Assembly (NCBI RefSeq): GCF_014873535.1
Contig: NZ_JADBEF010000001.1
Span: 3,720,001-3,784,000, forward strand
DNA from: Nonomuraea africana
Lineage (GTDB): Bacteria > Actinomycetota > Actinomycetes > Streptosporangiales > Streptosporangiaceae
Length of the DNA: 64,000 nt
Direction: 5' to 3'
In this document: positions 1-64,000 of the stretch, piece by piece
How positions within the stretch are numbered: position 1 is the first letter of the stretch
Layout of the letters: each line of letters begins with the position of its first letter
The notes under the pieces: generated by a model
The model's input: the letters and a program-made list of their open reading frames with translations, nothing else
What the model was told of the DNA's origin: nothing
Database searches by the model: none
Program-made: the position numbers and the translations under genes

Positions 1-36
1 AGTAGCCCCACCCACCGCGCCATCTCGCAAACCACC

Positions 37-101
37 GGGGCCACCCCGGAAAGCGCTGGGGCCGCCTCGGGAAAGCGCCAGGGTCGCCTCGGAAAAGGGT
101 C
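37..101. repeat. Three imperfect 21-23 bp tandem repeats upstream of the EamA gene
   Basis: Three head-to-tail copies of a unit reading roughly GGGGCCNCCYCGGRAAGCGC lie at about 37-57, 58-80 and 81-101. The rest of 1-155 shows nothing else I recognise, except the ribosome binding site just before 156. The function is unknown. Confidence 0.5.
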
Positions 102-155
102 GGTGGCGCGGAGTAAGCTCGACACCTTCTGTACCTGATCCTCCCGAGGAGTCCC

Positions 156-1067
156 GTGACCGCCTTCGCCCTCGACGGGCCAGCAGATCGTCTCAAGGCA
201 GCCCTGCCCCGCTCGGGCAGCCTGCTGCGCAGCGCCGCCGACTCGGTCCCTCCGTCGGGTCTCGTGCTGCTGGCGATCTTCTCGGTGCAGCTGGGAGCGG
301 GGTTCGCCAAGGAGCTGTTCACGGCGCTGCCACCGTCGGCCGTCGTGTTCATGCGCATCGTGGCGGGCGCGCTGATCCTGGGCGCGGTGTCGCGGCCCAA
401 GCTGAGGGGCCTGTCGTGGCGCGACTGGGCCGTCGGGCTCGGCTTCGGCGTCATTCTCGCGCTGATGAACCTGTCCTTCTACGAGTCCCTGGCCAGGCTG
501 CCGATCGGCATCGCGGTCGCGATCGAGTTCCTCGGGCCGCTCGGGGTGGCGGTCGCGGCCTCGCGCCGCAAGCTCGACCTGCTGTGGGTGGGCCTGGCGG
601 GCGCGGGCATCGCGCTGATCGCGCCGTGGAGCGATTCGGCCACGGTGAGCTGGCTGGGCATCGGATTCGCGCTGGTGGCGGGGGCCTGCTGGGCCGGTTA
701 CATCCTGCTGTCGGCCGCCGCCGGGCAGCGCTTCCCCGGCACGACGGGGCTGTCGTTCGCGATGATGGTGTCGGTCGTGGTGATCGCGCCCGTGGGCATC
801 ACCACCGGCGGCGCCGACCTGCTGCAGCCGTCGGTGATCCTGATCGGGCTCGGCGTGGGGCTGCTGTCGTCGGTCATCCCCTACTCGCTCGAACTGCAGG
901 CGCTGCGACGGATGCCCAAGCACGTCTTCGGCATCCTGATGAGCCTGGAGCCGGCGGTGGCGGCGATGATCGGGCTGGTGCTGCTGGGCGAGTTCCTCCA
1001 GGTCCAGCAGTGGGCGGCCATCATCTGCATCGTCGCGGCCAGCCTGGGCGCGACGCGCTCCCGCTAG
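156..1067 (+). CDS. EamA/DMT-family transporter
   Basis: A 303-residue integral membrane protein of the drug/metabolite transporter superfamily (EamA, RhaT/YdcZ-like), probably a metabolite exporter. It has about ten hydrophobic helices in two repeated halves, typical of EamA proteins in fold and length. The first roughly 30 residues are a polar cytoplasmic leader. The GTG start is preceded by GAGGAG at 4 bases. The gene converges on the GntR gene with only three bases between the stop codons. A link to the catabolic locus next door is possible but unsupported, because it is transcribed the opposite way. The substrate cannot be predicted. Confidence 0.85.
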   Translation: MTAFALDGPADRLKAALPRSGSLLRSAADSVPPSGLVLLAIFSVQLGAGFAKELFTALPPSAVVFMRIVAGALILGAVSRPKLRGLSWRDWAVGLGFGVILALMNLSFYESLARLPIGIAVAIEFLGPLGVAVAASRRKLDLLWVGLAGAGIALIAPWSDSATVSWLGIGFALVAGACWAGYILLSAAAGQRFPGTTGLSFAMMVSVVVIAPVGITTGGADLLQPSVILIGLGVGLLSSVIPYSLELQALRRMPKHVFGILMSLEPAVAAMIGLVLLGEFLQVQQWAAIICIVAASLGATRSR

Positions 1068-1070
1068 CCG

Positions 1071-1736
1071 CTACTCGGCCCAGATGTCGCGGACGTGGTG
1101 GATGTGCTCGCCCATGATGCGCTCGGCCGCGCTCCTGTCGCCCGCCTGGAGCGCGTCGAGCAGGTCCAGGTGCTCGCGTGCCGAGTCGGTCAGCGTGCCG
1201 CGCTCCGACAGCTGCGACAGGCCGTAGAGGCGCGCCCTGTTGCGCAGGTCGCGCACCACCTCCACCAGGTGGGCGTTGCCCGACAGCGACAGCAGCTCGA
1301 CGTGGAAGCGCAGGTCGGCGTCCACGTACGCGAGCAGGTCGGCCCGTTCGGCGGCGTCGACGATCTCCTGGGCGACGGGCCGCAGGCGCTCGAACTCCTC
1401 GGCCCGTGAGGCGTCGGCGAGCCTGGCGATGGTCGGCACCTCGATCAGCTGGCGGATCTCGGTCAGCTCGTCGAGGTCGCGGTCGGACAGCTCGGTGACC
1501 CTGAACCCCTTGTTGCGCACCGCCTCGACCAGGCCCTCCTTGGCCAGGTCGAGCATGGCCTCGCGGACCGGGGTGGCCGAGACGCCGAACTGGGCGGCCA
1601 GGACCGGCGCCGAGTAGACCACGCCGGGCCGCATCTCGCCCGTGATGAGCGCGGCGCGCAGCGCGTGTGCGACCTGCTCGCGCAGGCTCTGCCGCTCGCC
1701 CACGACCGGAAGGTCGAGCCGATCGTCCGCAGCCAT
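1071..1736 (-). CDS. GntR-family (FCD domain) transcriptional regulator
   Basis: A 221-residue regulator of the FadR/FCD subfamily. The N-terminal winged helix-turn-helix (about residues 15-80) has the GntR signature around VSATPVREAM. The C-terminal all-helical FCD domain (about 90-215) has the Asp/His metal- or ligand-binding pattern (DADLRFH, GNAH, REHLD, HIHH). It is the last gene of the leftward unit beginning at livK, 10 bases after the OCD-family gene, so it is the natural regulator of the hydroxyproline locus. Candidate operators are the TGTGACAT-containing palindromes at 8357-8374 and 13143-13155. A GGGAAG ribosome site precedes the ATG. The effector is not predictable but is likely a pathway intermediate. 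Confidence 0.88.
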   Translation of the reverse strand: MAADDRLDLPVVGERQSLREQVAHALRAALITGEMRPGVVYSAPVLAAQFGVSATPVREAMLDLAKEGLVEAVRNKGFRVTELSDRDLDELTEIRQLIEVPTIARLADASRAEEFERLRPVAQEIVDAAERADLLAYVDADLRFHVELLSLSGNAHLVEVVRDLRNRARLYGLSQLSERGTLTDSAREHLDLLDALQAGDRSAAERIMGEHIHHVRDIWAE

Positions 1737-1746
1737 CCCGGCTTCC

Positions 1747-2730
1747 CTACTTTCGTCTGTCTACGGTGCCGGGCCCGCTCACGGGGCCCGCCTGTCGGGT
1801 CCACGCCTCGTAGGCGGCCGCCGCCACCACGAGGTCCTCCCACGCCATGCCGACGCTCTTGAAGACCCGCGGTCCCCTGCCGAGGGTGACGCGGCCGGCG
1901 ACCAGGTCGGCCAGGTTGCCGGCGAGATGACCACTCGTGATCGTACCGCCGCGCAAGGGGATGACCACATCTCCTGCCTCGGACAATGCCGCCCCGCGGG
2001 CCTCCACGACGACGGTGGCGCGGGCGACGAGATCATCATCGATCTCCCTGGCGTCGGGCTCGTGCGATCCGACGGCGACGACGGTGGCGCTGTCGCGGGT
2101 GAGCTTACCGGGGAAGAGGGGGGTTCTGGAGGTCGTACAGCAGGCGATCAGCTCCGCTTCCCCGACCGCCGCCGCGATCAGCGCGGGCTCGGGGAACAGC
2201 GCCTCGGCGGACAGGCCCAGTTCGCGGCAGCGTCCCGCGAAGGCGGCGGTCCTGCCGGGATCGCGGCCGGCCACGGTGACGTGCTCCAGCGGGCGCACCT
2301 CGCGCAGGGCCAGCACGTGCCCCCACGCCTGCGGCCCCGTGCCGAACACCAGCAGCCGTGCGGCATCGGGCGGCGCGAGATGCTTGACGGCCAGGGCGGA
2401 GAGCGCGGGGGTGCGCAGCGCGGTGAGCGCCAGCCCGTCCATGGCGGCGAGCGGGGCCAGGGTATCGCCGTCGAACAGCAGGTAGACGCCCTGGATCCGG
2501 GGCAGCCCGCGGGCCGGGTTGCCGGGGGCGACGCTGACCACCTTGACCCCCGCGTACCGTCCGGCCGCGGCGGGCATGATCAGGAACTCCCCCTGCCCTG
2601 CGGGCGCGGCCGTGCGCGCGGGCACCCGCTCGGGGTCGAAGCCCGAGGCGAGCGTCTCCTCCAGGACGGCGACGGCACGCGCGAGCGGCACCAGCCCTTC
2701 CAGGCCCTCGACGTACGGCAGGCCGCTCAT
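1747..2730 (-). CDS. Ornithine cyclodeaminase/mu-crystallin family protein, likely a pyrroline-2-carboxylate reductase
   Basis: A 327-residue Rossmann-fold protein of the OCD/mu-crystallin family. The nucleotide-binding loop is in the FGTGPQAW segment near the middle, followed by VAGRDPGR. Members of this family next to proline-racemase-like enzymes usually reduce delta-1-pyrroline-2-carboxylate to L-proline with NAD(P)H, the second step of trans-3-hydroxyproline breakdown. That role fits here, but true ornithine cyclodeaminase or another imine reductase cannot be excluded from sequence. It sits between the proline-racemase paralogue (88-base gap) and the GntR gene (10-base gap). The start is the ATG at 2730 behind a GGATGG site. 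Confidence 0.78.
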   Translation of the reverse strand: MSGLPYVEGLEGLVPLARAVAVLEETLASGFDPERVPARTAAPAGQGEFLIMPAAAGRYAGVKVVSVAPGNPARGLPRIQGVYLLFDGDTLAPLAAMDGLALTALRTPALSALAVKHLAPPDAARLLVFGTGPQAWGHVLALREVRPLEHVTVAGRDPGRTAAFAGRCRELGLSAEALFPEPALIAAAVGEAELIACCTTSRTPLFPGKLTRDSATVVAVGSHEPDAREIDDDLVARATVVVEARGAALSEAGDVVIPLRGGTITSGHLAGNLADLVAGRVTLGRGPRVFKSVGMAWEDLVVAAAAYEAWTRQAGPVSGPGTVDRRK

Positions 2731-2818
2731 GACGCCATCCGCGCCGTGGTCGAGAGGTGGGGGCCGATCGGGACCGGAGGCGCGGATCCGGCCCCGACCG
2801 ACATGCGTGCGAGGCGGC

Positions 2819-3781
2819 TCATCGCAGCGTGAACCCCGTCCCGATCGGATCGCGTGGGTCGAGTTCGAAGCTGTGGCGCCCCGTACGGTAGGCCATGCCC
2901 TCGATCTCGGGAATCACGCCTTCCGGCGTGGTTTCGGCGACCCAGGCGCGAAACGACGAGCCCACGATGCTGTCGTGGGTGAGGGTGAAGCCCGCAGGCA
3001 GCTCCTCGGCCAGCAGCGCCAGCCGCGCCGCCGTCCCCGAGCCGCACGGCGACCTGTCCACCTCGCCGTCGGCGAAGACGGTCACGTTGCGCTGGTGCGC
3101 GGGGCCGAGCGCGTCGTAGAAGATCACTCCGTAGATCCCCGACAGCCGCTCGTCCGACGGGTGCCTGGCCACCGGATGGCCGGCGAGGCCGGCCTTGATC
3201 CGCCGCCCGTGCTCGATCAGCGCGGTCAGGTGCTCGGGCCGCACGGACAGGCCGAGGGCAGCGGCCGGCAGGGAGGCGTAGATGGCCCCGCCGTACGACA
3301 CGTCGACCTCGGTCCCGCCGGCGGGCACGGAGCGGGCGATCACGTAGGAGGGAACGTTCCTGAACGTGACCGAGACGATCTCGCCGCCCTTCATGAGCAC
3401 CTTGGCCGTCACCCTGCCGGAGGGCACGTCGATCACCACGTCCGTGACGCCGTCGGGGTCGGCCTCGACCAGCCCTTCGCGTACGGCGTGCACGCCGAGC
3501 GCGATCGTGCCGTGCCCGCAGGCGGTGGAGTAGCCGTCCTTGTGCCAGAACAGCACGCCCAGGTGCGCTCCGGGGTCGTCGGGCGGGACGAGGAAGCAGC
3601 CGTACATGTCGGCGTGCCCGCGCGGCTCGTGGCACAGCAGCCGCCGCACGCGGTCGATCTCCTCGCTGCCCGCGGCCGTGCTCCTGCGCTCCAGGACCGA
3701 GGCGCCCTCGATGCCGGGCGCCCCGCCGACCACGACCCTGAACGGCTCTCCGCCGGTGTGGTAGTCGATAGTCTGGATCAT
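2819..3781 (-). CDS. Proline racemase family protein (Cys/Cys type; racemase, epimerase or 3-hydroxyproline dehydratase)
   Basis: A 320-residue cytosolic enzyme of the proline racemase superfamily. Both catalytic cysteines of racemases/epimerases are visible: Cys88 in TACGHGTIA and Cys246 in DRSPCGSGT, with Asp242. Known trans-3-hydroxy-L-proline dehydratases often replace one cysteine (for example Cys/Thr in the human enzyme). Residues therefore favour a racemase or epimerase, while the adjacent reductase gene suggests the dehydratase pathway. This conflict is real, and I leave the activity open. Its ATG overlaps the livF stop as ATGA, so it is translationally coupled to the transporter. It is a paralogue of the 4-hydroxyproline epimerase at 8521-9522. 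Confidence 0.85.
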   Translation of the reverse strand: MIQTIDYHTGGEPFRVVVGGAPGIEGASVLERRSTAAGSEEIDRVRRLLCHEPRGHADMYGCFLVPPDDPGAHLGVLFWHKDGYSTACGHGTIALGVHAVREGLVEADPDGVTDVVIDVPSGRVTAKVLMKGGEIVSVTFRNVPSYVIARSVPAGGTEVDVSYGGAIYASLPAAALGLSVRPEHLTALIEHGRRIKAGLAGHPVARHPSDERLSGIYGVIFYDALGPAHQRNVTVFADGEVDRSPCGSGTAARLALLAEELPAGFTLTHDSIVGSSFRAWVAETTPEGVIPEIEGMAYRTGRHSFELDPRDPIGTGFTLR

Positions 3782-4485
3782 GCCCCTCCCAGATAGGCCT
3801 CGACCACGCGAGGATCGGAGCGCAGCTCGTCGCCCGATCCCGACAGGGTGCCGACACCGTTCTCCAGCACGTACCCCCGGTGGGCGATCTTCAGCGCGGC
3901 CGAGGCGTTCTGCTCGACCAGCAGCACCGCGGTGCCCGAGGCGTTGATGTCCGCGATGAGCTCCATGACCTGGGCGACGACGAGCGGCGCCAGGCCCATG
4001 GAGGGCTCGTCGAGCAGCAGCAGGCGGGGGCCGGTGACCATCGCGCGGCCGATGGCGAGCATCTGCTGCTCGCCGCCGGACAGCGTGCCACCCTGCTGGG
4101 CTCGGCGCTCGGCCAGGCGGGGCAGCAGGCCGTACACGTGGTCGATGCGGCGCCTGATCTCCGCCTGGTCGCGCACGAGGTAGCCGCCGAGCAGCAGGTT
4201 GTCGTGCACGGTCAGGGTGCTGAAGATCCTGCGTCCCTCCGGGGCGTGCACGAGACCGCGCCCGGTGATCTTGTGCGCGGCGCTGCCGGTGATGTCCTCG
4301 CCCTCGAAGACGACCGTGCCGCCGCTGGGCCGGACCAGGCCGGAGACCGCCGACAGCGTGGTCGTCTTGCCCGCGCCGTTGTTGCCGAGCAGGGCGACGA
4401 TCTCGCCCTTGCCGACGGTCAGCGACAGGCCGCGCAGCGCGTGCACGCCGTCGTAGTGGACGTCGAGGCCGCTGATCTCAAGCAT
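3778..4485 (-). CDS. livF: Branched-chain-amino-acid-type ABC transporter, ATPase LivF
   Basis: A 235-residue ABC ATPase of the LivF subfamily. It has Walker A (LLGNNGAGKTT), the signature LSGGEQQMLAIGRAM, Walker B (LLLLDEPSMGLAP) and the H-loop region. With LivG it energises uptake of an amino acid across the cytoplasmic membrane. It overlaps livG by 8 bases upstream and the proline-racemase gene by 4 bases downstream. From the enzymes in the same unit I infer hydroxyproline, proline or a betaine-like derivative as substrate rather than leucine, but the ATPase itself does not show specificity. Confidence 0.93.
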   Translation of the reverse strand: MLEISGLDVHYDGVHALRGLSLTVGKGEIVALLGNNGAGKTTTLSAVSGLVRPSGGTVVFEGEDITGSAAHKITGRGLVHAPEGRRIFSTLTVHDNLLLGGYLVRDQAEIRRRIDHVYGLLPRLAERRAQQGGTLSGGEQQMLAIGRAMVTGPRLLLLDEPSMGLAPLVVAQVMELIADINASGTAVLLVEQNASAALKIAHRGYVLENGVGTLSGSGDELRSDPRVVEAYLGGA

Positions 4486-5245
4486 GGGCGTCGCTCCCCA
4501 GGTAGGCCTCGATGACGGCGGGGTCGCGGCGCACCTCTTCCGGGCGGCCTTCGGCGATCTCCTTGCCGAAGTTGAGCACCACGATGCGTTCGGAGACCTG
4601 CATCACCAGCCCCATGTCGTGTTCGATCAGCACGATCGCGATACCAAGGTCGCGGATCCGCCTGATCAGGTCGAGCATCTCCGCCTTCTCCGCGTGGTTC
4701 AGCCCAGCCGCGGGCTCGTCCAGCAGCAGCAGGCGGGGGTTGCGGGCCAGGGCGCGGGCGATCTCGACCCGCCGCTGCTCGCCGTACGGCAGGTTGCGGG
4801 CGGCGGAGTAGCGGTCGCCGCGCAGGCCCACGAAGTCGAGCCAGTGGTGGGCCTGGTCCGTGCACTCGCGCTCGGACCTGCGGTAGCGCGGGGTGTGCAG
4901 CAGCGCGTCGAAGACGCTCTGCTTCAGCCACAGGTGGCTGCCGGCGCGGACGTTGTCGAGCACCGACAGCTCGCCGAACAGCCGCAGGTTCTGGAAGGTA
5001 CGGCTGACGCCGAGCCCCGCGACGGCGGAGGGGCGCAGCCCGGTCAGGGAGCGCCCGTCGAAGGTCATCGTCCCGGCGGTGGGCCGGTAGAAGCCGGTCA
5101 CGCAGTTGAAGGCGGAGGTCTTGCCCGCGCCGTTGGGGCCGATGACCGAGACGATCTCGGCCTCGTTCACCGAGAAGCTGAGCCCGTCGATGGCCAGCAG
5201 GCCGCCGAAAGCCAGGCGCAGCTCCGTCACCTCGAGGAGCGTCAC
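4478..5245 (-). CDS. livG: Branched-chain-amino-acid-type ABC transporter, ATPase LivG
   Basis: A 255-residue ABC ATPase of the LivG subfamily. It has Walker A (IGPNGAGKTSAFN), signature YGEQRRVEIARAL, Walker B (LLLLDEPAAGLNH) and the LivG-type C-terminal tail. I start it at the GTG at 5245, which overlaps the livM stop as GTGA and has AAGGAGG eight bases upstream. The longer frame extends into livM and lacks a better site. It forms the ATPase pair with the next gene, and the whole liv set is contiguous and co-oriented. Confidence 0.93.
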   Translation of the reverse strand: MTLLEVTELRLAFGGLLAIDGLSFSVNEAEIVSVIGPNGAGKTSAFNCVTGFYRPTAGTMTFDGRSLTGLRPSAVAGLGVSRTFQNLRLFGELSVLDNVRAGSHLWLKQSVFDALLHTPRYRRSERECTDQAHHWLDFVGLRGDRYSAARNLPYGEQRRVEIARALARNPRLLLLDEPAAGLNHAEKAEMLDLIRRIRDLGIAIVLIEHDMGLVMQVSERIVVLNFGKEIAEGRPEEVRRDPAVIEAYLGSDAHA

Positions 5246-6237
5246 TTGAGGGCCTCCTTCGAGCGGGCGGGCCACAGGCCCTGCGGCCGCAGCAGCATCA
5301 CGACGATGAGCAGCACGCCGAAGACGAAGTACCGGTAGTCGGCCGCCTCGCGCAGCAGCTCGGGCAGCAGGCTGATGACGATCGCGCCGAGCACGACGCC
5401 GGGCACCGAGCCCATGCCGCCCAGCACGACGGCCATGAGCACGGTCGCGGAGTACAGGAAGGTGAAGCTGTTGGGCGAGATCGCCGACAGCTGGCCCGCG
5501 AACAGCACGCCCGCCAGACCGCCCCAGACCGCGCCCGCGATGTAGGCGGCCAGCTTGACCTTGTAGGTGTGCACGCCGGTCGCCTCGGCGGCGTCCTCGT
5601 CCTCGCGCACGAACCGCATCGCCCGGCCGAGCCGCGACCGGCCCAGGCGGGAGGCGCCGAGGACGGCGATCGCGACGACCCCCACGGTGACGTAGTAGAA
5701 GCCCGCCTTGCTGTCGATCAGGCTCGGGATGCCGTAGATGCCGGAGGGGCCGCCCGTGACGGGCAGGTTGTTGGCGGTGATACGGATGATCTCGCCGAAG
5801 CCGAGCGTGACGATCGCCAGGTAGTCGCTGCGCAGCCGCAGCGTCGGCGCGCCGATGACGATGCCGGCGATGACCGTGACCACGATGACGGCGGGCACGG
5901 TGGCGACCAGCGGCAGGTCGAGGCGCGTGGCGAGGACGCCGCTGGTGTAGGCGCCGACCGCGAAGAAGGCCGCGTAGCCGAGGTCGAGCAGGCCGGTGTA
6001 GCCCACCACGATGTTCAGGCCCGAGGCCAGCATCACGAAGATCGCGGCGGTGGTCATGATGGACAGCGCGTAGTCGCTCGCGTTGACGAACGGCGCGAGC
6101 AGCGCGATCAGCAGACCCGCCAGGCCGGCCCAGCGGTTGTCGAACAGCTTGGACAGCCGGGTCCTGGGGGCCTTGGCGCCGAGCTTGCGAGGAGCTTCGG
6201 GGGCGTCAGGAGCTTCGGGAGCTTTGGTCTCGTTCAC
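5242..6237 (-). CDS. livM: Branched-chain-amino-acid-type ABC transporter, permease LivM
   Basis: A 331-residue permease with about nine to ten hydrophobic helices and the LivM signature region. The cytoplasmic loop EDEDAAEATGVHTYKVKL couples to the ATPases. The N-terminus carries a hydrophilic Ala/Pro/Glu-rich stretch of roughly 35 residues before the first helix, longer than in many LivM proteins. The GTG start at 6237 overlaps the livH stop as GTGA. It pairs with LivH to form the membrane channel. Confidence 0.92.
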   Translation of the reverse strand: MNETKAPEAPDAPEAPRKLGAKAPRTRLSKLFDNRWAGLAGLLIALLAPFVNASDYALSIMTTAAIFVMLASGLNIVVGYTGLLDLGYAAFFAVGAYTSGVLATRLDLPLVATVPAVIVVTVIAGIVIGAPTLRLRSDYLAIVTLGFGEIIRITANNLPVTGGPSGIYGIPSLIDSKAGFYYVTVGVVAIAVLGASRLGRSRLGRAMRFVREDEDAAEATGVHTYKVKLAAYIAGAVWGGLAGVLFAGQLSAISPNSFTFLYSATVLMAVVLGGMGSVPGVVLGAIVISLLPELLREAADYRYFVFGVLLIVVMLLRPQGLWPARSKEALK

Positions 6238-7127
6238 ACCCGCTCCGTCACGCGTTCGCCCAGCAAGCCGGTCGGCCGCACGGTCAGGAACAGGATCAGC
6301 ACCCCGAAGGCGAACACGTCGCGCCATTCGCCGCCGAGCCAGTAGGTGCCGAAGGACTCCAGGAGCCCCAGCACCAGACCGCCGAGCATGGTGCCCGGGA
6401 TGTTGCCGATGCCGCCGATGACCGCCGCGGTGAACGCCTTCAGCCCGATGAGGAAGCCCATCAGGAAGTCGATCTTCCCGTAGTAGGCGCCCGCCATCAC
6501 CCCGGCCGCGCCCGCGAGCGCCGAGCCGAGGAAGAAGGTCCTGGAGATCACCGCGTTGACGTCGATGCCCATGAGCGCGCTGGTGCGCGGGTCGAGCGCG
6601 ATCGCCCGCATGGCCCTGCCCTCGCGGGACCTGGTGACCAGGAGGTGGAGCCCGACCATGAGCACGACGGCCACGCCGATGAGGACGAGCTGCTGCAGGG
6701 TGAGCCTGGCGCCGAGCACCTCGATGGAGGTGCCGCTGAGCCGTACGGGGTAGACCCGCGGGTCGGGGCCGGCGCCGGCGCGCATGCCGTACTCGAGGGC
6801 GAAGGAGGCCCCGACCGCCGTGATGAGCAGCGACAGGCGGGGCGCGCCGCGCAGCGGGCGGTAGGCCACCCGCTCGAGCACCACGCCCGCGAGGCCGGTG
6901 CTGACCATGGTCAGCAGCAGCACGCCCAGCAGCACGGGCAGCGTCATCGCCGCGGGCACCCCGCCCAGCGCGGACAGCACGGCGAAGCCGGTGAACGCGC
7001 CGAGCATGTACAGGTCGCCGTGGGCGAAGTTGAGCAGCTTGATGATGCCGTAGACCATGCTGTAGCCGAGTGCCACGAGGGCGTAGAACGACCCCACGAA
7101 CAGGCCGTTCCAGACGAGCTGTGTCAT
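6234..7127 (-). CDS. livH: Branched-chain-amino-acid-type ABC transporter, permease LivH
   Basis: A 297-residue permease of the LivH family with about eight membrane helices. It has the N-terminal GLFVGSFYALVALGYSMVYG segment and an EGRAMRAIA coupling loop. Its ATG lies inside the stem of a perfect 11-bp hairpin (7123-7153), and AAGGA of its ribosome site lies in the loop. The ATG also overlaps the TGA of the 24-codon mini-ORF at 7124-7198. It is probably co-transcribed with livK, with translation tied to this unusual leader. Confidence 0.93.
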   Translation of the reverse strand: MTQLVWNGLFVGSFYALVALGYSMVYGIIKLLNFAHGDLYMLGAFTGFAVLSALGGVPAAMTLPVLLGVLLLTMVSTGLAGVVLERVAYRPLRGAPRLSLLITAVGASFALEYGMRAGAGPDPRVYPVRLSGTSIEVLGARLTLQQLVLIGVAVVLMVGLHLLVTRSREGRAMRAIALDPRTSALMGIDVNAVISRTFFLGSALAGAAGVMAGAYYGKIDFLMGFLIGLKAFTAAVIGGIGNIPGTMLGGLVLGLLESFGTYWLGGEWRDVFAFGVLILFLTVRPTGLLGERVTERV

Positions 7128-7198
7128 GAGGCCTCCTTCGTCGGCCTCATGACACGAAGCGTGCTGTGTTTCCTGGTTCCCTCGCTACGCTCGCTCAC
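7124..7198 (-). repeat. Copy 1 of a 77-bp intergenic element: coupled 24-codon mini-ORF plus SD-in-loop hairpin
   Basis: This fills the whole gap between livK and livH. It reads as a GTG-started 24-codon ORF (peptide MSERSEGTRKHS..., ending VMRPTKEAS). Its GTG overlaps the livK TGA by four bases, and its TGA overlaps the livH ATG by four bases. The last third is a perfect inverted repeat: GTCATGAGGCC, a 9-base loop with AAGGA, then GGCCTCATGAC (7123-7153). Copy 2, at 23887-23961, aligns without gaps over 77 bases. Whether the peptide matters, or only translation through the hairpin, is unknown. Confidence 0.7.
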
Positions 7199-8337
7199 GA
7201 CAGCGCGTCCTGCAGAGCGAACTTGTCGCCCTTCCACACCAGGATCTGGAAGCCGCCCGCGGACAGCGTGTGCTCGGGGGTGAACTTCAGCGGGCCCGAG
7301 AACATCGAGAAGCCGTTGATCCCCTCGAGAGCCGAGATGACCTTGGCTCCGTCGGTGGAGCCCGCCTTGGTGATCGCCTCGGCGGCCAGCCGGACGGCGT
7401 CGTAGGCCTGGTTCGAGTACGGGCCCGGGGCCGAGCCGAACTTCTTGGTGTAGGCGTCGATCCAGCCCTTGGCGTCGGGCAGCGTGTCGGGGATCGGGGT
7501 CATGGTGGCGAAGACGCCGTCGGCCTCGGCTCCGGCGATCTCGCCGAGCTTGGGAGAGACCGAGCCGTCCGCGACCATGATCGAACCCTTGTACCCGGCC
7601 TGGCGCAGCTGCCTGATGATCAGGCCGCCCTCCTGGAAGTAGCCGGTCCAGTAGACGAAGTCGGCCTTCTTGTCGAGGATGTTGGCGATGTTGGCGCTGT
7701 AGTCGCTCTCCTTGGGCGTGACGGCCTCGGTGATGACCGCCTTGTCGCCGAGCAGCGGCTGGGTGCGGACCGCGATGTCCTTGGAGTAGCTGGTGTTGTC
7801 GTGCATGAGCGCGACCTTGGTGGCGCCCTGCTTGGTGATCCACTTGGTGGCGGCCTCGGCCTGCTGGGTGCCGGTGCCGTTGATCAGGAAGACGTGCTTG
7901 AGCTTCTGGTCGACCAGCTCCTGGGAGTTGGCGGCCGGAATGATCATGGGTATGTTCGCCTTGCCGAACACCGGCAGCGTGGGCAGCGTGGCGCCCGAGC
8001 AGTAGCCGCCGATGGAGACGTCGACGCCCTCGGTGACCACCTTGTTGGCGGCGGCGACGGCCGTCTGGGCGTCGCAGGCGTCGTCGGCGGCCTTGAGCTC
8101 GAGCTGGCGGCCGAGGACGCCGCCCTTGGCGTTGATCTCGTCCACCGCGAGCTGCGCGGCGTTGGTCATGTACGGGCCGATGGCGGCCTCGCTGCCGGAC
8201 TGGGGGACCAGCATGCCGAGCTTGATGGGGGCCTTGTCGTCCTGCTGGGCGGCTCCACCGTCGCCGAGCAGACCCTGACCGCATCCCGCCAGCAGCATGG
8301 CGGCCGCCACCAGGGAGGCGACTTGCGTTGAGCGCAT
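7195..8337 (-). CDS. livK: Amino-acid ABC transporter substrate-binding lipoprotein (LivK type)
   Basis: A 380-residue periplasmic-binding-protein family 1 lipoprotein. Residues 1-25 are a lipoprotein signal peptide with lipobox LLAGC. The mature part has the two-lobed Peripla_BP_6 pattern (LVPQSGSEAAIGPYM near the start). It delivers the substrate to LivHM. I chose the ATG at 8337 because it gives the signal peptide directly and follows GAGGAGAG; the longer frame runs through the promoter region. It is the first gene of the leftward transporter unit, with a palindrome about 20 bases upstream of the ATG. The substrate is inferred from context to be hydroxyproline or a relative. Confidence 0.9.
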   Translation of the reverse strand: MRSTQVASLVAAAMLLAGCGQGLLGDGGAAQQDDKAPIKLGMLVPQSGSEAAIGPYMTNAAQLAVDEINAKGGVLGRQLELKAADDACDAQTAVAAANKVVTEGVDVSIGGYCSGATLPTLPVFGKANIPMIIPAANSQELVDQKLKHVFLINGTGTQQAEAATKWITKQGATKVALMHDNTSYSKDIAVRTQPLLGDKAVITEAVTPKESDYSANIANILDKKADFVYWTGYFQEGGLIIRQLRQAGYKGSIMVADGSVSPKLGEIAGAEADGVFATMTPIPDTLPDAKGWIDAYTKKFGSAPGPYSNQAYDAVRLAAEAITKAGSTDGAKVISALEGINGFSMFSGPLKFTPEHTLSAGGFQILVWKGDKFALQDALS

Positions 8338-8356
8338 GTGACTCTCCTCACGTGAG

Positions 8357-8374
8357 TGATGTGTGACATCACAC
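8357..8374. promoter_or_regulatory. Candidate operator of the GntR regulator upstream of livK
   Basis: Two nested palindromes overlap here: TGATGT-GTG-ACATCA at 8357-8371 and GTGTGA-CA-TCACAC at 8361-8374. The octamer TGTGACAT recurs, in the opposite orientation, in the palindrome at 13143-13155 before the other unit of the locus. Position and symmetry suit a FadR-type GntR site. The assignment is inference. Confidence 0.55.
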
Positions 8375-8441
8375 TGGTGTGCCGGTGGCCGGTCAAGCGC
8401 CGATATCAGACCGTTAGCGTCATAACACGCCCAGGGCCCGT

Positions 8442-8477
8442 CCAGGGAGGTCCCGGTCAAAACCGTGACCTCCCTGG
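8442..8477 (-). terminator. Hairpin terminator after the hydroxyproline dehydrogenase unit
   Basis: CCAGGGAGGTC and GACCTCCCTGG flank inner arms CGGT/ACCG, giving a 16-bp stem with one mismatch and a CAAA loop. It lies 43 bases beyond the stop of the epimerase gene. It has no U-tract, as is common in actinomycetes. It probably separates the two leftward units. Confidence 0.6.
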
Positions 8478-8520
8478 TATTCCGGGCAGCCCGAAACGGC
8501 CACCGTACTGTGCTGACCCG

Positions 8521-9522
8521 TCAGAGGACGAAGCCCTCGGGGAACGGGTCGCGTGGGTCGAGGAAGTACTGCGCGGTCCCGGTGATCCACGCCCTTCCCG
8601 TGATCGTCGGCACGACCGCCGGACGACCGCCCACGCTCGTCTCCTCCACCAGGCGTCCGATGAACCTGGTCCCGATGAAGGACTCGTTGACGAAGTCCGC
8701 CCCCAGCGCCAGCTCGCCCCTGGCGTGCAGCTGGGCCATGCGGGCGCTGGTGCCCGTCCCGCACGGCGAGCGGTCGAACCAGCCGGGGTGGATCGCCATC
8801 GCGTGCCTGGAGTGCCCGGCGGTGGAGCCGGGCGCCCTGAAGTACACGTGGTGGCAGCCGCGGATCCGCTCGTCCTCCGGATGCACGGGCTCGTCGGCGG
8901 CGTTGATCGCCGACATGGTGGCCAGGCCCGCCGCCAGGATCTCGTTCTTGGCCGCCCGGTCGAAGGGCAGCTTGTAGTCGTCGAGGTCGACGATGGCGTA
9001 GAAGTTGCCGCCGTAGGCCAGGTCGTAGCGAACCTGTCCGAACCCCGGCACCTCCACCACCGCGTCCAGCCTGTCGCTGTAGGCGGGGACGTTGCGCAGG
9101 GTCACCGACTCGGCGACGCCGTCCTTCACGGCCACGTCCACGACGACCAGCCCCGCGGGCACCTCCAGGCGGACGGTCGTCACCGGCTCGACGACCTCGA
9201 CCATCCCGGTCTCCACCAGGACGGTGGCCACCCCGATCGTGCCGTGGCCGCACATCGGCAGGTAGCCGGACACCTCGATGAACAGCACCCCCCAGTCCGC
9301 GTCGGGGCGGGTGGGCGGCTGCAGGATGGCCCCGCTCATGGCGGCGTGCCCCCGCGGCTCGTTCATCAGCAGCTGCTTGATGTGGTCGAAGTGCTCGCGG
9401 AAGTAGACGCGGCGCTCGGCCATGCTGTTACCGGGGATGACGCCGACGCCGCCGGTGACGACCCTGGTGGGCATGCCCTCGGTATGGGAGTCGACGGCGT
9501 GGAAGACCCGCTTGGTCCTCAT
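8521..9522 (-). CDS. 4-hydroxyproline epimerase (proline racemase family)
   Basis: A 333-residue enzyme expected to convert trans-4-hydroxy-L-proline to cis-4-hydroxy-D-proline, the first step of bacterial hydroxyproline use. The catalytic cysteines are Cys91 (LPMCGHGTIG) and Cys254 (DRSPCGTGT), with Asp250. The N-terminal SHTEGMPTRVV segment and overall length match 4HypE enzymes. The ATG at 9522 overlaps the stop of the DapA-family gene as ATGA; the longer upstream frame merely reads through that gene. It is last in the dehydrogenase/deaminase unit, and that setting makes 4HypE more likely than proline racemase. Confidence 0.88.
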   Translation of the reverse strand: MRTKRVFHAVDSHTEGMPTRVVTGGVGVIPGNSMAERRVYFREHFDHIKQLLMNEPRGHAAMSGAILQPPTRPDADWGVLFIEVSGYLPMCGHGTIGVATVLVETGMVEVVEPVTTVRLEVPAGLVVVDVAVKDGVAESVTLRNVPAYSDRLDAVVEVPGFGQVRYDLAYGGNFYAIVDLDDYKLPFDRAAKNEILAAGLATMSAINAADEPVHPEDERIRGCHHVYFRAPGSTAGHSRHAMAIHPGWFDRSPCGTGTSARMAQLHARGELALGADFVNESFIGTRFIGRLVEETSVGGRPAVVPTITGRAWITGTAQYFLDPRDPFPEGFVL

Positions 9523-10412
9523 CTCAGCCCCTCCGCCAGCACCTTCTCCGTCGCGGCCCGCACCGCCGCCGCGTGCTCGTCGGTCAGCGGGAGCCTGGGC
9601 GGCCTGCACGGCCCGCCGTACCTGCCCGCGAGGTCCATGGACAGCTTGATGGCCTGGACGAACTCGGTCCTGGCGTCCCAGCGCAGCAGCGGGTGGAGCG
9701 TGCGGTACAGCGGCAGCGCGGTCTCCAGGTCGTGCGCCATGGCGGCCCGGTATAGGGCGACGGTCGAGGCGGGCAGGGAGTTGGGGAACCCGGCGATCCA
9801 CCCCTTGGCGCCCGCCAGCGCCAGCTCGAGCACCACGTCGTCGGTGCCGATGAGCACGTCGAGGCCGGGCGCCAGCTCGGCGATCTCGTAGGCGCGGCGC
9901 ACGTCGCCGGTGAACTCCTTCACCGCGACGATCAGCCCCTCGTCGAACAGCCTGGCCAGCAGCGCGGGAGTCAGGTCGACCTTGGTGTCATAGGGGTTGT
10001 TGTAGGCGACGATCGGCAGGCCCGCCTTCGCCACCTCCCTGTAGTGGTCGATCACGGTCCGCTCGTCGGCGCGGTAGGAGTTCGGCGGCAGCAGCATGAC
10101 GCACGCGCATCCGGCGTCGCGGGCGTGCTCGGCCCAGCGGCGCGACTCGGCCGAGCCGTACGCGCCGACGCCCGCCATCACGTTGCGACCGCCGATGGCC
10201 GCCACCGCCGTCTCGACGACCTTGGCCCGTTCCTCGGGGGAAAGAGTTTGGTACTCCCCGAGCGAGCCGTTCACGGCCACGCCGTCACAGCCCTGCTCGA
10301 CCAGCCATCGGCAGTGCTCGGCGAACCCGTCGAAATCCGCCGACAGGTCGTCGCGCAGGGGAAGGGCCGTGGCGACCATGATTCCGTGCCATGGCTCAAC
10401 GCGGTTGCTCAT
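9519..10412 (-). CDS. DapA-family lyase, likely 1-pyrroline-4-hydroxy-2-carboxylate deaminase
   Basis: A 297-residue class I aldolase-fold enzyme of the dihydrodipicolinate synthase/N-acetylneuraminate lyase family. Lys165 (VAVKEFTGD) is the Schiff-base lysine and Tyr137 (AYNNP) the catalytic tyrosine. The usual GTTGE loop reads NGSLGEY. In hydroxyproline clusters this family deaminates 1-pyrroline-4-hydroxy-2-carboxylate to 2-oxoglutarate semialdehyde, and its place between the D-hydroxyproline dehydrogenase and the epimerase supports that. I start it at the ATG at 10412, inside the end of the upstream gene and behind GAGAGG, rather than at the TTG at 10427. The next pathway enzyme, the semialdehyde dehydrogenase, is not in the window. 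Confidence 0.87.
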   Translation of the reverse strand: MSNRVEPWHGIMVATALPLRDDLSADFDGFAEHCRWLVEQGCDGVAVNGSLGEYQTLSPEERAKVVETAVAAIGGRNVMAGVGAYGSAESRRWAEHARDAGCACVMLLPPNSYRADERTVIDHYREVAKAGLPIVAYNNPYDTKVDLTPALLARLFDEGLIVAVKEFTGDVRRAYEIAELAPGLDVLIGTDDVVLELALAGAKGWIAGFPNSLPASTVALYRAAMAHDLETALPLYRTLHPLLRWDARTEFVQAIKLSMDLAGRYGGPCRPPRLPLTDEHAAAVRAATEKVLAEGLR

Positions 10413-11751
10413 CTTCGATCCTCTCAAGACAGCCGAGGGTGATCGGCTGGACTATGGGGCGGCGGGTGGCTTGGGGTCGCTCGCCGGCCAGGCAGGAGAC
10501 CGCGTAACCGCAGATCCTGCCCTGGCACCAGCCCATCCCCGGGCGGGCGAGCAGCTTGACGGAGCGCGCGTCGGTGGCGCCCAGGTCCATGGCCTCGCGG
10601 ATGGCGCTCACCGGCACCTCCTCGCAGCGGCACACGAGCGTGTCGTCGGCCAGCCAGGACTGCCAGCCCGGCTGGACGGGATAGGCCTCCTGCAACGCGC
10701 GCGCGAAGGCGCGCAGCCGCTCGCCGCGCCTGCGCAGGACGCCGGGAACGGGCTCCCCGCCCGAGCGCGAGGCGAGGTCATGAGCGATGGCCAGGCCCGC
10801 GGCGCGCCCCTCCAGCTCGGCCAGCGCCGCGCCGCCGACGCCGGTGGGCTCGCCCGCGGCGTAGACCGCGGCCACGCTGGTGCGCTGGCCCTCGTCGACG
10901 ACCACGACGGGGCTGCCGTCGGCCGAGTGCGCCGTGGCGCAGCCCAGCTGGACGGCCAGGTCGATCTGCGGGACGAAGCCGTAGCCGACGGCGACCGCGT
11001 CGCACTCGACCGTCCGCGACGACAGCACCCGCCACGTGGGGTCCAGGCGCGCGACGGTCACGTGGGTGACGCGGGCCGAGCCGTGGGCCGCCACGACCGC
11101 GTGCCGGGTCCGGTACGGCACGCGGTGCCTGGCCAGCGCGGCCCCGTACCCGAGCGCCTCGCCCGTCTTCCCCGCGGCCAGCATGGGATGCCTGGCCAGG
11201 CCGAGCAGGCCGTTGGCCTCGAAGACCCCCGCGACCGAGGCTCCCGCCGCCGCGAGACCGGCGGCCACGGGCAGCAGGAAGGGGCCGGTGCCCGAGACGA
11301 CGACCCGCCGGCCCACCGGCACGCCCTCGCCCTTGAGCAGGGCCTGCGCGCCGCCTGCCGTGAACACGCCGGGCAGGTCCCAGCCGGGGAAGGGCAGCGG
11401 CCTGTCGTGCGCGCCGGTGGCGATCAGCAGCGATCGGCAGGTGAGCGTGACGGGCCGCTCCTCCTCGCCTGCCATGCCGTGGACGGTGAAGGCCTCCGCG
11501 TCCCGCTCGACGGCCCAGACCTTGTGGTCGAGCAGGAGGTCGGCCGTGGTCCTGAGGGCGCGGCACTGCCGGACGAAGCGGTCCGCGCCGCGTCCCGACG
11601 GCAGGCTGCTCGCGCGGTGCCTGAAGTACTGGCCGCCGAGGCGGGGGCCGGCGTCGACCAGGGCCACGCGCAGCCCCGCCTGGGCGGCGCTCAGCGCGCC
11701 CGCCACTCCCGCGGGGCCGCCGCCGACGACGACGAGGTCGTAGCCGGTCAT
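10396..11751 (-). CDS. FAD/NAD-dependent oxidoreductase subunit with BFD-like [2Fe-2S] domain (D-hydroxyproline dehydrogenase alpha-type)
   Basis: A 451-residue flavoprotein. An FAD-binding Rossmann motif (VVGGGPAGVAGA) lies at the N-terminus and a second dinucleotide loop (VVSGTGPFLLPVA) mid-protein. The C-terminal BFD-like Fe-S region has cysteines in VCRCEEV and GWCQGRICGY. Proteins of this type form hetero-oligomeric dehydrogenases with a small 2Fe-2S protein and a DAO-type subunit, all present here. The ATG at 11751 overlaps the ferredoxin-like gene as ATGA, and the 3' end overlaps the next gene by 17 bases. The role is electron transfer from cis-4-hydroxy-D-proline oxidation, inferred from context. 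Confidence 0.87.
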   Translation of the reverse strand: MTGYDLVVVGGGPAGVAGALSAAQAGLRVALVDAGPRLGGQYFRHRASSLPSGRGADRFVRQCRALRTTADLLLDHKVWAVERDAEAFTVHGMAGEEERPVTLTCRSLLIATGAHDRPLPFPGWDLPGVFTAGGAQALLKGEGVPVGRRVVVSGTGPFLLPVAAGLAAAGASVAGVFEANGLLGLARHPMLAAGKTGEALGYGAALARHRVPYRTRHAVVAAHGSARVTHVTVARLDPTWRVLSSRTVECDAVAVGYGFVPQIDLAVQLGCATAHSADGSPVVVVDEGQRTSVAAVYAAGEPTGVGGAALAELEGRAAGLAIAHDLASRSGGEPVPGVLRRRGERLRAFARALQEAYPVQPGWQSWLADDTLVCRCEEVPVSAIREAMDLGATDARSVKLLARPGMGWCQGRICGYAVSCLAGERPQATRRPIVQPITLGCLERIEDEQPR

Positions 11752-11990
11752 GAGGTGGTCACCTCGTCTCCTGGGCGGGCCCGCACCAGGCAGGCGCGCT
11801 GGGACTCGCGTCCGTTGACCGTGACCAGGCAGTCGAAGCAGACGCCGATGCCGCAGAACAGGCCGCGCGGCCTGCCTTCGTGCCTGGTGGAGCGCCATGA
11901 CGTGATGCCCGCCGCATGGAGGGCCGCGCCGACGCTCTGGCCGGCCACGACGGGCACGGCTCTGCCGTCCACGGTGATCTCGAAGTTCAC
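11748..11990 (-). CDS. Small [2Fe-2S]-binding subunit (D-hydroxyproline dehydrogenase gamma-type)
   Basis: An 80-residue ferredoxin-like protein of the Fer2_4 type. Cysteines in GLFCGIGVCFDCLVTVNG and RACL supply the four ligands of one [2Fe-2S] cluster. It sits between the two flavoprotein genes and overlaps both by four bases (GTGA at its start, ATGA at its end), so the three subunits are made in a fixed ratio. The GTG start is preceded by GGAGGTTCGC. Its length is normal for the small subunit of amino-acid dehydrogenases of this type. Confidence 0.9.
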   Translation of the reverse strand: MNFEITVDGRAVPVVAGQSVGAALHAAGITSWRSTRHEGRPRGLFCGIGVCFDCLVTVNGRESQRACLVRARPGDEVTTS

Positions 11991-13117
11991 GCGAACCTCC
12001 CTGGGCTGAAGGGGTCCAGGTCGAGGGCGGTGCGCTCCCCCGACAGCAGCTGGGCGAGCAGGTGGCCGGTGGCGGGCGCGAGGCCGATGCCCGCGCCCTC
12101 GTGCCCGCAGGCGTGCAGGAGCCCGGGCACGCGCGGGTCCTGGCCGATCACCGGCAGATGGTCGGGGCAGTACGGCCGGAAGCCGCAGTAGGACCTGATC
12201 ACGCGCCGGTCCCTGAGCACCGGGAACAGCGCGGTGGCCTGGGCCGCCAGCGTGCGCAGCACCGGGATCGAGGTGGTCGTGTCGAAGCCGACCCGCTCCC
12301 TGCTGGCGCCGATGAGCACGGTGCCCGCGGGCGTGCCCTCGACGACCGCGGAGGTCTCGAGGTCGGCCGAGTCGCTGGCGACGTTGGTCACGTAGGCGGC
12401 AGTGTAGACCTTGTGCCTGATCAGCGGCTCCCTGAGGGGCTCGGTGACCAGGATGAAGCCGCGCCTCGGCAGGATCGGCAGCTCCACCCCCGCCATGGCC
12501 GCGATCTGGCCGCCCCAGGTACCCGCCGCGTTGATCACGGATCCGCCGAGGATGTCGCCGTGATCGGTGCGCACGCCCGTGACCCGTTCGCCGCTGCGCA
12601 TGAACCCGGTGACCGTGACGCCGGTCCGCAGGCGTAGCGCGCCGTGGCCGAAGCTGTCGGCGCCCTGCCTGATGAGGCGGGCGGCCGCCAGCATGGGCTG
12701 CACCTGGGCGTCCTGCGGGTAGAAGACGCCGCCCGCGAGGCCGTCGGCCAGGTGCGGCTCGTAGTCGTGCAGCGCGGAGTCCGGCACGACGGTGTGCTCC
12801 ACGCCCTGCTTGTCCGCCAGCTCCACCAGCCGCCGCTGGACCTCCCCGCTCTCCGCCACGACCAGGCCGCCCTTGGGCTCGAACTCGAACCCGCCGTGGC
12901 CCGCCAGCTCGCGCCAGAGCCGGTTGGACAGCAGCGCCAGGTCGAGCTCAGGGCCCGGCTCCTTGTCGGAGACCAGCACGTTGCCCTCGCCTGCGCCGGT
13001 GGTGCCGCCCGCCACGGGGCCGCGGTCGAGCACCGTCACGTCGAGGCCTGCGGCCGCCGCGTAGTAGGCGCACGCCGCGCCCACGACGCCTGCGCCGATG
13101 ACGATCACATCGGACAT
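11987..13117 (-). CDS. FAD-dependent D-amino-acid oxidase-type dehydrogenase (D-hydroxyproline dehydrogenase beta-type)
   Basis: A 376-residue DAO-superfamily flavoenzyme. The N-terminal Rossmann motif is VIVIGAGVVGAACAYYAA, followed by the GGTTGAGEGN segment. The C-terminal FAD contact region is CGHEGAGIGLAPATG. It probably oxidises cis-4-hydroxy-D-proline to 1-pyrroline-4-hydroxy-2-carboxylate, passing electrons to the Fe-S and FAD/BFD subunits encoded downstream. It is the first gene of the leftward catabolic unit, with a good AGGAG site before the ATG and a 13-bp palindrome about 26 bases upstream. Related sarcosine or glycine oxidases are the main alternatives, made less likely by the neighbours. 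Confidence 0.87.
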   Translation of the reverse strand: MSDVIVIGAGVVGAACAYYAAAAGLDVTVLDRGPVAGGTTGAGEGNVLVSDKEPGPELDLALLSNRLWRELAGHGGFEFEPKGGLVVAESGEVQRRLVELADKQGVEHTVVPDSALHDYEPHLADGLAGGVFYPQDAQVQPMLAAARLIRQGADSFGHGALRLRTGVTVTGFMRSGERVTGVRTDHGDILGGSVINAAGTWGGQIAAMAGVELPILPRRGFILVTEPLREPLIRHKVYTAAYVTNVASDSADLETSAVVEGTPAGTVLIGASRERVGFDTTTSIPVLRTLAAQATALFPVLRDRRVIRSYCGFRPYCPDHLPVIGQDPRVPGLLHACGHEGAGIGLAPATGHLLAQLLSGERTALDLDPFSPGRFA

Positions 13118-13142
13118 CGTGTCTCCTCACCTCCTCGCAGTA

Positions 13143-13155
13143 ATATGTCACATAT
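13143..13155. promoter_or_regulatory. Candidate operator upstream of the D-hydroxyproline dehydrogenase unit
   Basis: A perfect odd-centred palindrome, ATATGT-C-ACATAT. Read on the minus strand it contains TGTGACAT, as does the livK operator candidate. It lies 26 bases before the ATG of the DAO-type gene and is AT-rich in a GC-rich background. It is probably a second site for the locus GntR regulator. Confidence 0.5.
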
Positions 13156-13236
13156 CTTCCCCGCCTGTGAACCCCCGTCCGGTGGAGGGCCCGGCCGGTG
13201 GGAAGAGCACGCACCCTGCCCCCTACCATCGAAGAC

Positions 13237-14193
13237 GTGAAATCCTTCTGGCCGCCTACCCCCCGTTCGATGAGCCTGTGGGCCCTGCTGTCCGTGATCG
13301 CCAACGCCGGCATCACGGTCACCGGCGCGGCCGTGCGGGTCACGGGATCGGGGCTGGGCTGCCCGACCTGGCCCAGGTGCACGCCCGACAGTTTCATTCC
13401 CGTCGCGCACCCTGAGCACAGCTGGGTCAACATGGGCGTCGAGTTCGGCAACCGGCTGCTCGCCTTCCTGGTGCTGGCCGTGGCGGCGATGTGCCTGCTG
13501 ACCGCGATGCGGATGGCCCCGCGCCGGCGCGACCTGATCCGGCTGGCCTGGCTGCAGCCCCTGGGGGTCGTCGCCCAGGCGCTGTGGGGCGGCCTGGTGG
13601 TGCGCACCGCGCTCAACCCCGTGACGGTGAGCGTCCACTTCCTCATCTCCATCGGCCTGATGGCGGCCTGCTGGCTCCTCTACGCCCGCTCCCGCGAGGG
13701 CGACGCCCCCGCCAGGCCCGTGGTGCACCGCGACATCCAGCGCCTCGGCCACGTGCTGGTGGCCGCCGTGGCCGTGCTGCTGGTCGCGGGCGTGGTGGTG
13801 ACGGGCACGGGCCCGCACTCGGGCGACGCGCTGGCCTCCCGCTTCGACTTCGACATCGAGACCGTGGCGCGCCTGCACGCCGACATCGTCTACGTCGTGG
13901 TCGGCCTCACCTTCGCGCTGCTGTTCGCGCTGCGCGTCACCGGTGCCCCCAGGCGCGCCCGCGCGGCGGCGACGGGCCTGCTGGTGATCGAGCTCGCCCA
14001 GGGCGTGATCGGCTACACCCAGTACTTCCTCGCCGTGCCCGCGTTCCTCGTCGGCCTGCACGTGCTCGGCGCCACCGTGGTGTGGATCGGCGCCCTGCGC
14101 GTGGTCACCAGCCTGCGCACCCGCGACGAGGTGCCCGATGAGGTGCCCGACGAGGCCCCCGCCGCGCCGGCCGGCGTCCCCCTCCCCCACTGA
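13237..14193 (+). CDS. ctaA: Haem A synthase (COX15/CtaA)
   Basis: A 318-residue membrane enzyme that oxidises haem O to haem A for cytochrome c oxidase. It shows eight predicted helices in two four-helix halves. Conserved segments include VRVTGSGLGCPTWPRC with a cysteine pair in the first extracellular loop, the EFGNRLLAF region, and histidines in VHFLIS, LHADIVY and LHVLGA. CtaB, which makes the haem O substrate, is encoded nearby on the other strand. I prefer the GTG at 13237 over a frame start at 13198 because the added residues are not family-like; the ribosome site is weak, so the ATG at 13270 remains possible. Confidence 0.9.
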   Translation: MKSFWPPTPRSMSLWALLSVIANAGITVTGAAVRVTGSGLGCPTWPRCTPDSFIPVAHPEHSWVNMGVEFGNRLLAFLVLAVAAMCLLTAMRMAPRRRDLIRLAWLQPLGVVAQALWGGLVVRTALNPVTVSVHFLISIGLMAACWLLYARSREGDAPARPVVHRDIQRLGHVLVAAVAVLLVAGVVVTGTGPHSGDALASRFDFDIETVARLHADIVYVVVGLTFALLFALRVTGAPRRARAAATGLLVIELAQGVIGYTQYFLAVPAFLVGLHVLGATVVWIGALRVVTSLRTRDEVPDEVPDEAPAAPAGVPLPH

Positions 14194-14267
14194 CGGCCCG
14201 CCCCGAAGGTGGGAGGGTGTGGCACGATATGTCGGCCACTCCCCCACCGGCGCGAGGTGTGCGTTTC

Positions 14268-14954
14268 ATGCGATTCGTCCAGACTTCCCGTACGGCGGTG
14301 CGCCGCGCCTACCAGGGCGCGGTCGCGCTGAGCGTGCTGGCGATCGCCCCGCTGACCTGGGCCTGGCTGGGCAGCGAGAACCACCGCGTGGTGGCCGACA
14401 CGCCCGGCTGGCTGGCCAGGGTGCCCGACTCGGGCACCGCGCTCGTCCTCGGCGCGGGCCTGTTCTCCGGCCGGCCCAGCCCGATGCTCGCCAGGCGGCT
14501 CGACATCGCCGCGCAGCTCTACCGGGCGGGCAAGGTCAAGGCCGTGCTGCTGTCGGGCGACAACAGCAGGAAGGACTACGACGAACCCTCGGCCATGCGC
14601 GACTACCTGCTGGCCGAGGGGGTGCCCGACGCCGTGATCGTGCGCGACTACGCGGGCTTCGACACCTGGGACTCCTGTGTGCGGGCCCGCAGGGTCTTCG
14701 GCGCCGACGACGTCACCGTGGTCACGCAGTCCTTCCACCTGCCGAGGGCGGTGACGCTGTGCCGTACGGCGGGGCTGCGGGCCTTCGGCGTCGGCGACGA
14801 CTCGGCCAGGCGGTGGGCGGCCGAGACCTACGCCTCCGCCGCGCGGGAGTTCGGGGCCGCCGCGAAGGCGCTGGGCGACGTGGTGCTCGGCACCGAGCCG
14901 GTCTTCCCCGGCCCGAAGGAGACCTCGCTGCGGCAGGCCCAGACGGGCCGGTGA
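14268..14954 (+). CDS. SanA/YdcF-like DUF218 membrane-anchored protein
   Basis: A 228-residue DUF218 protein of the SanA/ElyC type, envelope proteins linked to vancomycin exclusion or undecaprenyl-carrier economy in other bacteria. One hydrophobic helix near residues 17-37 anchors the domain outside the cell. The DUF218 core contains VLGAGLFSGRPSPMLARRLD, LSGDNSRKDYDEPSAM and VTQSFHLPRA, all characteristic. The ATG at 14268 has GAGGTG eight bases upstream; a GTG 51 bases earlier is less convincing. It lies between ctaA and the convergent prsW gene. The biochemical activity is not established for this family. Confidence 0.82.
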   Translation: MRFVQTSRTAVRRAYQGAVALSVLAIAPLTWAWLGSENHRVVADTPGWLARVPDSGTALVLGAGLFSGRPSPMLARRLDIAAQLYRAGKVKAVLLSGDNSRKDYDEPSAMRDYLLAEGVPDAVIVRDYAGFDTWDSCVRARRVFGADDVTVVTQSFHLPRAVTLCRTAGLRAFGVGDDSARRWAAETYASAAREFGAAAKALGDVVLGTEPVFPGPKETSLRQAQTGR

Positions 14955-14970
14955 GCGCGCGGAGCGGGCG

Positions 14971-15034
14971 GCTCGACCGGCGGCTCGGACCGGCCGCTCG
15001 GACCGGTCGCTAGGACCGGCCACTCAGACCGGCC
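14971..15034. repeat. About five 13-bp tandem repeats between the SanA-like gene and prsW
   Basis: The unit is GCTCGGACCGGCC. Copies lie at 14971-14982 (12 bp, degenerate), 14983-14995, 14996-15008, 15009-15021 and 15022-15034, the last running into the 3' end of prsW. Each unit contains the near-palindrome GGACCGGCC, so RNA from either strand could fold. It may act as a transcription barrier for the convergent genes. Confidence 0.6.
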
Positions 15035-16265
15035 AGTGGCCGTCCGTGGAGGGGGAGGGCGCGCCAGGGGCGTAACCCGGCGGCGGGGTGCCGTGGGCGG
15101 CGGCGCGCGCGTGCTGGCGGGGCACGGGGAAGCGGGCCTTGGCCGCGCTCATGCACTCGAGCAGCGCCCGCTGCTCCTCGTGGAAGGTCTGGTCGTCGAC
15201 GATGTGGCGGAACGCCCGCTCGTGCAGCAGCCCGAGCTCGGTGGCGGCGAGCTGGTAGTCGCTCATCGCCCGCACGCCTGCCTTGCCGCCGTGCGCCTTG
15301 GCCCACTGCCTGGCCTGCCTGCGCCGCGACAGCGCCGAGAGCATGAAGATGTCGGCGGCGTCGACCAGCCGCGTCGGCTCGTAGGGCGGCAGGTAGCGCT
15401 GCAGGAGGGCGACGATGCGCCGCCTGTCGCGCAGGACCACGCCGATGAGCGTGAAGAGCACCACCAGCAGCACCAGGTAGGCGATCACCAGGCCGACGAA
15501 GCCGCCGTAGGAGGCCAGGCCGTTCCACATGCCGTGCAGCAGCATCGCGGCGATCCAGCCCGCCAGGATGACGAGGGCCCGGTCGGAGCCGGAGCGCCTG
15601 GCGGCGTAGGCGACGGCCACGCCGGTCATCGAGGTGAACAGCGGGTGCGCGAACGGCGAGAGGATGCCGCGCAGCACGACCGTCACCGCCAGCCCCTGCA
15701 CGCCGAACTGGTCCTGGGCGGCGATGTAGTAGCTGACGTTCTCGGTCATGGCGAAACCGAGGCCTACCATGCTGGCGTAGATGATGCCGTCGGTCGGTCC
15801 GTCGAGTTCGGCGCGGCGAAAGCGCAGCAGCCCGAGCAGGACCAGGCCCTTCATCGTCTCCTCCACCACGGGGGCGCCGAAGGTGGCGGCGATGTTGCGC
15901 GCGCTGGCCGCCGACAGCCCCACGGTGTCGGTGATGTAGTGCAGGTTGAGCGAGTTGACGATGCCCGCCACCAGCACGGCGATGCCCGCCCCCCACGCGA
16001 AGGCGAAGACGAGGTTGCTGCGCGGCTCCGGCTCCATGCGGTCGAGCGCCAGCACGGCCGCCAGCAGCAGCGGCACCGGCGCGAACGCCAGGATGAGCGC
16101 GATGAAGAACTGCACCGGCGCGCCGTTGAGCACGTCGAAGGAGAAGGAGACCAGAGCGCAGATGCCCGCCAGCACCAGGCCCGCGATCAACGCGAAGGAC
16201 GGCCGGTCCTTGAACACCCAGCGTGGATCACGGGTCTTCATACCGTGACTGTAACGGATCGCCAT
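15024..16265 (-). CDS. prsW: PrsW family intramembrane metalloprotease
   Basis: A 413-residue polytopic membrane protein. It has the PrsW glutamate motif EExxK (Glu135-Glu136, VVEETMKG), FxxxE (Phe171-Glu175, FAMTENV) and later histidine-containing helices (AHPLF, LLHGMWNG). PrsW proteases cut anti-sigma factors in Bacillus; the target here is unknown, and no sigma/anti-sigma pair is nearby. After the membrane domain comes a hydrophilic C-terminal region of roughly 150 residues ending in a Pro-rich tail. The ATG at 16265 follows GGAAGGA and is preferred to the ATG at 16241. The 3' end overlaps the 13-bp tandem repeats. Confidence 0.87.
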   Translation of the reverse strand: MAIRYSHGMKTRDPRWVFKDRPSFALIAGLVLAGICALVSFSFDVLNGAPVQFFIALILAFAPVPLLLAAVLALDRMEPEPRSNLVFAFAWGAGIAVLVAGIVNSLNLHYITDTVGLSAASARNIAATFGAPVVEETMKGLVLLGLLRFRRAELDGPTDGIIYASMVGLGFAMTENVSYYIAAQDQFGVQGLAVTVVLRGILSPFAHPLFTSMTGVAVAYAARRSGSDRALVILAGWIAAMLLHGMWNGLASYGGFVGLVIAYLVLLVVLFTLIGVVLRDRRRIVALLQRYLPPYEPTRLVDAADIFMLSALSRRRQARQWAKAHGGKAGVRAMSDYQLAATELGLLHERAFRHIVDDQTFHEEQRALLECMSAAKARFPVPRQHARAAAHGTPPPGYAPGAPSPSTDGHWPV

Positions 16266-16294
16266 GACGCTGTCCTTCCCACTTCGAGAGCAGG

Positions 16295-17242
16295 TCAGGC
16301 CAGCAGCGGATCGATCGCGACCGCGAGGAACAGCAGCGCCAGATAGGCGTTCGACCAGTGGAAGAAGCGCATCGGACGCAGGTCGACGCCGCTCTTGCCG
16401 GCGTTGAGCCGGGCGAGCAGCCGGTAGACCTCGATCAGGCAGAACGCGCCGAGCACCGCCGCGACGACCGGGTAGAGCAGCGTGGTGCCGGCCACCGGCC
16501 ACAGCAGCAGCGAGCAGGCGACCGTCGCCCAGGTGTAGGCGATCGACTCCAGCACCACCCTGCGCTCGGTGGCCACGACGGGCAGCATCGGGATCGAGGC
16601 GGCCGCGTAGTCCTCCTTGTAACGCATCGCGAGGGTCCAGGTGTGCGGCGGCGTCCAGAAGAACACCACGCCGAACAGCACCAGCGGGGTCCACTCCAGG
16701 CCGCCGGTGATGCCCGCCCAGCCGATCACGACCGGCATGCACCCGGCCAGGCCGCCCCACACGATGTTCTGGGAGGTGCGGCGCTTGAGCACCAGCGAGT
16801 AGACGAAGACGTAGAACAGGATCGCCGACAGGTTGAGCGCCGCCGCCAGCAGGTTCGTGGTCACCCACATGCCGGCCACGGACAGCACCCCGAGGACCAC
16901 GCCGAAGACAAGGGCGGCGCGCGGGGTGACCTGGTGCCTGGCCAGCGGCCGCTTGCGGGTGCGCCGCATCTTCACGTCGATGTCGCGGTCGATGTAGCAG
17001 TTGAGCGCGTTGGCGCTGCCCGCCGACAGGGTGCCGAACACCATGACCGACAGCGCCTTCCACAGCGGCGGCAGGCCGTCGGCGGCCAGGAACATCACCG
17101 GCAGCGTCGTGATCAGGAGCAGCTCGATGACCCGCGGCTTGGTCAGCGCGACGTACGCCTTGATGACCGCGCCGAAGGAGCGCGGTTCGGCGGGCGCCAG
17201 GGACGGCGGGGGCGCGGCCGGCGACGGCCTGTTCGTGAGCAC
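16295..17242 (-). CDS. ctaB: Protohaem IX farnesyltransferase (haem O synthase)
   Basis: A 315-residue UbiA-superfamily prenyltransferase that adds a farnesyl group to haem B, giving haem O for CtaA. The first Asp-rich prenyl-diphosphate motif is clear ([21 protein letters not shown]), and the second region is [15 protein letters not shown]. It has about nine helices. I start at the GTG at 17242 with GGAAG upstream; the frame remains open further upstream, but the extra residues look unlike the family. It is divergent from tkt, an arrangement frequent in actinobacteria. The 244-base gap to tkt holds both promoters; I see no certain regulatory motif in it. Confidence 0.9.
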
Positions 17243-17486
17243 CGTCAAGGCGCTTCCAGCGAGTGCGGAGTCAACGCGTAACCTCTGAAGAGAGCGGAAC
17301 CGTGGACGCCGAGCACCTGACGTCCTTGCGAACAAACAAACTGTAGTCGCAGGGTGAGCCGGTCCGGCCAATGGGGGCACCGAGGACGGGTTGGTCAGCC
17401 CTACCAAGGTCCACTCAGTTAGGGTCGGTGTGGGCGGGAAAAGCCACCAGCACCACCATGACAACTAGATTCCGGAGATCGAGCAG

Positions 17487-19580
17487 TTGAGCACCTTTGA
17501 ATGGACCGACCTCGACAAGCAGGCGGTCGACGTCGTCCGAGCCCTGGCGATGGACGCGGTCGAGAAGTCGGGCTCGGGCCACCCCGGCACCGCGATGAGC
17601 CTGGCGCCCGCCGCATACCTGCTCTTCCAGCGCACGATGCGCCACGACCCCACCGACGCGTCCTGGGTGGGTCGTGACCGGTTCGTCCTGTCGTGCGGCC
17701 ACACCAGCCTGACGCTGTACATCCAGCTCTACCTGTCCGGCTACGGCCTGGCTCTGGAGGACATCGAGCGGCTGCGCAGCTGGGGCAGCCGCACGCCCGG
17801 CCACCCCGAGCACGGCCACACCGTCGGCGTCGAGACGACCACCGGCCCGCTGGGCCAGGGCATCGGCAACGCGGTCGGCATGGCCATGGCCGCCCGCCGC
17901 GAGCGCGGCCTGTTCGACCCGGACGCCGAGCCCGGCACCAGCCCCTTCGACCACCACATCTGGTGCATCGCCTCCGAGGGCGACATCGAAGAGGGCATCA
18001 GCCACGAGGTCAGCGCCCTCGCCGGCCACCAGAAGCTCGGCAACCTGACGGTGCTGTTCGACTCCAACCACATCTCCATCGAGGACGACACCGCGATCGC
18101 CCTGTCGGAGGACGTGGTCAAGCGCTACGAGGCCTACGGCTGGCACGTCCAGACCGTCGACTGGACCAAGACCGGCGAGTACGTCGAGGACGTCCAGGCG
18201 CTGCACGAGGCGCTCGAGGCGGCCCGCGCCGAGACCGACAGGCCGTCGTTCATCAGGCTGCGCACGATCATCGGCTGGCCCGCCCCCAACAAGCAGAACT
18301 CCGGCAAGATCCACGGTGCCGCGCTGGGCGCGGAGGAGATCGCCGCCACCAAGAAGATCATGGGCATGGATCCGGCCAGGTCCTTCGACGTGCCGGAAGA
18401 GGTGCTGAGGCACACCCGCGAGGTCGCCGAGCGCGGCCGCGCCGCGCACGCCGAGTGGGAGAAGTCGTACGCCGACTGGCGCCTGGCCAACGAGGATCGG
18501 GCCGCCGAGTTCGACCGCATCTCCGAGCGCGAGCTGCCCAACGGCTGGGCCAAGGCGCTGCCGACCTTCGAGATCGGCTCGTCGATCTCCACCCGCAAGG
18601 CCTCGGGCGAGGTGCTCAGCACGCTGGCCCCGGTGCTGCCCGAGCTGTGGGGTGGCTCGGCCGACCTGGCCGAGTCGAACAACACCACCATGAAGGGCGA
18701 GCCGTCCTTCATCCCCGAGGAGTACCAGACCAAGGAGTTCCCCGGTAACCCCTACGGTCGCACGCTCCACTTCGGCATCCGCGAGCACGGCATGGGCGCC
18801 ATCCTGAACGGCATCGCCCTGCACGGCGGTACCCGTCCCTACGGCGGCACCTTCCTGGTCTTCTCCGACTACATGCGCCCGGCCGTACGGCTGGCCGCGC
18901 TGATGAAGCTGCCGGTCACCTACGTCTGGACGCACGACTCCATCGGCCTGGGCGAGGACGGCCCCACGCACCAGCCGGTCGAGCACCTGTGGGCGCTGCG
19001 CGCCATCCCCGGCCTCGACGTCGTCCGTCCCGGTGACGCGAACGAGACCGCGGCGGCGTGGAAGGCCGTGCTCAAGCACACCGACCGTCCCGCGGCGCTC
19101 GCGCTGACCCGGCAGAACCTGCCGGTGTTCGAGGGCACCAGCGCCGAGGGCGTGGCCAGGGGCGGCTACGTGCTGCGCGAGGCCTCCACCGGCCAGCCGC
19201 TCACCATTCTCATCGCCACCGGCAGCGAGGTCGAGATCGCCGTCGCGGCGCGCGACCTGCTCGAGGCCGAGGGAATCCCGACGCGGGTGGTCTCGATGCC
19301 GTGTGTCGAGTGGTTCCACGGGCAGGACTGCTCTTACCGGGAGGCAGTGCTTCCTCCGGCGGTCAGGGCCCGCGTCGCGGTCGAGGCGGGAATCGCGCTG
19401 GGCTGGCGCGAGTTCGTTGGAGAGGCGGGCGAAGTGGTCAGCCTCGAGCACTTCGGCGCATCGGCGCCGTACAGGACGCTGTATCAGCAGTTCGGCCTCA
19501 CCGCCGAGCGAGTCGTGGCCGCGGCGAAGGCCAGCCTCGCCAAGCTGGGGCACGACAAGGGCGAGACGACGGGAAACTAG
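17487..19580 (+). CDS. tkt: Transketolase
   Basis: A 697-residue thiamine-diphosphate enzyme moving two-carbon units between sugar phosphates in the non-oxidative pentose phosphate pathway. It has [12 protein letters not shown] near the N-terminus and [14 protein letters not shown]. The ThDP/metal motif begins [11 protein letters not shown], with Asn in LFDSNHIS. The pyrimidine-domain catalytic Glu region is [11 protein letters not shown], followed by [15 protein letters not shown]. The length is normal. The start is a TTG at 17487 with GGAG upstream. It is first in the tkt-tal-pgi-zwf-opcA run, where intergenic gaps are only a few bases. Confidence 0.96.
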
Positions 19581-19582
19581 AC

Positions 19583-20674
19583 ATGTCGGAAAACCTGAAC
19601 AAGCTCACCGGCCAGGGTGTGTCCATCTGGCTCGATGACATCAGCCGCGAGCGCCTGCGCAGCGGCAACCTGGAGCAGCTGATCCGCGAGAAGAGCGTCG
19701 TGGGTGTGACCTCCAACCCGACGATCTTCGCCAACGCGCTCAGCAAGGGCGACGCCTACGACGCCCAGCTGCACGACCTGGCCGTGCGCGGGGTCGACGT
19801 GGGCGAGGCCGTACGGGCCATCACCACCTACGACATCAGGTGGGGCGCCGACGTGCTGCGTCCCGTCTACGACGCCACCGGCGGCATGGACGGCAGGGTC
19901 TCCCTCGAGGTGGACCCGCGCCTGGCCCGCGAGACCGAGAAGACGATCGCCGAGGCCCGCTTCCTGTGGTGGGCGGTCGACCGGCCCAACCTGCTCATCA
20001 AGATCCCCGCGACGGTCGAGGGCCTGCCCGCGATCACGCAGGCGATCTCCGAGGGCATCAGCGTCAACGTCACGCTGATCTTCTCCCTCGAGCGCTACCG
20101 CGCGGTCATGGACGCCTGGCTGGCCGGCCTCGAGGCCGCGCAGGCCAAGGGCCTCAACCTGGCCTCCATCGAGTCGGTGGCCTCGTTCTTCGTCAGCCGC
20201 GTCGACACCGAGATCGACAAGCGCCTCGACAAGGCGGGCAAGCCGGAGCTGAAGGGCAAGGCGGGCATCGCCAACGCGCGCCTGGCCTACGCGGCCTTCG
20301 AGGACGTCATGAACTCCGAGCGCTGGCAGCGCCTGCGCGCGGCCGGCGCCCGTCCGCAGCGTCCGCTGTGGGCCTCGACCGGCGTCAAGGACCCCAACTA
20401 CGTCGACACGATGTACGTCGACGAGCTGGTGGCCCCCGGCACCGTCAACACCATGCCGGAGAAGACGCTCGACGCGAGCGCCGACCACGGCCGCGTCACG
20501 GGCGACACCGTCCGTCCCTTCTACGAGCAGGCGTGGAACACCATGGCCGCGCTCAAGGAGGCGGGCATCGACTACGACGACGTCGTGCGCGTGCTCGAGG
20601 ACGAGGGCGTGGAGAAGTTCGAGGCGTCGTGGAACGAGCTGCTCGAGAGCATCAGCAAGAAGCTGGTCCCCTGA
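19583..20674 (+). CDS. tal: Transaldolase
   Basis: A 363-residue transaldolase of the long actinobacterial/cyanobacterial subfamily. It has [13 protein letters not shown] and the Schiff-base lysine Lys140 in LLIKIPAT. It exchanges dihydroxyacetone units between fructose 6-phosphate and erythrose 4-phosphate. The ATG lies two bases after the tkt stop. A much longer reading frame upstream overlaps tkt in another frame and is spurious. It is co-transcribed with tkt and pgi. Confidence 0.95.
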
Positions 20675-20676
20675 CG

Positions 20677-22287
20677 ATGGACGTCATCTACCGCGAGGAG
20701 GGGGTGGCCGAGGCCGCCGCCTCCGTCGCGGGCCGGCTCGCCGGCGAAGGGGTCCCCGCCCGCCTCGCGGCGGGCGACCCCGCCCTGTGGGGCGCCGACG
20801 CCGAGGCCGAGGCGGCGCTGCGCCTCGGCTGGCTCAACCTGCCCCGCACCTCACGCGAGCTGCTGCCCGAGCTCGGCAAGCTGGTGGAGCGGGCCCGCGC
20901 CGAGAACCTCGACCACGTGGTCCTGGCCGGCATGGGCGGCTCGTCGCTGGCGCCCGAGGTCATCTGCAACACCGCCGACGTGCCGCTGACGGTCCTCGAC
21001 ACCACCGACCCCGGCCAGGTACGGCGGGCGCTCGACGACCGCCTCGACCGCACGATCGTGGTCGTGTCGAGCAAGAGCGGCTCGACGATCGAGACCGACA
21101 GCCACCGCAGGATCTACGAGGACGCCTTCAGGTCCGCCGGCATCGACCCCGCCGAGCGGATCGTGGTCGTCACCGATCCTGGCTCACCGCTGGAGCAGGC
21201 GGCCGCCGAGGCCGGCTACACGATCTTCCTGGCCGATCCGAACGTCGGCGGACGCTACTCGGCGCTGTCGGCGTTCGGCCTCGTGCCGAGCGCGCTGGCG
21301 GGCGCCGACGTGGAGTGCCTGCTCGACGACGCCGCCGAGGTGCTGCCCCTGCTCGCCGCGGACGAGGGCAACCCGGGGCTGGCCCTCGGCGCCGCGCTCG
21401 GCGGCGCGGCGCTGGCCGGGCGCGACAAGCTCATCCTCGAAGACCAGCTCACGGAGATCAACGGCCTGCCCGACTGGATCGAGCAGCTGGTCGCCGAGTC
21501 CACGGGCAAACTGGGCAAGGGCATCCTGCCCGTCGTCGCCGCCGAGCCGACGGGCGCGCGCGACGAGCTGATCATGGCGATCGAGTCCGACAACGGCGAC
21601 GTCCGCGTCGACGGCTCGCTCGGCGCGCAGTTCCTGGTGTGGGAGTACGCCACGGCGCTGGCCGGGCTCGTGCTCGGGGTCAACCCCTTCGACCAGCCCG
21701 ACGTGGCCGAGTCGAAGGACAACACCGCCCGCGTCCTGGACGGCCCGCCGCCGTCCGAGGAGCCCGTGCTGGTGGACGGCCCGGTCGAGGTGTACGGCGC
21801 GACCCGCGCGCACGATCTGTCCGGCGTGTTCACCGAGCTGCTCCACGGGGTGCCCGAGCACGGCTACCTGGCCGTGATGGCCTACCTCGACCGGCTGGCC
21901 ACTTTCGACGCGCCCGTGCCGAAGGACGCCGACTTCGAGCAGATGACCGCGGCGTGGTTGGCGGCCGACGCCCAGACGCTGCGGGCGCTGCTGGCCATGC
22001 GGACGTCGCGGCCCGTGACGTTCGGGTGGGGACCCCGATTCCTGCACTCCACGGGCCAGTACCACAAGGGCGGGCCGTCAAACGGGGTGTTCCTGCAGAT
22101 CACCGGTGCCGTGACGGCCGACGTCAAGGTGCCGGGCAAGCCCTTCACGCTGGGCGAGCTGCAGCTGGCGCAGGCGCTCGGCGACCGGCAGGCCCTCACC
22201 GGGCGGGGGCGGCCCGCCGTACGACTGCATTTGACCGACCGCGCAGCGGGGATCGCGCACCTGCTCGCAGCCGCACAGGAGGTCTGA
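20677..22287 (+). CDS. pgi: Glucose-6-phosphate isomerase
   Basis: A 536-residue two-SIS-domain isomerase interconverting glucose 6-phosphate and fructose 6-phosphate. It has VLAGMGGSSLAPEV, the phosphate-binding SSKSGSTIET loop, VGGRYSALSAFG, and the C-terminal STGQYHKGGP segment. It belongs to the actinobacterial type found inside pentose-phosphate operons rather than the Escherichia coli type. The ATG is two bases after the tal stop. It links the pathway products to G6P for the next gene, zwf. Confidence 0.92.
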   Translation: MDVIYREEGVAEAAASVAGRLAGEGVPARLAAGDPALWGADAEAEAALRLGWLNLPRTSRELLPELGKLVERARAENLDHVVLAGMGGSSLAPEVICNTADVPLTVLDTTDPGQVRRALDDRLDRTIVVVSSKSGSTIETDSHRRIYEDAFRSAGIDPAERIVVVTDPGSPLEQAAAEAGYTIFLADPNVGGRYSALSAFGLVPSALAGADVECLLDDAAEVLPLLAADEGNPGLALGAALGGAALAGRDKLILEDQLTEINGLPDWIEQLVAESTGKLGKGILPVVAAEPTGARDELIMAIESDNGDVRVDGSLGAQFLVWEYATALAGLVLGVNPFDQPDVAESKDNTARVLDGPPPSEEPVLVDGPVEVYGATRAHDLSGVFTELLHGVPEHGYLAVMAYLDRLATFDAPVPKDADFEQMTAAWLAADAQTLRALLAMRTSRPVTFGWGPRFLHSTGQYHKGGPSNGVFLQITGAVTADVKVPGKPFTLGELQLAQALGDRQALTGRGRPAVRLHLTDRAAGIAHLLAAAQEV

Positions 22288-22288
22288 G

Positions 22289-23890
22289 ATGACAGAACCG
22301 GCAGCGCCCGTGGAGGAGACCGCCGCCGTGGCGGCCGCCGCCGCGAGCACGGCCACCACACTTGAGGTGGCCGCCGCCAACCCGCTGCGTGATCCGCGGG
22401 ACAAGCGGCTGCCCCGGGTGGCGGGGCCATGTGTGCTGGTGCTTTTCGGAGTGACGGGAGATCTGGCCAAGCGCAAGCTGCTGCCGGCGATCTACGACCT
22501 GGGCAACAGGGGGCTGCTGCCGCCCGGTTTCTCCCTGGTCGGTTTCGCCCGCCGCGACTGGGCCAACCAGGATTTCGCGCAGCTCACCCATGACGAGGTG
22601 AAGGAGCACGCGCGCACGCCCTTCCGCGAGGAGGTCTGGAAGCAGCTGGCCGAGGGCATTCACTTCGTGCCCGGCGAGTTCTCCGACGACGGCGCCTTCG
22701 ACGCCCTCGCGATGGCATTGAAGGAGATCGACCAGACCAGGGGCACCGGCGGCAACTATGCCTTCTACCTGTCGGTGCCGCCGAAGTTCTTCCCCACGGT
22801 GGTGAAGCAGCTCAAGCGCACGGGTCTGGCCGACGCCCCCGAGGGCTCGTGGCGACGGGTGGTGATCGAGAAGCCGTTCGGGCACGACCTGCAGAGCGCG
22901 CACGAGCTGAACGAGATCACCAACGAGGCCTTCCCCGAGAGCTCGATCTTCAGGATCGACCACTACCTCGGCAAGGAGACGGTCCAGAACATCATGGCGC
23001 TGAGGTTCGCCAACAACCTCTACGAGCCGATCTGGAACCGCAGCTTCGTCGACCACGTGCAGATCACCATGGCCGAGGACATCGGCCTGGCCGGGCGCGC
23101 GGGCTACTACGACGGCATCGGCGCGGCCCGCGACGTGATCCAGAACCACCTGCTCCAGCTGCTCGCGCTGGTCGCGATGGAGGACCCGACCTCCTTCGAC
23201 GCCAACGCGCTGCGCAGGGAGAAGGAGAAGGTGCTCAAGGCGGTGCGGCTGCCCGCCGACCTGTCGCTGAACACCGCGCGAGGCAAGTACGCGGCGGGCT
23301 GGCAGGGCGGCGAGAAGGTCGTCGGCTACCTGGAGGAGGAGGGCATCCCCGCCGACTCCGTGACCGAGACCTACGCGGCCATCAAGCTGGAGATCGCCAA
23401 CCGGCGCTGGGCGGGCGTGCCGTTCTACCTGCGCACGGGCAAGCGGCTCGGCCGCCGCGTCACCGAGGTGGCGGTGGTCTTCCAGAAGGCGCCGCACCTG
23501 CCCTTCAGCAAGGACGACACCGAGATCCTCGGCCACAACGCGCTGGTCATCAGGGTGCAGCCGGACGAGGGCATCACGGTGCGGTTCGGCTCGAAGGTGC
23601 CGGGCACCGCGATGGAGGTGCGCGACGTCTCCATGGACTTCGCCTACGGCGAGTCGTTCATGGAGTCGTCACCCGAGGCGTACGAGCGGCTGCTGCTGGA
23701 CGTGATGATCGGCGACCCGCCGCTCTTCCCGCATCAGCGAGAGGTCGAGCTGTCCTGGAAGATCCTCGACCCGATCGAGGAGTTCTGGGCCACGCAGGGC
23801 CAGCCGGAAGACTACCCCGCGGGCACGTGGGGCCCGCCGTCGGCCGACGAGATGATGGCCCGCGACGGCAGGGTGTGGAGGAGACTGTGA
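22289..23890 (+). CDS. zwf: Glucose-6-phosphate 1-dehydrogenase
   Basis: A 533-residue NADP-linked enzyme committing G6P to the oxidative pentose phosphate pathway. It has the coenzyme motif FGVTGDLAKRKLLPAIYDL and the active-site signature RIDHYLGKETVQN. An Ala-rich N-terminal extension of about 40 residues precedes the catalytic core; AGGAGG before the ATG supports this start. The stop codon overlaps the GTG of the 24-codon linker element leading into opcA. It acts with OpcA, which is needed for full G6PDH activity in actinobacteria. Confidence 0.96.
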   Translation: MTEPAAPVEETAAVAAAAASTATTLEVAAANPLRDPRDKRLPRVAGPCVLVLFGVTGDLAKRKLLPAIYDLGNRGLLPPGFSLVGFARRDWANQDFAQLTHDEVKEHARTPFREEVWKQLAEGIHFVPGEFSDDGAFDALAMALKEIDQTRGTGGNYAFYLSVPPKFFPTVVKQLKRTGLADAPEGSWRRVVIEKPFGHDLQSAHELNEITNEAFPESSIFRIDHYLGKETVQNIMALRFANNLYEPIWNRSFVDHVQITMAEDIGLAGRAGYYDGIGAARDVIQNHLLQLLALVAMEDPTSFDANALRREKEKVLKAVRLPADLSLNTARGKYAAGWQGGEKVVGYLEEEGIPADSVTETYAAIKLEIANRRWAGVPFYLRTGKRLGRRVTEVAVVFQKAPHLPFSKDDTEILGHNALVIRVQPDEGITVRFGSKVPGTAMEVRDVSMDFAYGESFMESSPEAYERLLLDVMIGDPPLFPHQREVELSWKILDPIEEFWATQGQPEDYPAGTWGPPSADEMMARDGRVWRRL

Positions 23891-23961
23891 ACGAGCGCAG
23901 CGAGAGAACCATCGAACACAGCACTTCGGAAGTCATGAGGCCGGCGAAGGAGGCCTCATGA
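23887..23961 (+). repeat. Copy 2 of the 77-bp element: coupled 24-codon mini-ORF plus SD-in-loop hairpin
   Basis: The same element as at 7124-7198, filling the zwf-opcA gap exactly. The mini-ORF (MNERSERTIEHS..., ending VMRPAKEAS) starts with a GTG overlapping the zwf TGA and ends with a TGA overlapping the opcA ATG. The inverted repeat GTCATGAGGCC / GGCCTCATGAC spans 23932-23962, with GGCGAAGGA in the loop. The two copies agree at about 80% of 77 ungapped positions, and the hairpin arms are identical. Differences in the middle change the amino acids, so DNA or RNA structure may matter more than the peptide. Confidence 0.7.
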
Positions 23962-24869
23962 CATCTTTCATGCTGACCGACACGACGGCAGGCAAGATCT
24001 CGGGGCAGCTCACCCGGCTGCGCCACCAGATGGGCGCCCCTGCCGTGGGCATGGTGCTGACGCTGGTCGTGGTCTGCGACGAGCGTGACCAGTACGACTC
24101 GGTCCGCTCGGCCACCGAGGCCGCCCGCGAGCACCCTTCGCGGATCCTCGTGGTGATCAACAGAGAGTCCGACGAGGCCAACCGGCTCGACGCGGAGCTG
24201 CGGGTCGGGGAGTCCACGCCCGGCGAGGTCGTCGTGCTGCGCCTGTACGGCGAGCTGACCGCGCACGCCGACTCCGTGGTCAGCCCGCTGCTGCTGCCCG
24301 ACACGCCGGTCGTGGCGTGGTGGCCGGGCGACGCGCCCGCCATCCCCTCCCAGGACCCGATCGGGATGCTGGCCCAGCGCCGGATCACCGACGCCAAGAC
24401 GGTGCCCGACGGCATCAAGGTGCTGGCCGGGCGGGCCAAGGGGTACAGCTCGGGCGACACCGACCTGGCGTGGGCCAGGCTGACGCCGTGGCGCAGCCTG
24501 CTGGCCGCCGCCTTCGACCAGCCCGTGGCGAAGGTCAAGAAGGGCTTCGTGGACGCCGCGTCGGGGAACGCGAGCGCGCCGCTGCTGGCGGCGTGGCTGA
24601 GCGAACGGCTCGGCGCGCCGATCAAGGTGGTCGACTCGGCGGGCCCCGGCCTGACCGCGGTCAGGCTGACGCTCGACGACGGGGAGATCGCGGTGACCCG
24701 CACCGACGCGCGGCTGGCCACGCTCTCGCGTCCCGGCCAGCCCGACAGGCACGTCGCGCTGGCCCGGCGGCACACCTCGGAGCTGCTGGCCGAGGAGCTG
24801 CGCAGGCTCGACTCCGACGAGATCTACGAGACGGCGCTGAAGCGGCTGGCCCGCTCCCACAGGGGCTGA
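23958..24869 (+). CDS. opcA: Glucose-6-phosphate dehydrogenase assembly protein OpcA
   Basis: A 303-residue OpcA-family protein, an activator/assembly factor for G6PDH in cyanobacteria and actinobacteria. Family features include the RILVVI segment, LLLPDTPVVAWWPGDAP, and the DLAWARLTPWRSLLAAAFD stretch. The ATG is embedded in the stem of the linker hairpin described for 23887-23961 and overlaps the mini-ORF stop. It is the last gene of the tkt operon; a strong hairpin lies 12 bases beyond its stop. Confidence 0.94.
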   Translation: MTSFMLTDTTAGKISGQLTRLRHQMGAPAVGMVLTLVVVCDERDQYDSVRSATEAAREHPSRILVVINRESDEANRLDAELRVGESTPGEVVVLRLYGELTAHADSVVSPLLLPDTPVVAWWPGDAPAIPSQDPIGMLAQRRITDAKTVPDGIKVLAGRAKGYSSGDTDLAWARLTPWRSLLAAAFDQPVAKVKKGFVDAASGNASAPLLAAWLSERLGAPIKVVDSAGPGLTAVRLTLDDGEIAVTRTDARLATLSRPGQPDRHVALARRHTSELLAEELRRLDSDEIYETALKRLARSHRG

Positions 24870-24881
24870 CCCGCTCGCCGA

Positions 24882-24908
24882 GTCCCGGGTCCCGGACGGA
24901 CCCGGGAC
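24882..24908 (+). terminator. Terminator hairpin of the tkt-opcA operon
   Basis: A perfect 11-bp inverted repeat, GTCCCGGGTCC / GGACCCGGGAC, with a 5-base loop, immediately after opcA. No U-tract follows. It suggests that pgl is transcribed separately. Confidence 0.65.
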
Positions 24909-25182
24909 CTCCGCCGTCTCCGACCCCCAGCTTCCCGACACCCGGCTCCCAGAGGGACGCCCTCCCCACCTCCCGAGAGCCTCCCTCCCCCACCGCAGCC
25001 CTCCCGGAAGACCGAACGGAGTCCCACCTCCGTCTCCACAAGAGACGCGGCCGAAGTTCCACCTCCGTCCTCATGAGAGACGCTCCTCATGAGAGACGCT
25101 CCTCATGAGAGACGCAGCCGAACTCCGAATCGACGGCCATGGTGACCCGGGCAGGCGGCGAACCCTCGATAGGGTGGCTCCC
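24909..25182. other. Intergenic region between opcA and pgl
   Basis: Together with the terminator, this makes the only gene-free stretch over 300 bases. The left part (24909-25030) is C-rich, low-complexity sequence with no credible gene. The right part holds the 16-bp tandem repeats at 25069-25116. The pgl promoter should lie after them, but no confident -35/-10 pair is visible. Confidence 0.5.
25069..25116. repeat. Three 16-bp tandem repeats upstream of pgl
   Basis: CCTCATGAGAGACGCT occurs at 25069-25084 and 25085-25100, with a third copy at 25101-25116 differing only in the last base. Each contains the 8-bp palindrome CTCATGAG. A degenerate copy with AGAGACGC followed by GGCCGAA lies near 25040. 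These could be multiple protein-binding sites about 70-115 bases before the pgl start, or a simple repeat expansion. Confidence 0.65.
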
Positions 25183-25959
25183 GTGAGCGTTCCCAACGTA
25201 GTCGTGCACCGCGACGCCGACGTGCTGGCCAAAGCCGTCGCCGCGCGCATCATCACCCGTCTGGTCGACGTGCAGTCCGCCAGGGGCTCGGCCTCGCTGG
25301 TGCTGACCGGCGGCACGGTCGGCATCGCCACGCTGGCCGCCATCGCCGCGACGCCGGCCCGCGACGCGGTCGACTGGCGCAAGCTCGACATCTGGTGGGG
25401 CGACGAGCGCTTCCTGCCCTCGGGCGATCCCGAGCGCAACGAGACCGGCGCCCGCGCGGCCCTGCTCGACCGGGTCGACCTCGACCCCGCCAGGGTGCAC
25501 GTCATGCGCGGTCCCGACTCGGGTATGAGCGCCGAGGAGTCGGCCGACGCCTACGCCGAGGAGCTGCGCAAGGCCGCCCATCCCGAAGACCACGGCCCCG
25601 TGCCCTCCTTCGACGTGATGCTGCTCGGCATGGGCCCCGACTCGCACGTGGCCTCGCTCTTCCCCGGCAACCCCGCCGTCTACGACACCCGCTCCGTGGT
25701 CGCCGTGCACGGCTCGCCCAAGCCGCCGCCCGTGCGCATCTCGCTGACCTTCCCCACCATCCACGCCGCGCGCGAGGTCTGGGTGGTGGCCGCGGGCGAG
25801 GAGAAGGCTGGGGCCGTACGGCTGGCGCTGGCCCAGGACTCCGGCCAGGTGCAGGTGCCCGCGGCGGGCGCCAGAGGGGCGCAGCGCACGCTGTTCCTGC
25901 TCGACAGGGCCGCGGCGGGCAAGATCCCCGCCGGTCTCAGCAGGATCTCCTCTCCCTGA
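25183..25959 (+). CDS. pgl: 6-phosphogluconolactonase
   Basis: A 258-residue NagB/SugarP-isomerase-fold enzyme hydrolysing 6-phosphogluconolactone, the product of Zwf. Family motifs are LTGGTVGIATL, WGDERFLPSGDPERN, LGMGPDSHVASLFPG and RISLTFPTI. The GTG at 25183 with GGGTGG upstream fits the family N-terminus; the frame continues upstream into the 16-bp repeats, which is not credible as protein. It converges on the adenosine deaminase gene. Confidence 0.93.
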   Translation: MSVPNVVVHRDADVLAKAVAARIITRLVDVQSARGSASLVLTGGTVGIATLAAIAATPARDAVDWRKLDIWWGDERFLPSGDPERNETGARAALLDRVDLDPARVHVMRGPDSGMSAEESADAYAEELRKAAHPEDHGPVPSFDVMLLGMGPDSHVASLFPGNPAVYDTRSVVAVHGSPKPPPVRISLTFPTIHAAREVWVVAAGEEKAGAVRLALAQDSGQVQVPAAGARGAQRTLFLLDRAAAGKIPAGLSRISSP

Positions 25960-25978
25960 GCGAACGCTGAGGCGGTGG

Positions 25979-26989
25979 TCAGCGCAGGGTGTCGATCTCG
26001 GCGAGCAGCTCCCTCTTGCGCTCTTCGCCCATGAACGACGCCCGTACGGCGTTGCCCGCCAGCGCGGCCAGCTCCGCCTCGCCCAGCCCGAACACGTGGG
26101 CCGCGACGCGGTACTCCTGCTCCAGCGTGGTCGCGAACATGGGCGGGTCGTCGCTGTTCAGGGTGAGGAACAGGCCCTCTTCCAGCAGCCTCGGCAGCGG
26201 ATGGTCCTCGATCCGCCGCACCTGCCCGGTGCACACGTTGGAGGTCGGGCAGACGTCCAGCGGCAGCTGGGTCTCGCGCAGGTAGGCGACCAGGCGGGGG
26301 TCACCGAGGCAGTTGATGCCGTGCCCGATGCGCTCGGCGCCGTAGCCCTCGATGACCTCCCACACGGTCTCGGGTCCCGTCATCTCGCCGCCGTGCGGGA
26401 CGCTGTGCAGGCCCGCCTTGCGGGCGGCGGAGAAGGCGTCTCGGAAGGAGTCGCGGTACGCGGCCCGCTCCTGCTCCATCCCGCCGATGCCGAAACCTAC
26501 CAACGCGGCGGGAGGTTCGTTCAGCGCGTGGTCGAGAGTGATCCTGGCCGCCTCGACGCCGAACTCGCCGGGGATGTCGAAGATGTAGGCCATCTCGACG
26601 CCGTGCTCGTCCAGCGACCTGCGGGCGGCCACGTCGAGCGCCTCGGTGACCGCCCGCATCGGCAGCCCCTGAATCCAGTGCGCGTACGGCGTGACCTGCA
26701 ACTCGACGTAGCGGCAGTTCTGCGGCGCCAGGTCGCGGGCCAGCCCCGTCACGAGCGAGGCGACGTCCTCGGGATCGCGGACCAGCGCGTTGACCGCCCC
26801 GTAGACCTGGGCGAAGTGCGGGAAGTCGCGGAAGGTGTAGAAGTCTCGCAGCTCCTCCTCCGTGGCCGGCACGCCGCTGCCCGGATGGCGGCGCGACAGT
26901 TCGAGCACGGTCGGCACGGAGGCGGAGCCGATCAGATGGACATGGAGCTCGACCTTGGGCAACCGGTCGATGAAGGCGTCGATCGTCAT
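25979..26989 (-). CDS. add: Adenosine deaminase family protein
   Basis: A 336-residue metal-dependent amidohydrolase of the adenosine/AMP deaminase family. Zinc ligands are visible in ELHVHLIGS (HxH), SVPHGGE and ERIGHGINC, with the late LNSDDPPMF aspartates. Adenosine to inosine is the default activity; related actinobacterial enzymes act on aminodeoxyfutalosine in menaquinone synthesis, but no men genes are here. I start at the ATG at 26989; the frame extends to 27046 through a GTG. It stands alone between pgl (convergent) and the TetR gene. Confidence 0.87.
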   Translation of the reverse strand: MTIDAFIDRLPKVELHVHLIGSASVPTVLELSRRHPGSGVPATEEELRDFYTFRDFPHFAQVYGAVNALVRDPEDVASLVTGLARDLAPQNCRYVELQVTPYAHWIQGLPMRAVTEALDVAARRSLDEHGVEMAYIFDIPGEFGVEAARITLDHALNEPPAALVGFGIGGMEQERAAYRDSFRDAFSAARKAGLHSVPHGGEMTGPETVWEVIEGYGAERIGHGINCLGDPRLVAYLRETQLPLDVCPTSNVCTGQVRRIEDHPLPRLLEEGLFLTLNSDDPPMFATTLEQEYRVAAHVFGLGEAELAALAGNAVRASFMGEERKRELLAEIDTLR

Positions 26990-27061
26990 GGCGACGACCC
27001 TAAGCGCGCTCTCCCCAGCCAGAAAGAGTTTGGGGAAGAATCTCACACTAAGTCGTAAGGT

Positions 27062-27637
27062 TCAGCGCGCTGCCCACGCGTGCGCCAGCGGAAGCAGCAC
27101 GCCGTCGACCGATTCGGCCGCGAAGGCGTCGTCCAGCGGCGGCCCGACGAAGATCAGGCGATGCCAGACGAGCGCCTCCACCAGCTCGGCCAGCCGTCCG
27201 GCGTCCACGGGAGCGGCCAGCTCTCCCCTGGCCACGGCCCGATCGACCAGCGCGGAGGCGCCGCCCAGATCGCGCACGGGCATGTGCTCGCGCAGGGTCC
27301 TGGCCAGTTCCTGATGGGAGACGAGCGTGGACGACAGCCCCATGATGAGCCCGTGCTTGCGCTCGGCCGCCGCGCAGAGCCCCCTGACGACCTCGAACAG
27401 GTCACCGCGCAGGGAGCCCGTGTCGGGGGCGGGCGGCACGTCCATGTCGAAGCGGCGGCAGATGACGTCGACGACCAGCTCGGGCTTGCCCGCCCAGCGC
27501 CGGTAGATGGTCGCCTTGCTCGCCTTGGCGCGCTTGGCGATCTGGTCGACCGACATCCGGTCATAGCCCATCTCCGACAGCAGGTCGAAGGTGGCGTCGA
27601 GGATGGCCTTCTCCCTGCCGGGATCGAGTGGTGCCAC
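27062..27637 (-). CDS. TetR family transcriptional regulator
   Basis: A 191-residue regulator. The N-terminal TetR helix-turn-helix (about residues 10-55) includes MSVDQIAKRAKASKATIYRRW. The C-terminal ligand domain is of the type found in many actinobacterial TetR proteins. The start is a GTG. It lies 10 bases after the SDR gene on the same strand, so the pair is co-transcribed. A strong 21-bp palindrome lies just upstream of the SDR gene (28498-28518), suggesting autorepression of a two-gene operon. Confidence 0.9.
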   Translation of the reverse strand: MAPLDPGREKAILDATFDLLSEMGYDRMSVDQIAKRAKASKATIYRRWAGKPELVVDVICRRFDMDVPPAPDTGSLRGDLFEVVRGLCAAAERKHGLIMGLSSTLVSHQELARTLREHMPVRDLGGASALVDRAVARGELAAPVDAGRLAELVEALVWHRLIFVGPPLDDAFAAESVDGVLLPLAHAWAAR

Positions 27638-27647
27638 GCACGCTTCC

Positions 27648-28484
27648 TTAGTTGTGGGCGAACTCCTGGAATCGTACGCCGGTCAGCTCGGTGGACACCT
27701 CCCACAGCCGGGCGGCCAGCGCCTCGTCGAGAGCGTCCTTGCTCGGCCGCAGCGGCTTGGACGTCGGCCCGAGGTACTCCCCTCCCCTGATGAGCGGCGA
27801 GGTCGCCGCGTAGAGGGAGGGCGCCGCGCCGTCGTCGGCGCTGCGCAGGAACAGCCTCAGCAGCGGCTGAAGGGGGCCCACGCTGAAGAAGTTCGTGGCG
27901 GTGGCGCCCGGGTGGGTGGCCACCGACAGCAGCGCCGACCCCGCCCGCCTGGCCCTGCGCTGAAGCTCGAAGGTGAACAACAGGTTGGCCAGCTTGGAGC
28001 GGCCGTAGGAGCTCATCTTGCCGTAGCGGCGCTCGAGGCCGAGATCGTCGAAGTCGAGCCTGCCGACCTTGTGGGCGTCGCTGGACACGTTGACCACCCG
28101 CGGCGCGGGCGCGGCCAGCAGGAGCGGCAGCAGGAGCCCGGTGAGCGCGAAGTGGCCCAGGTGGTTGGTGCCGAACTGCAGCTCGAAGCCGTCCTTGGTC
28201 ACGCCGCGCGAGACCATGCCGATGCCCGCGTTGTTGATCAGCAGGTCGACCCGCTCCACGCCCGCGGCGAACTCCCTGACCGAGGACAGGTCGGCCAGGT
28301 CGAGCCGGCGGAAGCCGACGTCGGCGCCGGGGACGTCGCGCAGGATGCTCGCCACCGCGGCCCCGCCCCGTCCGGGATCGCGGGAGGCGACGGTCACGCC
28401 TGCGCCGCGCCTGGCCAGCTCACGGGCCGTGGACAGGCCGATACCGCTGTTGGCGCCCGTGACGATCGCTGCGAGTTCGGACAT
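27648..28484 (-). CDS. Short-chain dehydrogenase/reductase
   Basis: A 278-residue SDR with the cofactor motif TGANSGIG (residues 9-16), the NNAG motif, and the catalytic Ser-Tyr-Lys set (VNVSSDAH and YGRSK). The long form with the C-terminal WEVSTELTGV segment resembles retinol-dehydrogenase/WW-domain-oxidoreductase-like SDRs, which are often NADP-dependent and act on lipophilic alcohols. The substrate is unknown. It is first in a pair with the TetR gene, with the candidate operator 14 bases before its ATG. Confidence 0.9.
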   Translation of the reverse strand: MSELAAIVTGANSGIGLSTARELARRGAGVTVASRDPGRGGAAVASILRDVPGADVGFRRLDLADLSSVREFAAGVERVDLLINNAGIGMVSRGVTKDGFELQFGTNHLGHFALTGLLLPLLLAAPAPRVVNVSSDAHKVGRLDFDDLGLERRYGKMSSYGRSKLANLLFTFELQRRARRAGSALLSVATHPGATATNFFSVGPLQPLLRLFLRSADDGAAPSLYAATSPLIRGGEYLGPTSKPLRPSKDALDEALAARLWEVSTELTGVRFQEFAHN

Positions 28485-28497
28485 GGAACCCTCCAGG

Positions 28498-28518
28498 TGT
28501 ACGACACCGTTTCGTACA
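28498..28518. promoter_or_regulatory. Candidate TetR operator upstream of the SDR-TetR pair
   Basis: A perfect inverted repeat, TGTACGA-N7-TCGTACA, of the size and form bound by TetR dimers. It is placed between the ATG of the SDR gene and the 3' end of the upstream gene. A repressor bound here would block the promoter. Confidence 0.7.
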
Positions 28519-28523
28519 GCACT

Positions 28524-29258
28524 CTAGCGGCTCAGCCGCGCCCGCGCGTGCGCCTCCTCCCTGCGCGCCACCTCCGCCTTCTGGTCGGCCTCCGCGAGCC
28601 TCTTGCGGGCCTTGGCGAGCTTCTTCTCCAGCGCCAGGACCTTCGCGGCCCGCTCATCGCGCTCCTGCACGGCCTGCGCCAGCGCCTCACGCCACTCCTC
28701 GTAGGCGGCGGTGGCCTCGGCCAGCTCCTTGGCCCTGCGCTCCTCGGCGGCCCGCTGGTCCTCCTCCGACGGCTTGCGCGCGGGGCGGGATCTCGGGATG
28801 GGCGCGGGGGCGAAGCCGCTGTAGCTGAGCGGCTTGGCCAGGCGGCCCTGCCGTACCTGGTCGGCGGCGTCGGCGTCCACGGTGGCCGCGTCGAGCGTCT
28901 GCTCCACCTCGGCGCCGGAGGAGGGCGCCAGCCGTACCAGCCGCTGGGAGAGCCTGGCGCGCCGCGCGGTCAGCTCGGCGAGCGCGTCGGCGTCCTGGGC
29001 CGCCCACGCGGCGCGCAGCTCCTCCCCCAGCTCCAGCAGCTCGGCGAGCTCGTCGGGGTGCCTGCGCGACAGCTGGTTGACCGCCCAGGCCGCGACCGTG
29101 GGCTTGCGCAGCGCGGCCACCTGCTTGGCCAGGTCGGCCCGCCCCGCCTGCTTGGCCGCGCGGGCCTCGGCCTCCCGCGCGGGGATGAAGTCGGACACGT
29201 CCAGGCCGTAGAGCCGGTCGGCGATCTCGTCAAGATCCACATGTGAGAGATACCCCAC
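28524..29258 (-). CDS. Conserved actinobacterial coiled-coil protein of unknown function
   Basis: A 244-residue hydrophilic protein that I recognise only as an actinobacterial hypothetical. The N-terminal part (DLDEIADRLYGLDVSDFIPAR, then LRKPTVAAWAVNQL) is the conserved portion. The C-terminal 90 residues are a charged, Ala/Glu/Lys/Arg-rich coiled coil. There is no signal peptide, membrane segment or known catalytic motif. Start uncertain: GTG at 29258 or GTG at 29240, both with weak ribosome sites. Its 3' end lies close to the SDR operator. Confidence 0.75.
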   Translation of the reverse strand: MGYLSHVDLDEIADRLYGLDVSDFIPAREAEARAAKQAGRADLAKQVAALRKPTVAAWAVNQLSRRHPDELAELLELGEELRAAWAAQDADALAELTARRARLSQRLVRLAPSSGAEVEQTLDAATVDADAADQVRQGRLAKPLSYSGFAPAPIPRSRPARKPSEEDQRAAEERRAKELAEATAAYEEWREALAQAVQERDERAAKVLALEKKLAKARKRLAEADQKAEVARREEAHARARLSR

Positions 29259-29348
29259 ATGCCTGGTTTGTAGCCTCGGGCCCGAGAGAGTGCGAGCTAC
29301 TCGACCAGCGGCACGCCATGGGCGTCCGTAAGGAGGGCGAGAGGCGCC

Positions 29349-30365
29349 CTAGACGAGCGCGCCCACCGCGAGCCTGGCCTCGACGACGCCGGGGTCCTCG
29401 GTGTAGGCGAGCGTCGCGCCCAGCGAGATCATCAGCCTGCGCATGCGGGTGTTGTCCGACAGCAGGGTGGCACGGACCTCGGCGTAGCCGAGGTCACGGG
29501 CCTCCTGCACCAGCGTCCTGGCCAGTGCCGCGCCCAGACCGCGCCCCTGCCAGCGGTCCTCGACCAGCACGGCCATCTCGGCGATGCCGGGATCGGGGGT
29601 GAACATGAGGTTCGCCATCGCGACCACCTGGCCGTCGTGGCAGGCCACGAATGACAGGCCCCTGCCGCGATCCACGAGCCGGTCGAACACCCTCGGCGGC
29701 AGCGAGGGCATCGAGGTGAAGTAGCGGAAGCGCCGCGACTCGGGCGAGCAGCGCTCGTGCAGGTCGCGGACGGCCTCCCTGTAGATGCTCGTCAGCGGCC
29801 TGACCTCGGTCTCGACCCCGTCGGCCAGGCGCACCACGCGAGCGCTCGAGGAGGGCTCGGCCGGCGGCTGGGCCAGCCGTACAAAGGCGGCGGCGCGGGC
29901 GGCCTCGGTCAGCGTGAACGGCAGGTCGGACCGGCGCACCTTGATCGCGCGCTTGGCCGCCACGGGGACGACCAGCAGGGTGGGGTCGGGAAGATCACGC
30001 ACCGCCTCACCATAGACCCATCGGGCGTCGTCCGCGCGCAGCAGTTCGGCCAGCAGCTCGGGCAGCCGCCACGGTGCGCCGCGCAGGCGCGCGGCCAGCA
30101 GCAGCGCCCTGGTGGGCTCGTCGGTCAGCTCGTGCGCGCTGGCGGGCACGACCTGCACCCGGCGGCCACCGGCCGACTCCAGCGCCGCCCTGACCGTCTC
30201 GGGACTGGCGGGAATCTCCGCGACGAACTCGTCGACGGTGCCGTCGGTGTCGGGCTGGACGCTCAGTCCGAGGATGTTGCCGCCCCGCTCGGCCAGGGCC
30301 GCGGCCAGCGAGGCCAGCCTTCCGGGGCGTTCGTCGACCGTGGTTCGGATGCGCAGAAATCCCAT
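29349..30365 (-). CDS. ACT domain-GNAT acetyltransferase fusion
   Basis: A 338-residue protein. Residues 1-75 form an ACT-like small-molecule-binding domain (TVDERPGRLASLAAALAERGGNI is the typical first strand and helix). Residues about 190-330 form a GNAT fold with the acetyl-CoA loop in VEDRWQGRGLGAALA. The ACT domain suggests allosteric control of acetylation by an amino acid, as in other actinobacterial ACT-GNAT proteins. The acceptor is unknown. It is divergent from the FAD oxidase gene, sharing a 108-base promoter region. Confidence 0.85.
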   Translation of the reverse strand: MGFLRIRTTVDERPGRLASLAAALAERGGNILGLSVQPDTDGTVDEFVAEIPASPETVRAALESAGGRRVQVVPASAHELTDEPTRALLLAARLRGAPWRLPELLAELLRADDARWVYGEAVRDLPDPTLLVVPVAAKRAIKVRRSDLPFTLTEAARAAAFVRLAQPPAEPSSSARVVRLADGVETEVRPLTSIYREAVRDLHERCSPESRRFRYFTSMPSLPPRVFDRLVDRGRGLSFVACHDGQVVAMANLMFTPDPGIAEMAVLVEDRWQGRGLGAALARTLVQEARDLGYAEVRATLLSDNTRMRRLMISLGATLAYTEDPGVVEARLAVGALV

Positions 30366-30473
30366 ACATATGAGGATGCGAGAGGTTTGTTACAGCTAGC
30401 GGCTGAAAGTGTTTCATCACGAATTCCGTGGCAGGATGCACCCAGATATGCGGATATAGCAGTATGTGGGGTC

Positions 30474-31868
30474 ATGAGTTCGCGTGTTCCTACGTTCACC
30501 GACGACTTCGTCAACGGAGACGTCTCCTTCTGGCATCGCTCCCTCGGCCCCGCGCCGGCCGGTCCCGCCCTCGGCGGTGATCGCCGGGCGGACGTGGTGA
30601 TCGTGGGCGCGGGATACACCGGGCTCTGGACGGCCTACTACCTCAAGCGGGCCAGACCCTCGCTCGACGTCGTGGTGCTGGAGAAGGAGTTCGCCGGGTT
30701 CGGCGCCTCCAGCCGCAACGGCGGCTGGCTCACCGGCGACCTGGCCGGCTCGCCCGAGCGCTACGCGAAGACGCACGGTCTGGCGGCGACCAGGGCCCTG
30801 CAGCGCGAGATGTACGCCTCCATAGACGAGGTGATCGCGGTCTGCGAGAGGGAGGGCATCGACGCCGACATCGTCAAGGGCGGAGTGCTCAACGTCGCCA
30901 GGGGCACCGCGCAGGCCGCCAGGCTGCGCGCCTCGGTGGCCTCAGGGGCCCGCTGGGGCGTCGAGGCCAGGCTGCTCACCCCGGTGGAGCGCGACGCGCG
31001 GCTGCGGGTCGCGGGCGCGGTCCAGGCCTCGTGGAACCCGCACTGTGCCAGGATTCACCCGGCGAAGCTGGTGCGCGGCCTCACGCGGGCCGTACGCGAG
31101 CTGGGAGTGGAGATCTTCGAGCACACGCCGGTCACCGAGATCGCGCCGCACCGGGCGGTCACGCCGTACGGCACGGTCCGCGCCGACTACGTGATCAGGG
31201 CCACCGAGGGCTTCACCTCGACGATCAAGGGCCTGCGTCGGCAGTGGCTGCCGATGAACAGCTCCATGATCGTAACGGAGCCGCTGCCCGACGGGTTCTG
31301 GGCCGAGGTCGGCTGGCAGGGCGCCGAGCTGCTCGGCGATCTGGCCCACTACTACATGTACGCCCAGCGCACCGCCGACGGCCGCATCGCCTTCGGCGGA
31401 AGGGGCCGGCCCTACCTGTACGGCTCGCGCGTCGACGCCCGCGGCCACACCCACGGCTGGACCATTGAGGCGCTGTGGGCGCTGCTGGTCGACTTCTTCC
31501 CGGCCGCCGCCTCCTCCAGGATCGCGCACGCCTGGTCGGGGGTGCTCGGCGTGCCGCGCGACTGGTGCTCCACCGCGCACGTCGACCAGGCCACGGGCCT
31601 CGGCTGGGCGGGCGGCTACACCGGGCACGGGGTCACCACGGCCAATCTGGCCGGCCGTACCCTGCGCGACCTGATCCTCGGCGAGCACAGCGAGCTCACC
31701 GAGCTGCCGTGGGTGGGCCGGAAGGTGCGCCCGTGGGAGCCAGAGCCGCTGCGCTGGCTGGGCGTCCACTCCATGTACCGCCTCTACCGCGTCGCGGACG
31801 CCCGCGAACGCTCGATGTCCCGCACGTCGGCGCTCGCCCGTCTCGCCGACCTCATCACCGGTCACTGA
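30474..31868 (+). CDS. FAD-dependent oxidoreductase (DAO superfamily, gamma-glutamylputrescine oxidase-like)
   Basis: A 464-residue flavoprotein. The N-terminal HRSLGPAP leader leads to the FAD loop VVIVGAGYTGLWTAYYL. The GFGASSRNGGW segment is typical of PuuB-like amine oxidases, and the C-terminal GYTGHGVTTANLAG makes FAD contact. It probably oxidises a secondary amine, polyamine or imino acid. The ATG at 30474 has GTGGGG upstream; the very long frame from 29757 runs antisense through the GNAT gene and is not real. It is followed after 11 bases by an amidohydrolase gene, so the two probably serve one catabolic route. Confidence 0.87.
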   Translation: MSSRVPTFTDDFVNGDVSFWHRSLGPAPAGPALGGDRRADVVIVGAGYTGLWTAYYLKRARPSLDVVVLEKEFAGFGASSRNGGWLTGDLAGSPERYAKTHGLAATRALQREMYASIDEVIAVCEREGIDADIVKGGVLNVARGTAQAARLRASVASGARWGVEARLLTPVERDARLRVAGAVQASWNPHCARIHPAKLVRGLTRAVRELGVEIFEHTPVTEIAPHRAVTPYGTVRADYVIRATEGFTSTIKGLRRQWLPMNSSMIVTEPLPDGFWAEVGWQGAELLGDLAHYYMYAQRTADGRIAFGGRGRPYLYGSRVDARGHTHGWTIEALWALLVDFFPAAASSRIAHAWSGVLGVPRDWCSTAHVDQATGLGWAGGYTGHGVTTANLAGRTLRDLILGEHSELTELPWVGRKVRPWEPEPLRWLGVHSMYRLYRVADARERSMSRTSALARLADLITGH

Positions 31869-31879
31869 AGGAGATCCTG

Positions 31880-33481
31880 TTGCACACCCTTTTCCGCGGC
31901 GGCCGCGTCTTCACCGCCACCGGAACCTTCGCCGAAGCCGTCCTGGTCCGCGACGGCGTGATCGTCGCCGTCGGCGCCGAGTCCGACGTGGTACGGCAGG
32001 CGCCCGCGCACGAGACGGTCGACCTCGAGGGCGGCCTGCTCATGCCCGGCGTGACCGACGCGCACATCCACCCGGTGCAGGCCGGGCTGGAGCACGCCAA
32101 ATGCGACCTGTCGGAGATCTACGGACTCGACGCGTACCTGGCGGCGATCAGGACCTACGCCGACGGCTGCGACAGGGAGTGGATCGACGGCGGCGGCTGG
32201 GACATGTCGGCCTTCCCCGGCGGCCTGCCCCACCGCAGCCAGCTGGACTTCCTCGACAGGCCCGCCTACCTGATCCAGCGCGACCACCACGCGGCCTGGG
32301 TGAACACCAGGGCGCTGGAGCTGGCGGGGATCACCCGCGACACGCCCGACCCCGCCGACGGCAGGATCGAGCGCGACCCCGACGGCAGTCCGACCGGCGT
32401 GCTGCACGAGGGCGCCATGGACCTGGTCGGCCTGCTCACGCCCCGCCCGACCACCGACGACCTGGACGCGGCGCTGATGACGGCGCAGCGGCACCTGTTC
32501 TCACGGGGCATCACCGGCTGGCAGGACGCGATCGTCGGCTCCTACGCCGGCTCCGACGACCAGCTGCCCACCTACCTCTCGGCGGCCAAGGCGGGCCGGC
32601 TGAAGGCCCGCGTGGTCGGCGCGCTGTGGTGGGACCGCACGCAGGGAGCCGAGCAGATCGCCTCACTCCTCGAGCGCAGGGCGATGGCCGACGGGCTCGA
32701 CCGGTTCAGCGCGGGTTCGGTCAAGATCATGCAGGACGGCATCACCGAGAACTTCACCGCCGCGGTGCTGGAGCCGTACTGCCTGTGCGGCGGCACCGGG
32801 CTGTCCTACATCGACCCCGGCAAGCTGCGCGAGTACGTGGCCGAACTGGACAGGCACGGCTTCCAGGTGCACTTCCACGCGATCGGCGAGCGGGCCGTGC
32901 GGGAGGCGCTGGACAGCTTCGAGGGCACCTCGCCGGACAACCGGCACCATATCGCGCACCTGCAGATCATCGAGCCCTCCGACGTGCCGCGCTTCGCCGC
33001 GCTCGGCGTGACGGCGAACCTGCAGCCGCTGTGGGCCACCCACCACGCGCAGATGGACGAGCTCACGCTGCCCTACCTGGGCGAGGAGCGCTCGGCCTGG
33101 CAGTATCCCTTCGCCGATCTGGAGCGGAGCGGGGCCAGGTTCTGCGCCGGCAGCGACTGGCCGGTCTCCAGCGCCGACCCGATCCAGGGGATGCACGTGG
33201 CGGTCAACAGGACCGAGCCGGGCGGCTCCGTGCACGCGAGCTACCCGACCGCGGGGACGCCGTTCCTGCCGGGGCAGCGGCTCAGCCTGGCCACCGCGAT
33301 GACCGCCTACACCGCGGGGTCGGCCTGGATCAACCGCTCCCCCGCCGGCGTGATCGAGCAGGGCCGCCCCGCCGACCTGGTCGTCCTCGACAGGGACCCG
33401 TTCGAGCTGCCCGAGTCGGAGATCTGGACCTCGAAGGTGCGGTTGACCTTCGTGGACGGCGAGGCGGTCTACCAGCGTTAG
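31880..33481 (+). CDS. YtcJ-like metal-dependent amidohydrolase
   Basis: A 533-residue amidohydrolase-3 family protein. N-terminal strands lead to PGVTDAHIHP (metal-binding HxH). Further conserved histidines are in VHFHAIGERAV and HHIAHLQ, with the late aspartate in AGSDWPVSSADP. The TTG start at 31880 with AAGGAG upstream matches the family N-terminus. It is co-directional with and 11 bases after the FAD oxidase. YtcJ-like enzymes hydrolyse N-acyl or formamide-type bonds; the substrate here is unknown. Its TAG stop overlaps the convergent SapA-like gene's TAA by three bases. Confidence 0.88.
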   Translation: MHTLFRGGRVFTATGTFAEAVLVRDGVIVAVGAESDVVRQAPAHETVDLEGGLLMPGVTDAHIHPVQAGLEHAKCDLSEIYGLDAYLAAIRTYADGCDREWIDGGGWDMSAFPGGLPHRSQLDFLDRPAYLIQRDHHAAWVNTRALELAGITRDTPDPADGRIERDPDGSPTGVLHEGAMDLVGLLTPRPTTDDLDAALMTAQRHLFSRGITGWQDAIVGSYAGSDDQLPTYLSAAKAGRLKARVVGALWWDRTQGAEQIASLLERRAMADGLDRFSAGSVKIMQDGITENFTAAVLEPYCLCGGTGLSYIDPGKLREYVAELDRHGFQVHFHAIGERAVREALDSFEGTSPDNRHHIAHLQIIEPSDVPRFAALGVTANLQPLWATHHAQMDELTLPYLGEERSAWQYPFADLERSGARFCAGSDWPVSSADPIQGMHVAVNRTEPGGSVHASYPTAGTPFLPGQRLSLATAMTAYTAGSAWINRSPAGVIEQGRPADLVVLDRDPFELPESEIWTSKVRLTFVDGEAVYQR

Positions 33482-33900
33482 CCGCAGTTGCCCCAGCTCG
33501 AGCGACCGCCGTTGGCCCTGGTGCCGGCGGAGTTCTCGATCCAGGCGTCGTACTTCACGCAGGCCCCGCGCGCGTCGGCGTAGACGGGGCCCGCGTAGTA
33601 CTGGACCCTCTCGTAGATGCCGTAACCGCTGCCGTTCTGCACGGTGATCCCGACGTAGGCGTCGGTGTAGGTGCCGACGTAGGCGCTCTTGATCACGGTG
33701 GCGCAGTTCTTGCCGGTGCTGCTGTTGTACGTCAGGTAGACGGTGCCCCAGTTGCTGCCGCCGGAGGTCTTGACCGCGGCCTGGGCGACGACGTTGTAGC
33801 CGGTGCCGCAGTTGGCGTCCGCGTGGGCGGCGGCGGGGACGGCGAGCACGGCCGCGGCCGAGACAGCGGCGGCGGCGATGGACAGCGTTCTCTTCAGCAC
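33478..33900 (-). CDS. Secreted spore-associated protein A (SapA)-like protein
   Basis: A 140-residue exported protein. A signal peptide (KR, then an Ala/Val-rich core, cleavage near AHA-DAN) is followed by a roughly 110-residue domain with four cysteines (NCG, KNCATV, GACVKY, GNCG). The YLTYNSSTGKNC and YYAGPVYADARG stretches are familiar from Streptomyces spore-associated protein A. The GTG at 33900 with AAGGA upstream gives the signal peptide directly. It probably decorates aerial hyphae or spores, and its precise role is unknown even in Streptomyces. It is convergent with the amidohydrolase gene. Confidence 0.78.
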   Translation of the reverse strand: MLKRTLSIAAAAVSAAAVLAVPAAAHADANCGTGYNVVAQAAVKTSGGSNWGTVYLTYNSSTGKNCATVIKSAYVGTYTDAYVGITVQNGSGYGIYERVQYYAGPVYADARGACVKYDAWIENSAGTRANGGRSSWGNCG

Positions 33901-34019
33901 GGAGTTCCTTTGGGTAGACGACCGTTGAACGCGATCATCATGCCGTGCAATTGCGGACATGCCAATATCGATTTCTGACAACATCCCTTACTCACCGCAA
34001 CGGCGGTCTCCCGCGAAAA

Positions 34020-34058
34020 CGCGAAGACCCCGGCCGTCCAACGGCCGGGGTCTTCGCG
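34020..34058 (-). terminator. Strong intrinsic terminator of the gap-rbpA region
   Basis: An 18-bp perfect stem (arms GCGAAGACCCCGGCCGT and its complement, plus one outer C-G pair) with a CCA loop, followed on the minus strand by UUUU (34016-34019). It starts 10 bases after the rbpA stop. It may also limit read-through toward sapA. Confidence 0.85.
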
Positions 34059-34068
34059 CGTGAAAGCC

Positions 34069-34413
34069 CTACCAGGGGGACTTGTTGGCGCGCAGGCGCT
34101 CGAGGGCCTCCTCGAGGATGGCCTTGCCGTCCTTGTCGCTCCTGCGCTCCTTCACGTACGCCAGGTGCGTCTTGTACGGCTCGTTCCTCGGGGGGGCCGG
34201 AGGCGCAGCCTCATCCTGGCCGGCCGGAAGGCCGCAACGGGGGCAGTCCCACATCTCGGGAACCGCCGCGTCACTGGCGAAGCTGGGGCGCGTCTCATGC
34301 ATGTTGGCGCACCAGAACGAGACCCGCACTCTCGGAGCTGCCTCGCCGCGCTCGGCCTCCCCCATAGGGCCGGCGCCGACTCGGCTGCCACGGATCGCGT
34401 TGCCACTACCCAC
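34069..34413 (-). CDS. rbpA: RNA polymerase-binding protein RbpA
   Basis: A 114-residue actinobacterial transcription factor that binds the principal sigma factor and core polymerase. The core is RVSFWCANMHETRPSFA, then WDCPRCGLPAG with zinc-type cysteines, and the C-terminal sigma-interacting helix EPYKTHLAYVKERRSDKDGKAILEEALERLR is clear. The GTG at 34413 follows GAGGAG. It is located after secG, as in other actinomycetes, and ends at a strong intrinsic terminator. Confidence 0.96.
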   Translation of the reverse strand: MGSGNAIRGSRVGAGPMGEAERGEAAPRVRVSFWCANMHETRPSFASDAAVPEMWDCPRCGLPAGQDEAAPPAPPRNEPYKTHLAYVKERRSDKDGKAILEEALERLRANKSPW

Positions 34414-34482
34414 GGATGAACTCCTCGCTCGATCGCCCCGCGTGCGGCGGGGGGAGAATCACTGTCACGCGTTGACGTGCTG

Positions 34483-34713
34483 TCAGGGCTTGAGCAGCAG
34501 GCCAAGGGCGATGATGCAGACAAACCATACGATGCCGGTGATGATGGTCAGGCGGTCGAGGTTGCGCTCGACCACCGAGGAACCGCCGAAGTTCGACGAG
34601 AAGCCACCGCCGAACATGTCGGACAGACCTCCGCCCTTACCCTTGTGGAGCAGGACGAGCAGGATCATCAGCAAGCTCGCCAGGATGAGGGCGATGGAGA
34701 TTCCGATAGTCAC
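34483..34713 (-). CDS. secG: Protein translocase subunit SecG
   Basis: A 76-residue SecG with two membrane helices flanking a short Gly-rich loop (LLHKGKGGGLSDMFGGG). It assists SecYE-dependent export. The start is a GTG. It lies 98 bases after tpiA in the conserved gap-pgk-tpiA-secG-rbpA order. Confidence 0.94.
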   Translation of the reverse strand: MTIGISIALILASLLMILLVLLHKGKGGGLSDMFGGGFSSNFGGSSVVERNLDRLTIITGIVWFVCIIALGLLLKP

Positions 34714-34811
34714 CGTAGACCTGTTCTTTCAATGCTCTGTTCGCGTGACGATTCAAACTTGCTTCTAGAGGGTACGACCTGCTGTCAAGTCGCACCCTCC
34801 GAACGCTGCAG

Positions 34812-35588
34812 TTAGGCCGACATTTCGCCGAAACGGCAGATCTTGACGTACTCCCCCGCATCGAGGCTGGCGCCCCCCACGAGGGCTCCGTCGATGTCGG
34901 GCTGAGCCATGATCCCGGCGATGTTGTCGGACTTGACCGAGCCTCCGTAAAGGATACGGACGGCGGCGGCCACTTCGGTCGTGTAGAGCTCGGCGAGTCG
35001 TGCTCGCAGCGCGCTGCACACCTCCTGCGCGTCCTGCGGAGTGGCCACCTCACCGGTGCCGATCGCCCAGACCGGTTCGTAGGCCACCACTATCGATTTT
35101 GCCTGCTCGGCGGAGATTTCGCGCAGTCCGCCATCGAGTTGTGACACGCAGTGGGCCACCTGGCGGCCGGCCTGCCGTACGGGCAGGTCCTCGCCGACGC
35201 ACAGAATGGGCGTGAGCGAGTGGCGGTAGGCGGCGCGCACCTTGGCGTTGACGACCTCGTCGTCCTCGTGGTGGTACTGCCGCCGCTCCGAGTGGCCGAT
35301 CGTCACGAAAGTGCAACCGAGCTTGGCCAGCATGGCACCCGACACCTCGCCGGTGTAGGCGCCGCCGTCGTACTTGGAGAGGTCCTGGCCGCCGTAGACG
35401 ATGCGCAGCTTGTCGCCGTCGACCAGCGTCTGCACGCTGCGCAGATCGGTGAACGGCGGCAGCACGGCGACCTCGACCTTGTCGAAGTCCTTGTCGTTGA
35501 GCGCGAAAGCCAGTTTCTGGACCAGCGCGATGGCCTCGAGGTGGTTGAGGTTCATCTTCCAGTTGCCGGCGATGAGCGGCTTGCGCAC
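34812..35588 (-). CDS. tpiA: Triosephosphate isomerase
   Basis: A 258-residue TIM-barrel enzyme interconverting DHAP and glyceraldehyde 3-phosphate. The active site is Lys11 in GNWKMN, His in IGHSERR, Glu in [12 protein letters not shown], and the phosphate loop [10 protein letters not shown]. The GTG at 35588 is one base after the pgk stop, with GGAGGAGTGAC upstream. It belongs to the glycolytic operon. Confidence 0.96.
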
Positions 35589-35589
35589 G

Positions 35590-36776
35590 TCACTCCTCCA
35601 GAGCGGCCAGGCCGGGCAGGGTCTTGCCTTCGAGGTACTCGAGGCTGGCCCCACCACCGGTGGAAATGTGGGAGAAGCCGTCCTCGGGCAGGCCGAGCTT
35701 GCGTACGGCTGCCGCCGAGTCGCCGCCGCCCACCACGGTGAAGGCCTCAGAAGCGATCAACGCTTCGGCCACCGCCCGAGTTCCGCCGGCGAACGCGTCG
35801 AACTCGAACACGCCCATCGGGCCGTTCCAGAAGATCGTGCGGGCGTCGGCCAGCTTGGTCGCGAACAGCTCGCGCGTCTTCGGGCCGATGTCGAGCCCCT
35901 GCCGGTCGGCCGGGATCGCGGTGGCCTCGACCACCTCGTGCTCGGCGTCCTCGGCGAAGTGGGTGGCCGCCAGCACGTCGACGGGCAGGACGAGGTCCAC
36001 CCCGCGCTCCGCGGCCTCGTCCAGGAAGCCGCGCACCTGGTCGAGCTGGTCCTCCTGGAGCAGCGACTGGCCGACCTCGTGCCCCTGGGCCTTGAGGAAG
36101 GTGTAGGCCATGCCGCCGCCGATGAGCAGCCGATCGACCCTGGTGAGCAGGTTGGCGATGACACCGAGCTTGTCGGAGACCTTCGCGCCGCCCAGCACGA
36201 CCACATAGGGCCGCTCGAGCTCGTCGGTGAGCTTCTTCAGCACGCCCACCTCGGCCACGACCAGCCCGCCCGCCGCGTGCGGCAGGATCCGCGGCACGTC
36301 GTAGACGCTGGCGTGCTTGCGGTGCACCGCGCCGAAGCCGTCGCCGACGTAGAGCTCGGCGAGGCCGGCCAGCTGCTCGGCGAAGGCCTGCCGGACCGAG
36401 TCGTCCTTGGACTCCTCGCCCGGCTCGTAGCGCAGGTTCTCCAGCAGCAGGACCTGGCCGTCGAGCAGGGCGCCGGCCTCCCGCTGCGCCTCCGGGCCCA
36501 CCACGTCGCCGGCGAAGGCGACGTCCTGGCCCAGCAGCTCGCCCAGCCGCCTGGCGACCGGCCTGAGCGTGTACTTGGGGTTCGCCTCACCCTTGGGGCG
36601 GCCCAGGTGGGCGCAGACGATGACCTTCGCACCGCGCTCAGCCAGCTCCTTGATGGTGGGCACCGACGCGCGGATGCGCCCGTCGTCGGTGATCGTCTCC
36701 CCGTCGAGGGGGACGTTGAGGTCGGCGCGCACCAGGACGCGCAGCCCCTTCACATCGAGATCGTCGATGGTCCTCA

Positions 36777-36777
<1 letters not shown>
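35590..36777 (-). CDS. pgk: Phosphoglycerate kinase
   Basis: A 395-residue two-domain kinase making ATP from 1,3-bisphosphoglycerate. It has [11 protein letters not shown], the HLGRPKGE region, [14 protein letters not shown], and the C-terminal GGGDSAAAV and [13 protein letters not shown] nucleotide-site loops. The ATG at 36777 shares one base with the gap stop (TAATG), indicating coupled translation. Confidence 0.97.
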
Positions 36778-37823
<1,046 letters not shown>

Positions 37824-37844
37824 TCAGAACCCTATCGGACCCAA

Positions 37845-37860
37845 ATTGGTTTAGACCACG
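37845..37860. promoter_or_regulatory. Candidate dre-like (DasR/GntR-HutC) site in the gap promoter region
   Basis: TGGTTTAGACCA at 37847-37858 is one base from the palindromic core of the dre element bound by DasR in Streptomyces (TGGTCTAGACCA). The surrounding 16-mer agrees at 13 positions. Location 64-79 bases before the gap start codon suits control of glycolysis by aminosugar status. This rests on a motif match only. Confidence 0.4.
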
Positions 37861-37966
37861 TGAGGTCCCACCCTGTTTTTCCTCGATCAACACACATGGT
37901 TTGCCCTAGTCGAGTAAAGTGCCCGACTCATCACTGTCAACACGCCTATTTTCCGAGGACCTCTAT

Positions 37967-38485
37967 ATGACCCAGCAGAAGTCAGGACTGGTACCGGGCA
38001 TTCTCGTGGGCCTGGTGGCCATGCTGGTCGGAGCGGCCGTCTACGGCGCCGTGGTCGGCATCACCGAGTACGAGATCGGCCTCGTCGCCGTCCTGGTCGG
38101 CGTGCTCGTCGGCCTCGGCATGATGGCCGTCAAGCCGTCCAGCCCTGTGCTGCCGCCGCTCGCCGCGCTGTTCGGGCTGGTGGGCGCCGCGCTCGGCACC
38201 GCCATCGGCGGGACCGTCCTCGCCGTCAAGTACGCCGGCGAGGAGGGTGGCAAGCTCGGCTACCTCGACGCCTTCACCTCGGTGACCGGCCTGATGCCTG
38301 ACCTGATCGGCGAGGACCCCAAGACCTTGCTGTTCTGGGCGATCAGCGCCTTCGCCGGATTCTCGTTCGTCAACAAGCGCGTCAAGGCCGCCAGGGAGGC
38401 GGAGGTCGTGCCGATGGCGCCGCCGTCCGCCCCGGAGCAGCAGCCGGAGGGCAACCTCTTCACGCCGAAGAACCCGCAGGCCTGA
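37967..38485 (+). CDS. Small polytopic membrane protein of unknown function
   Basis: A 172-residue protein with about four membrane helices (starting at residues 8-28) and a charged C-terminal tail ending in NLFTPKNPQA. I do not recognise a named family. The ATG at 37967 with GAGGA upstream gives the shortest sensible N-terminus. It is divergent from gap and convergent with whiA; the next downstream sequence is a 9-bp hairpin. No catalytic motif is visible. Confidence 0.7.
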   Translation: MTQQKSGLVPGILVGLVAMLVGAAVYGAVVGITEYEIGLVAVLVGVLVGLGMMAVKPSSPVLPPLAALFGLVGAALGTAIGGTVLAVKYAGEEGGKLGYLDAFTSVTGLMPDLIGEDPKTLLFWAISAFAGFSFVNKRVKAAREAEVVPMAPPSAPEQQPEGNLFTPKNPQA

Positions 38486-38494
38486 ACCTCCGGT

Positions 38495-38518
38495 GGGCGC
38501 CGCACTCGCGCGGCGCCC
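38495..38518. terminator. Bidirectional hairpin between the membrane-protein gene and whiA
   Basis: A perfect 9-bp inverted repeat, GGGCGCCGC / GCGGCGCCC, with a 6-base loop, located between two convergent genes. No U-tract. Confidence 0.5.
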
Positions 38519-38565
38519 GCCCCGGCCGTACCCCCGTCTGCTTCCACGTGGCGGGCGAGCCGAGC

Positions 38566-39546
38566 TCACGGAGCCAGCATGTCCACGGTCAGGTTCGCCT
38601 CGGTGTTGGGGATGCCCAGGTCGGAGGCGCGCTTGTCGGCCATCGCCAGCAGCCGCCTGATGCGCCCCGCGATCGCGTCCTTGGTCAGCGGCGGGTCGGC
38701 GATCTGGCCCAGCTCCTCCAGCGACGCCTGCTTGTGCTCCACCCGCAGCCGCCCCGCGATGACCAGGTGGTCGGGGGCGTCGTCGCCCAGGATCTCCAGC
38801 GCCCGCTGCACGCGCGCCCCCGCCGCCACCGCCGCGCGGGCCGAGCGCCGCAGGTTGGCGTCGTCGAAGTTGGCGAGCCGGTTGGCGGTGGCCCGCACCT
38901 CGCGGCGCATCCGCCGCTCCTCCCAGGCCAGCACGCTGTCATGGGCGCCCAGCCTGGTCAGCAGCGCGCTGATGGCGTCGCCGTCGCGCACCACCACCCT
39001 GTCGACGCCGCGCACCTCACGCGCCTTCGCGTGAATCTTGAGCCGTCGCGCCGAGCCGACCAGCGCCAGCGCCGCCTCGGGGCCGGGGCAGGTGACCTCC
39101 AGCGACATCGAACGGCCAGGCTCGGTCAGCGAGCCGTGGGCGAGGAAGGCGCCACGCCAGGCCGCCTCCGCGTCGCAGGAGGCCCCCGCCACCACCTGAC
39201 GCGGCAGCCCCCTGACCGGGCGGCCGTGGTTGTCGATCAGCCCGGTCTGGCGGGCGAGCGCCTCGCCGTCGCGGTAGACCCGCACGACGTAGCGCGAACC
39301 CTTGCGCAGCCCCGCGGGAGCCAGCACCAGCACTTCGGCCTTGTGGCCGAAGACCTCGCCAATGTCCTTGATCAGCCGGCGGGCGGTGGCGTTGGTGTCG
39401 AGCTCGGCCTCGATCACGATGCGTCCGCCCACCAGGTGCAGGCCGCTGGCGAAGCGCAGCAGCGTGGACACCTCCGCCTTGCGGCAGCAGGGCTTGAGCA
39501 CCGGCAGTCGGCTCAGCTCGTCCTTCACCACACCTGTCATTGCCAT
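38566..39546 (-). CDS. whiA: Sporulation regulator WhiA
   Basis: A 326-residue DNA-binding protein. It combines a LAGLIDADG-like N-terminal domain ([17 protein letters not shown]) with a C-terminal helix-turn-helix ([15 protein letters not shown]). With WhiB it controls sporulation septation in Streptomyces. The ATG at 39546 follows GAGGA; a slightly later ATG (39540) is possible. It lies 72 bases after yvcK in the usual uvrC-rapZ-yvcK-whiA order, consistent with a sporulating actinomycete. Confidence 0.95.
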
Positions 39547-39618
39547 AAGCGTTAGTCCTCCCCCATACAGACCGGCTCCCAAGAAGTCTCTCGCACCTTC
39601 GAGCGGCGCCGACCAGGA

Positions 39619-41298
39619 TCAACGCTTCTGGAGGAAAATCTCGTCCAGGACGGAGGCAAGACGTCGTGGGTCGTGCCTCGGCGAGCCGTCCTCGGCCGCC
39701 ACCCCGGCCGTGACCACCTGGCCACCCAGCGCGGCCGCGGACTTCTCCAGCGCGCCGAGATCATCGACCACGCCCGTGTCGGCCAGCACCACGTCGACCG
39801 TGAGGTCGGGCGCGTGCTGCCTGAGCACCTCCAGGTGCTGCTGGGGCGAGAAGTCGTCGGTCTCGCCCGGCTGGGGCGCGAGATTGAGCGTCACCAGCCG
39901 CCTGGCCTTGGTGAGGTGCAGCGCCTCGGCCAGCTCCGGCACCTTCAGGTGCGGCAGCACGCTGGTGAACCACGAACCGGGACCGAAGACCACCCAGTCG
40001 GCGTCGAGCACCGCCCGCACGGCCTCCTGGCTGGCCGGAGGGTTCTCGGGGACCAGCGAGATCGCCTGGACCCTGCCGGGCGTCAGCGCGCACGCCACCT
40101 GGCCGCGCACCGTCGAGATCACCCCGTCGAGCTCCACCTCGGCGACGATGTCGAGCGGGACGGAGGCCATCGGCAGCACCCTGCCCTGGGCGCCGAGCAG
40201 CCGTCCCACCCAGTCGAGACCGGCCACGGGGTCGCCGAGCAGCTCCCACAGCGCCACGATCAGCAGGTTGCCGACGGCGTGCCCGTGCAGGTCGCCTTCG
40301 CTCCTGAACCGGTGCTGGACCACCTCGCTCCAGGTGATGCCCCACTCGTCGGCGCCGCACAGCGCGGCCAGCGCCATGCGCAGGTCGCCTGGAGGGAGCA
40401 CGCCGAGCTCCCGCCTCAGCCTGCCGCTGGAGCCCCCGTCGTCGGCGACGGTCACCACGGCGGTCAGCCGGTCGGTCACGTTCCGCAGCGCGGACAGCGA
40501 CGCGTAGAGGCCGTGCCCACCGCCGAGCGCCACCACCTTCGGGCCCCGGCCCGCTCCCGCCACCTTCTCAACGGGCCGAGCCCCAGGCTCTCCCACGACC
40601 ACCCGCCGCCCTACGGCAACACCACCTGCCTCGCGCACCACGCCAGCCGGTGAACCCACCGAATCGCCCGCACCCGCGACCTGCCGAGGGGCCACAGAAC
40701 CATCCACCCCCGCGACCTGCCCAGCGGCCACCAGATCATCCGCCGCACCCCGGGACCCCAAGGAACCGGCCGCCGTGTCCCCGGGTATCACCGAACCAGC
40801 CGCCACCTGAGGGGAGACAGAGAAACCATCCTCCGCACTCCCAGAGAACATCGCGCCATCCGCCACACCCCGAGAACCCGAGGAACCGACCACCGCGCCG
40901 CCAGGGATCACCAAACCGGCCGCCGCCTCCGGGGAAACCGAGAGACCACCCTCCACACTCCCAGAGAACATCGCGCCATCCGCCACACCCCGAGAACCCG
41001 AGGAACCGACCACCGCGCCGCCAGGGATCACCGAATCGCCCGCCACCTGCGGGGAGACGGAGAGACCATCCTCCGCGTTCCCGGAGATCGACCCGCCCGC
41101 GCCCCGGAACTCCGAAGAACCGACCGCCGTGTTCGCAGGGACCTCCAAACCGGCCACCGTCTTCGGAGAATCCGAGAGACCGCCCTCCGTGTCCCCGGAG
41201 ATCATCGAACCTTCCGCCTCACCTCTGGAGACCGAGGGAGCGGTCGGTTCTTCGGGAGTGGTGGTCTCGCTCGCTACGCGCTCGCGTCCATCCGTCAC
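39619..41298 (-). CDS. yvcK: YvcK/CofD-like protein (gluconeogenesis factor) with repeat-rich N-terminal extension
   Basis: A 559-residue reading frame. Residues about 252-559 are the YvcK core: KVVALGGGHGLYASLSAL, VADDGGSSGRLR, HGHAVGNLL and FGPGSWFTS are the typical nucleotide/substrate loops. In Bacillus YvcK is needed for growth on gluconeogenic carbon and for cell shape. Residues 1-251 have no counterpart in the family; residues 41-198 are four tandem units of about 40 residues. The GTG at 41298 overlaps the rapZ stop as GTGA, favouring translation through the extension. However, third-position GC is clearly lower there than in the core, so an internal start near residue 220-250 is possible. 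Confidence 0.82.
   Translation of the reverse strand: MTDGRERVASETTTPEEPTAPSVSRGEAEGSMISGDTEGGLSDSPKTVAGLEVPANTAVGSSEFRGAGGSISGNAEDGLSVSPQVAGDSVIPGGAVVGSSGSRGVADGAMFSGSVEGGLSVSPEAAAGLVIPGGAVVGSSGSRGVADGAMFSGSAEDGFSVSPQVAAGSVIPGDTAAGSLGSRGAADDLVAAGQVAGVDGSVAPRQVAGAGDSVGSPAGVVREAGGVAVGRRVVVGEPGARPVEKVAGAGRGPKVVALGGGHGLYASLSALRNVTDRLTAVVTVADDGGSSGRLRRELGVLPPGDLRMALAALCGADEWGITWSEVVQHRFRSEGDLHGHAVGNLLIVALWELLGDPVAGLDWVGRLLGAQGRVLPMASVPLDIVAEVELDGVISTVRGQVACALTPGRVQAISLVPENPPASQEAVRAVLDADWVVFGPGSWFTSVLPHLKVPELAEALHLTKARRLVTLNLAPQPGETDDFSPQQHLEVLRQHAPDLTVDVVLADTGVVDDLGALEKSAAALGGQVVTAGVAAEDGSPRHDPRRLASVLDEIFLQKR
40705..41178 (-). repeat. 120-bp tandem repeats inside the 5' part of yvcK
   Basis: There are three units of 120 bp plus one of 114 bp. 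The two central units share an identical 77-bp stretch (40836-40912 and 40956-41032). All lengths are multiples of three, so the frame is kept. The coded unit reads roughly LSVSPxVAAGSVIPGG, then AVVGSSGSRGVADG, then AMFSGSAEDG. Confidence 0.85.
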
Positions 41299-42182
41299 TC
41301 CCGACCCACATCCCGGTGACTCACCTGGACCTCCATCCCGCGGTCCCGCAACCGACCGCCGAGCTGTTCGGCCATGGCCACGCTGCGGTGCTTGCCGCCC
41401 GTGCAACCCACCGCCAGCGTCGCATAGCTCTTGCCCTCGCGCCCATATCCAGCCGCGACGATCTTGAAAGCCTCCTCGTACGCGTCGAGGAACTCCTTCG
41501 CGCCGGCCTGGCCGAGCACGTAGTCACGCACCGAGCTGTCGAGCCCGTTCATCGGCCGCAGCTCGGGCACCCAGTGCGGATTGGGCAGGAACCTGCAGTC
41601 GACCACCAGGTCGGCGTCGACGGGCAGGCCGTACTTGAAACCGAAGGAGACCACGTTGACCCGCAGCCCCGGCCGGTCGTCGCCGCCGAAGTAGGCGACG
41701 ATCTTGTTGCGCAGCTCGTGGACGTTGTGGGCGGAGGTGTCGATCACCAGGTCGGCGTTGGCGCGCACCTCGCGCAGGATGCCGCGCTCGCGCGCGATGC
41801 CGTCGACCAGGCGCCCCTCGCCCTGCAGCGGGTGAGGCCTGCGCACGTTCTCGAACCTGCGAACCAGCTCCTCGTCGCTGGCCTCGAGGAACACCACGCG
41901 GACGCGGACGCCGCGCCCCTCGAGCTCCTCGATCGCGGCGTTGAGATCGGTGGTGAAGGCCAGGCTGCGCACGTCGACCACGGCGGCCACCTTGTCGGCG
42001 GCCAGCTTGACCCGCCCCGCCTCCTCGGCCATCGCGAACAACAGCCCCGGCGGGAGGTTGTCGATGACGAACCAGCCCAGGTCTTCGAGCGCCTTGGCCG
42101 CGGTGCTGCGCCCGGCGCCTGACATGCCGGTCACGATGACGAACGCGGTCTCGGCGCGTCCTTGATCCTCTGGGCTGCTCAT
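41295..42182 (-). CDS. rapZ: RNase adapter protein RapZ-like P-loop protein
   Basis: A 295-residue RapZ/YvcJ family ATPase/GTPase. The P-loop is VTGMSGAGRSTAAK, with Arg in place of the usual Lys, which is common in actinobacterial members. The Walker-B-like region and the C-terminal VGCTGGKHRSV motif are conserved. In E. coli RapZ tunes glucosamine-6-phosphate synthase through small RNAs; the actinobacterial role is unclear. I start at the ATG at 42182, seven bases after the uvrC stop with GAGG upstream. It overlaps yvcK by four bases. Confidence 0.92.
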   Translation of the reverse strand: MSSPEDQGRAETAFVIVTGMSGAGRSTAAKALEDLGWFVIDNLPPGLLFAMAEEAGRVKLAADKVAAVVDVRSLAFTTDLNAAIEELEGRGVRVRVVFLEASDEELVRRFENVRRPHPLQGEGRLVDGIARERGILREVRANADLVIDTSAHNVHELRNKIVAYFGGDDRPGLRVNVVSFGFKYGLPVDADLVVDCRFLPNPHWVPELRPMNGLDSSVRDYVLGQAGAKEFLDAYEEAFKIVAAGYGREGKSYATLAVGCTGGKHRSVAMAEQLGGRLRDRGMEVQVSHRDVGRE

Positions 42183-42189
42183 AACCTCA

Positions 42190-44088
42190 CTACTCCTGGG
42201 CAAGCCTCGACACGATCATCTCTGCGGTCGCGCGGCCGATGCCGGGAACCTCGCAGATCTCGGCCACACCGGCCTCACGCAGCCGTTTCACAGAGCCGAA
42301 ATGCTTCAGCAGCGCCTGCCTGCGCGCCGGACCGAGGCCAGGCACGCTGTCGAGCGCGCTCTCCTTCACCGTCTTGGACCGCTTGGAACGATGGTAGGTG
42401 ATGGCGAAGCGATGTGCCTCGTCGCGAACTCGTTGCAGCAGGTAGAGGCCCTCGCTCGACCGCGGCAGGATGACCGGCTGGTCGTCGCCGGGCAGCCAGA
42501 CCTCCTCCAGGCGCTTGGCCAGGCCGCACACCGCGACGTCGTCGACGCCGAGCTCGTCGAGCGCTCGCTGCGCCGCCGCCGCCTGCGGCCCCGCGCCGTC
42601 GACCACGACGAGGTTGGGCGGATAGGCGAACTTGCGCGGCTTGCCGGTCTCGGGATCGATCGGCCCGTGCACGTCGTCTTCGGAGGCGAGCTCGCCTGTC
42701 GCCGACTTCTCCTCCAGATAGCGCTTGAAGCGCCGGGTGATCACCTCGTGGATCGAGGCGACGTCACCCTCCTTCGTCCGTACGGCGAAGCGGCGGTACT
42801 CGCTCTTGCGCGCCAGCCCGTCCTCGAACACCACCATCGACGCCACCACGTTCTCCCCCTGCAGGTGGGAGACGTCGTAGCACTCGATTCGCAGCGGCGC
42901 CTGGTCGAGGTCGAGCGCGTCGGCGATCTCCTGCAGCGCCTTGCTGCGCGCCGTCAGGTCGCTGCCTCGGCGGATCTTGTGCTGGGCGAGGGACTCCTTG
43001 GCGTTGCGCTCGACGGTCTCCATCAGCGTCTTCTTGTCGCCGCGCTGCGGCACCCGCAGCTCCACCCGGGCGCCGCGTTGCTCGGCGAGCAGTTCGGTGA
43101 CCGCCTCGGCGTCCGGCGGCATCGCGGGGACCAGCACCTCCTTGGGGATGTCACCCTCGGCGTAGATCTGCAGCAGGAAGTGCTCGACCAGCTCGCCCGG
43201 CGTGGTCTCCTCGACCTTGTCGACCACCCAGCCGCGCTGACCTCTGATGCGCCCGCCGCGCACGTAGAAGACCTGGACCGCCGCCTCGAGCTGATCCTCG
43301 GCCAGCGCGATCACGTCGGCGTCGGTGGCGTCGGCGAGCACGACGGCCTGCTTCTCCAGCGCCCGCTGCAGAGCCTGGATGTCGTCGCGGATCCTGGCAG
43401 CCCGTTCGTACTCCTGCTCGCTGGCCGCCTCGCGCATGTCCTGCTCGAGACGCTTGATGAAGCGCCCCGTGTTGCCCGCCATGAAGTCGCAGAAGTCTTC
43501 GGCCAGGTCGCGGTGCTCCTGCGGGGTGACCCTGCCGACGCACGGCGCCGAGCACTTGTCGATGTAGCCCAGCAGGCACGGCCGGCCGATCTGGCCCGCG
43601 CGCTTGAACACCCCGGCCGAGCAGGTGCGCACGGGGAAGACGCGCAGCAGCAGGTCGACCGTCTCGCGGATGGCCCAGGCGTGGGAGTAGGGCCCGAAGT
43701 AGCGGGTGCCCTTCTTCTTGGCTCCGCGCAGCACCTGCACGCGGGGGAACTCCTCGCCCATCGTGACCGCGAGGTAGGGGTAGGACTTGTCGTCGCGGTA
43801 CTTCACGTTGAAGCGCGGGTCGAACTCCTTGATCCAGGAGTATTCGAGCTGGAGCGCCTCGACCTCGGTGCCGACGACGGTCCAGTCGACGCTCGCCGCC
43901 GTGTCGAGCATGGTCCGGGTGCGGGGGTGCAGGCCCGTGAAGTCGGCGAAGTAGGAGTTGAGCCGCTGCCGCAGGCTCTTCGCCTTGCCCACGTAGATCA
44001 CCCGGGCGTTGGCGTCGCGGAACCGATAGACCCCTGGAGAGTCGGGGATCGACCCGGACTTGGGCCGGAAACTCAAGGTGCTCGCCAC
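42190..44088 (-). CDS. uvrC: Excinuclease ABC subunit C
   Basis: A 632-residue nucleotide-excision-repair endonuclease. It has an N-terminal GIY-YIG nuclease ([21 protein letters not shown]), a UVR/coiled-coil region near [28 protein letters not shown], a UvrC RNase-H-like domain with VVDGAGPQ, and C-terminal helix-hairpin-helix repeats ([25 protein letters not shown]). The GTG at 44088 matches the family N-terminus; upstream extension is not homologous. It is first in the uvrC-rapZ-yvcK-whiA series. Confidence 0.95.
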
Positions 44089-44156
44089 GTTCAAAAGCCT
44101 ATAGGCCGCCACCGACAACCAAGCTCTTCCCGGAGGACGGCAGGGAAACGGCAAGG

Positions 44157-44186
44157 CGCCCGCCGTACGGGAAGGTACGGCGGGCG
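44157..44186 (-). terminator. Terminator after the Rieske lipoprotein genes
   Basis: A perfect 12-bp inverted repeat, CGCCCGCCGTAC / GTACGGCGGGCG, with a 6-base loop, 7 bases beyond the stop of the first Rieske gene. It is followed on the minus strand by a short T-containing stretch. Confidence 0.65.
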
Positions 44187-44192
44187 GCGCGC

Positions 44193-44660
44193 TCACGCCA
44201 GCGTGATCGAGTCCCCTTCGACCTTGATGGCCACCTCGGGCAGCGGCTTGGTCGCCGGCCCGTCCTTGACCGACCCGTCCGCGATGCTGAACTTGCTTCC
44301 GTGGCAGGGGCAGTCGATCGTCCCCTCCGCGACCGACGCCACTGGACACCCCTGGTGGGTGCAGATGGCGCTGAAACACTTGAACTGGCCTGCCGTCGGC
44401 TGGGTCACGACGACCTTCTGCTCCTTGAAGATCGTCCCGCCTCCGACCGGCACGTCGGCCGTCGTGGTGAGTCCTGCCGTACTCGCTTCGCCGCCGGTGG
44501 CGGAGGTGGAGGCGGAGGGCGCCGCTGAGCCGGCCTGTGCCTGTGGGGCCGCGCTGGTCGTCGCCTCGCCGTCACCGCCACACGCCGCCAGCACCACGGC
44601 CAGGCCGCCCGCTCCCACACCCGCGATAACCGTCCTGCGGTTCTTAAGATCGTCTCGCAT
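44193..44660 (-). CDS. Tat-exported Rieske [2Fe-2S] lipoprotein (copy A)
   Basis: A 155-residue protein. A twin-arginine signal with lipobox ([10 protein letters not shown]..., LAAC, Cys27) is followed by a Ser/Ala-rich linker and a Rieske domain. The cluster ligands are in CTHQGC and CPCHGS. It is closest to copy B in the domain ([23 protein letters not shown]). Without a membrane helix beyond the lipid anchor, it looks like an extracytoplasmic electron carrier rather than a bc1 subunit. It is third in transcription order of a tandem triplet; the partner oxidoreductase is unknown. Confidence 0.9.
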
Positions 44661-44709
44661 GCGAACCAACCAACCGCAGACAACTGAGAAATTTGTGAAA
44701 GAACGCGGC

Positions 44710-45171
44710 CTACGCCAGCGAAATCTTCTCGCCGTCAATCGTGATCTTCTTCTCCGCCAGCCCCTTGGTCGCCGGCCCGTTGGCCACGGAGCCGTCGGCG
44801 ATGTTGTACTTGCTGCCGTGGCAGGGACAGTTGATGGTCCCGCCCTCGACGCTGTCCACCGGGCAGCCCTGGTGGGTGCAGATGGCCGTGAAGCACTTGA
44901 ACTCGCCCGCTGACGGCTGCGTCACCACGACCTTCTGCTCGGCGAAGACCTTGCCGCCGCCCTCGGGGATCTCGGCCGTGCTGGCCAGTTCCTCCCCCGC
45001 GGGCTTCTCGTCCTGCTTCGACTGCGCGGATTCCGGAGCCGAGGAAGCGGGGGCCGCGGGCTCGGCCACGGTGTCGGCCGGCTGTCCGTATCCGGCGCAG
45101 GCGGTGAGCAGCGCGCCCAGGCTCACACCCCCGGCTCCCAGCACCACCGCGCGACGTGTCGCCTCTGCCAT
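44710..45171 (-). CDS. Tat-exported Rieske [2Fe-2S] lipoprotein (copy B)
   Basis: A 153-residue paralogue of copy A. The signal TRRAVVLGAGG leads to lipobox LLTAC, then an Ala/Pro/Glu linker, then Rieske motifs CTHQGC and CPCHGS. I use the ATG at 45171, nine bases after GGAGG, rather than the GTG at 45180. The 49-base spacing to copy A suggests one transcript. Confidence 0.9.
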   Translation of the reverse strand: MAEATRRAVVLGAGGVSLGALLTACAGYGQPADTVAEPAAPASSAPESAQSKQDEKPAGEELASTAEIPEGGGKVFAEQKVVVTQPSAGEFKCFTAICTHQGCPVDSVEGGTINCPCHGSKYNIADGSVANGPATKGLAEKKITIDGEKISLA

Positions 45172-45276
45172 GATGATCACCCTCCAGGATCGCTGTCTCT
45201 TCTCAGGTACGGCCGCGCGTGCGCGCCGGTTCAGCCTTCCCCGAGCCGATCCTCGAAACCAGGTAGTTTTACCCGT

Positions 45277-45714
45277 TCACAGGATGACGATTCCGTCGCC
45301 CTCGACCTTGAGCGGGAACTCCGCCAGCGGCGCCTGGGCGGGGCCCTTGAGGCACTTGCCGCTGTCGAGGGCGAACTCGCTGCCGTGGCACGGGCAGGTC
45401 AGCACGCCGTCCTCGGGACGCGACACCGAGCAGCCCTTGTGCGGGCACCTGGCGGTGAACGCCTTGAAGACGCCCGAGGTGGGCTGGGTGACCACGATCT
45501 TCCACTCGTTGATCACCTTGCCGCCGCCCACGGGGACGTCGGCCTTCTTGGCGATGACCTTGCCCTTGATGCCGGGTGGCACGACCGCCGCGGCGGTGCC
45601 GTCCCCGCCTGCGCACCCGGCCAGCGCCACCCCGCACACGGCCACGCCCGCCGCTCCGAGCACCTCGCGCCGGCCCGGTGTGGGCATGCCACTACCCCGC
45701 TCCTCGCCTGCCAT
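45277..45714 (-). CDS. Tat-exported Rieske [2Fe-2S] lipoprotein (copy C)
   Basis: A 145-residue third member of the tandem set and the most diverged: ligands lie in CPHKGC and CPCHGS. The Tat signal is GRREVLGAAG with lipobox ALAGC. The ATG at 45714 has GGAGGGG upstream; the ATG at 45687 is an alternative. It lies 115 bases downstream of the end of uvrA on the same strand. Confidence 0.88.
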   Translation of the reverse strand: MAGEERGSGMPTPGRREVLGAAGVAVCGVALAGCAGGDGTAAAVVPPGIKGKVIAKKADVPVGGGKVINEWKIVVTQPTSGVFKAFTARCPHKGCSVSRPEDGVLTCPCHGSEFALDSGKCLKGPAQAPLAEFPLKVEGDGIVIL

Positions 45715-45828
45715 GTCGCCCCTCCGCGATCCCCCGACGCCCATGTCAGGCCGGGCCTTTACCTGCTATTCAGCATATTGAGGGCCCCCCGTGGTCCCGA
45801 ATCCGGCCCCCGGGGGGTGGGCGGGGCG

Positions 45829-48669
45829 TCAGACAGAGAGGATCTTCCGCAGGAACCGGCCGGTGTGGCTCTCGTCCACGAGCGCCACCTCTTCGGGCGT
45901 GCCGGACGCCACCAGGGTGCCGCCGCGGGAACCGCCCTCGGGACCCATGTCGATGACCCAGTCGGCGGTCTTGATCACGTCGAGGTTGTGCTCGATCACG
46001 ATCACCGTGTTGCCGCCGTCGACCAGTCGTCCGAGGACGCCGAGCAGCCGCCGGATGTCCTCGAAGTGCAGGCCGGTGGTCGGCTCGTCGAGCACGTAGA
46101 TCGTCCGGCCCGTCTGGCGGCGCTGCAGCTCGGAGGCGAGCTTCACGCGCTGCGCCTCACCACCGGACAGCGTGGTCGCCGGCTGGCCGAGGCGCACGTA
46201 GCCCAGGCCGACGTCGTTGAGGGTCTGCAGGTGCCGCTTGATCGCCGGGATGGCGTCGAAGAACGACAGCGCCTCCTCGATCGGCATGTCGAGGACCTCG
46301 GAGATGGTCTTGCCCTTGTAGTGGACCTCGAGCGTCTCCCTGTTGTAGCGGGCGCCGTGGCAGACCTCGCAGGGGACGTAGACGTCGGGCAGGAAGTTCA
46401 TCTCGATCTTGATGGTGCCGTCGCCGGCGCACGCCTCGCAGCGCCCGCCCTTGACGTTGAAGCTGAAGCGCCCCGGCTGGTAGCCGCGCACCTTCGCCTC
46501 GGTGGTCGCCGCAAACAGCTTGCGCACGTGGTCGAAGACCCCGGTGTAGGTCGCCGGGTTGGAGCGGGGGGTGCGGCCGATCGGCGACTGGTCGACGTGG
46601 ACGACCTTGTCGACCTGGTCCATGCCGTTCACCCGCGAATGGCGGCCCGGCACCGTGCGGGCGCCGTTGAGCTCCTTGGCCAGCGCGTTGTAGAGGATGT
46701 CATTGACCAGCGTCGACTTGCCCGACCCTGACACTCCGGTGACCGCGGTGAACACGCCGAGGGGGAAGTCGATGTCGACGCCCTTCAGGTTGTGCTCGCG
46801 CGCGCCCTTCACCGTGATCTGCCGCTTCTTGTCGCGCTTGCGGCGCTTGGCGGGGATCGCGATGGACCTGCGGCCCGACAGGTAGGCGCCGGTCAGCGAC
46901 TCCTCACTGGCGAGCAGGTCCTGGACGGTGCCCGAGACGACGACCTGGCCGCCGTGCTCGCCCGCGCCGGGGCCGATGTCGACCACCCAGTCGGCTGCGG
47001 CGATGGTGTCCTCGTCGTGCTCGACGACGATCAGCGTGTTACCCATGTCACGCAACCTGATCAGGGTGTCGAGCAGGCGCATGTTGTCGCGCTGGTGCAG
47101 GCCGATGGACGGCTCGTCGAGGACGTAGAGCACGCCGACGAGGCCCGAGCCGATCTGCGTGGCCAGGCGGATGCGCTGCGCCTCGCCACCGGCCAGGGTG
47201 CCCGCCGCGCGGTCCATCGTGAGGTAGTCGAGGCCGACGTCGAGCAGGAAGCCCATACGGGCGTTGATCTCCTTGACCACTCGCTCGGCGATGTGCATGT
47301 CGCGGTCGGACAGCTTCAGCGCGGCGAGGAACTTGGCGCACTCGCCGATCGACATGCCCGAGACGTCGGCGATCGACTTGTCGGCGACGGTCACGGCCAG
47401 CGAGACCGGCTTGAGCCGCTTGCCCTCGCAGGTCGGGCACGGGATCTCGCGCATGTAGCCCTCGAAGCGCTCACGCGTGGAGTCGCTCTCGGCCTCGGCG
47501 TGCCTGCGCTGCACCCACGGGATCACGCCCTCGTAGGTCGTGTAGTAGGAGCGCTGCCTGCCGTAGCGGTTGCTGTAGCGGACGTGGACCTGCTCGTCGT
47601 GCCCGTAGAGCAGGGACTTCTGCGCCTTCTTCGACAGCTTCTCCCACGGGGTGTCGAGGTTGAAGCCCATGGTCAGGCCGAGCGCCTCGACCAGGCGGAC
47701 GAAGTACTCGCTGGTGTGGCCGCCGGCCCACGGGTTGAGCGCGCCGTCGCCGAGCGTCTTCTCCGGATCGGGCACGACGAGGTCGGGGTCGACCTCCATC
47801 TTCGTGCCGAGGCCGGTGCACTCGGGGCAGGCGCCGAAGGGCGAGTTGAAGGAGAACGAGCGCGGCTCGAGCTCCTCGAACGACAGGTCGTCGTACGGGC
47901 AGTAGAGATGCTCGGAGTAGAAGCGCTCACGGCCGGGGTCGTCGTCGGGCAGGTCGACGAATTCGAGCGTGATCGTGCCGCCGGACAGCGTCAGCGCGGT
48001 CTCGACCGAGTCGGTGAGCCGCCTGCGCGACGACTCCTTCACCGACAGCCGGTCGACGATGACCTCGATGTCGTGCTTCTCGTACTTCTTCAGCGTCGGC
48101 GGCTCCTCGAGGCGGATCACCGTGCCGTCGACCCTCGCCCTGGCGAAGCCCTTGGTCTGCAGCTCGCGGAACAGCTCGGCGTACTCGCCCTTGCGGCCCC
48201 TGACGACGGGGGCGAGCACCTGGAAGCGGGTGCCCTCGTCGAGCTCCATCACCCTGTCGACGATCTGCTGCGGGGTCTGCCTGGCGATCGGGCGCCCGCA
48301 GGCGGGACAGTGCGGCTTGCCGATGCGCGCCCACAGCAGCCGCAGGTAGTCGTAGACCTCGGTGATGGTGCCGACCGTGGAGCGGGGGTTGCGGCTGGTC
48401 GACTTCTGGTCGATGGAGACCGCGGGAGACAGCCCCTCGATGAAGTCGACGTCGGGCTTGTCCATCTGGCCCAGGAACTGCCGGGCGTAGGACGACAGGG
48501 ACTCGACGTAGCGACGCTGGCCCTCGGCGAAGATCGTGTCGAAAGCCAGACTCGACTTGCCCGAGCCCGATAGCCCGGTGAAGACGATCAGGGAGTCTCG
48601 CGGAAGGTCGAGCGAGACGTCCTTGAGGTTGTGTTCACGTGCGCCACGCACGATCAAACGGTCTGCCAC
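45829..48669 (-). CDS. uvrA: Excinuclease ABC subunit A
   Basis: A 946-residue UvrA, the DNA-damage-recognition ATPase of nucleotide excision repair. It has two ABC modules: Walker [16 protein letters not shown] and [15 protein letters not shown], two LxGGEAQR signatures ([24 protein letters not shown]), zinc-finger cysteine pairs (CPAC; CPYC/CPEC; CEAC/CEVC), and [12 protein letters not shown] / [12 protein letters not shown]. The GTG at 48669 gives the family N-terminus; the frame opens further to 48732. I see no complete actinobacterial SOS box upstream. Confidence 0.96.
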
Positions 48670-48820
48670 GGTGATCCCGACGTCGAAGGTGTTGATAGGT
48701 CCACGGGGGATGGTAGAGGGAGGCTCCGACAATTTCGGGGGTCCGCTGGCGCCCCGTCGAAAACTTCCCTCACCAGAGTACGGCTTTCTCCCGAGCCGGT
48801 ACCGGTCCTTGCAGGTTCAA

Positions 48821-48843
48821 CCACGTGAACTGCGGCATTATGC
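48821..48843. promoter_or_regulatory. Inverted repeat just before the isomerase gene
   Basis: GTTCA-N6-TGAAC (48825-48840), flanked by GCA and TGC, ends five bases before the start codon. It could be an operator or a short leader hairpin of the divergent uvrA/isomerase region. It does not match the SOS box orientation. Confidence 0.3.
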
Positions 48844-48847
48844 CCGC

Positions 48848-49636
48848 ATGACCGTTCTGCCCTCTCTGCGCGCCGAACTCGCCGCCGCCACGGAGCGGCT
48901 CCTGTCCACCGCCGCCGAGCTGGATGACGCCGGCGTGACCGCGCCCTCGCTGCTGCCCGGCTGGACCAGGGGCCATGTGCTGACCCATCTCGCCCGCAAC
49001 GCCGACGGCCTGGTCAATCTGCTCACCTGGGCCAGGACGGGGATCGAGACGCCGCAGTACCCGGACCCCGCCGCGCGGGCGGCCGGGATCGAGGCGGGCG
49101 CCGCCAGGAAGGCCGCCGAGCAGCGCGCCGACCTGGAGGAGAGCGCCGCCCGGCTGGCCGCGACGATCGAGGAGCTGCCCGCGCAGGCCTGGTCGGCGAT
49201 GGTCTCCGCGCTCAGGCCGCCCCCGCACCCCGCCTGGTACGTGCTGGTACGGCGGCTGCGGGAGCTGGAGCTCCACCATGTCGACCTCGGCGCCGGATAC
49301 ACGCCCGCCAACTGGCCCGAGGCCTTCGTGCTGAGAGAGCTGCACGACTGCCTGGCCTGCTGGCCGTACGGCAGCGGCACGGTCAGCGCGATCCTGCTGG
49401 AGCGGCCCGCACGCGAGTGGCACGGACTGGGCGAGGGGCCCGTGGTGCGCGGCGGATCGCGCGAGGTGCTCGCCTGGCTGACCGGACGGTCAGCAGGGGA
49501 GGGGATTAGGGTGGTGTCCGAGGGGCCGCGCGCCACGGGCGAGCAGCTGCCGTCGCCACCACCGTGGCTGACCATGCCCGCCCCCGCGAACCTCCCGACG
49601 GCGCCTCCCGACATCTACCCAGAGGAGAGCCCATGA
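48848..49636 (+). CDS. Maleylpyruvate isomerase family mycothiol-dependent enzyme
   Basis: A 262-residue DinB/MDMPI-superfamily protein. The N-terminal metal-binding helical bundle has the LLPGWTRGHVLTHLARNADGL signature and ELELHHVDLGAGY, supplying the metal histidines. Members use mycothiol as cofactor for isomerisation or conjugation; the substrate is unknown. The ATG at 48848 has no strong ribosome site. It overlaps the next gene by ATGA, so the two form an operon, possibly for thiol-linked detoxification. Confidence 0.87.
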   Translation: MTVLPSLRAELAAATERLLSTAAELDDAGVTAPSLLPGWTRGHVLTHLARNADGLVNLLTWARTGIETPQYPDPAARAAGIEAGAARKAAEQRADLEESAARLAATIEELPAQAWSAMVSALRPPPHPAWYVLVRRLRELELHHVDLGAGYTPANWPEAFVLRELHDCLACWPYGSGTVSAILLERPAREWHGLGEGPVVRGGSREVLAWLTGRSAGEGIRVVSEGPRATGEQLPSPPPWLTMPAPANLPTAPPDIYPEESP

Positions 49637-50289
49637 CCTACACAGGCGATGTCCAGGTCGGCGGCCCTGCCGACGTGCGGGAGCTCGACAAGCTCACCAT
49701 CACCAAGCTCGCCGTGGGCCCGTTCGACAACAATGCCTACCTGCTGCGCTGCACCGGCACCGGTGAAGGGGTGCTCATCGACGCCGCGGCCGAGCCCGAC
49801 AGGCTGCTCGCGCTGATCAACGACCAGCCGCCGGCCGCGGTCATCACCACCCACCAGCACGGCGACCACTGGCAGGGGCTCGAGCAGGTGGTCAAGGTCA
49901 CGGGAGCCGCCACGATCGCGCACCCGCTGGACGCTCCCGGGCTGCCGCTCACGCCCGACCGGCTGGTGGAGCACGGCGACCGGATCTCGGTCGGCGTGGT
50001 CACGCTCGAGGTCATCCACCTGCGCGGCCACACCCCCGGCTCGATCGCGCTGCTCTACGACGGCGGCGGCAGCGAGCAGCACCTGTTCACCGGCGACTCG
50101 CTGTTCCCCGGCGGGGTGGGCAACACCTGGAAGGACCCCGATCGGTTCACCCAGCTCTACGACGACGTGGTGGAGCGGGTCTTCGACCGGCTGCCCGACG
50201 AGACGTGGGTGTATCCGGGCCATGGAAAGGACACGACTCTCGGCGCGGAGCGGCCGTCGCTGCCCGAGTGGCGGGCCCGAGGCTGGTAG
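49633..50289 (+). CDS. Metallo-beta-lactamase-fold hydrolase (glyoxalase II-like)
   Basis: A 218-residue enzyme. The metal motif is TTHQHGDH, later LRGHTPGSI, TGDSLFPGG and YPGHGKDT, giving a binuclear zinc site as in hydroxyacylglutathione hydrolase-like proteins. Coupled to the mycothiol-type isomerase by a four-base overlap, with GAGGAGA upstream, it probably cleaves a thioester or a related conjugate in the same detoxification route. The exact substrate is unknown. Confidence 0.87.
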   Translation: MTYTGDVQVGGPADVRELDKLTITKLAVGPFDNNAYLLRCTGTGEGVLIDAAAEPDRLLALINDQPPAAVITTHQHGDHWQGLEQVVKVTGAATIAHPLDAPGLPLTPDRLVEHGDRISVGVVTLEVIHLRGHTPGSIALLYDGGGSEQHLFTGDSLFPGGVGNTWKDPDRFTQLYDDVVERVFDRLPDETWVYPGHGKDTTLGAERPSLPEWRARGW

Positions 50290-50445
50290 CCAGGCTGGTA
50301 GCCGGCCCTCTCGTACAGCAGGCACGATCCGCCCGGTCCACGGGCGCCGTTGCGGCGGCGCGCCCGAGGAGCGTCCCCTGGACGGAGCGGTGCCGGTGAC
50401 GGCGGAGGCGCGTTGGGGGCCTGCCGTACGGGATGAATGACAAAA

Positions 50446-50481
50446 GGCTCGCGCACGCTTCCACGGGAAGCGGCGCGAGCC
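50446..50481 (-). terminator. Intrinsic terminator of the psd-pssA unit
   Basis: A 16-bp stem with one bulge (GGCTCGCGC ... GCGCGAGCC outer, CGCTTCC ... GGAAGCG inner) and an ACG loop, followed on the minus strand by UUUU (50442-50445). It lies 13 bases after the pssA stop. Confidence 0.85.
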
Positions 50482-50494
50482 CCTTGTCCTGTCG

Positions 50495-51322
50495 TCAGTC
50501 GACGCCCGCGGATTCCTTGCGCTCCTTGCGCTGCTCGCGCTTGAAGAACAGCACCCGCAGCGGGATCGCCGCGACCAGCGCGATCTGCATCGTGGCGCCG
50601 ACCTGGATGAGCGTGTCGCCACCCTGCGGCCACGCGGCCCACGCCGTGAGGCACGCCACGTTGATCATGATCCAGGCGAGCACGACGGCCGCCAGCTGCC
50701 CCTTGGGCTTGGGGTACTCGATGCGGCTCACCATCAGCCACGCGACCCCGAGCACCGCGGCCAGGGAGAACCAGTTGGGCTGGAACAGCAGCACGATCGA
50801 GACGACCGTCATCGCGCCCATCGGGATGGGCAGGCCCATGAAGTCGCCACTCTTGGTCTTGACGCAGGCGAAGCGGGCCAGTCGCACGCAGCCGGCGATG
50901 AGCACCGAGGCCGCGGCCACGATCACCGCCGTCAGCGGCAGCTTGCCGGTGAAACCGCCCCAGATCACGACCATGAACGCCGGCGCGAAGCCGAAGCTGA
51001 TCACGTCGGCCAGGTTGTCGAGCTCGGCGCCCATGGCGGAGGCGCGGAAGCGCCGCGCCACCAGGCCGTCGAACAGGTCGCAGGTGGCTCCGATGAGCAG
51101 CAGGACCACCGCGGTGGCGAAGTAGCGCGGGTCGGGCAGGAAGCCGTCGCCCGCCTTCAGCGCCTGGATGGCCGAGGAGGCGAGCACGCACACGGCCAGG
51201 AAGCCGCACAGCGCGTTGCCCAGGGACAGCGAGTCGGCCGCCGACAGCCGGAAGGCCTTGCCCACCGGTCCGCGCGGCTCCTCGTCGTCGGCCTGCCAGC
51301 TTCCAGCGTCAGCCGCGGTCAA
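50495..51322 (-). CDS. pssA: CDP-diacylglycerol-serine O-phosphatidyltransferase
   Basis: A 275-residue membrane enzyme with the CDP-alcohol phosphatidyltransferase motif D-x2-DG-x2-AR-x8-G-x3-D-x3-D (CDLFDGLVARR, then G and the D residues of AELDNLAD) and about eight helices. It makes phosphatidylserine for Psd. The start is a TTG at 51322, nested in the end of psd with GGGGTG upstream; no better start exists before the first helix. The C-terminus is basic (KREQRKERKES). Confidence 0.92.
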   Translation of the reverse strand: MTAADAGSWQADDEEPRGPVGKAFRLSAADSLSLGNALCGFLAVCVLASSAIQALKAGDGFLPDPRYFATAVVLLLIGATCDLFDGLVARRFRASAMGAELDNLADVISFGFAPAFMVVIWGGFTGKLPLTAVIVAAASVLIAGCVRLARFACVKTKSGDFMGLPIPMGAMTVVSIVLLFQPNWFSLAAVLGVAWLMVSRIEYPKPKGQLAAVVLAWIMINVACLTAWAAWPQGGDTLIQVGATMQIALVAAIPLRVLFFKREQRKERKESAGVD

Positions 51323-51959
51323 TTGGAGTCACCCCCGCCACCGTCTTGTCGCCCACGGTGACCGCGGGGGAGATCCCTTCGGGAAGGTAGATGTCGACGC
51401 GCGAACCGAACCTGATGAGGCCGATCCGCTCCGTCTGCGCGACCTTGACGCCGGCATTCACGTACGGCACGATCCTGCGCGCCACCGCGCCCGCGATCTG
51501 CACCATCTCGATGTCGCCGAGCGCGGTCTCGAAATGCCACACCACGCGCTCGTTCTGGTCGCTGTCCTTGTTGAAAGCCGGCAGGAACCCACCCGCCACA
51601 TGCTGCACGGACGTGACCGTTCCCGCAAGGGGTGCGCGGTTGACGTGCACGTTCAGCGGGCTCATGAAGATGGCGACCCTCGTGCGCCCGTCCGGCCACG
51701 AGTCGATGCTCTGCACGACCCCGTCGGCGGGAGAGAGGATCCTTCCCTCCCCCGGCACGCGGTCGGGGTCGCGGAAGAACCAGAGCATGGCTCCGGTGAG
51801 CGCGGTCAGCGGTACGGCCGCCACACCCCAGCGCCGGTCACGGCGGCTGAGGAGCGTCGTGGCGGCCGCGGCGGCCACGGTCGGGAAGAGCCACGGAGAC
51901 ACGCCGCGGGCAAGCCGCACGCGGCGGCTCTCCAGGCGGCTTGCGGAATCGTCTGACAC
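51309..51959 (-). CDS. psd: Phosphatidylserine decarboxylase (short, archaeal-type)
   Basis: A 216-residue proenzyme converting phosphatidylserine to phosphatidylethanolamine. Self-cleavage within FGS of IRFGSRVD creates the pyruvoyl group. A membrane segment near residues 25-60 precedes the catalytic domain, with PADGVVQ and SPLNVHVNRAP. The GTG at 51959 with AAAGG six bases upstream is preferred to the TTG at 51965. It overlaps pssA by 14 bases; together they form the PE pathway. Confidence 0.93.
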   Translation of the reverse strand: MSDDSASRLESRRVRLARGVSPWLFPTVAAAAATTLLSRRDRRWGVAAVPLTALTGAMLWFFRDPDRVPGEGRILSPADGVVQSIDSWPDGRTRVAIFMSPLNVHVNRAPLAGTVTSVQHVAGGFLPAFNKDSDQNERVVWHFETALGDIEMVQIAGAVARRIVPYVNAGVKVAQTERIGLIRFGSRVDIYLPEGISPAVTVGDKTVAGVTPIDRG

Positions 51960-52056
51960 TGACAACCTTTGATGGTGACTATGGACGGGCGCTTTGCCGA
52001 GATGTTACAGAACTCACAACCCTTACACGAAGCAAAGCGCCTTGACCACCGTCGCG

Positions 52057-53049
52057 CTAGCCCTCGCCGGCACTCGCGGAGGTGGGAATTTCCTTCCCCT
52101 TCCGCGCGTCGCTCCGCGACTTCAGCAGGCTGGCCACGGTGGTGACGACCATCGTCACGCCGATCACGGAGAGGGACACCCAGATGGGCACCTCTGGAGC
52201 CCAGGACACATGGCTGGCGTGCAAGGCCTCCAGAATCAGCTTAACCCCGATGAAGCCCAGGATGAACGCCAGGCCGTAACTGATGTAGACCAGCCTCTGC
52301 AGCAGGCCGCCCAGCAGGAAGTAGAGCTGACGCAGGCCCATCAGGGCGAACGCGTTGGCGGTGAAGACGATGAACGGGTCCTGGGTTAGTCCGAAGATGG
52401 CCGGAATCGAGTCGAGCGCGAACAGCAGGTCGGTGGTGCCGATGGCGACCATGACGATCAGCATCGGGGTGACCATGCGCTTGCCGTCGATCTTGACGGT
52501 CACCTTGTGCCCGACGTAGTCAGGAGTGGTGGGGAAGGCCCTGCGCACCCAGCGCAGCAGCGCGTTCTCGCTGAACTCGTCCTCGTCGTGGCCGTGCTGG
52601 CGGATCAGGTTGATCGCGGTGTAGACGAGGAAGGCGCCGAAGACGTAGAACAGCCAGCTGAACCTCTGCAGGGCCGCCGCGCCGAGCGCGATGAAGATGC
52701 CGCGCATCACCAGCGCCATCAGGATGCCGATGAGCAGCACCCTGTGCTGGTAGACCTTCGGGACGGCGAAGCGTCCCATGATGATGAAGAAGATGAAGAG
52801 GTTGTCGACGCTGAGGCTGTATTCGGTGATGTAGCCGGCGAAGAACTGCCCCGCGTGGGTCGCGCCCTGGGTGACCCAGAGGATGATCCCGAACACGACG
52901 GCGAGTGCCACGTAGAAGGTGACCCAGAATCCGGCCTGCTTCATCGAGAACTCGCGGGCCTCACCCCGATCGACGATCCACAGGTCCACGGCGATGACGA
53001 CAAGCAGACCGACGATGACGACGGCCCACGCCCACAACGGTTCACCCAC
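52057..53049 (-). CDS. TerC family membrane protein (probable manganese exporter)
   Basis: A 330-residue TerC/Alx-family protein with about nine helices and acidic membrane motifs (EYSLSVDNLFIFFIIM, and GTTDLLFALDSIPAIFG). These resemble Mn-exporting relatives under yybP-ykoY control. The GTG at 53049 has GGAGGG upstream. That ribosome site can pair with the 3' edge of the riboswitch upstream. The protein probably exports Mn(II) or supports metal loading of exported proteins; older tellurite-resistance naming reflects homology only. Confidence 0.9.
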   Translation of the reverse strand: MGEPLWAWAVVIVGLLVVIAVDLWIVDRGEAREFSMKQAGFWVTFYVALAVVFGIILWVTQGATHAGQFFAGYITEYSLSVDNLFIFFIIMGRFAVPKVYQHRVLLIGILMALVMRGIFIALGAAALQRFSWLFYVFGAFLVYTAINLIRQHGHDEDEFSENALLRWVRRAFPTTPDYVGHKVTVKIDGKRMVTPMLIVMVAIGTTDLLFALDSIPAIFGLTQDPFIVFTANAFALMGLRQLYFLLGGLLQRLVYISYGLAFILGFIGVKLILEALHASHVSWAPEVPIWVSLSVIGVTMVVTTVASLLKSRSDARKGKEIPTSASAGEG

Positions 53050-53061
53050 AGTGATACCAAC

Positions 53062-53193
53062 CCTCCGGCGCGCATGACTGACAGCCGGAGGTCTCTCCCG
53101 CCCACGTGATGAGCTGGACCGGCAGCCCCGGGAGCCCCATGGAGCGGGGCGAACCGTGATGACGAGGCTGTCGCGAAGGGATACTCCCCTCCC
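53062..53193 (-). promoter_or_regulatory. yybP-ykoY (manganese) riboswitch controlling terC, with SD-sequestering hairpin
   Basis: The minus-strand leader starts with GGGGAGTATCCCT and ends with GAGAGACCTCCGGC, the two hallmark conserved ends of the yybP-ykoY aptamer, with a GC-rich arm between. CCTCCGGC (53084-53091) can pair with GCCGGAGG (53062-53069), which contains the terC ribosome site, a classic translational switch. A -10-like TATACT lies upstream at 53204-53209. Confidence 0.8.
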
Positions 53194-53203
53194 TAACCCA
53201 AGC

Positions 53204-53209
53204 AGTATA
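53204..53209 (-). promoter_or_regulatory. -10 box of the terC riboswitch promoter
   Basis: TATACT on the minus strand, about 10 bases before the riboswitch 5' end. No convincing -35 is seen at the usual spacing. Confidence 0.45.
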
Positions 53210-53229
53210 GGAGAACGCCCCTGCCCCGC

Positions 53230-54558
53230 CTAATCATCCTCGCCCGCCGACGACGTCCGGTAGGCCGCGAGCGCCGCCTCCACCGCGTCTTCCGCGTCGG
53301 GAAGCTCCGCTCCCCTCCGCGCCGCGGCCTCCGCCAGACGCCGCCTTTCGCCCGGATCGCCGACCACTTTCCGTACGGCGGCGCGCATCGCCTCCACGTC
53401 TCCGTACGGCACCAGCACGCCCGCCCCGCCCATGAGCTCGGGGATCCCGCCCACGGCGGTGGCGACGACGGGCTTGCCCGCCATGAGCGCCTCGCTCAGG
53501 CTCAGCGGCTGGCCCTCCCAGCGGCTCGGCCACACGACGAGGGTGGCGGCGGCCAGGAGGTCGGGAACGTCGTCCCTGTTGCCGAGCAGCAGGACGGGCA
53601 GCCGTTCGGCGTCGATTCTGTCCTGCAACACCTCACGCAACGGCCCATCCCCCGCTACCACGAACAACAGCTCCTCCCCGCCCTCGGCCTCTCCAGGACC
53701 TCCTCCGGCCGCGCCACCGGGCCGGTCTCGCTCTCCAGGAACCTGCGAACCCTCCGCCGCGACGTCGAGCAGGGTGTCGAGGCCCTTCTGCTGGGCCAGC
53801 CGTGCCACGGTCAGTACCACCGGCCGCTCTGCCGCGCCCAGCTCCTCCAGCACCTCCCGCACGGACCGCGTGGCCGCCCGCGGCGGCGGGGCTGGGACCA
53901 CGGCGGCGCGCACGTCGCGAGCGCCCAGCGCCCGCATCCGGTCACCGAGGTCGGGCGAGACCACCAGCACCCGATCGGCCCCGCGCGCGACGACCCGCTC
54001 CAGCACCCCGTAGACCGCGCCCACCAGCCCCCCTGCGGTCAGCGCGTTGTGCAGGGTCACCACCAGCGGCACCGCCCAGGCACCCCTCCGCGACGTAAGG
54101 ACACCCTTCCGCCTCGTGAAGACGCTCGCCAGCACCCTCAAGGCGCTCGCCAACGCCGTCAGGGCGCCGCCCAACGCCCCCCTTCGCGCATGGCCGCCTG
54201 CCCGAGCACCCGCTCGCGCCATAGGGGCGCCCGTCTGCGGGCCCGTCCGCGAGGGGAAGGCGCCCGCCAGCGCCGTAAGGGCGCCTGCCCGCAGGCCGTG
54301 GGCGTGCACGACGTCCGCCTCCCTCAGACAGCGCCTGATCCGGGCCACCGCCCTGACGTCGTTGACGGGATGCGGCCGGTCCGAGACGGGCACGGGCGCG
54401 AAGGCGGCCCCCAGCGCCCGGAAGCCGAACTGCTCCTCCACGCTGTCGGGCCCGACCACGAGCACCTGGTGGCCGCGGCGCAGCAGCCCTTCGGCGAGCA
54501 TCACGACGTGCCTGCCCGTGCCGCCCGAGGTCGTGCCGAGCACGAAGGCCACCCGCAT
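53230..54558 (-). CDS. Glycosyltransferase family 4 protein with low-complexity insertions
   Basis: A 442-residue GT-B glycosyltransferase. The N-terminal domain starts MRVAFVLGTTSGGTGRHVVML; the donor domain has VARLAQQKGLDTLL, VVAGDGPLRE and the E-x7-E region WPSRWEGQPLSLSEALMAGKPVVAT. Residues about 101-162 are an inserted Arg/Gly/Ala-rich stretch, apparently born from duplication of GALTALA, and a second Gly-rich linker precedes LLFVVAGDG. The ATG at 54558, two bases after the murJ stop with GGGTGG upstream, is preferred to the TTG at 54564. It probably acts in envelope glycan synthesis with murJ and the MraY-like gene. Confidence 0.85.
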   Translation of the reverse strand: MRVAFVLGTTSGGTGRHVVMLAEGLLRRGHQVLVVGPDSVEEQFGFRALGAAFAPVPVSDRPHPVNDVRAVARIRRCLREADVVHAHGLRAGALTALAGAFPSRTGPQTGAPMARAGARAGGHARRGALGGALTALASALRVLASVFTRRKGVLTSRRGAWAVPLVVTLHNALTAGGLVGAVYGVLERVVARGADRVLVVSPDLGDRMRALGARDVRAAVVPAPPPRAATRSVREVLEELGAAERPVVLTVARLAQQKGLDTLLDVAAEGSQVPGERDRPGGAAGGGPGEAEGGEELLFVVAGDGPLREVLQDRIDAERLPVLLLGNRDDVPDLLAAATLVVWPSRWEGQPLSLSEALMAGKPVVATAVGGIPELMGGAGVLVPYGDVEAMRAAVRKVVGDPGERRRLAEAAARRGAELPDAEDAVEAALAAYRTSSAGEDD

Positions 54559-54560
54559 CG

Positions 54561-56201
54561 TCAACCACCCATCCGAGACTCGTCACGACGGCGCCGGGGC
54601 AGCATCCCGGCCAGCGCCGCCGCGTCGGACCTGTCGACAAGGGCGACGACCACGGCCCCGACGGCCAGCGCCACGCACCCGGCCAGCAGCGCGACGCCCG
54701 TCAGGGCGGGCAGCCCGCTCGCCGGCAGCAGCGCGACGAGCCACGACCCGGCCGCGAAGCCCGCGCCGCCGCCCGCGACGGCCGCCAGGGTCGCCCGAGC
54801 CACGCCCTGGACCGGTGCGGCCCCGCGCGCCCGGACCACGGACACCAGCAGCCATCCGCCGCCGACCGTCATACCGACGGTCATGCCCAGCGCGAGGCCG
54901 CCGACCTGCCAGCCTTCGGGGAAGGCCAGGACGAACACGGTCTGGGCGACCATGGTGACCACCCACCCCACCACGGTGCCGGTCGCCGCCGCCCTGCCCC
55001 TGTCCGCCGCGTAGAGGACCCTGCTCAGGTGGGCGATCAGCCCGTAGCCGACCAGCCCCGGCGCGAACAGCGCGACCGCGCGCGCCAGCTCGGGCGGGGG
55101 CACGTCGGTCAGCCGCCCGAGGAAGACGACCGCGCCGGGGCCCGCCGCCGCGGCCAGCGCGCCGGCGGCCAGGCCAGAGACCAGCACCACGGCTCTGGTC
55201 GTGCGGGCGGCCAGCGCGCCGAACGCCTCCCACGACCCCGCGGCCGCGTGTGCGGACAGGCCGGGGAAGGCGCTGGTGGCGATCGGTACGGCGAGCACCG
55301 CGTAGGGCACGAGGTAGATCGCCCACGCGTAGGTGTAGACGACCAGCGCGCCGCCGCCGATCGTGTTGTTCGACAGCACGAGCACCACCACCATCGTGGC
55401 CTGCTGGGCGAGCAGGCCGGCGATTCCGGCCATGGCCAGAGCGCGGACCTTGGCCCCCACCCCCTCCGGGAAGCGCAGCGTGGGCCGCAGTTTGAGACCC
55501 AGCCCGAGCATCGGCCCGATGACGGTGAGGACGAGGGAGAGCACGCCGAGGCTGGTGCCGACGGACAGCGCCAGCTCCGCGGCGCCCGGCAGGCTGGCCG
55601 GGTCTCTGCTGTCGTCGCTCAGCGGGACGAACAGCAGGTAGGCCACGATGACCACGATGCTGGAGACCAGGGGCGCGACCGCGGGCCCGGCGAAGCGCTG
55701 GTGCGACTGCAGGACGCCGTAGAGGACGACGGCCAGGCCGTACAGCGGGATCTGGGGGGCGAAGACCACCAGCATGCGGGTGGCGACCGCGGTCACGGCG
55801 GCGGCGTCGCAGTCGTGGAAGGCGAACAGCCCCATGATCGGCCCGGCCAGCAGGGCGGTGAGCACGGCGAGCGGGACGAGGACGGCCAGCACCCAGGTGA
55901 GCAGCGCCGAGGTGATCCGGCCGACCTCGGCCCGGCCGGACGCGCTCGCGAGCACGGGGACGACCATGCCGGCCAGGGCCCCGCCCACCACGACCTCGAA
56001 GACGATGTTGGGGATCTGGTTGGCCGTGGCGTAGGCCGTGCCGAGGCAGTTGGTGCCGACGGTGCGAGCGAAGACGGCTTGCTTGGCGAAGCCGGTGATC
56101 CTGGCGAGGATCGTGATCGCGCCGATGAGCAAGGCGGCGCCCGCCACCCCCCGCGTCACCGCCCACCGCCTCCCCGAAGGCCCGCCGACATCAGAGGACA
56201 T
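54561..56201 (-). CDS. murJ: Lipid II flippase MurJ/MviN
   Basis: A 546-residue MATE-like transporter with about 14 helices. It has the conserved ARITGFAKQAVFARTVG near the N-terminus and PIATSAFPGLSAHAAAG mid-protein. It flips lipid-linked precursors outward. Start uncertain: the ATG at 56201, or a TTG at 56222 that follows the upstream stop by one base. It sits in a run with the MraY-like and glycosyltransferase genes, consistent with an envelope polymer pathway. Confidence 0.88.
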   Translation of the reverse strand: MSSDVGGPSGRRWAVTRGVAGAALLIGAITILARITGFAKQAVFARTVGTNCLGTAYATANQIPNIVFEVVVGGALAGMVVPVLASASGRAEVGRITSALLTWVLAVLVPLAVLTALLAGPIMGLFAFHDCDAAAVTAVATRMLVVFAPQIPLYGLAVVLYGVLQSHQRFAGPAVAPLVSSIVVIVAYLLFVPLSDDSRDPASLPGAAELALSVGTSLGVLSLVLTVIGPMLGLGLKLRPTLRFPEGVGAKVRALAMAGIAGLLAQQATMVVVLVLSNNTIGGGALVVYTYAWAIYLVPYAVLAVPIATSAFPGLSAHAAAGSWEAFGALAARTTRAVVLVSGLAAGALAAAAGPGAVVFLGRLTDVPPPELARAVALFAPGLVGYGLIAHLSRVLYAADRGRAAATGTVVGWVVTMVAQTVFVLAFPEGWQVGGLALGMTVGMTVGGGWLLVSVVRARGAAPVQGVARATLAAVAGGGAGFAAGSWLVALLPASGLPALTGVALLAGCVALAVGAVVVALVDRSDAAALAGMLPRRRRDESRMGG

Positions 56202-56223
56202 CCTGGCAGACGCGACCGACAAC

Positions 56224-57057
56224 TCACGCGGGGCGGCGGCCCAGCATATCGATCCTGTTGAGCACCGGGTTGCCCGCGATGACCTTGGTGAAGCTGACCT
56301 TCTCCGAGGCCGCGGTCAGCGCGGCGACCGTGCCCAGCAGCGCGAACCGGCCGCGCCGTCCCATCGTGGTCACCGCGGCCAGGCCGAGCAGCGCGCCGAG
56401 CGCGTTGGCGCCGGCGTCGCCCAGCATCGCCCGCTCCCCCAGGTCTTCGGGCAGCAGCGCCAGGCCCGCGCCCAGCGGCGCCGCGACCAGGGCGGCGCCG
56501 ACCGGGTCGCGCCTGAGCAGGCGGGCCGCCAGCAGCGGGCCGCCCGCCAGCAGCCCGACCTTGATGGCCCGGCCCGGACGCAGGTCGAACAGGTTGGCCA
56601 GGTTCGCGCTGCCCGCGATCGCCGCGCCGTTGACCAGGGTGTCGAGCGGCCCGCGCGAGACCAGGGCGGCCGCGCCGAGCCCGGTGGCGCCGATGCCGAG
56701 GATCTTGACCGCGCCGCTGGTGACTTCGCCCCTGGCCAGGGCCGACAGGTGCCCCTTGAAGCCCTTGGAGGACGTCGCGCCGTAGAGGTCGTCGTAGGCG
56801 CCGAGCGCGCCGCTGCCCGCGCCCGCGAGCACCGCGGCCAGCCGCGCCTTGGCGGTAAGACCTGGTGCGATCGCCAGCGCGCCCGTCGCGCCAGCGACGA
56901 ACGCGGGGCCCTCCAGCAGGGTGAGGGTCTCGCCCCTGTGGTTGGTGCGGTCCCACTCCTTGGAGCGGGCCTTGGCGGTGAGGGCGGTGTAGGCGGCCCT
57001 GGCCGCGACGGCGCCGAGGACGGCGCCGGCGAGCGCGCCTAGCAGAGCACGAGCCAT
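56224..57057 (-). CDS. MraY/WecA-like polyprenyl-phosphate sugar-phosphate transferase family protein
   Basis: A 277-residue membrane protein. Family aspartates are in AYDDLYGATSSKGFKGHL, NLFDLRPGRAIK and MLGDAGANALGALLG, the three landmarks of the PNPT superfamily. It is shorter and more degenerate than MraY or WecA, and its catalytic competence is not certain. The ATG lies one base after the SteB/MctB-like stop. It probably initiates a lipid-linked glycan handled by the neighbouring flippase and glycosyltransferase. Confidence 0.82.
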   Translation of the reverse strand: MARALLGALAGAVLGAVAARAAYTALTAKARSKEWDRTNHRGETLTLLEGPAFVAGATGALAIAPGLTAKARLAAVLAGAGSGALGAYDDLYGATSSKGFKGHLSALARGEVTSGAVKILGIGATGLGAAALVSRGPLDTLVNGAAIAGSANLANLFDLRPGRAIKVGLLAGGPLLAARLLRRDPVGAALVAAPLGAGLALLPEDLGERAMLGDAGANALGALLGLAAVTTMGRRGRFALLGTVAALTAASEKVSFTKVIAGNPVLNRIDMLGRRPA

Positions 57058-57058
57058 G

Positions 57059-58027
57059 TCAGCTCCCTGACGTGGTGGGCGAAGGGGTCGCGGCGGAGGA
57101 GGCCGGCAGGAACTCCGAGGCGTCGGCGCCGATGCCGTACTGGCCGGCGCGGCCCTCCAGCTGCTCCCGGAGAGAGTAGACGACCACGACGCGGCCCGCG
57201 GGCATATCGAGGGTGTCGACGGAGGAGACCTTCGCGGCCACGTCGCCGGTGTCGCGCAGCGCGGCGATGACCCCGCCCGGCTGCGTGGCGGTGATCACGC
57301 CCGTGAGCGAGGTGCCCTGGGAGCCGGCGTCGAGCCCCCCTGCCAGCGAGACGAGCGCGCCGGCCTGGACCTGCGCCTTGTCTCCGGTGTACGGCGTGTC
57401 GGGGGCCAGGATCAGCGCGAGCGTGGCTCTCTTGGCCGGGGTGCCGTCGATGGTCAGCAGACCGGCCCCGTCGAAGGCGTCGAGGACGCCCGCCGTGGCG
57501 GTGTTCTCGGTGCCCGCCTGAGCGTCGTCGGCGGTGACGAGGGTGGCGGCCAGCAGCGCGGCGGCGTTCTTGTACGGATCGGTGCCGGGCAGCGTGAGGC
57601 CCCCGGGCTTGAGCGGCACCGTCAGCTGGCCGATGAAGCTGGCCTGCGCGGGGTCGATGAACTTCTCCATGATCGTGATCTGTCCGCTGATCGTGGCGCC
57701 CGCCTCGGTCAGCACCTGCACGGTCTGCTCGCGCAGGGTGCCCGAGCTGCCCGGCGCGGCGACGAGCAGGACGCTCTCGCCGGTCAGCTGCCCGCGCACC
57801 AGCGCGGGGATCTCGGCGGTGACGAAGTCGTCGTTGCCGGCCTCCCTCGCCTGCAGCGCCGCGAGCTGGTCGCGGTAGTCGTTGTTGGACTTGCGCAGGA
57901 CGTCAGCGGTCTGCAGGGCCGACTCGATCGCCGGATTGGACAGCAGCGTCGTGCCCATCACGATGCCGACGGCCAGCGCCAGGAAGATCGCGACGATGGA
58001 GACGAGGTGATAACGGAAATCGATCAC
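57059..58027 (-). CDS. SteB/MctB-like membrane protein (copper transporter MctB family)
   Basis: A 322-residue protein with one N-terminal membrane helix (VIDFRYHLVSIVAIFLALAVG), a short coiled coil, and an extracytoplasmic domain ending in a Ser/Thr/Pro tail. Mycobacterial MctB (Rv1698) is reported to affect copper efflux, while the Corynebacterium partner SteB acts with SteA in cell separation; the gene pairing here supports the latter. The GTG at 58027 overlaps the steA stop as GTGA. Confidence 0.87.
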   Translation of the reverse strand: MIDFRYHLVSIVAIFLALAVGIVMGTTLLSNPAIESALQTADVLRKSNNDYRDQLAALQAREAGNDDFVTAEIPALVRGQLTGESVLLVAAPGSSGTLREQTVQVLTEAGATISGQITIMEKFIDPAQASFIGQLTVPLKPGGLTLPGTDPYKNAAALLAATLVTADDAQAGTENTATAGVLDAFDGAGLLTIDGTPAKRATLALILAPDTPYTGDKAQVQAGALVSLAGGLDAGSQGTSLTGVITATQPGGVIAALRDTGDVAAKVSSVDTLDMPAGRVVVVYSLREQLEGRAGQYGIGADASEFLPASSAATPSPTTSGS

Positions 58028-59220
58028 GAGAAGAGTCCGACCAACCAGAAGATGAAGGAGTTCCAGGCGTCTTGGAGGCTGATCAACCAGGTCTTGCCGA
58101 TGGGCGACATGAAGATCGCCACGCTCATGGTGATCATCGCGGTGATCACCAGCAGGATCAGCTGGGAGGTGGAGATGCGGCTGCGGTACAGGCGGCTGAC
58201 GCCCTTGGCGTCGACGAGCTTGCTGCCGACCCGCAGCCTGGTGAGGAAGGTGCTGGCCATGCCGGAGCGGCCCTTGTCGAGGAACTCCACCAGCGTCGCG
58301 TGCGTGCCGACGGCGACGATCAGCTCGGCGCCCTTGTCGTCGGCCAGCAGCATCGCGATGTCCTCGCTCGTGCCGGTGGCGGGGAAGATCACCGCGTCTC
58401 GGCCGAGCTGGTGGACCCGCTCGAGACCCGGCGCGCGGCCGTCGCGGTAGGCGTGCACGACCAGCTCGGCTCCACAGGTCAGCGCCTTGGCCGAGACGGA
58501 GTCGAAGTCTCCGACGATCAGGTCGGGCAGGTAGCCGGCCTCCAGCAGCGCGTCGGCGCCGCCGTCGACGCCGACCAGCACGGGGCGATACTCCCTGATG
58601 TACGGCCTGAGCGCGGCGATGTCCTCTTTGTAGTGGTAGCCGCGCACCACGATGAGGACGTGCCGATCGTCCATCGAGGTGCGGATGTCGGGCACGCCCA
58701 CCCCGTCGATGAGGAGCTTGCCCTCTCCCCTGACGTACTCCATGGTGTTGACGGCGAAGGCCTCGATCTGCACCGAGAGCCCTGCCCGCGCCTCGGCGAG
58801 CGCAGCCTCGATCGTCTCCGGCGTCTGGACGTCGCCCTTGCCGATCACTTCCTCGTCGAGGTAGACGACGCCGTCGTGCAGCCTGACGACGTCGCCGTCG
58901 CGCAGCCGCTCGAACAGCTCCGGCGAGGCGCCGTCCACGAAGGGGACGCCCGCGTCGACGATGATCTGCGGGCCCAGGTTGGGGTAGCGGCCGCTGATGC
59001 CGGCGGCCACGTCCACCACAGCCGCCACGCCACACGCGACCAGCGCCTCCGCGCTCACCCGGTCAACATCGACGTGATCGATAATCGCGATTTCACCGGA
59101 CTTGAGGCGCTTGGTCAGCCTCTTCGTCCTTCGATCGATCCTCGCCACTGCCGTGACACCGGGAAGGTCGTTGACCTTCCTACCGCGGAGGCCCGGAATC
59201 TTGTTCGCCGGAACCTTCAT
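58024..59220 (-). CDS. steA: Putative cytokinetic ring protein SteA
   Basis: A 398-residue protein with a cytosolic thiamin-pyrophosphokinase-like domain (VGVDGGADALLEAGYLPDLIVGDFDSVSAKAL) and one membrane helix near the C-terminus. In Corynebacterium SteA joins SteB at the division site and activates cell-wall hydrolysis. The ATG at 59220 with AGGA upstream is preferred to the ATG at 59229. The order recN-steA-steB matches Rv1696-Rv1698. Confidence 0.9.
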   Translation of the reverse strand: MKVPANKIPGLRGRKVNDLPGVTAVARIDRRTKRLTKRLKSGEIAIIDHVDVDRVSAEALVACGVAAVVDVAAGISGRYPNLGPQIIVDAGVPFVDGASPELFERLRDGDVVRLHDGVVYLDEEVIGKGDVQTPETIEAALAEARAGLSVQIEAFAVNTMEYVRGEGKLLIDGVGVPDIRTSMDDRHVLIVVRGYHYKEDIAALRPYIREYRPVLVGVDGGADALLEAGYLPDLIVGDFDSVSAKALTCGAELVVHAYRDGRAPGLERVHQLGRDAVIFPATGTSEDIAMLLADDKGAELIVAVGTHATLVEFLDKGRSGMASTFLTRLRVGSKLVDAKGVSRLYRSRISTSQLILLVITAMITMSVAIFMSPIGKTWLISLQDAWNSFIFWLVGLFS

Positions 59221-59293
59221 CAAGACCATCCTGCCAGAGCGAGCGAGCGGGGTGGTCGCGGACAGCGCGGCGTGTCAGATTTGTCACGGAGGA

Positions 59294-61027
59294 TCACCGA
59301 TCGGCAGCGGCCATTCCCAGGAGCTCTTCGGCGTGGGCTCTGCCCAGTTCGGAGTCCTCCAAGCCGGCCAGCATGCGCGACAGTTCGCGGACCCTGCCGT
59401 CGTGGTCGAGGGTGACGACGCCGCTGCGCACCACGCTGCCGTCGCCCGCCTTCTCGACCACCAGGTGCTGGTCGGCGAAGGCGGCGACCTGCGGCAGGTG
59501 AGTGACGACTATCACCTGGGCGGTGCGCGCCAGCCGGGCCAGGCGCCGCCCGATCTCGACCGCGGCCTTGCCGCCGACGCCGGCGTCGACCTCGTCGAAC
59601 ACGAACGTCGGCACGGGGTCGGCGCCCGCGAAGACCACCTCGATGGCCAGCATGACGCGGCTCAGCTCGCCGCCGGACGCGCCCTTGTTCAGCGGGAGCG
59701 GTGGGGCGGCGGGGTGCGCGGACATGCGCAGCTCGACCTCGTCGACGCCCTCGGGGCCGAACTCGTCGGCCTGGGTGAGCTGCACGACGACCCTGGCGTG
59801 GGGCATGGCCAGCGCGGTCAGCTCCTCGGTGACCGCGGCGCCGAAGCGCTCGGCGGCGGCCGTCCTGACCTTGGTGAGCTCGGCGGCCAGCTCGCCCAGC
59901 CTGGCGCTCAGCTCCTCGTGCTCCCTGGTCAGCTCCTCGATGCGGTCGTCGTCGCCCTCGAGCTCGGCCAGCCGGGCGGCAGACGCCTGCGCCCAGGCCA
60001 GGACGCCCGCGCTGTCCTCGGCGTACTTCCTGATCAGCCCGGACAGCGCGGCGCGGCGTTCCTGCACGGCCGCGAGCCTGGCGGGGTCGGCCTCGATCGA
60101 CTCGGCGTAGGCGGCCAGGTCGGTGGCCACGTCGGAGATCAGGTAGCCGGCCTCGGCCAGCCGGTCTGCCACGCTGGCCAGCTGGGGGTCGAAGTCGCGC
60201 ACCGCCTCGACGGCCGTGCGGGCCTCGCCCAGCAGGGAGATCACGTCGCGGGTGCCGCCGGAGGGGTCCATGGGGTCACCGAGCAGGGCGGTGTGCGCGG
60301 TGGTGGCGGCACCGCGCAGTGCGTCGGCGTGGGAGAGCCGCTCCTCCTCCGCGCGCAGCTCGACGTCCTCGCCCCGCTTCGGGTCGACCTTCTCGATCTC
60401 CTCCAGGCCGAAGCGGAGCAGGTCGGCCTCCTGCGCCCGCTCCCTCGCCTTGGTGGTGAGCTCCTCCAGCAGGGTCGTGACCTGCTTGTGCCGCTTGTAG
60501 GTCTGCGCGTAGGCGCGCAGCGGCTTGACCAGGTCTTCGCCGGCGTAGCGGTCGAGCGCGGCGCGCTGCCTGGCGGGCTGGAGCAGCCGCTGCTGGTCCA
60601 TCTGGCCATGCACGGCCACCAGGTCGTCGGCCAGGTAGGTCAGCGTGCCGACGGGGACCGTGCGCCCGCCCAGCCACGCGCGGGAGCGGCCCTCCGCGGA
60701 GACGGTGCGCGAGATGATCAGCTCGCCGTCCTCGACCTCGCCGCCGACGTCCTCCACCTGCTGGGCGACGCGGCCGTTCGACTCGACGACGAGCGTGCCC
60801 TCCACCGTGGCCTTGTCGGCGCCGGGGCGCACCCTGGCGGGGTCGGCGCGGCCGCCGAACAGCAGCCCGAGCCCGGTGACGACCATCGTCTTGCCCGCCC
60901 CTGTCTCGCCCGTGACCACGTTGAAGCCGGGCGAGAGCTCAAGGACGGCCTCGTCGATGACGCCGAGCCCCTGGATGCGGACCTCCTCGACCCTGGGTCG
61001 CACTGGCCACTCCTGTCCCGTCGACAT
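59294..61027 (-). CDS. recN: DNA repair protein RecN
   Basis: A 577-residue SMC-like ATPase: Walker A GETGAGKT (40-47), a long coiled-coil middle, the signature GASGGELSRVMLAIE, and Walker B in FVFDEVDAGVGGKAA. It acts in double-strand-break repair. The ATG with AGGTG upstream is sound. It lies 50 bases after nadK. Confidence 0.95.
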   Translation of the reverse strand: MSTGQEWPVRPRVEEVRIQGLGVIDEAVLELSPGFNVVTGETGAGKTMVVTGLGLLFGGRADPARVRPGADKATVEGTLVVESNGRVAQQVEDVGGEVEDGELIISRTVSAEGRSRAWLGGRTVPVGTLTYLADDLVAVHGQMDQQRLLQPARQRAALDRYAGEDLVKPLRAYAQTYKRHKQVTTLLEELTTKARERAQEADLLRFGLEEIEKVDPKRGEDVELRAEEERLSHADALRGAATTAHTALLGDPMDPSGGTRDVISLLGEARTAVEAVRDFDPQLASVADRLAEAGYLISDVATDLAAYAESIEADPARLAAVQERRAALSGLIRKYAEDSAGVLAWAQASAARLAELEGDDDRIEELTREHEELSARLGELAAELTKVRTAAAERFGAAVTEELTALAMPHARVVVQLTQADEFGPEGVDEVELRMSAHPAAPPLPLNKGASGGELSRVMLAIEVVFAGADPVPTFVFDEVDAGVGGKAAVEIGRRLARLARTAQVIVVTHLPQVAAFADQHLVVEKAGDGSVVRSGVVTLDHDGRVRELSRMLAGLEDSELGRAHAEELLGMAAADR

Positions 61028-61077
61028 AGCCGAACACCTGTGCGCATGCGATCCTACGCGCTACCGTCACCATTGAC

Positions 61078-61977
61078 TCAGGGACGCACCCTTCCGCGCC
61101 AGCCCTGTACAGGCAATTCGAACTTGGCGACCAGCCTGTCGGTGAACGGGGCGCCGGTGTTCTCGATGCCGTGCAGGCGGGCCAGCCGTACCGGATGGGT
61201 GGATCTGCGGACCTCCACCCTGGTGCCCGCGGGCAGATCGAAGCGGCGGCGGCCGTCGCACCACAGCACGCCGCCCGGCGTGTTGGGCAGGATCTCCGCG
61301 GCCAGCGTGGCGCGCGGCGAGACCACGAGCGGTTTGGCGAACAGCGCGTGCGCGCTGATCGGGACCAGCAGCAGCGCCTCGACCTCGGGCCAGACGACCG
61401 GGCCTCCGGCGGAGAAGGCGTAGGCGGTCGAGCCGGTCGGGGTCGCGCAGATCACCCCGTCGCAGCCCCACCGCGACAGCGGCCGCCCGTCGACCTCGAC
61501 GACGACCTCGAGCATGCGCTCGCGCTTTTCCACCGTGGCCTCGTTGAGCGCCCAGGTGTCGGCGATGATCTGGCCGTTCTGCCGGGCGGTCACGTCGAGC
61601 GTCATGCGCTCCTCGACGTCGTAGCGGCCCTCGACCACGGAGTCGACGGCGGTGGCCAGGTCGTCGACTTCGGCCTCGGCCAGGAAGCCGACGTGGCCGA
61701 GGTTGATGCCGAACAGCGGGGTGCCGGCGGGCCTGGCGATCTCGGCCGAGCGCAGCAGCGAGCCGTCGCCGCCGAGCACGATCATCATCTCGGCGTCCTT
61801 GGCCGCGCTGGGGTCGGACGGCATCACCTCGACGCCCCTGCGGCCGATGTCCTCGGACTCGGCTTCGAGCACCCTGACCGAAAGGCCCGCTTCGAGCAGC
61901 CTGTCGATCACCAGGTGGGCGCTCTCGATCGCGGCTTCCCGCCCGGTGTGAGCGGTGACGAGCACCGTGCGCTTCAT
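61078..61977 (-). CDS. nadK: NAD kinase
   Basis: A 299-residue NAD kinase with GGDGS at residues 69-73, NLGHVGFL, the NEATVEK segment and TPTGSTAY. It phosphorylates NAD to NADP. The ATG at 61977 overlaps the tlyA stop as ATGA. It belongs to the actinobacterial tlyA-nadK-recN order (Rv1694-Rv1696). Confidence 0.95.
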   Translation of the reverse strand: MKRTVLVTAHTGREAAIESAHLVIDRLLEAGLSVRVLEAESEDIGRRGVEVMPSDPSAAKDAEMMIVLGGDGSLLRSAEIARPAGTPLFGINLGHVGFLAEAEVDDLATAVDSVVEGRYDVEERMTLDVTARQNGQIIADTWALNEATVEKRERMLEVVVEVDGRPLSRWGCDGVICATPTGSTAYAFSAGGPVVWPEVEALLLVPISAHALFAKPLVVSPRATLAAEILPNTPGGVLWCDGRRRFDLPAGTRVEVRRSTHPVRLARLHGIENTGAPFTDRLVAKFELPVQGWRGRVRP

Positions 61978-62786
61978 TGCGGCCCCTCCGCCACTGCCCG
62001 CCCGATCGCGGCCTCGAGATCCTCGACCGCGGGCTCGCCCTCTCCCTTGCCCAGCCAGAGCAGGTACTCGACGTTCCCCGACGGACCCGGCAGCGGGCTC
62101 GCGGTGACGCCGCGCACGGTCAGCCCCAGCTCGACGGCCTTGGCGGCGGCGTCGCGCACCGCTCCGGCCCGCAACTCGGGGTCGCGCACCACGCCGCCCG
62201 CGCCGACGCGCTCCTTGCCCACCTCGAACTGCGGCTTGACCAGCATCACGAAGTCTGACTCGGGGGCGGCCACCCTCACCAGGGCGGGCAGCACGAGCCG
62301 CAGCGAGATGAACGACAGGTCGCCCACGATCAGCGAGGGCGCCTCGCCGACCATCTCGGGCGTGAGGTCGCGGACGTTGACGCGCTCCATCACCGTGACG
62401 CGCTCGTCGGTGCGCAGCGACCAGGCCAGCTGACCGTAGCCGACGTCGACGGCCAGCACGTGGCCGACGCCGTGGCGCAGCAGGACGTCGGTGAAGCCGC
62501 CGGTCGAGGCGCCCGCGTCGAGCGCTCGGCGGCCCGCCACCCGGAGCTTGGGGAAGGCCTCGAGGGCGCCGAGCAGCTTGTGGGCGCCGCGCGAGACGTA
62601 GTCGGGCCCTTCGGCCGACTCGGCCACGACGATCGCCGAGGCGGTGTCGACCTGGGTGGCCGGCTTGGCCGCCACCTGACCGCCGACGCTCACCCTGCCG
62701 TCGGTGATGAGCTGGGCCGCCTGCTCGCGGGATCGGGCCAGGCCCCGCCGGACGAGCTCGCTGTCGAGCCTGACGCGACGGCTCAC
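61974..62786 (-). CDS. tlyA: rRNA 2'-O-methyltransferase TlyA
   Basis: A 270-residue protein: N-terminal S4 RNA-binding domain (LDSELVRRGLARSREQAAQLI) and FtsJ-like SAM domain with LDAGASTGGFTDVLL. In mycobacteria it methylates 16S and 23S rRNA and affects capreomycin sensitivity. The GTG start overlaps the stop of the 58-residue ORF upstream. Confidence 0.94.
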   Translation of the reverse strand: MSRRVRLDSELVRRGLARSREQAAQLITDGRVSVGGQVAAKPATQVDTASAIVVAESAEGPDYVSRGAHKLLGALEAFPKLRVAGRRALDAGASTGGFTDVLLRHGVGHVLAVDVGYGQLAWSLRTDERVTVMERVNVRDLTPEMVGEAPSLIVGDLSFISLRLVLPALVRVAAPESDFVMLVKPQFEVGKERVGAGGVVRDPELRAGAVRDAAAKAVELGLTVRGVTASPLPGPSGNVEYLLWLGKGEGEPAVEDLEAAIGRAVAEGPQ

Positions 62787-62959
62787 TGGTCGTCCACCGA
62801 GGCCAGCGTCTCCTCCAGGGCCGAGAACGCCTCCTCGAACACCTTCACGTGATCGCTCACGGGCAGCGACTCCGCCTGGACGAGGCCCGCCACCACCGCG
62901 TCGACGCGCTCGTCACCGATCTCCATCATGTCTTCGACCGTATCGGACCGCACCGACAC
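62783..62959 (-). CDS. 58-residue conserved small protein upstream of tlyA
   Basis: Reading the minus strand gives a 58-codon ORF: MSVRSDTVEDMMEIGDERVD, then AVVAGLVQAESLPVSDHVKV, then FEEAFSALEETLASVDDQ. Its TGA overlaps the tlyA GTG by four bases, and a GAGGGGG site lies eight bases before the GTG at 62959; an ATG at 62929 would give 48 residues. It resembles in size, position and the pattern SDHVKVFEEAFSALEETL the small protein next to tlyA in other actinobacteria (Rv1693 position). It is probably helical; function unknown. Confidence 0.7.
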   Translation of the reverse strand: MSVRSDTVEDMMEIGDERVDAVVAGLVQAESLPVSDHVKVFEEAFSALEETLASVDDQ

Positions 62960-63082
62960 TCTGCCGACCCCCTCGTGCGTTGGGCAGGGTGGGCCGGGTT
63001 TTCTGGCGTGCCGGATTTCCCATGCGCCCCATGTGGAACGCTACCGTCCGTAGGAACGGCGAGAACGGGGAGGACGACCAGC

Positions 63083-63430
63083 ATGGCTACCCTCGAGGAG
63101 TGCAGGGCGGCGCTTGGCAGGCTCGTCGAGCAGTTCGACGAGATCGACGAGGAGTCAAGGGCCAAGCACGTGGTCGAGCGGACCGTCAGCTGCCGGATCT
63201 CCGACCTCGACGTCATGTTCTACGGCCGGCTGCACCACGGCGGCCTCGACCCTTTCGACCAGACGCCGCCCGCCGACGGCAGGCCCGCCGACGTCAAGCT
63301 GACCATCACGAGCGACGACCTGATCGCGCTGGTGGACGGCGAGCTCGACCTGGCGCGCGCCCTCCTGGGCGGCCGAGTCAAGATCGACGCCAGCTTCGGC
63401 GACCTGCTGCGCCTGCGCCGGCTGCTGTGA
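63083..63430 (+). CDS. SCP2 sterol-carrier-domain protein
   Basis: A 115-residue single SCP2-like domain protein: VSCRISDLDVMFYGRLHHG, then VKLTITSDDLIALVDGELDLARALLGGRVKIDASFGDLLRL, with the hydrophobic-tunnel pattern. It probably binds a lipid or another apolar ligand. The ATG at 63083 has GGAGG upstream. It is divergent from the small protein gene and convergent with the HAD phosphatase gene. Confidence 0.85.
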   Translation: MATLEECRAALGRLVEQFDEIDEESRAKHVVERTVSCRISDLDVMFYGRLHHGGLDPFDQTPPADGRPADVKLTITSDDLIALVDGELDLARALLGGRVKIDASFGDLLRLRRLL

Positions 63431-63451
63431 CCCTCTTCCCTCCCCGCGGTC

Positions 63452-64000
63452 TCAGACTCGCAGCGTCTCCAGCGCGGGCTTGAGCGCGTCCTCGTCCATC
63501 CGCCCCTCGCCGGCCGCCGCCCACGCCGCCGCGCAGGCCGTCCTCAGCCCCTCGATCCACCCACCGTCGCCGTCGAGGTACAGCAGGCCGTCCGACCACC
63601 TGGCCCGCCAGCCCTGCCGTACCCGCGGATAGGGCCGGTGCAGCGCCGACAGATCCTCGGCGACGTACGTCGGCCGGTGCTCGGGGGCGGCCGTCAGCAC
63701 CTCGCGCGGCGTGGCGACGCCGGTGAGCACGAGCAGGCTGTCGACGCCCGCGTTGGTCGCGCCCTCGATGTCGGTGTCGAGCCTGTCCCCCACCACCAGC
63801 GGCCGCTCGGCCCCGGTTCGGATCATGGACTCGCGGTGCAGCGGCGGCGCCGGCTTGCCCGCGTAGACCGGCTCGACGCCGGTGGCCGTGGCGATCACCC
63901 GCACCATCGCGCCGTTTCCCGGCAGCTCGCCGCGGGCCGTGGGCATCGTGGCGTCGCCGTTGGCGGCCACGAACCAGGCGCCCTGCCGTACGGCGAGCAC
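63452..64000 (-). CDS. HAD-IIA family phosphatase, 5' end outside the window
   Basis: A partial protein (182 visible residues, N-terminus cut at the window edge). Visible motifs are YAGKPAPP (HAD motif III lysine) and VVGDRLDTDIEGATNAG (motif IV). A further C-terminal segment of roughly 70 residues, typical of actinobacterial NagD-like proteins, follows. In mycobacteria the equivalent (Rv1692) is a glycerol-3-phosphate phosphatase, and the gene order supports that. The catalytic DxD lies off the window. Confidence 0.88.
   Translation of the reverse strand: MLAVRQGAWFVAANGDATMPTARGELPGNGAMVRVIATATGVEPVYAGKPAPPLHRESMIRTGAERPLVVGDRLDTDIEGATNAGVDSLLVLTGVATPREVLTAAPEHRPTYVAEDLSALHRPYPRVRQGWRARWSDGLLYLDGDGGWIEGLRTACAAAWAAAGEGRMDEDALKPALETLRV

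Follow-up and report, generated by a model that had tools for sequence, protein, structure and literature searches.

A conserved tandem triplet of Rieske lipoprotein genes between uvrA and uvrC, with DUF6529 as a candidate partner

Why are three genes for small Rieske proteins lined up between uvrA and uvrC, and with which partner could their products exchange electrons? This question arises from a window of 64,000 nucleotides, the whole stretch of Nonomuraea africana DNA that was analysed (C1:3720001-3784000 of a 9.69-Mb genome; GC 70.8%). All genes concerned are encoded on the minus strand. The three Rieske genes follow each other in the order C-B-A, namely C (45277..45714, 145 aa), B (44710..45171, 153 aa) and A (44193..44660, 155 aa), with uvrA as the conserved upstream neighbour (45829..48732) and uvrC as the conserved downstream neighbour (42190 to ~44091, as the start codon is not fixed). 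The original prediction, made from the sequence of the region, had described three tandem Rieske lipoproteins at 44193-45714, each with its own twin-arginine lipobox signal and both ligand motifs. These boundaries are exact, as the A stop codon ends at base 44193 and the best start of C begins at 45714, and the description holds for all three genes, with export judged by pattern. For C, a GGAGG is located six bases 5' of the best start, and in-frame ATGs at 45744 and 45687 are alternatives; GGAGG also precedes the ATG of B, and a clear Shine-Dalgarno sequence is absent 5' of the ATG of A. Just 3' of the A stop codon we found a GC-rich hairpin (44158..44185, minus strand; 11-pair stem, loop of 6, no T run), which could possibly mark the end of the C-B-A transcript. 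The 101-nt stretch with this hairpin has a z-score of -2.6 against shuffles, with 4 of 200 shuffles folding equally well. Scans of the triplet for a consensus terminator with T run and for sigma-70 promoters found none.

All three proteins match the Pfam Rieske domain PF00355 (A, E 3e-15; B, 1e-15; C, 2e-15) with 56-58 bits compared to a cut-off of 20.3, and each contains the CxHxxC and CPCHGS ligand motifs. In A, the domain spans residues ~78-142 (CTHQGC / CPCHGSKF), in B ~63-139 (CTHQGC / CPCHGSKY) and in C ~54-134 (CPHKGC / CPCHGSEF). The N-terminal signals read NRRTVIAG...LAAC in A (lipobox C27), TRRAVVLG...LTAC in B (lipobox C25) and GRREVLG...LAGC in C. Judged by pattern and inspection, the RR motif together with the lipobox is present in 88 of 90 proteins of the genus, and the two misses are genes truncated at a locus end. 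By eye, the lipobox is followed by a low-complexity tether of ~35 residues in A and B and a shorter one in C, and a membrane helix beyond the signal is seen in none of the three. The AlphaFold2 model of B, with block-mean pLDDT values of 95-99 from residue 61 onward, matches solved Rieske soluble domains, with 8hn2 as the best hit (E 7e-7) besides 9rk4 and 5cxm. In an NCBIfam search of 56 relatives, every match of B stays below its cut-off. A and B had been called close and C diverged. Aligned with MAFFT, A and B have 53% of residues in common and A and C 45%, so that the closeness of A and B is only relative. The CPHKGC motif does not qualify as a mark of C, since it is found in just 5 of 30 C copies of the genus, next to CTHKGC (17), CPHRGC (6), CTHMGC (1) and CTHAGC (1).

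Rieske genes are also present elsewhere in this genome. A fourth relative near C1:7.558 Mb (L190:6124-6495, minus strand) has an RR signal ending in ...AEAAAG; because the lipobox cysteine is absent, it looks secreted rather than lipid-anchored. In addition, a small Rieske-domain ORF (C1:3712533-3712784; L002, L221; open frame of 117 aa) is situated ~7 kb before the window among genes that, by eye, appear to be suf iron-sulfur assembly genes.

Within the genus the triplet is nearly universal: three tandem Rieske genes are located on the uvrC contig in 38 of 39 genomes, and all 30 loci examined by script contain precisely three copies in which the ligand motifs are complete. We rejected a true loss in the 39th genome (G036), where uvrC lies 81 bases from the contig end and the site is unassembled. 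Nei-Gojobori dN/dS values over 10 genomes are 0.37 for A, 0.37 for B and 0.49 for C, in comparison to 0.15 (0.145) for uvrC, 0.11 (0.107) for uvrA and 0.07 (0.065) for rapZ in the same genomes. Hence, A, B and C are under purifying selection, yet evolve faster than their neighbour genes. Both the presence in 38 of 39 genomes and these dN/dS values argue that the triplet is not a product of chance. The distance between A and uvrC stays within ~460 bases in 35 of 38 genomes; in the remaining three, gaps of 1.8 (G003), 2.4 (G038) and 4.3 kb (G031) are filled by other genes. The triplet is therefore able to stand apart from uvrC, but usually does not. In G031, the nearest relative sampled, the intervening genes encode a sigma-70-type factor with DUF6596 and a YCII protein (L216:7704-9274).

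Beyond the genus, the site is widely shared and the triplication is rare. Counting hits at E 1e-20, 79 of 118 class genomes have a Rieske relative, and 113 have uvrC; weaker hits (than 1e-20 in the class, than 1e-24 in the family) are uncounted, so that genomes scored as having no copy or no adjacent copy may hide diverged genes. One to three relatives precede uvrC on the same strand, at a distance of up to 5 kb, in 49 of the 118 genomes, which belong to 19 families, and in 31 of these 49 a relative lies within 243 bases of uvrC. We read this as a Rieske lineage that is old within the class at the uvrA-uvrC site. A single copy is the rule there (41 genomes), and two or three copies occur in four genomes each. 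A triplet in 38 of 39 genomes of the genus compared to 4 of 118 in the class supports the proposal that Rieske lipoproteins, predicted to be extracytoplasmic, have expanded in tandem in this lineage; most of the class genomes do not share the triplet in this place, and no characterised unit of this kind is evident in our literature search. Likewise, no paper there evidently describes Rieske lipoproteins encoded at the uvrA-uvrC site, although a mention in the gene tables of surveys of Tat proteins and lipoproteins in Streptomyces (Widdick 2006; Thompson 2010) is possible; the accessible portions of PMC10924467 and PMC5449189 concern other Tat proteins and QcrA.

Closer to the genus, a relative is present in 85 of 100 family genomes, and the family loci read include B+C pairs, A+B pairs and triplets in two further genera (G182, G215). 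The phylogeny of the three copies, which the original prediction had suggested as a check, gives a clear picture for C and a blurred one for A and B. C forms one order-wide orthologue group, with support of 100/92 together with Actinoallomurus and of 100/88 in a second tree. Because this group takes in Thermomonosporaceae, the split of C probably predates the diversification of the order. Two clean groups are not recovered for A and B, and the A-like genes of G163, G166, G215 and G182 cluster together (98/85). The tree comprises 98 columns and most of its deep forks are weak; the trees were built from chosen loci, leaving out low-scoring, duplicate and motif-lacking hits (three duplicates in one tree). 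Three of the four class triplets at uvrC come from one other family, f13 (G050, G073, G091; loci L192, L193, L194). The copies of G050 and G091 do not join the C group and occupy various positions in the tree, on long branches of weak placement, and G073 is in no tree shown. It is likely, but not proven, that the f13 triplet represents a separate expansion at the same address.

Three diverged copies could be tuned to different potentials, as had been supposed. We looked at the classical tuning positions in 30 genus loci per copy, and they give no separation of A, B and C. The disulphide cysteines are kept in 90 of 90 proteins, the hydrogen-bonding serine in 89, and the position of the bc1 tyrosine is a phenylalanine in 86. 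B of the window has a tyrosine here, which is shared by only 3 of 30 B copies. According to the accessible part of PMC3758308, the Phe-to-Tyr change shifts the potential of NT-26 AioB by 0 mV compared to 45-70 mV expected from bc1, and in the part of PMC12954380 available to us, the potential is higher for Kustd1480, which has Phe (+335 versus +303 mV). Going by these portions, the Tyr/Phe change alone is not predictive of the potential. Since the classical residues are common to the three proteins, we expect their potentials to be moderately high and alike, and the idea of differential tuning finds no support at these residues.

Among known proteins, the closest in kind is the cyanobacterial PetC3, an orphan Rieske lipoprotein that is not known to belong to a b6f complex and for which the reported potential is low. 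The likeness is one of kind, set by features rather than by shown descent: PetC3 (5cxm) has a Rieske domain with CTHxGC and CPCHG, is a lipoprotein without a linked cytochrome b, as are A, B and C, and is the second-best PDB sequence match of A. In the portion of PMC12341915 available, it is a Rieske lipoprotein located at the plasma membrane, on the periplasmic side. In contrast to the triplet, PetC3 is a single gene from another phylum, and in the alignment with A it has an alanine at the position of the hydrogen-bonding serine, which A, B and C possess. AioB, the Rieske subunit of arsenite oxidase, is comparable as part of an exported enzyme, and the P/K pair around the first ligand histidine of C in the window also occurs in NT-26 AioB (PMC3758308, in the part accessible). 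However, the triplet has no adjoining gene for a molybdenum subunit, and the AioB model TIGR02694 is not reached (38.3, 31.6 and 27.4 bits versus 95.65).

With respect to a partner, the original prediction stated that no oxidoreductase is encoded nearby. This is true of the neighbourhood: among the 30 largest clusters of neighbouring ORFs from 120 loci, none is by name a redox enzyme that accompanies the uvr site constantly. The recurring clusters at this site are uvrA, uvrC, rapZ, yvcK, whiA and two genes beyond uvrA; a further cluster occurs in 6 loci, with a mechanosensitive-channel protein as one member. The statement falls short for the relatives elsewhere. In the same comparison of 120 loci, Rieske relatives outside the uvr site repeatedly come after a gene for DUF6529 (PF20139), which itself is often preceded by the gene for an exported protein that we call p1. 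DUF6529 was detected in 22 of 118 class genomes. In 16 of the 21 genomes with a hit over the cut-off (the sub-cut-off hit of G101 is left out), a Rieske relative lies directly downstream on the same strand with a gap of 9-365 bases; one of these 16 (G095) has only a DUF6529 fragment. The five without an adjacent Rieske gene are the window's genome, G093, G089, G044 and G112.

Two of the loci read show unusual arrangements. In G095, of the Streptomyces family, the fragment is an open piece of 50 aa upstream of the Rieske gene (L204; C1:7455895-7456020), which is either the remnant of a decayed gene or due to a frame error. In G149, two near-identical Rieske domains are joined in one chain right after DUF6529 (L195:4390-5199, plus strand).

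The window's own genome encodes the putative partner, but unlinked. DUF6529 (C1:6329609-6330145) immediately follows the p1 orthologue at a distance of 2.6 Mb from the triplet. This p1 (L242:6912-7610, plus strand) is an exported protein of ~230 aa without a Pfam family, which stands upstream of DUF6529 both in Streptomyces and in the genus, and has 41% identity to Streptomyces p1 (E 2e-33). Outside the order, the Rieske proteins of the Streptomyces group of p1, DUF6529 and Rieske are among those most closely related to A and B. In Streptomyces the Rieske gene is part of this group, whereas in the window's genome it is found 2.6 Mb away and triplicated. DUF6529 is present in 34 of 36 genus genomes, and a Rieske signature is lacking in the 12.5-16 kb around it in all six genus loci read (16 kb in the window's genome). 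Sequence similarity points in the same direction for two of the copies: the median identity of A and B is 60.6 and 59.7% to 22 DUF6529-linked relatives, versus 56.6 and 51.8% to 40 uvr-linked relatives outside the genus. C shows no preference (45.4% versus 46.4%). Furthermore, at least two Rieske copies are found in 30 of 33 family genomes with DUF6529 compared to 17 of 67 without it (Fisher, 3e-10), and in 28 of 30 compared to 6 of 21 among genomes of at least 7 Mb (2e-6), an association whose statistics ignore kinship and for which genome size is a confounder. Direct linkage is rare in the family, where a Rieske hit lies no more than 1.3 kb from DUF6529 in only 2 of 33 genomes (G223, G163). 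DUF6529 cannot be the sole partner, because most Rieske-bearing genomes are without it, including 52 of 67 DUF6529-free family genomes that retain a Rieske copy and G008 of the genus, which has the triplet and no DUF6529. It is therefore likely that a partnership with DUF6529 holds for some Rieske copies only. That A and B serve the DUF6529 module at least partly in trans is a tentative assignment, to which we give somewhat less than an even chance.

DUF6529 has five predicted membrane helices in a model of middling confidence (pLDDT 74), and four histidines are invariant in 25 of 25 sequences. Read from the predicted helices, His 34, 104 and 121 are oriented towards one side and His 87 towards the other. 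A Foldseek search with the fold gave no significant match (best E 0.16), with cytochrome b561 (4o7g) appearing only at E 2.1; VIA-align reached Z 11.4 at best, with helical bundles that are unrelated and at a level stated to be noise for models of this type, and a profile search against PDB sequences retrieved nothing (best E 0.13). Our literature search found no paper on DUF6529. Because the model is middling and no fold match is significant, haem binding by DUF6529 is a guess from the conserved histidines.

The triplet is thus a real, conserved array of a known protein kind. Of the original ideas, that of an expansion is upheld and that of tuning is not; as to the partner, a concrete candidate is now at hand. 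The explanation we propose, and for which we see even chances, is that A, B and C are lipid-anchored extracytoplasmic one-electron carriers that arose by tandem duplication, with A and B as relatives of the Rieske subunit of the DUF6529 module that serve DUF6529 in trans. Each of these small proteins would carry a [2Fe-2S] cluster of the Rieske type. After synthesis and cluster loading in the cytoplasm, the folded proteins would be exported via Tat by means of their RR signals, anchored to lipid through the lipobox cysteine, and then transfer single electrons at the membrane surface. A first tandem duplication may have split C from the ancestor of A and B, and a later one A from B. The relatives of A and B would supply the Rieske subunit in a module of three genes, p1, DUF6529 and Rieske, in which DUF6529, as predicted five-helix membrane protein, could hold b-type haem with its four invariant histidines. 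In the genus, where p1 and DUF6529 have no linked Rieske gene, the copies at the uvr site may serve this pair in trans, and possibly other partners too.

A different reading does without any dedicated complex: A, B and C would be three interchangeable shuttles for general purposes, the triplet an increase in dosage, and the DUF6529 link one recruitment among several. The shared tuning residues of the three copies fit this, as does the majority of family members that occur without DUF6529, the lack of a shared redox neighbour at the uvr site (among the 30 largest clusters and in 15 gene maps read) and the presence of tandem arrays at the same site in f13. However, pure dosage does not predict that C remains a separate orthologue group across an order, and the copy number in the family tracks DUF6529. 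We regard general-purpose carriers as possible, though rather doubtful. The three proteins could also assist the cytochrome bcc complex as additional Rieske subunits, i.e. alternatives to QcrA that obtain electrons from QcrB. They share bc-type ligand motifs, the disulphide cysteines and a GPA-like Pro-loop with QcrA/PetC, the best structural match of the B model (8hn2) is PetC of C. tepidum, similarity to the QcrA and PetC models is detectable below the cut-offs, and QcrA-QcrB is encoded in the genome at ~C1:4.60 Mb. Yet these cut-offs are far away (A, 51 versus 275 bits for NF050121 and 46 versus 154 for NF010001), and QcrA/PetC have transmembrane helices where A, B and C have a lipid anchor and, by eye, no helix besides the signal. 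Moreover, the genome's own QcrA, with its PF19297 N-terminal region, adjoins QcrB, and there is no cytochrome b gene beside the triplet, whose neighbours are uvrA and uvrC. In our view, a role in the bcc complex is improbable.

The address itself could suggest sensors of oxidative damage or redox state that are functionally tied to nucleotide excision repair. It is kept in 49 class genomes from 19 families, and the short distance between A and uvrC in most of the genus would allow co-transcription. The proteins, however, are predicted to be extracytoplasmic, rapZ and yvcK are also constant neighbours and not repair genes, 1.8-4.3 kb with other genes separate A from uvrC in three genomes of the genus, and in the window the hairpin follows A. 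A link to repair is accordingly very improbable, the least favoured of all explanations considered here, and we likewise regard membership in a uvrC operon as unlikely on the basis of these separations (3 of 38 genus genomes) and the hairpin, despite the close spacing of at most ~460 bases in 35 of 38.

Returning to lipid-anchored carriers with DUF6529 as partner, a further-reaching version is conceivable. In a speculative scenario that we hold possible and no more than that, DUF6529 would be a small b-type cytochrome oxidising menaquinol (or reducing an outside acceptor), the Rieske protein its electron head and p1 an exported accessory, together forming an undescribed actinobacterial membrane redox module. 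In the genus this module would be split, and three diverged heads would compete for, or diversify, one cytochrome. If true, this would be a pared-down Rieske/cytochrome b system that differs from both bc1 and b6f.

Rieske lipoprotein relatives are common in Actinobacteria, with 79 of the 118 class genomes, yet none is evident in our literature search. The DUF6529 linkage provides the first concrete candidate partner for them, and DUF6529, a family of unknown function, can now be tested for a part in electron transfer. Should the pairing prove real, the two would constitute a small Rieske/cytochrome module, and the genus would be an example of a redox head duplicated far from its partner.
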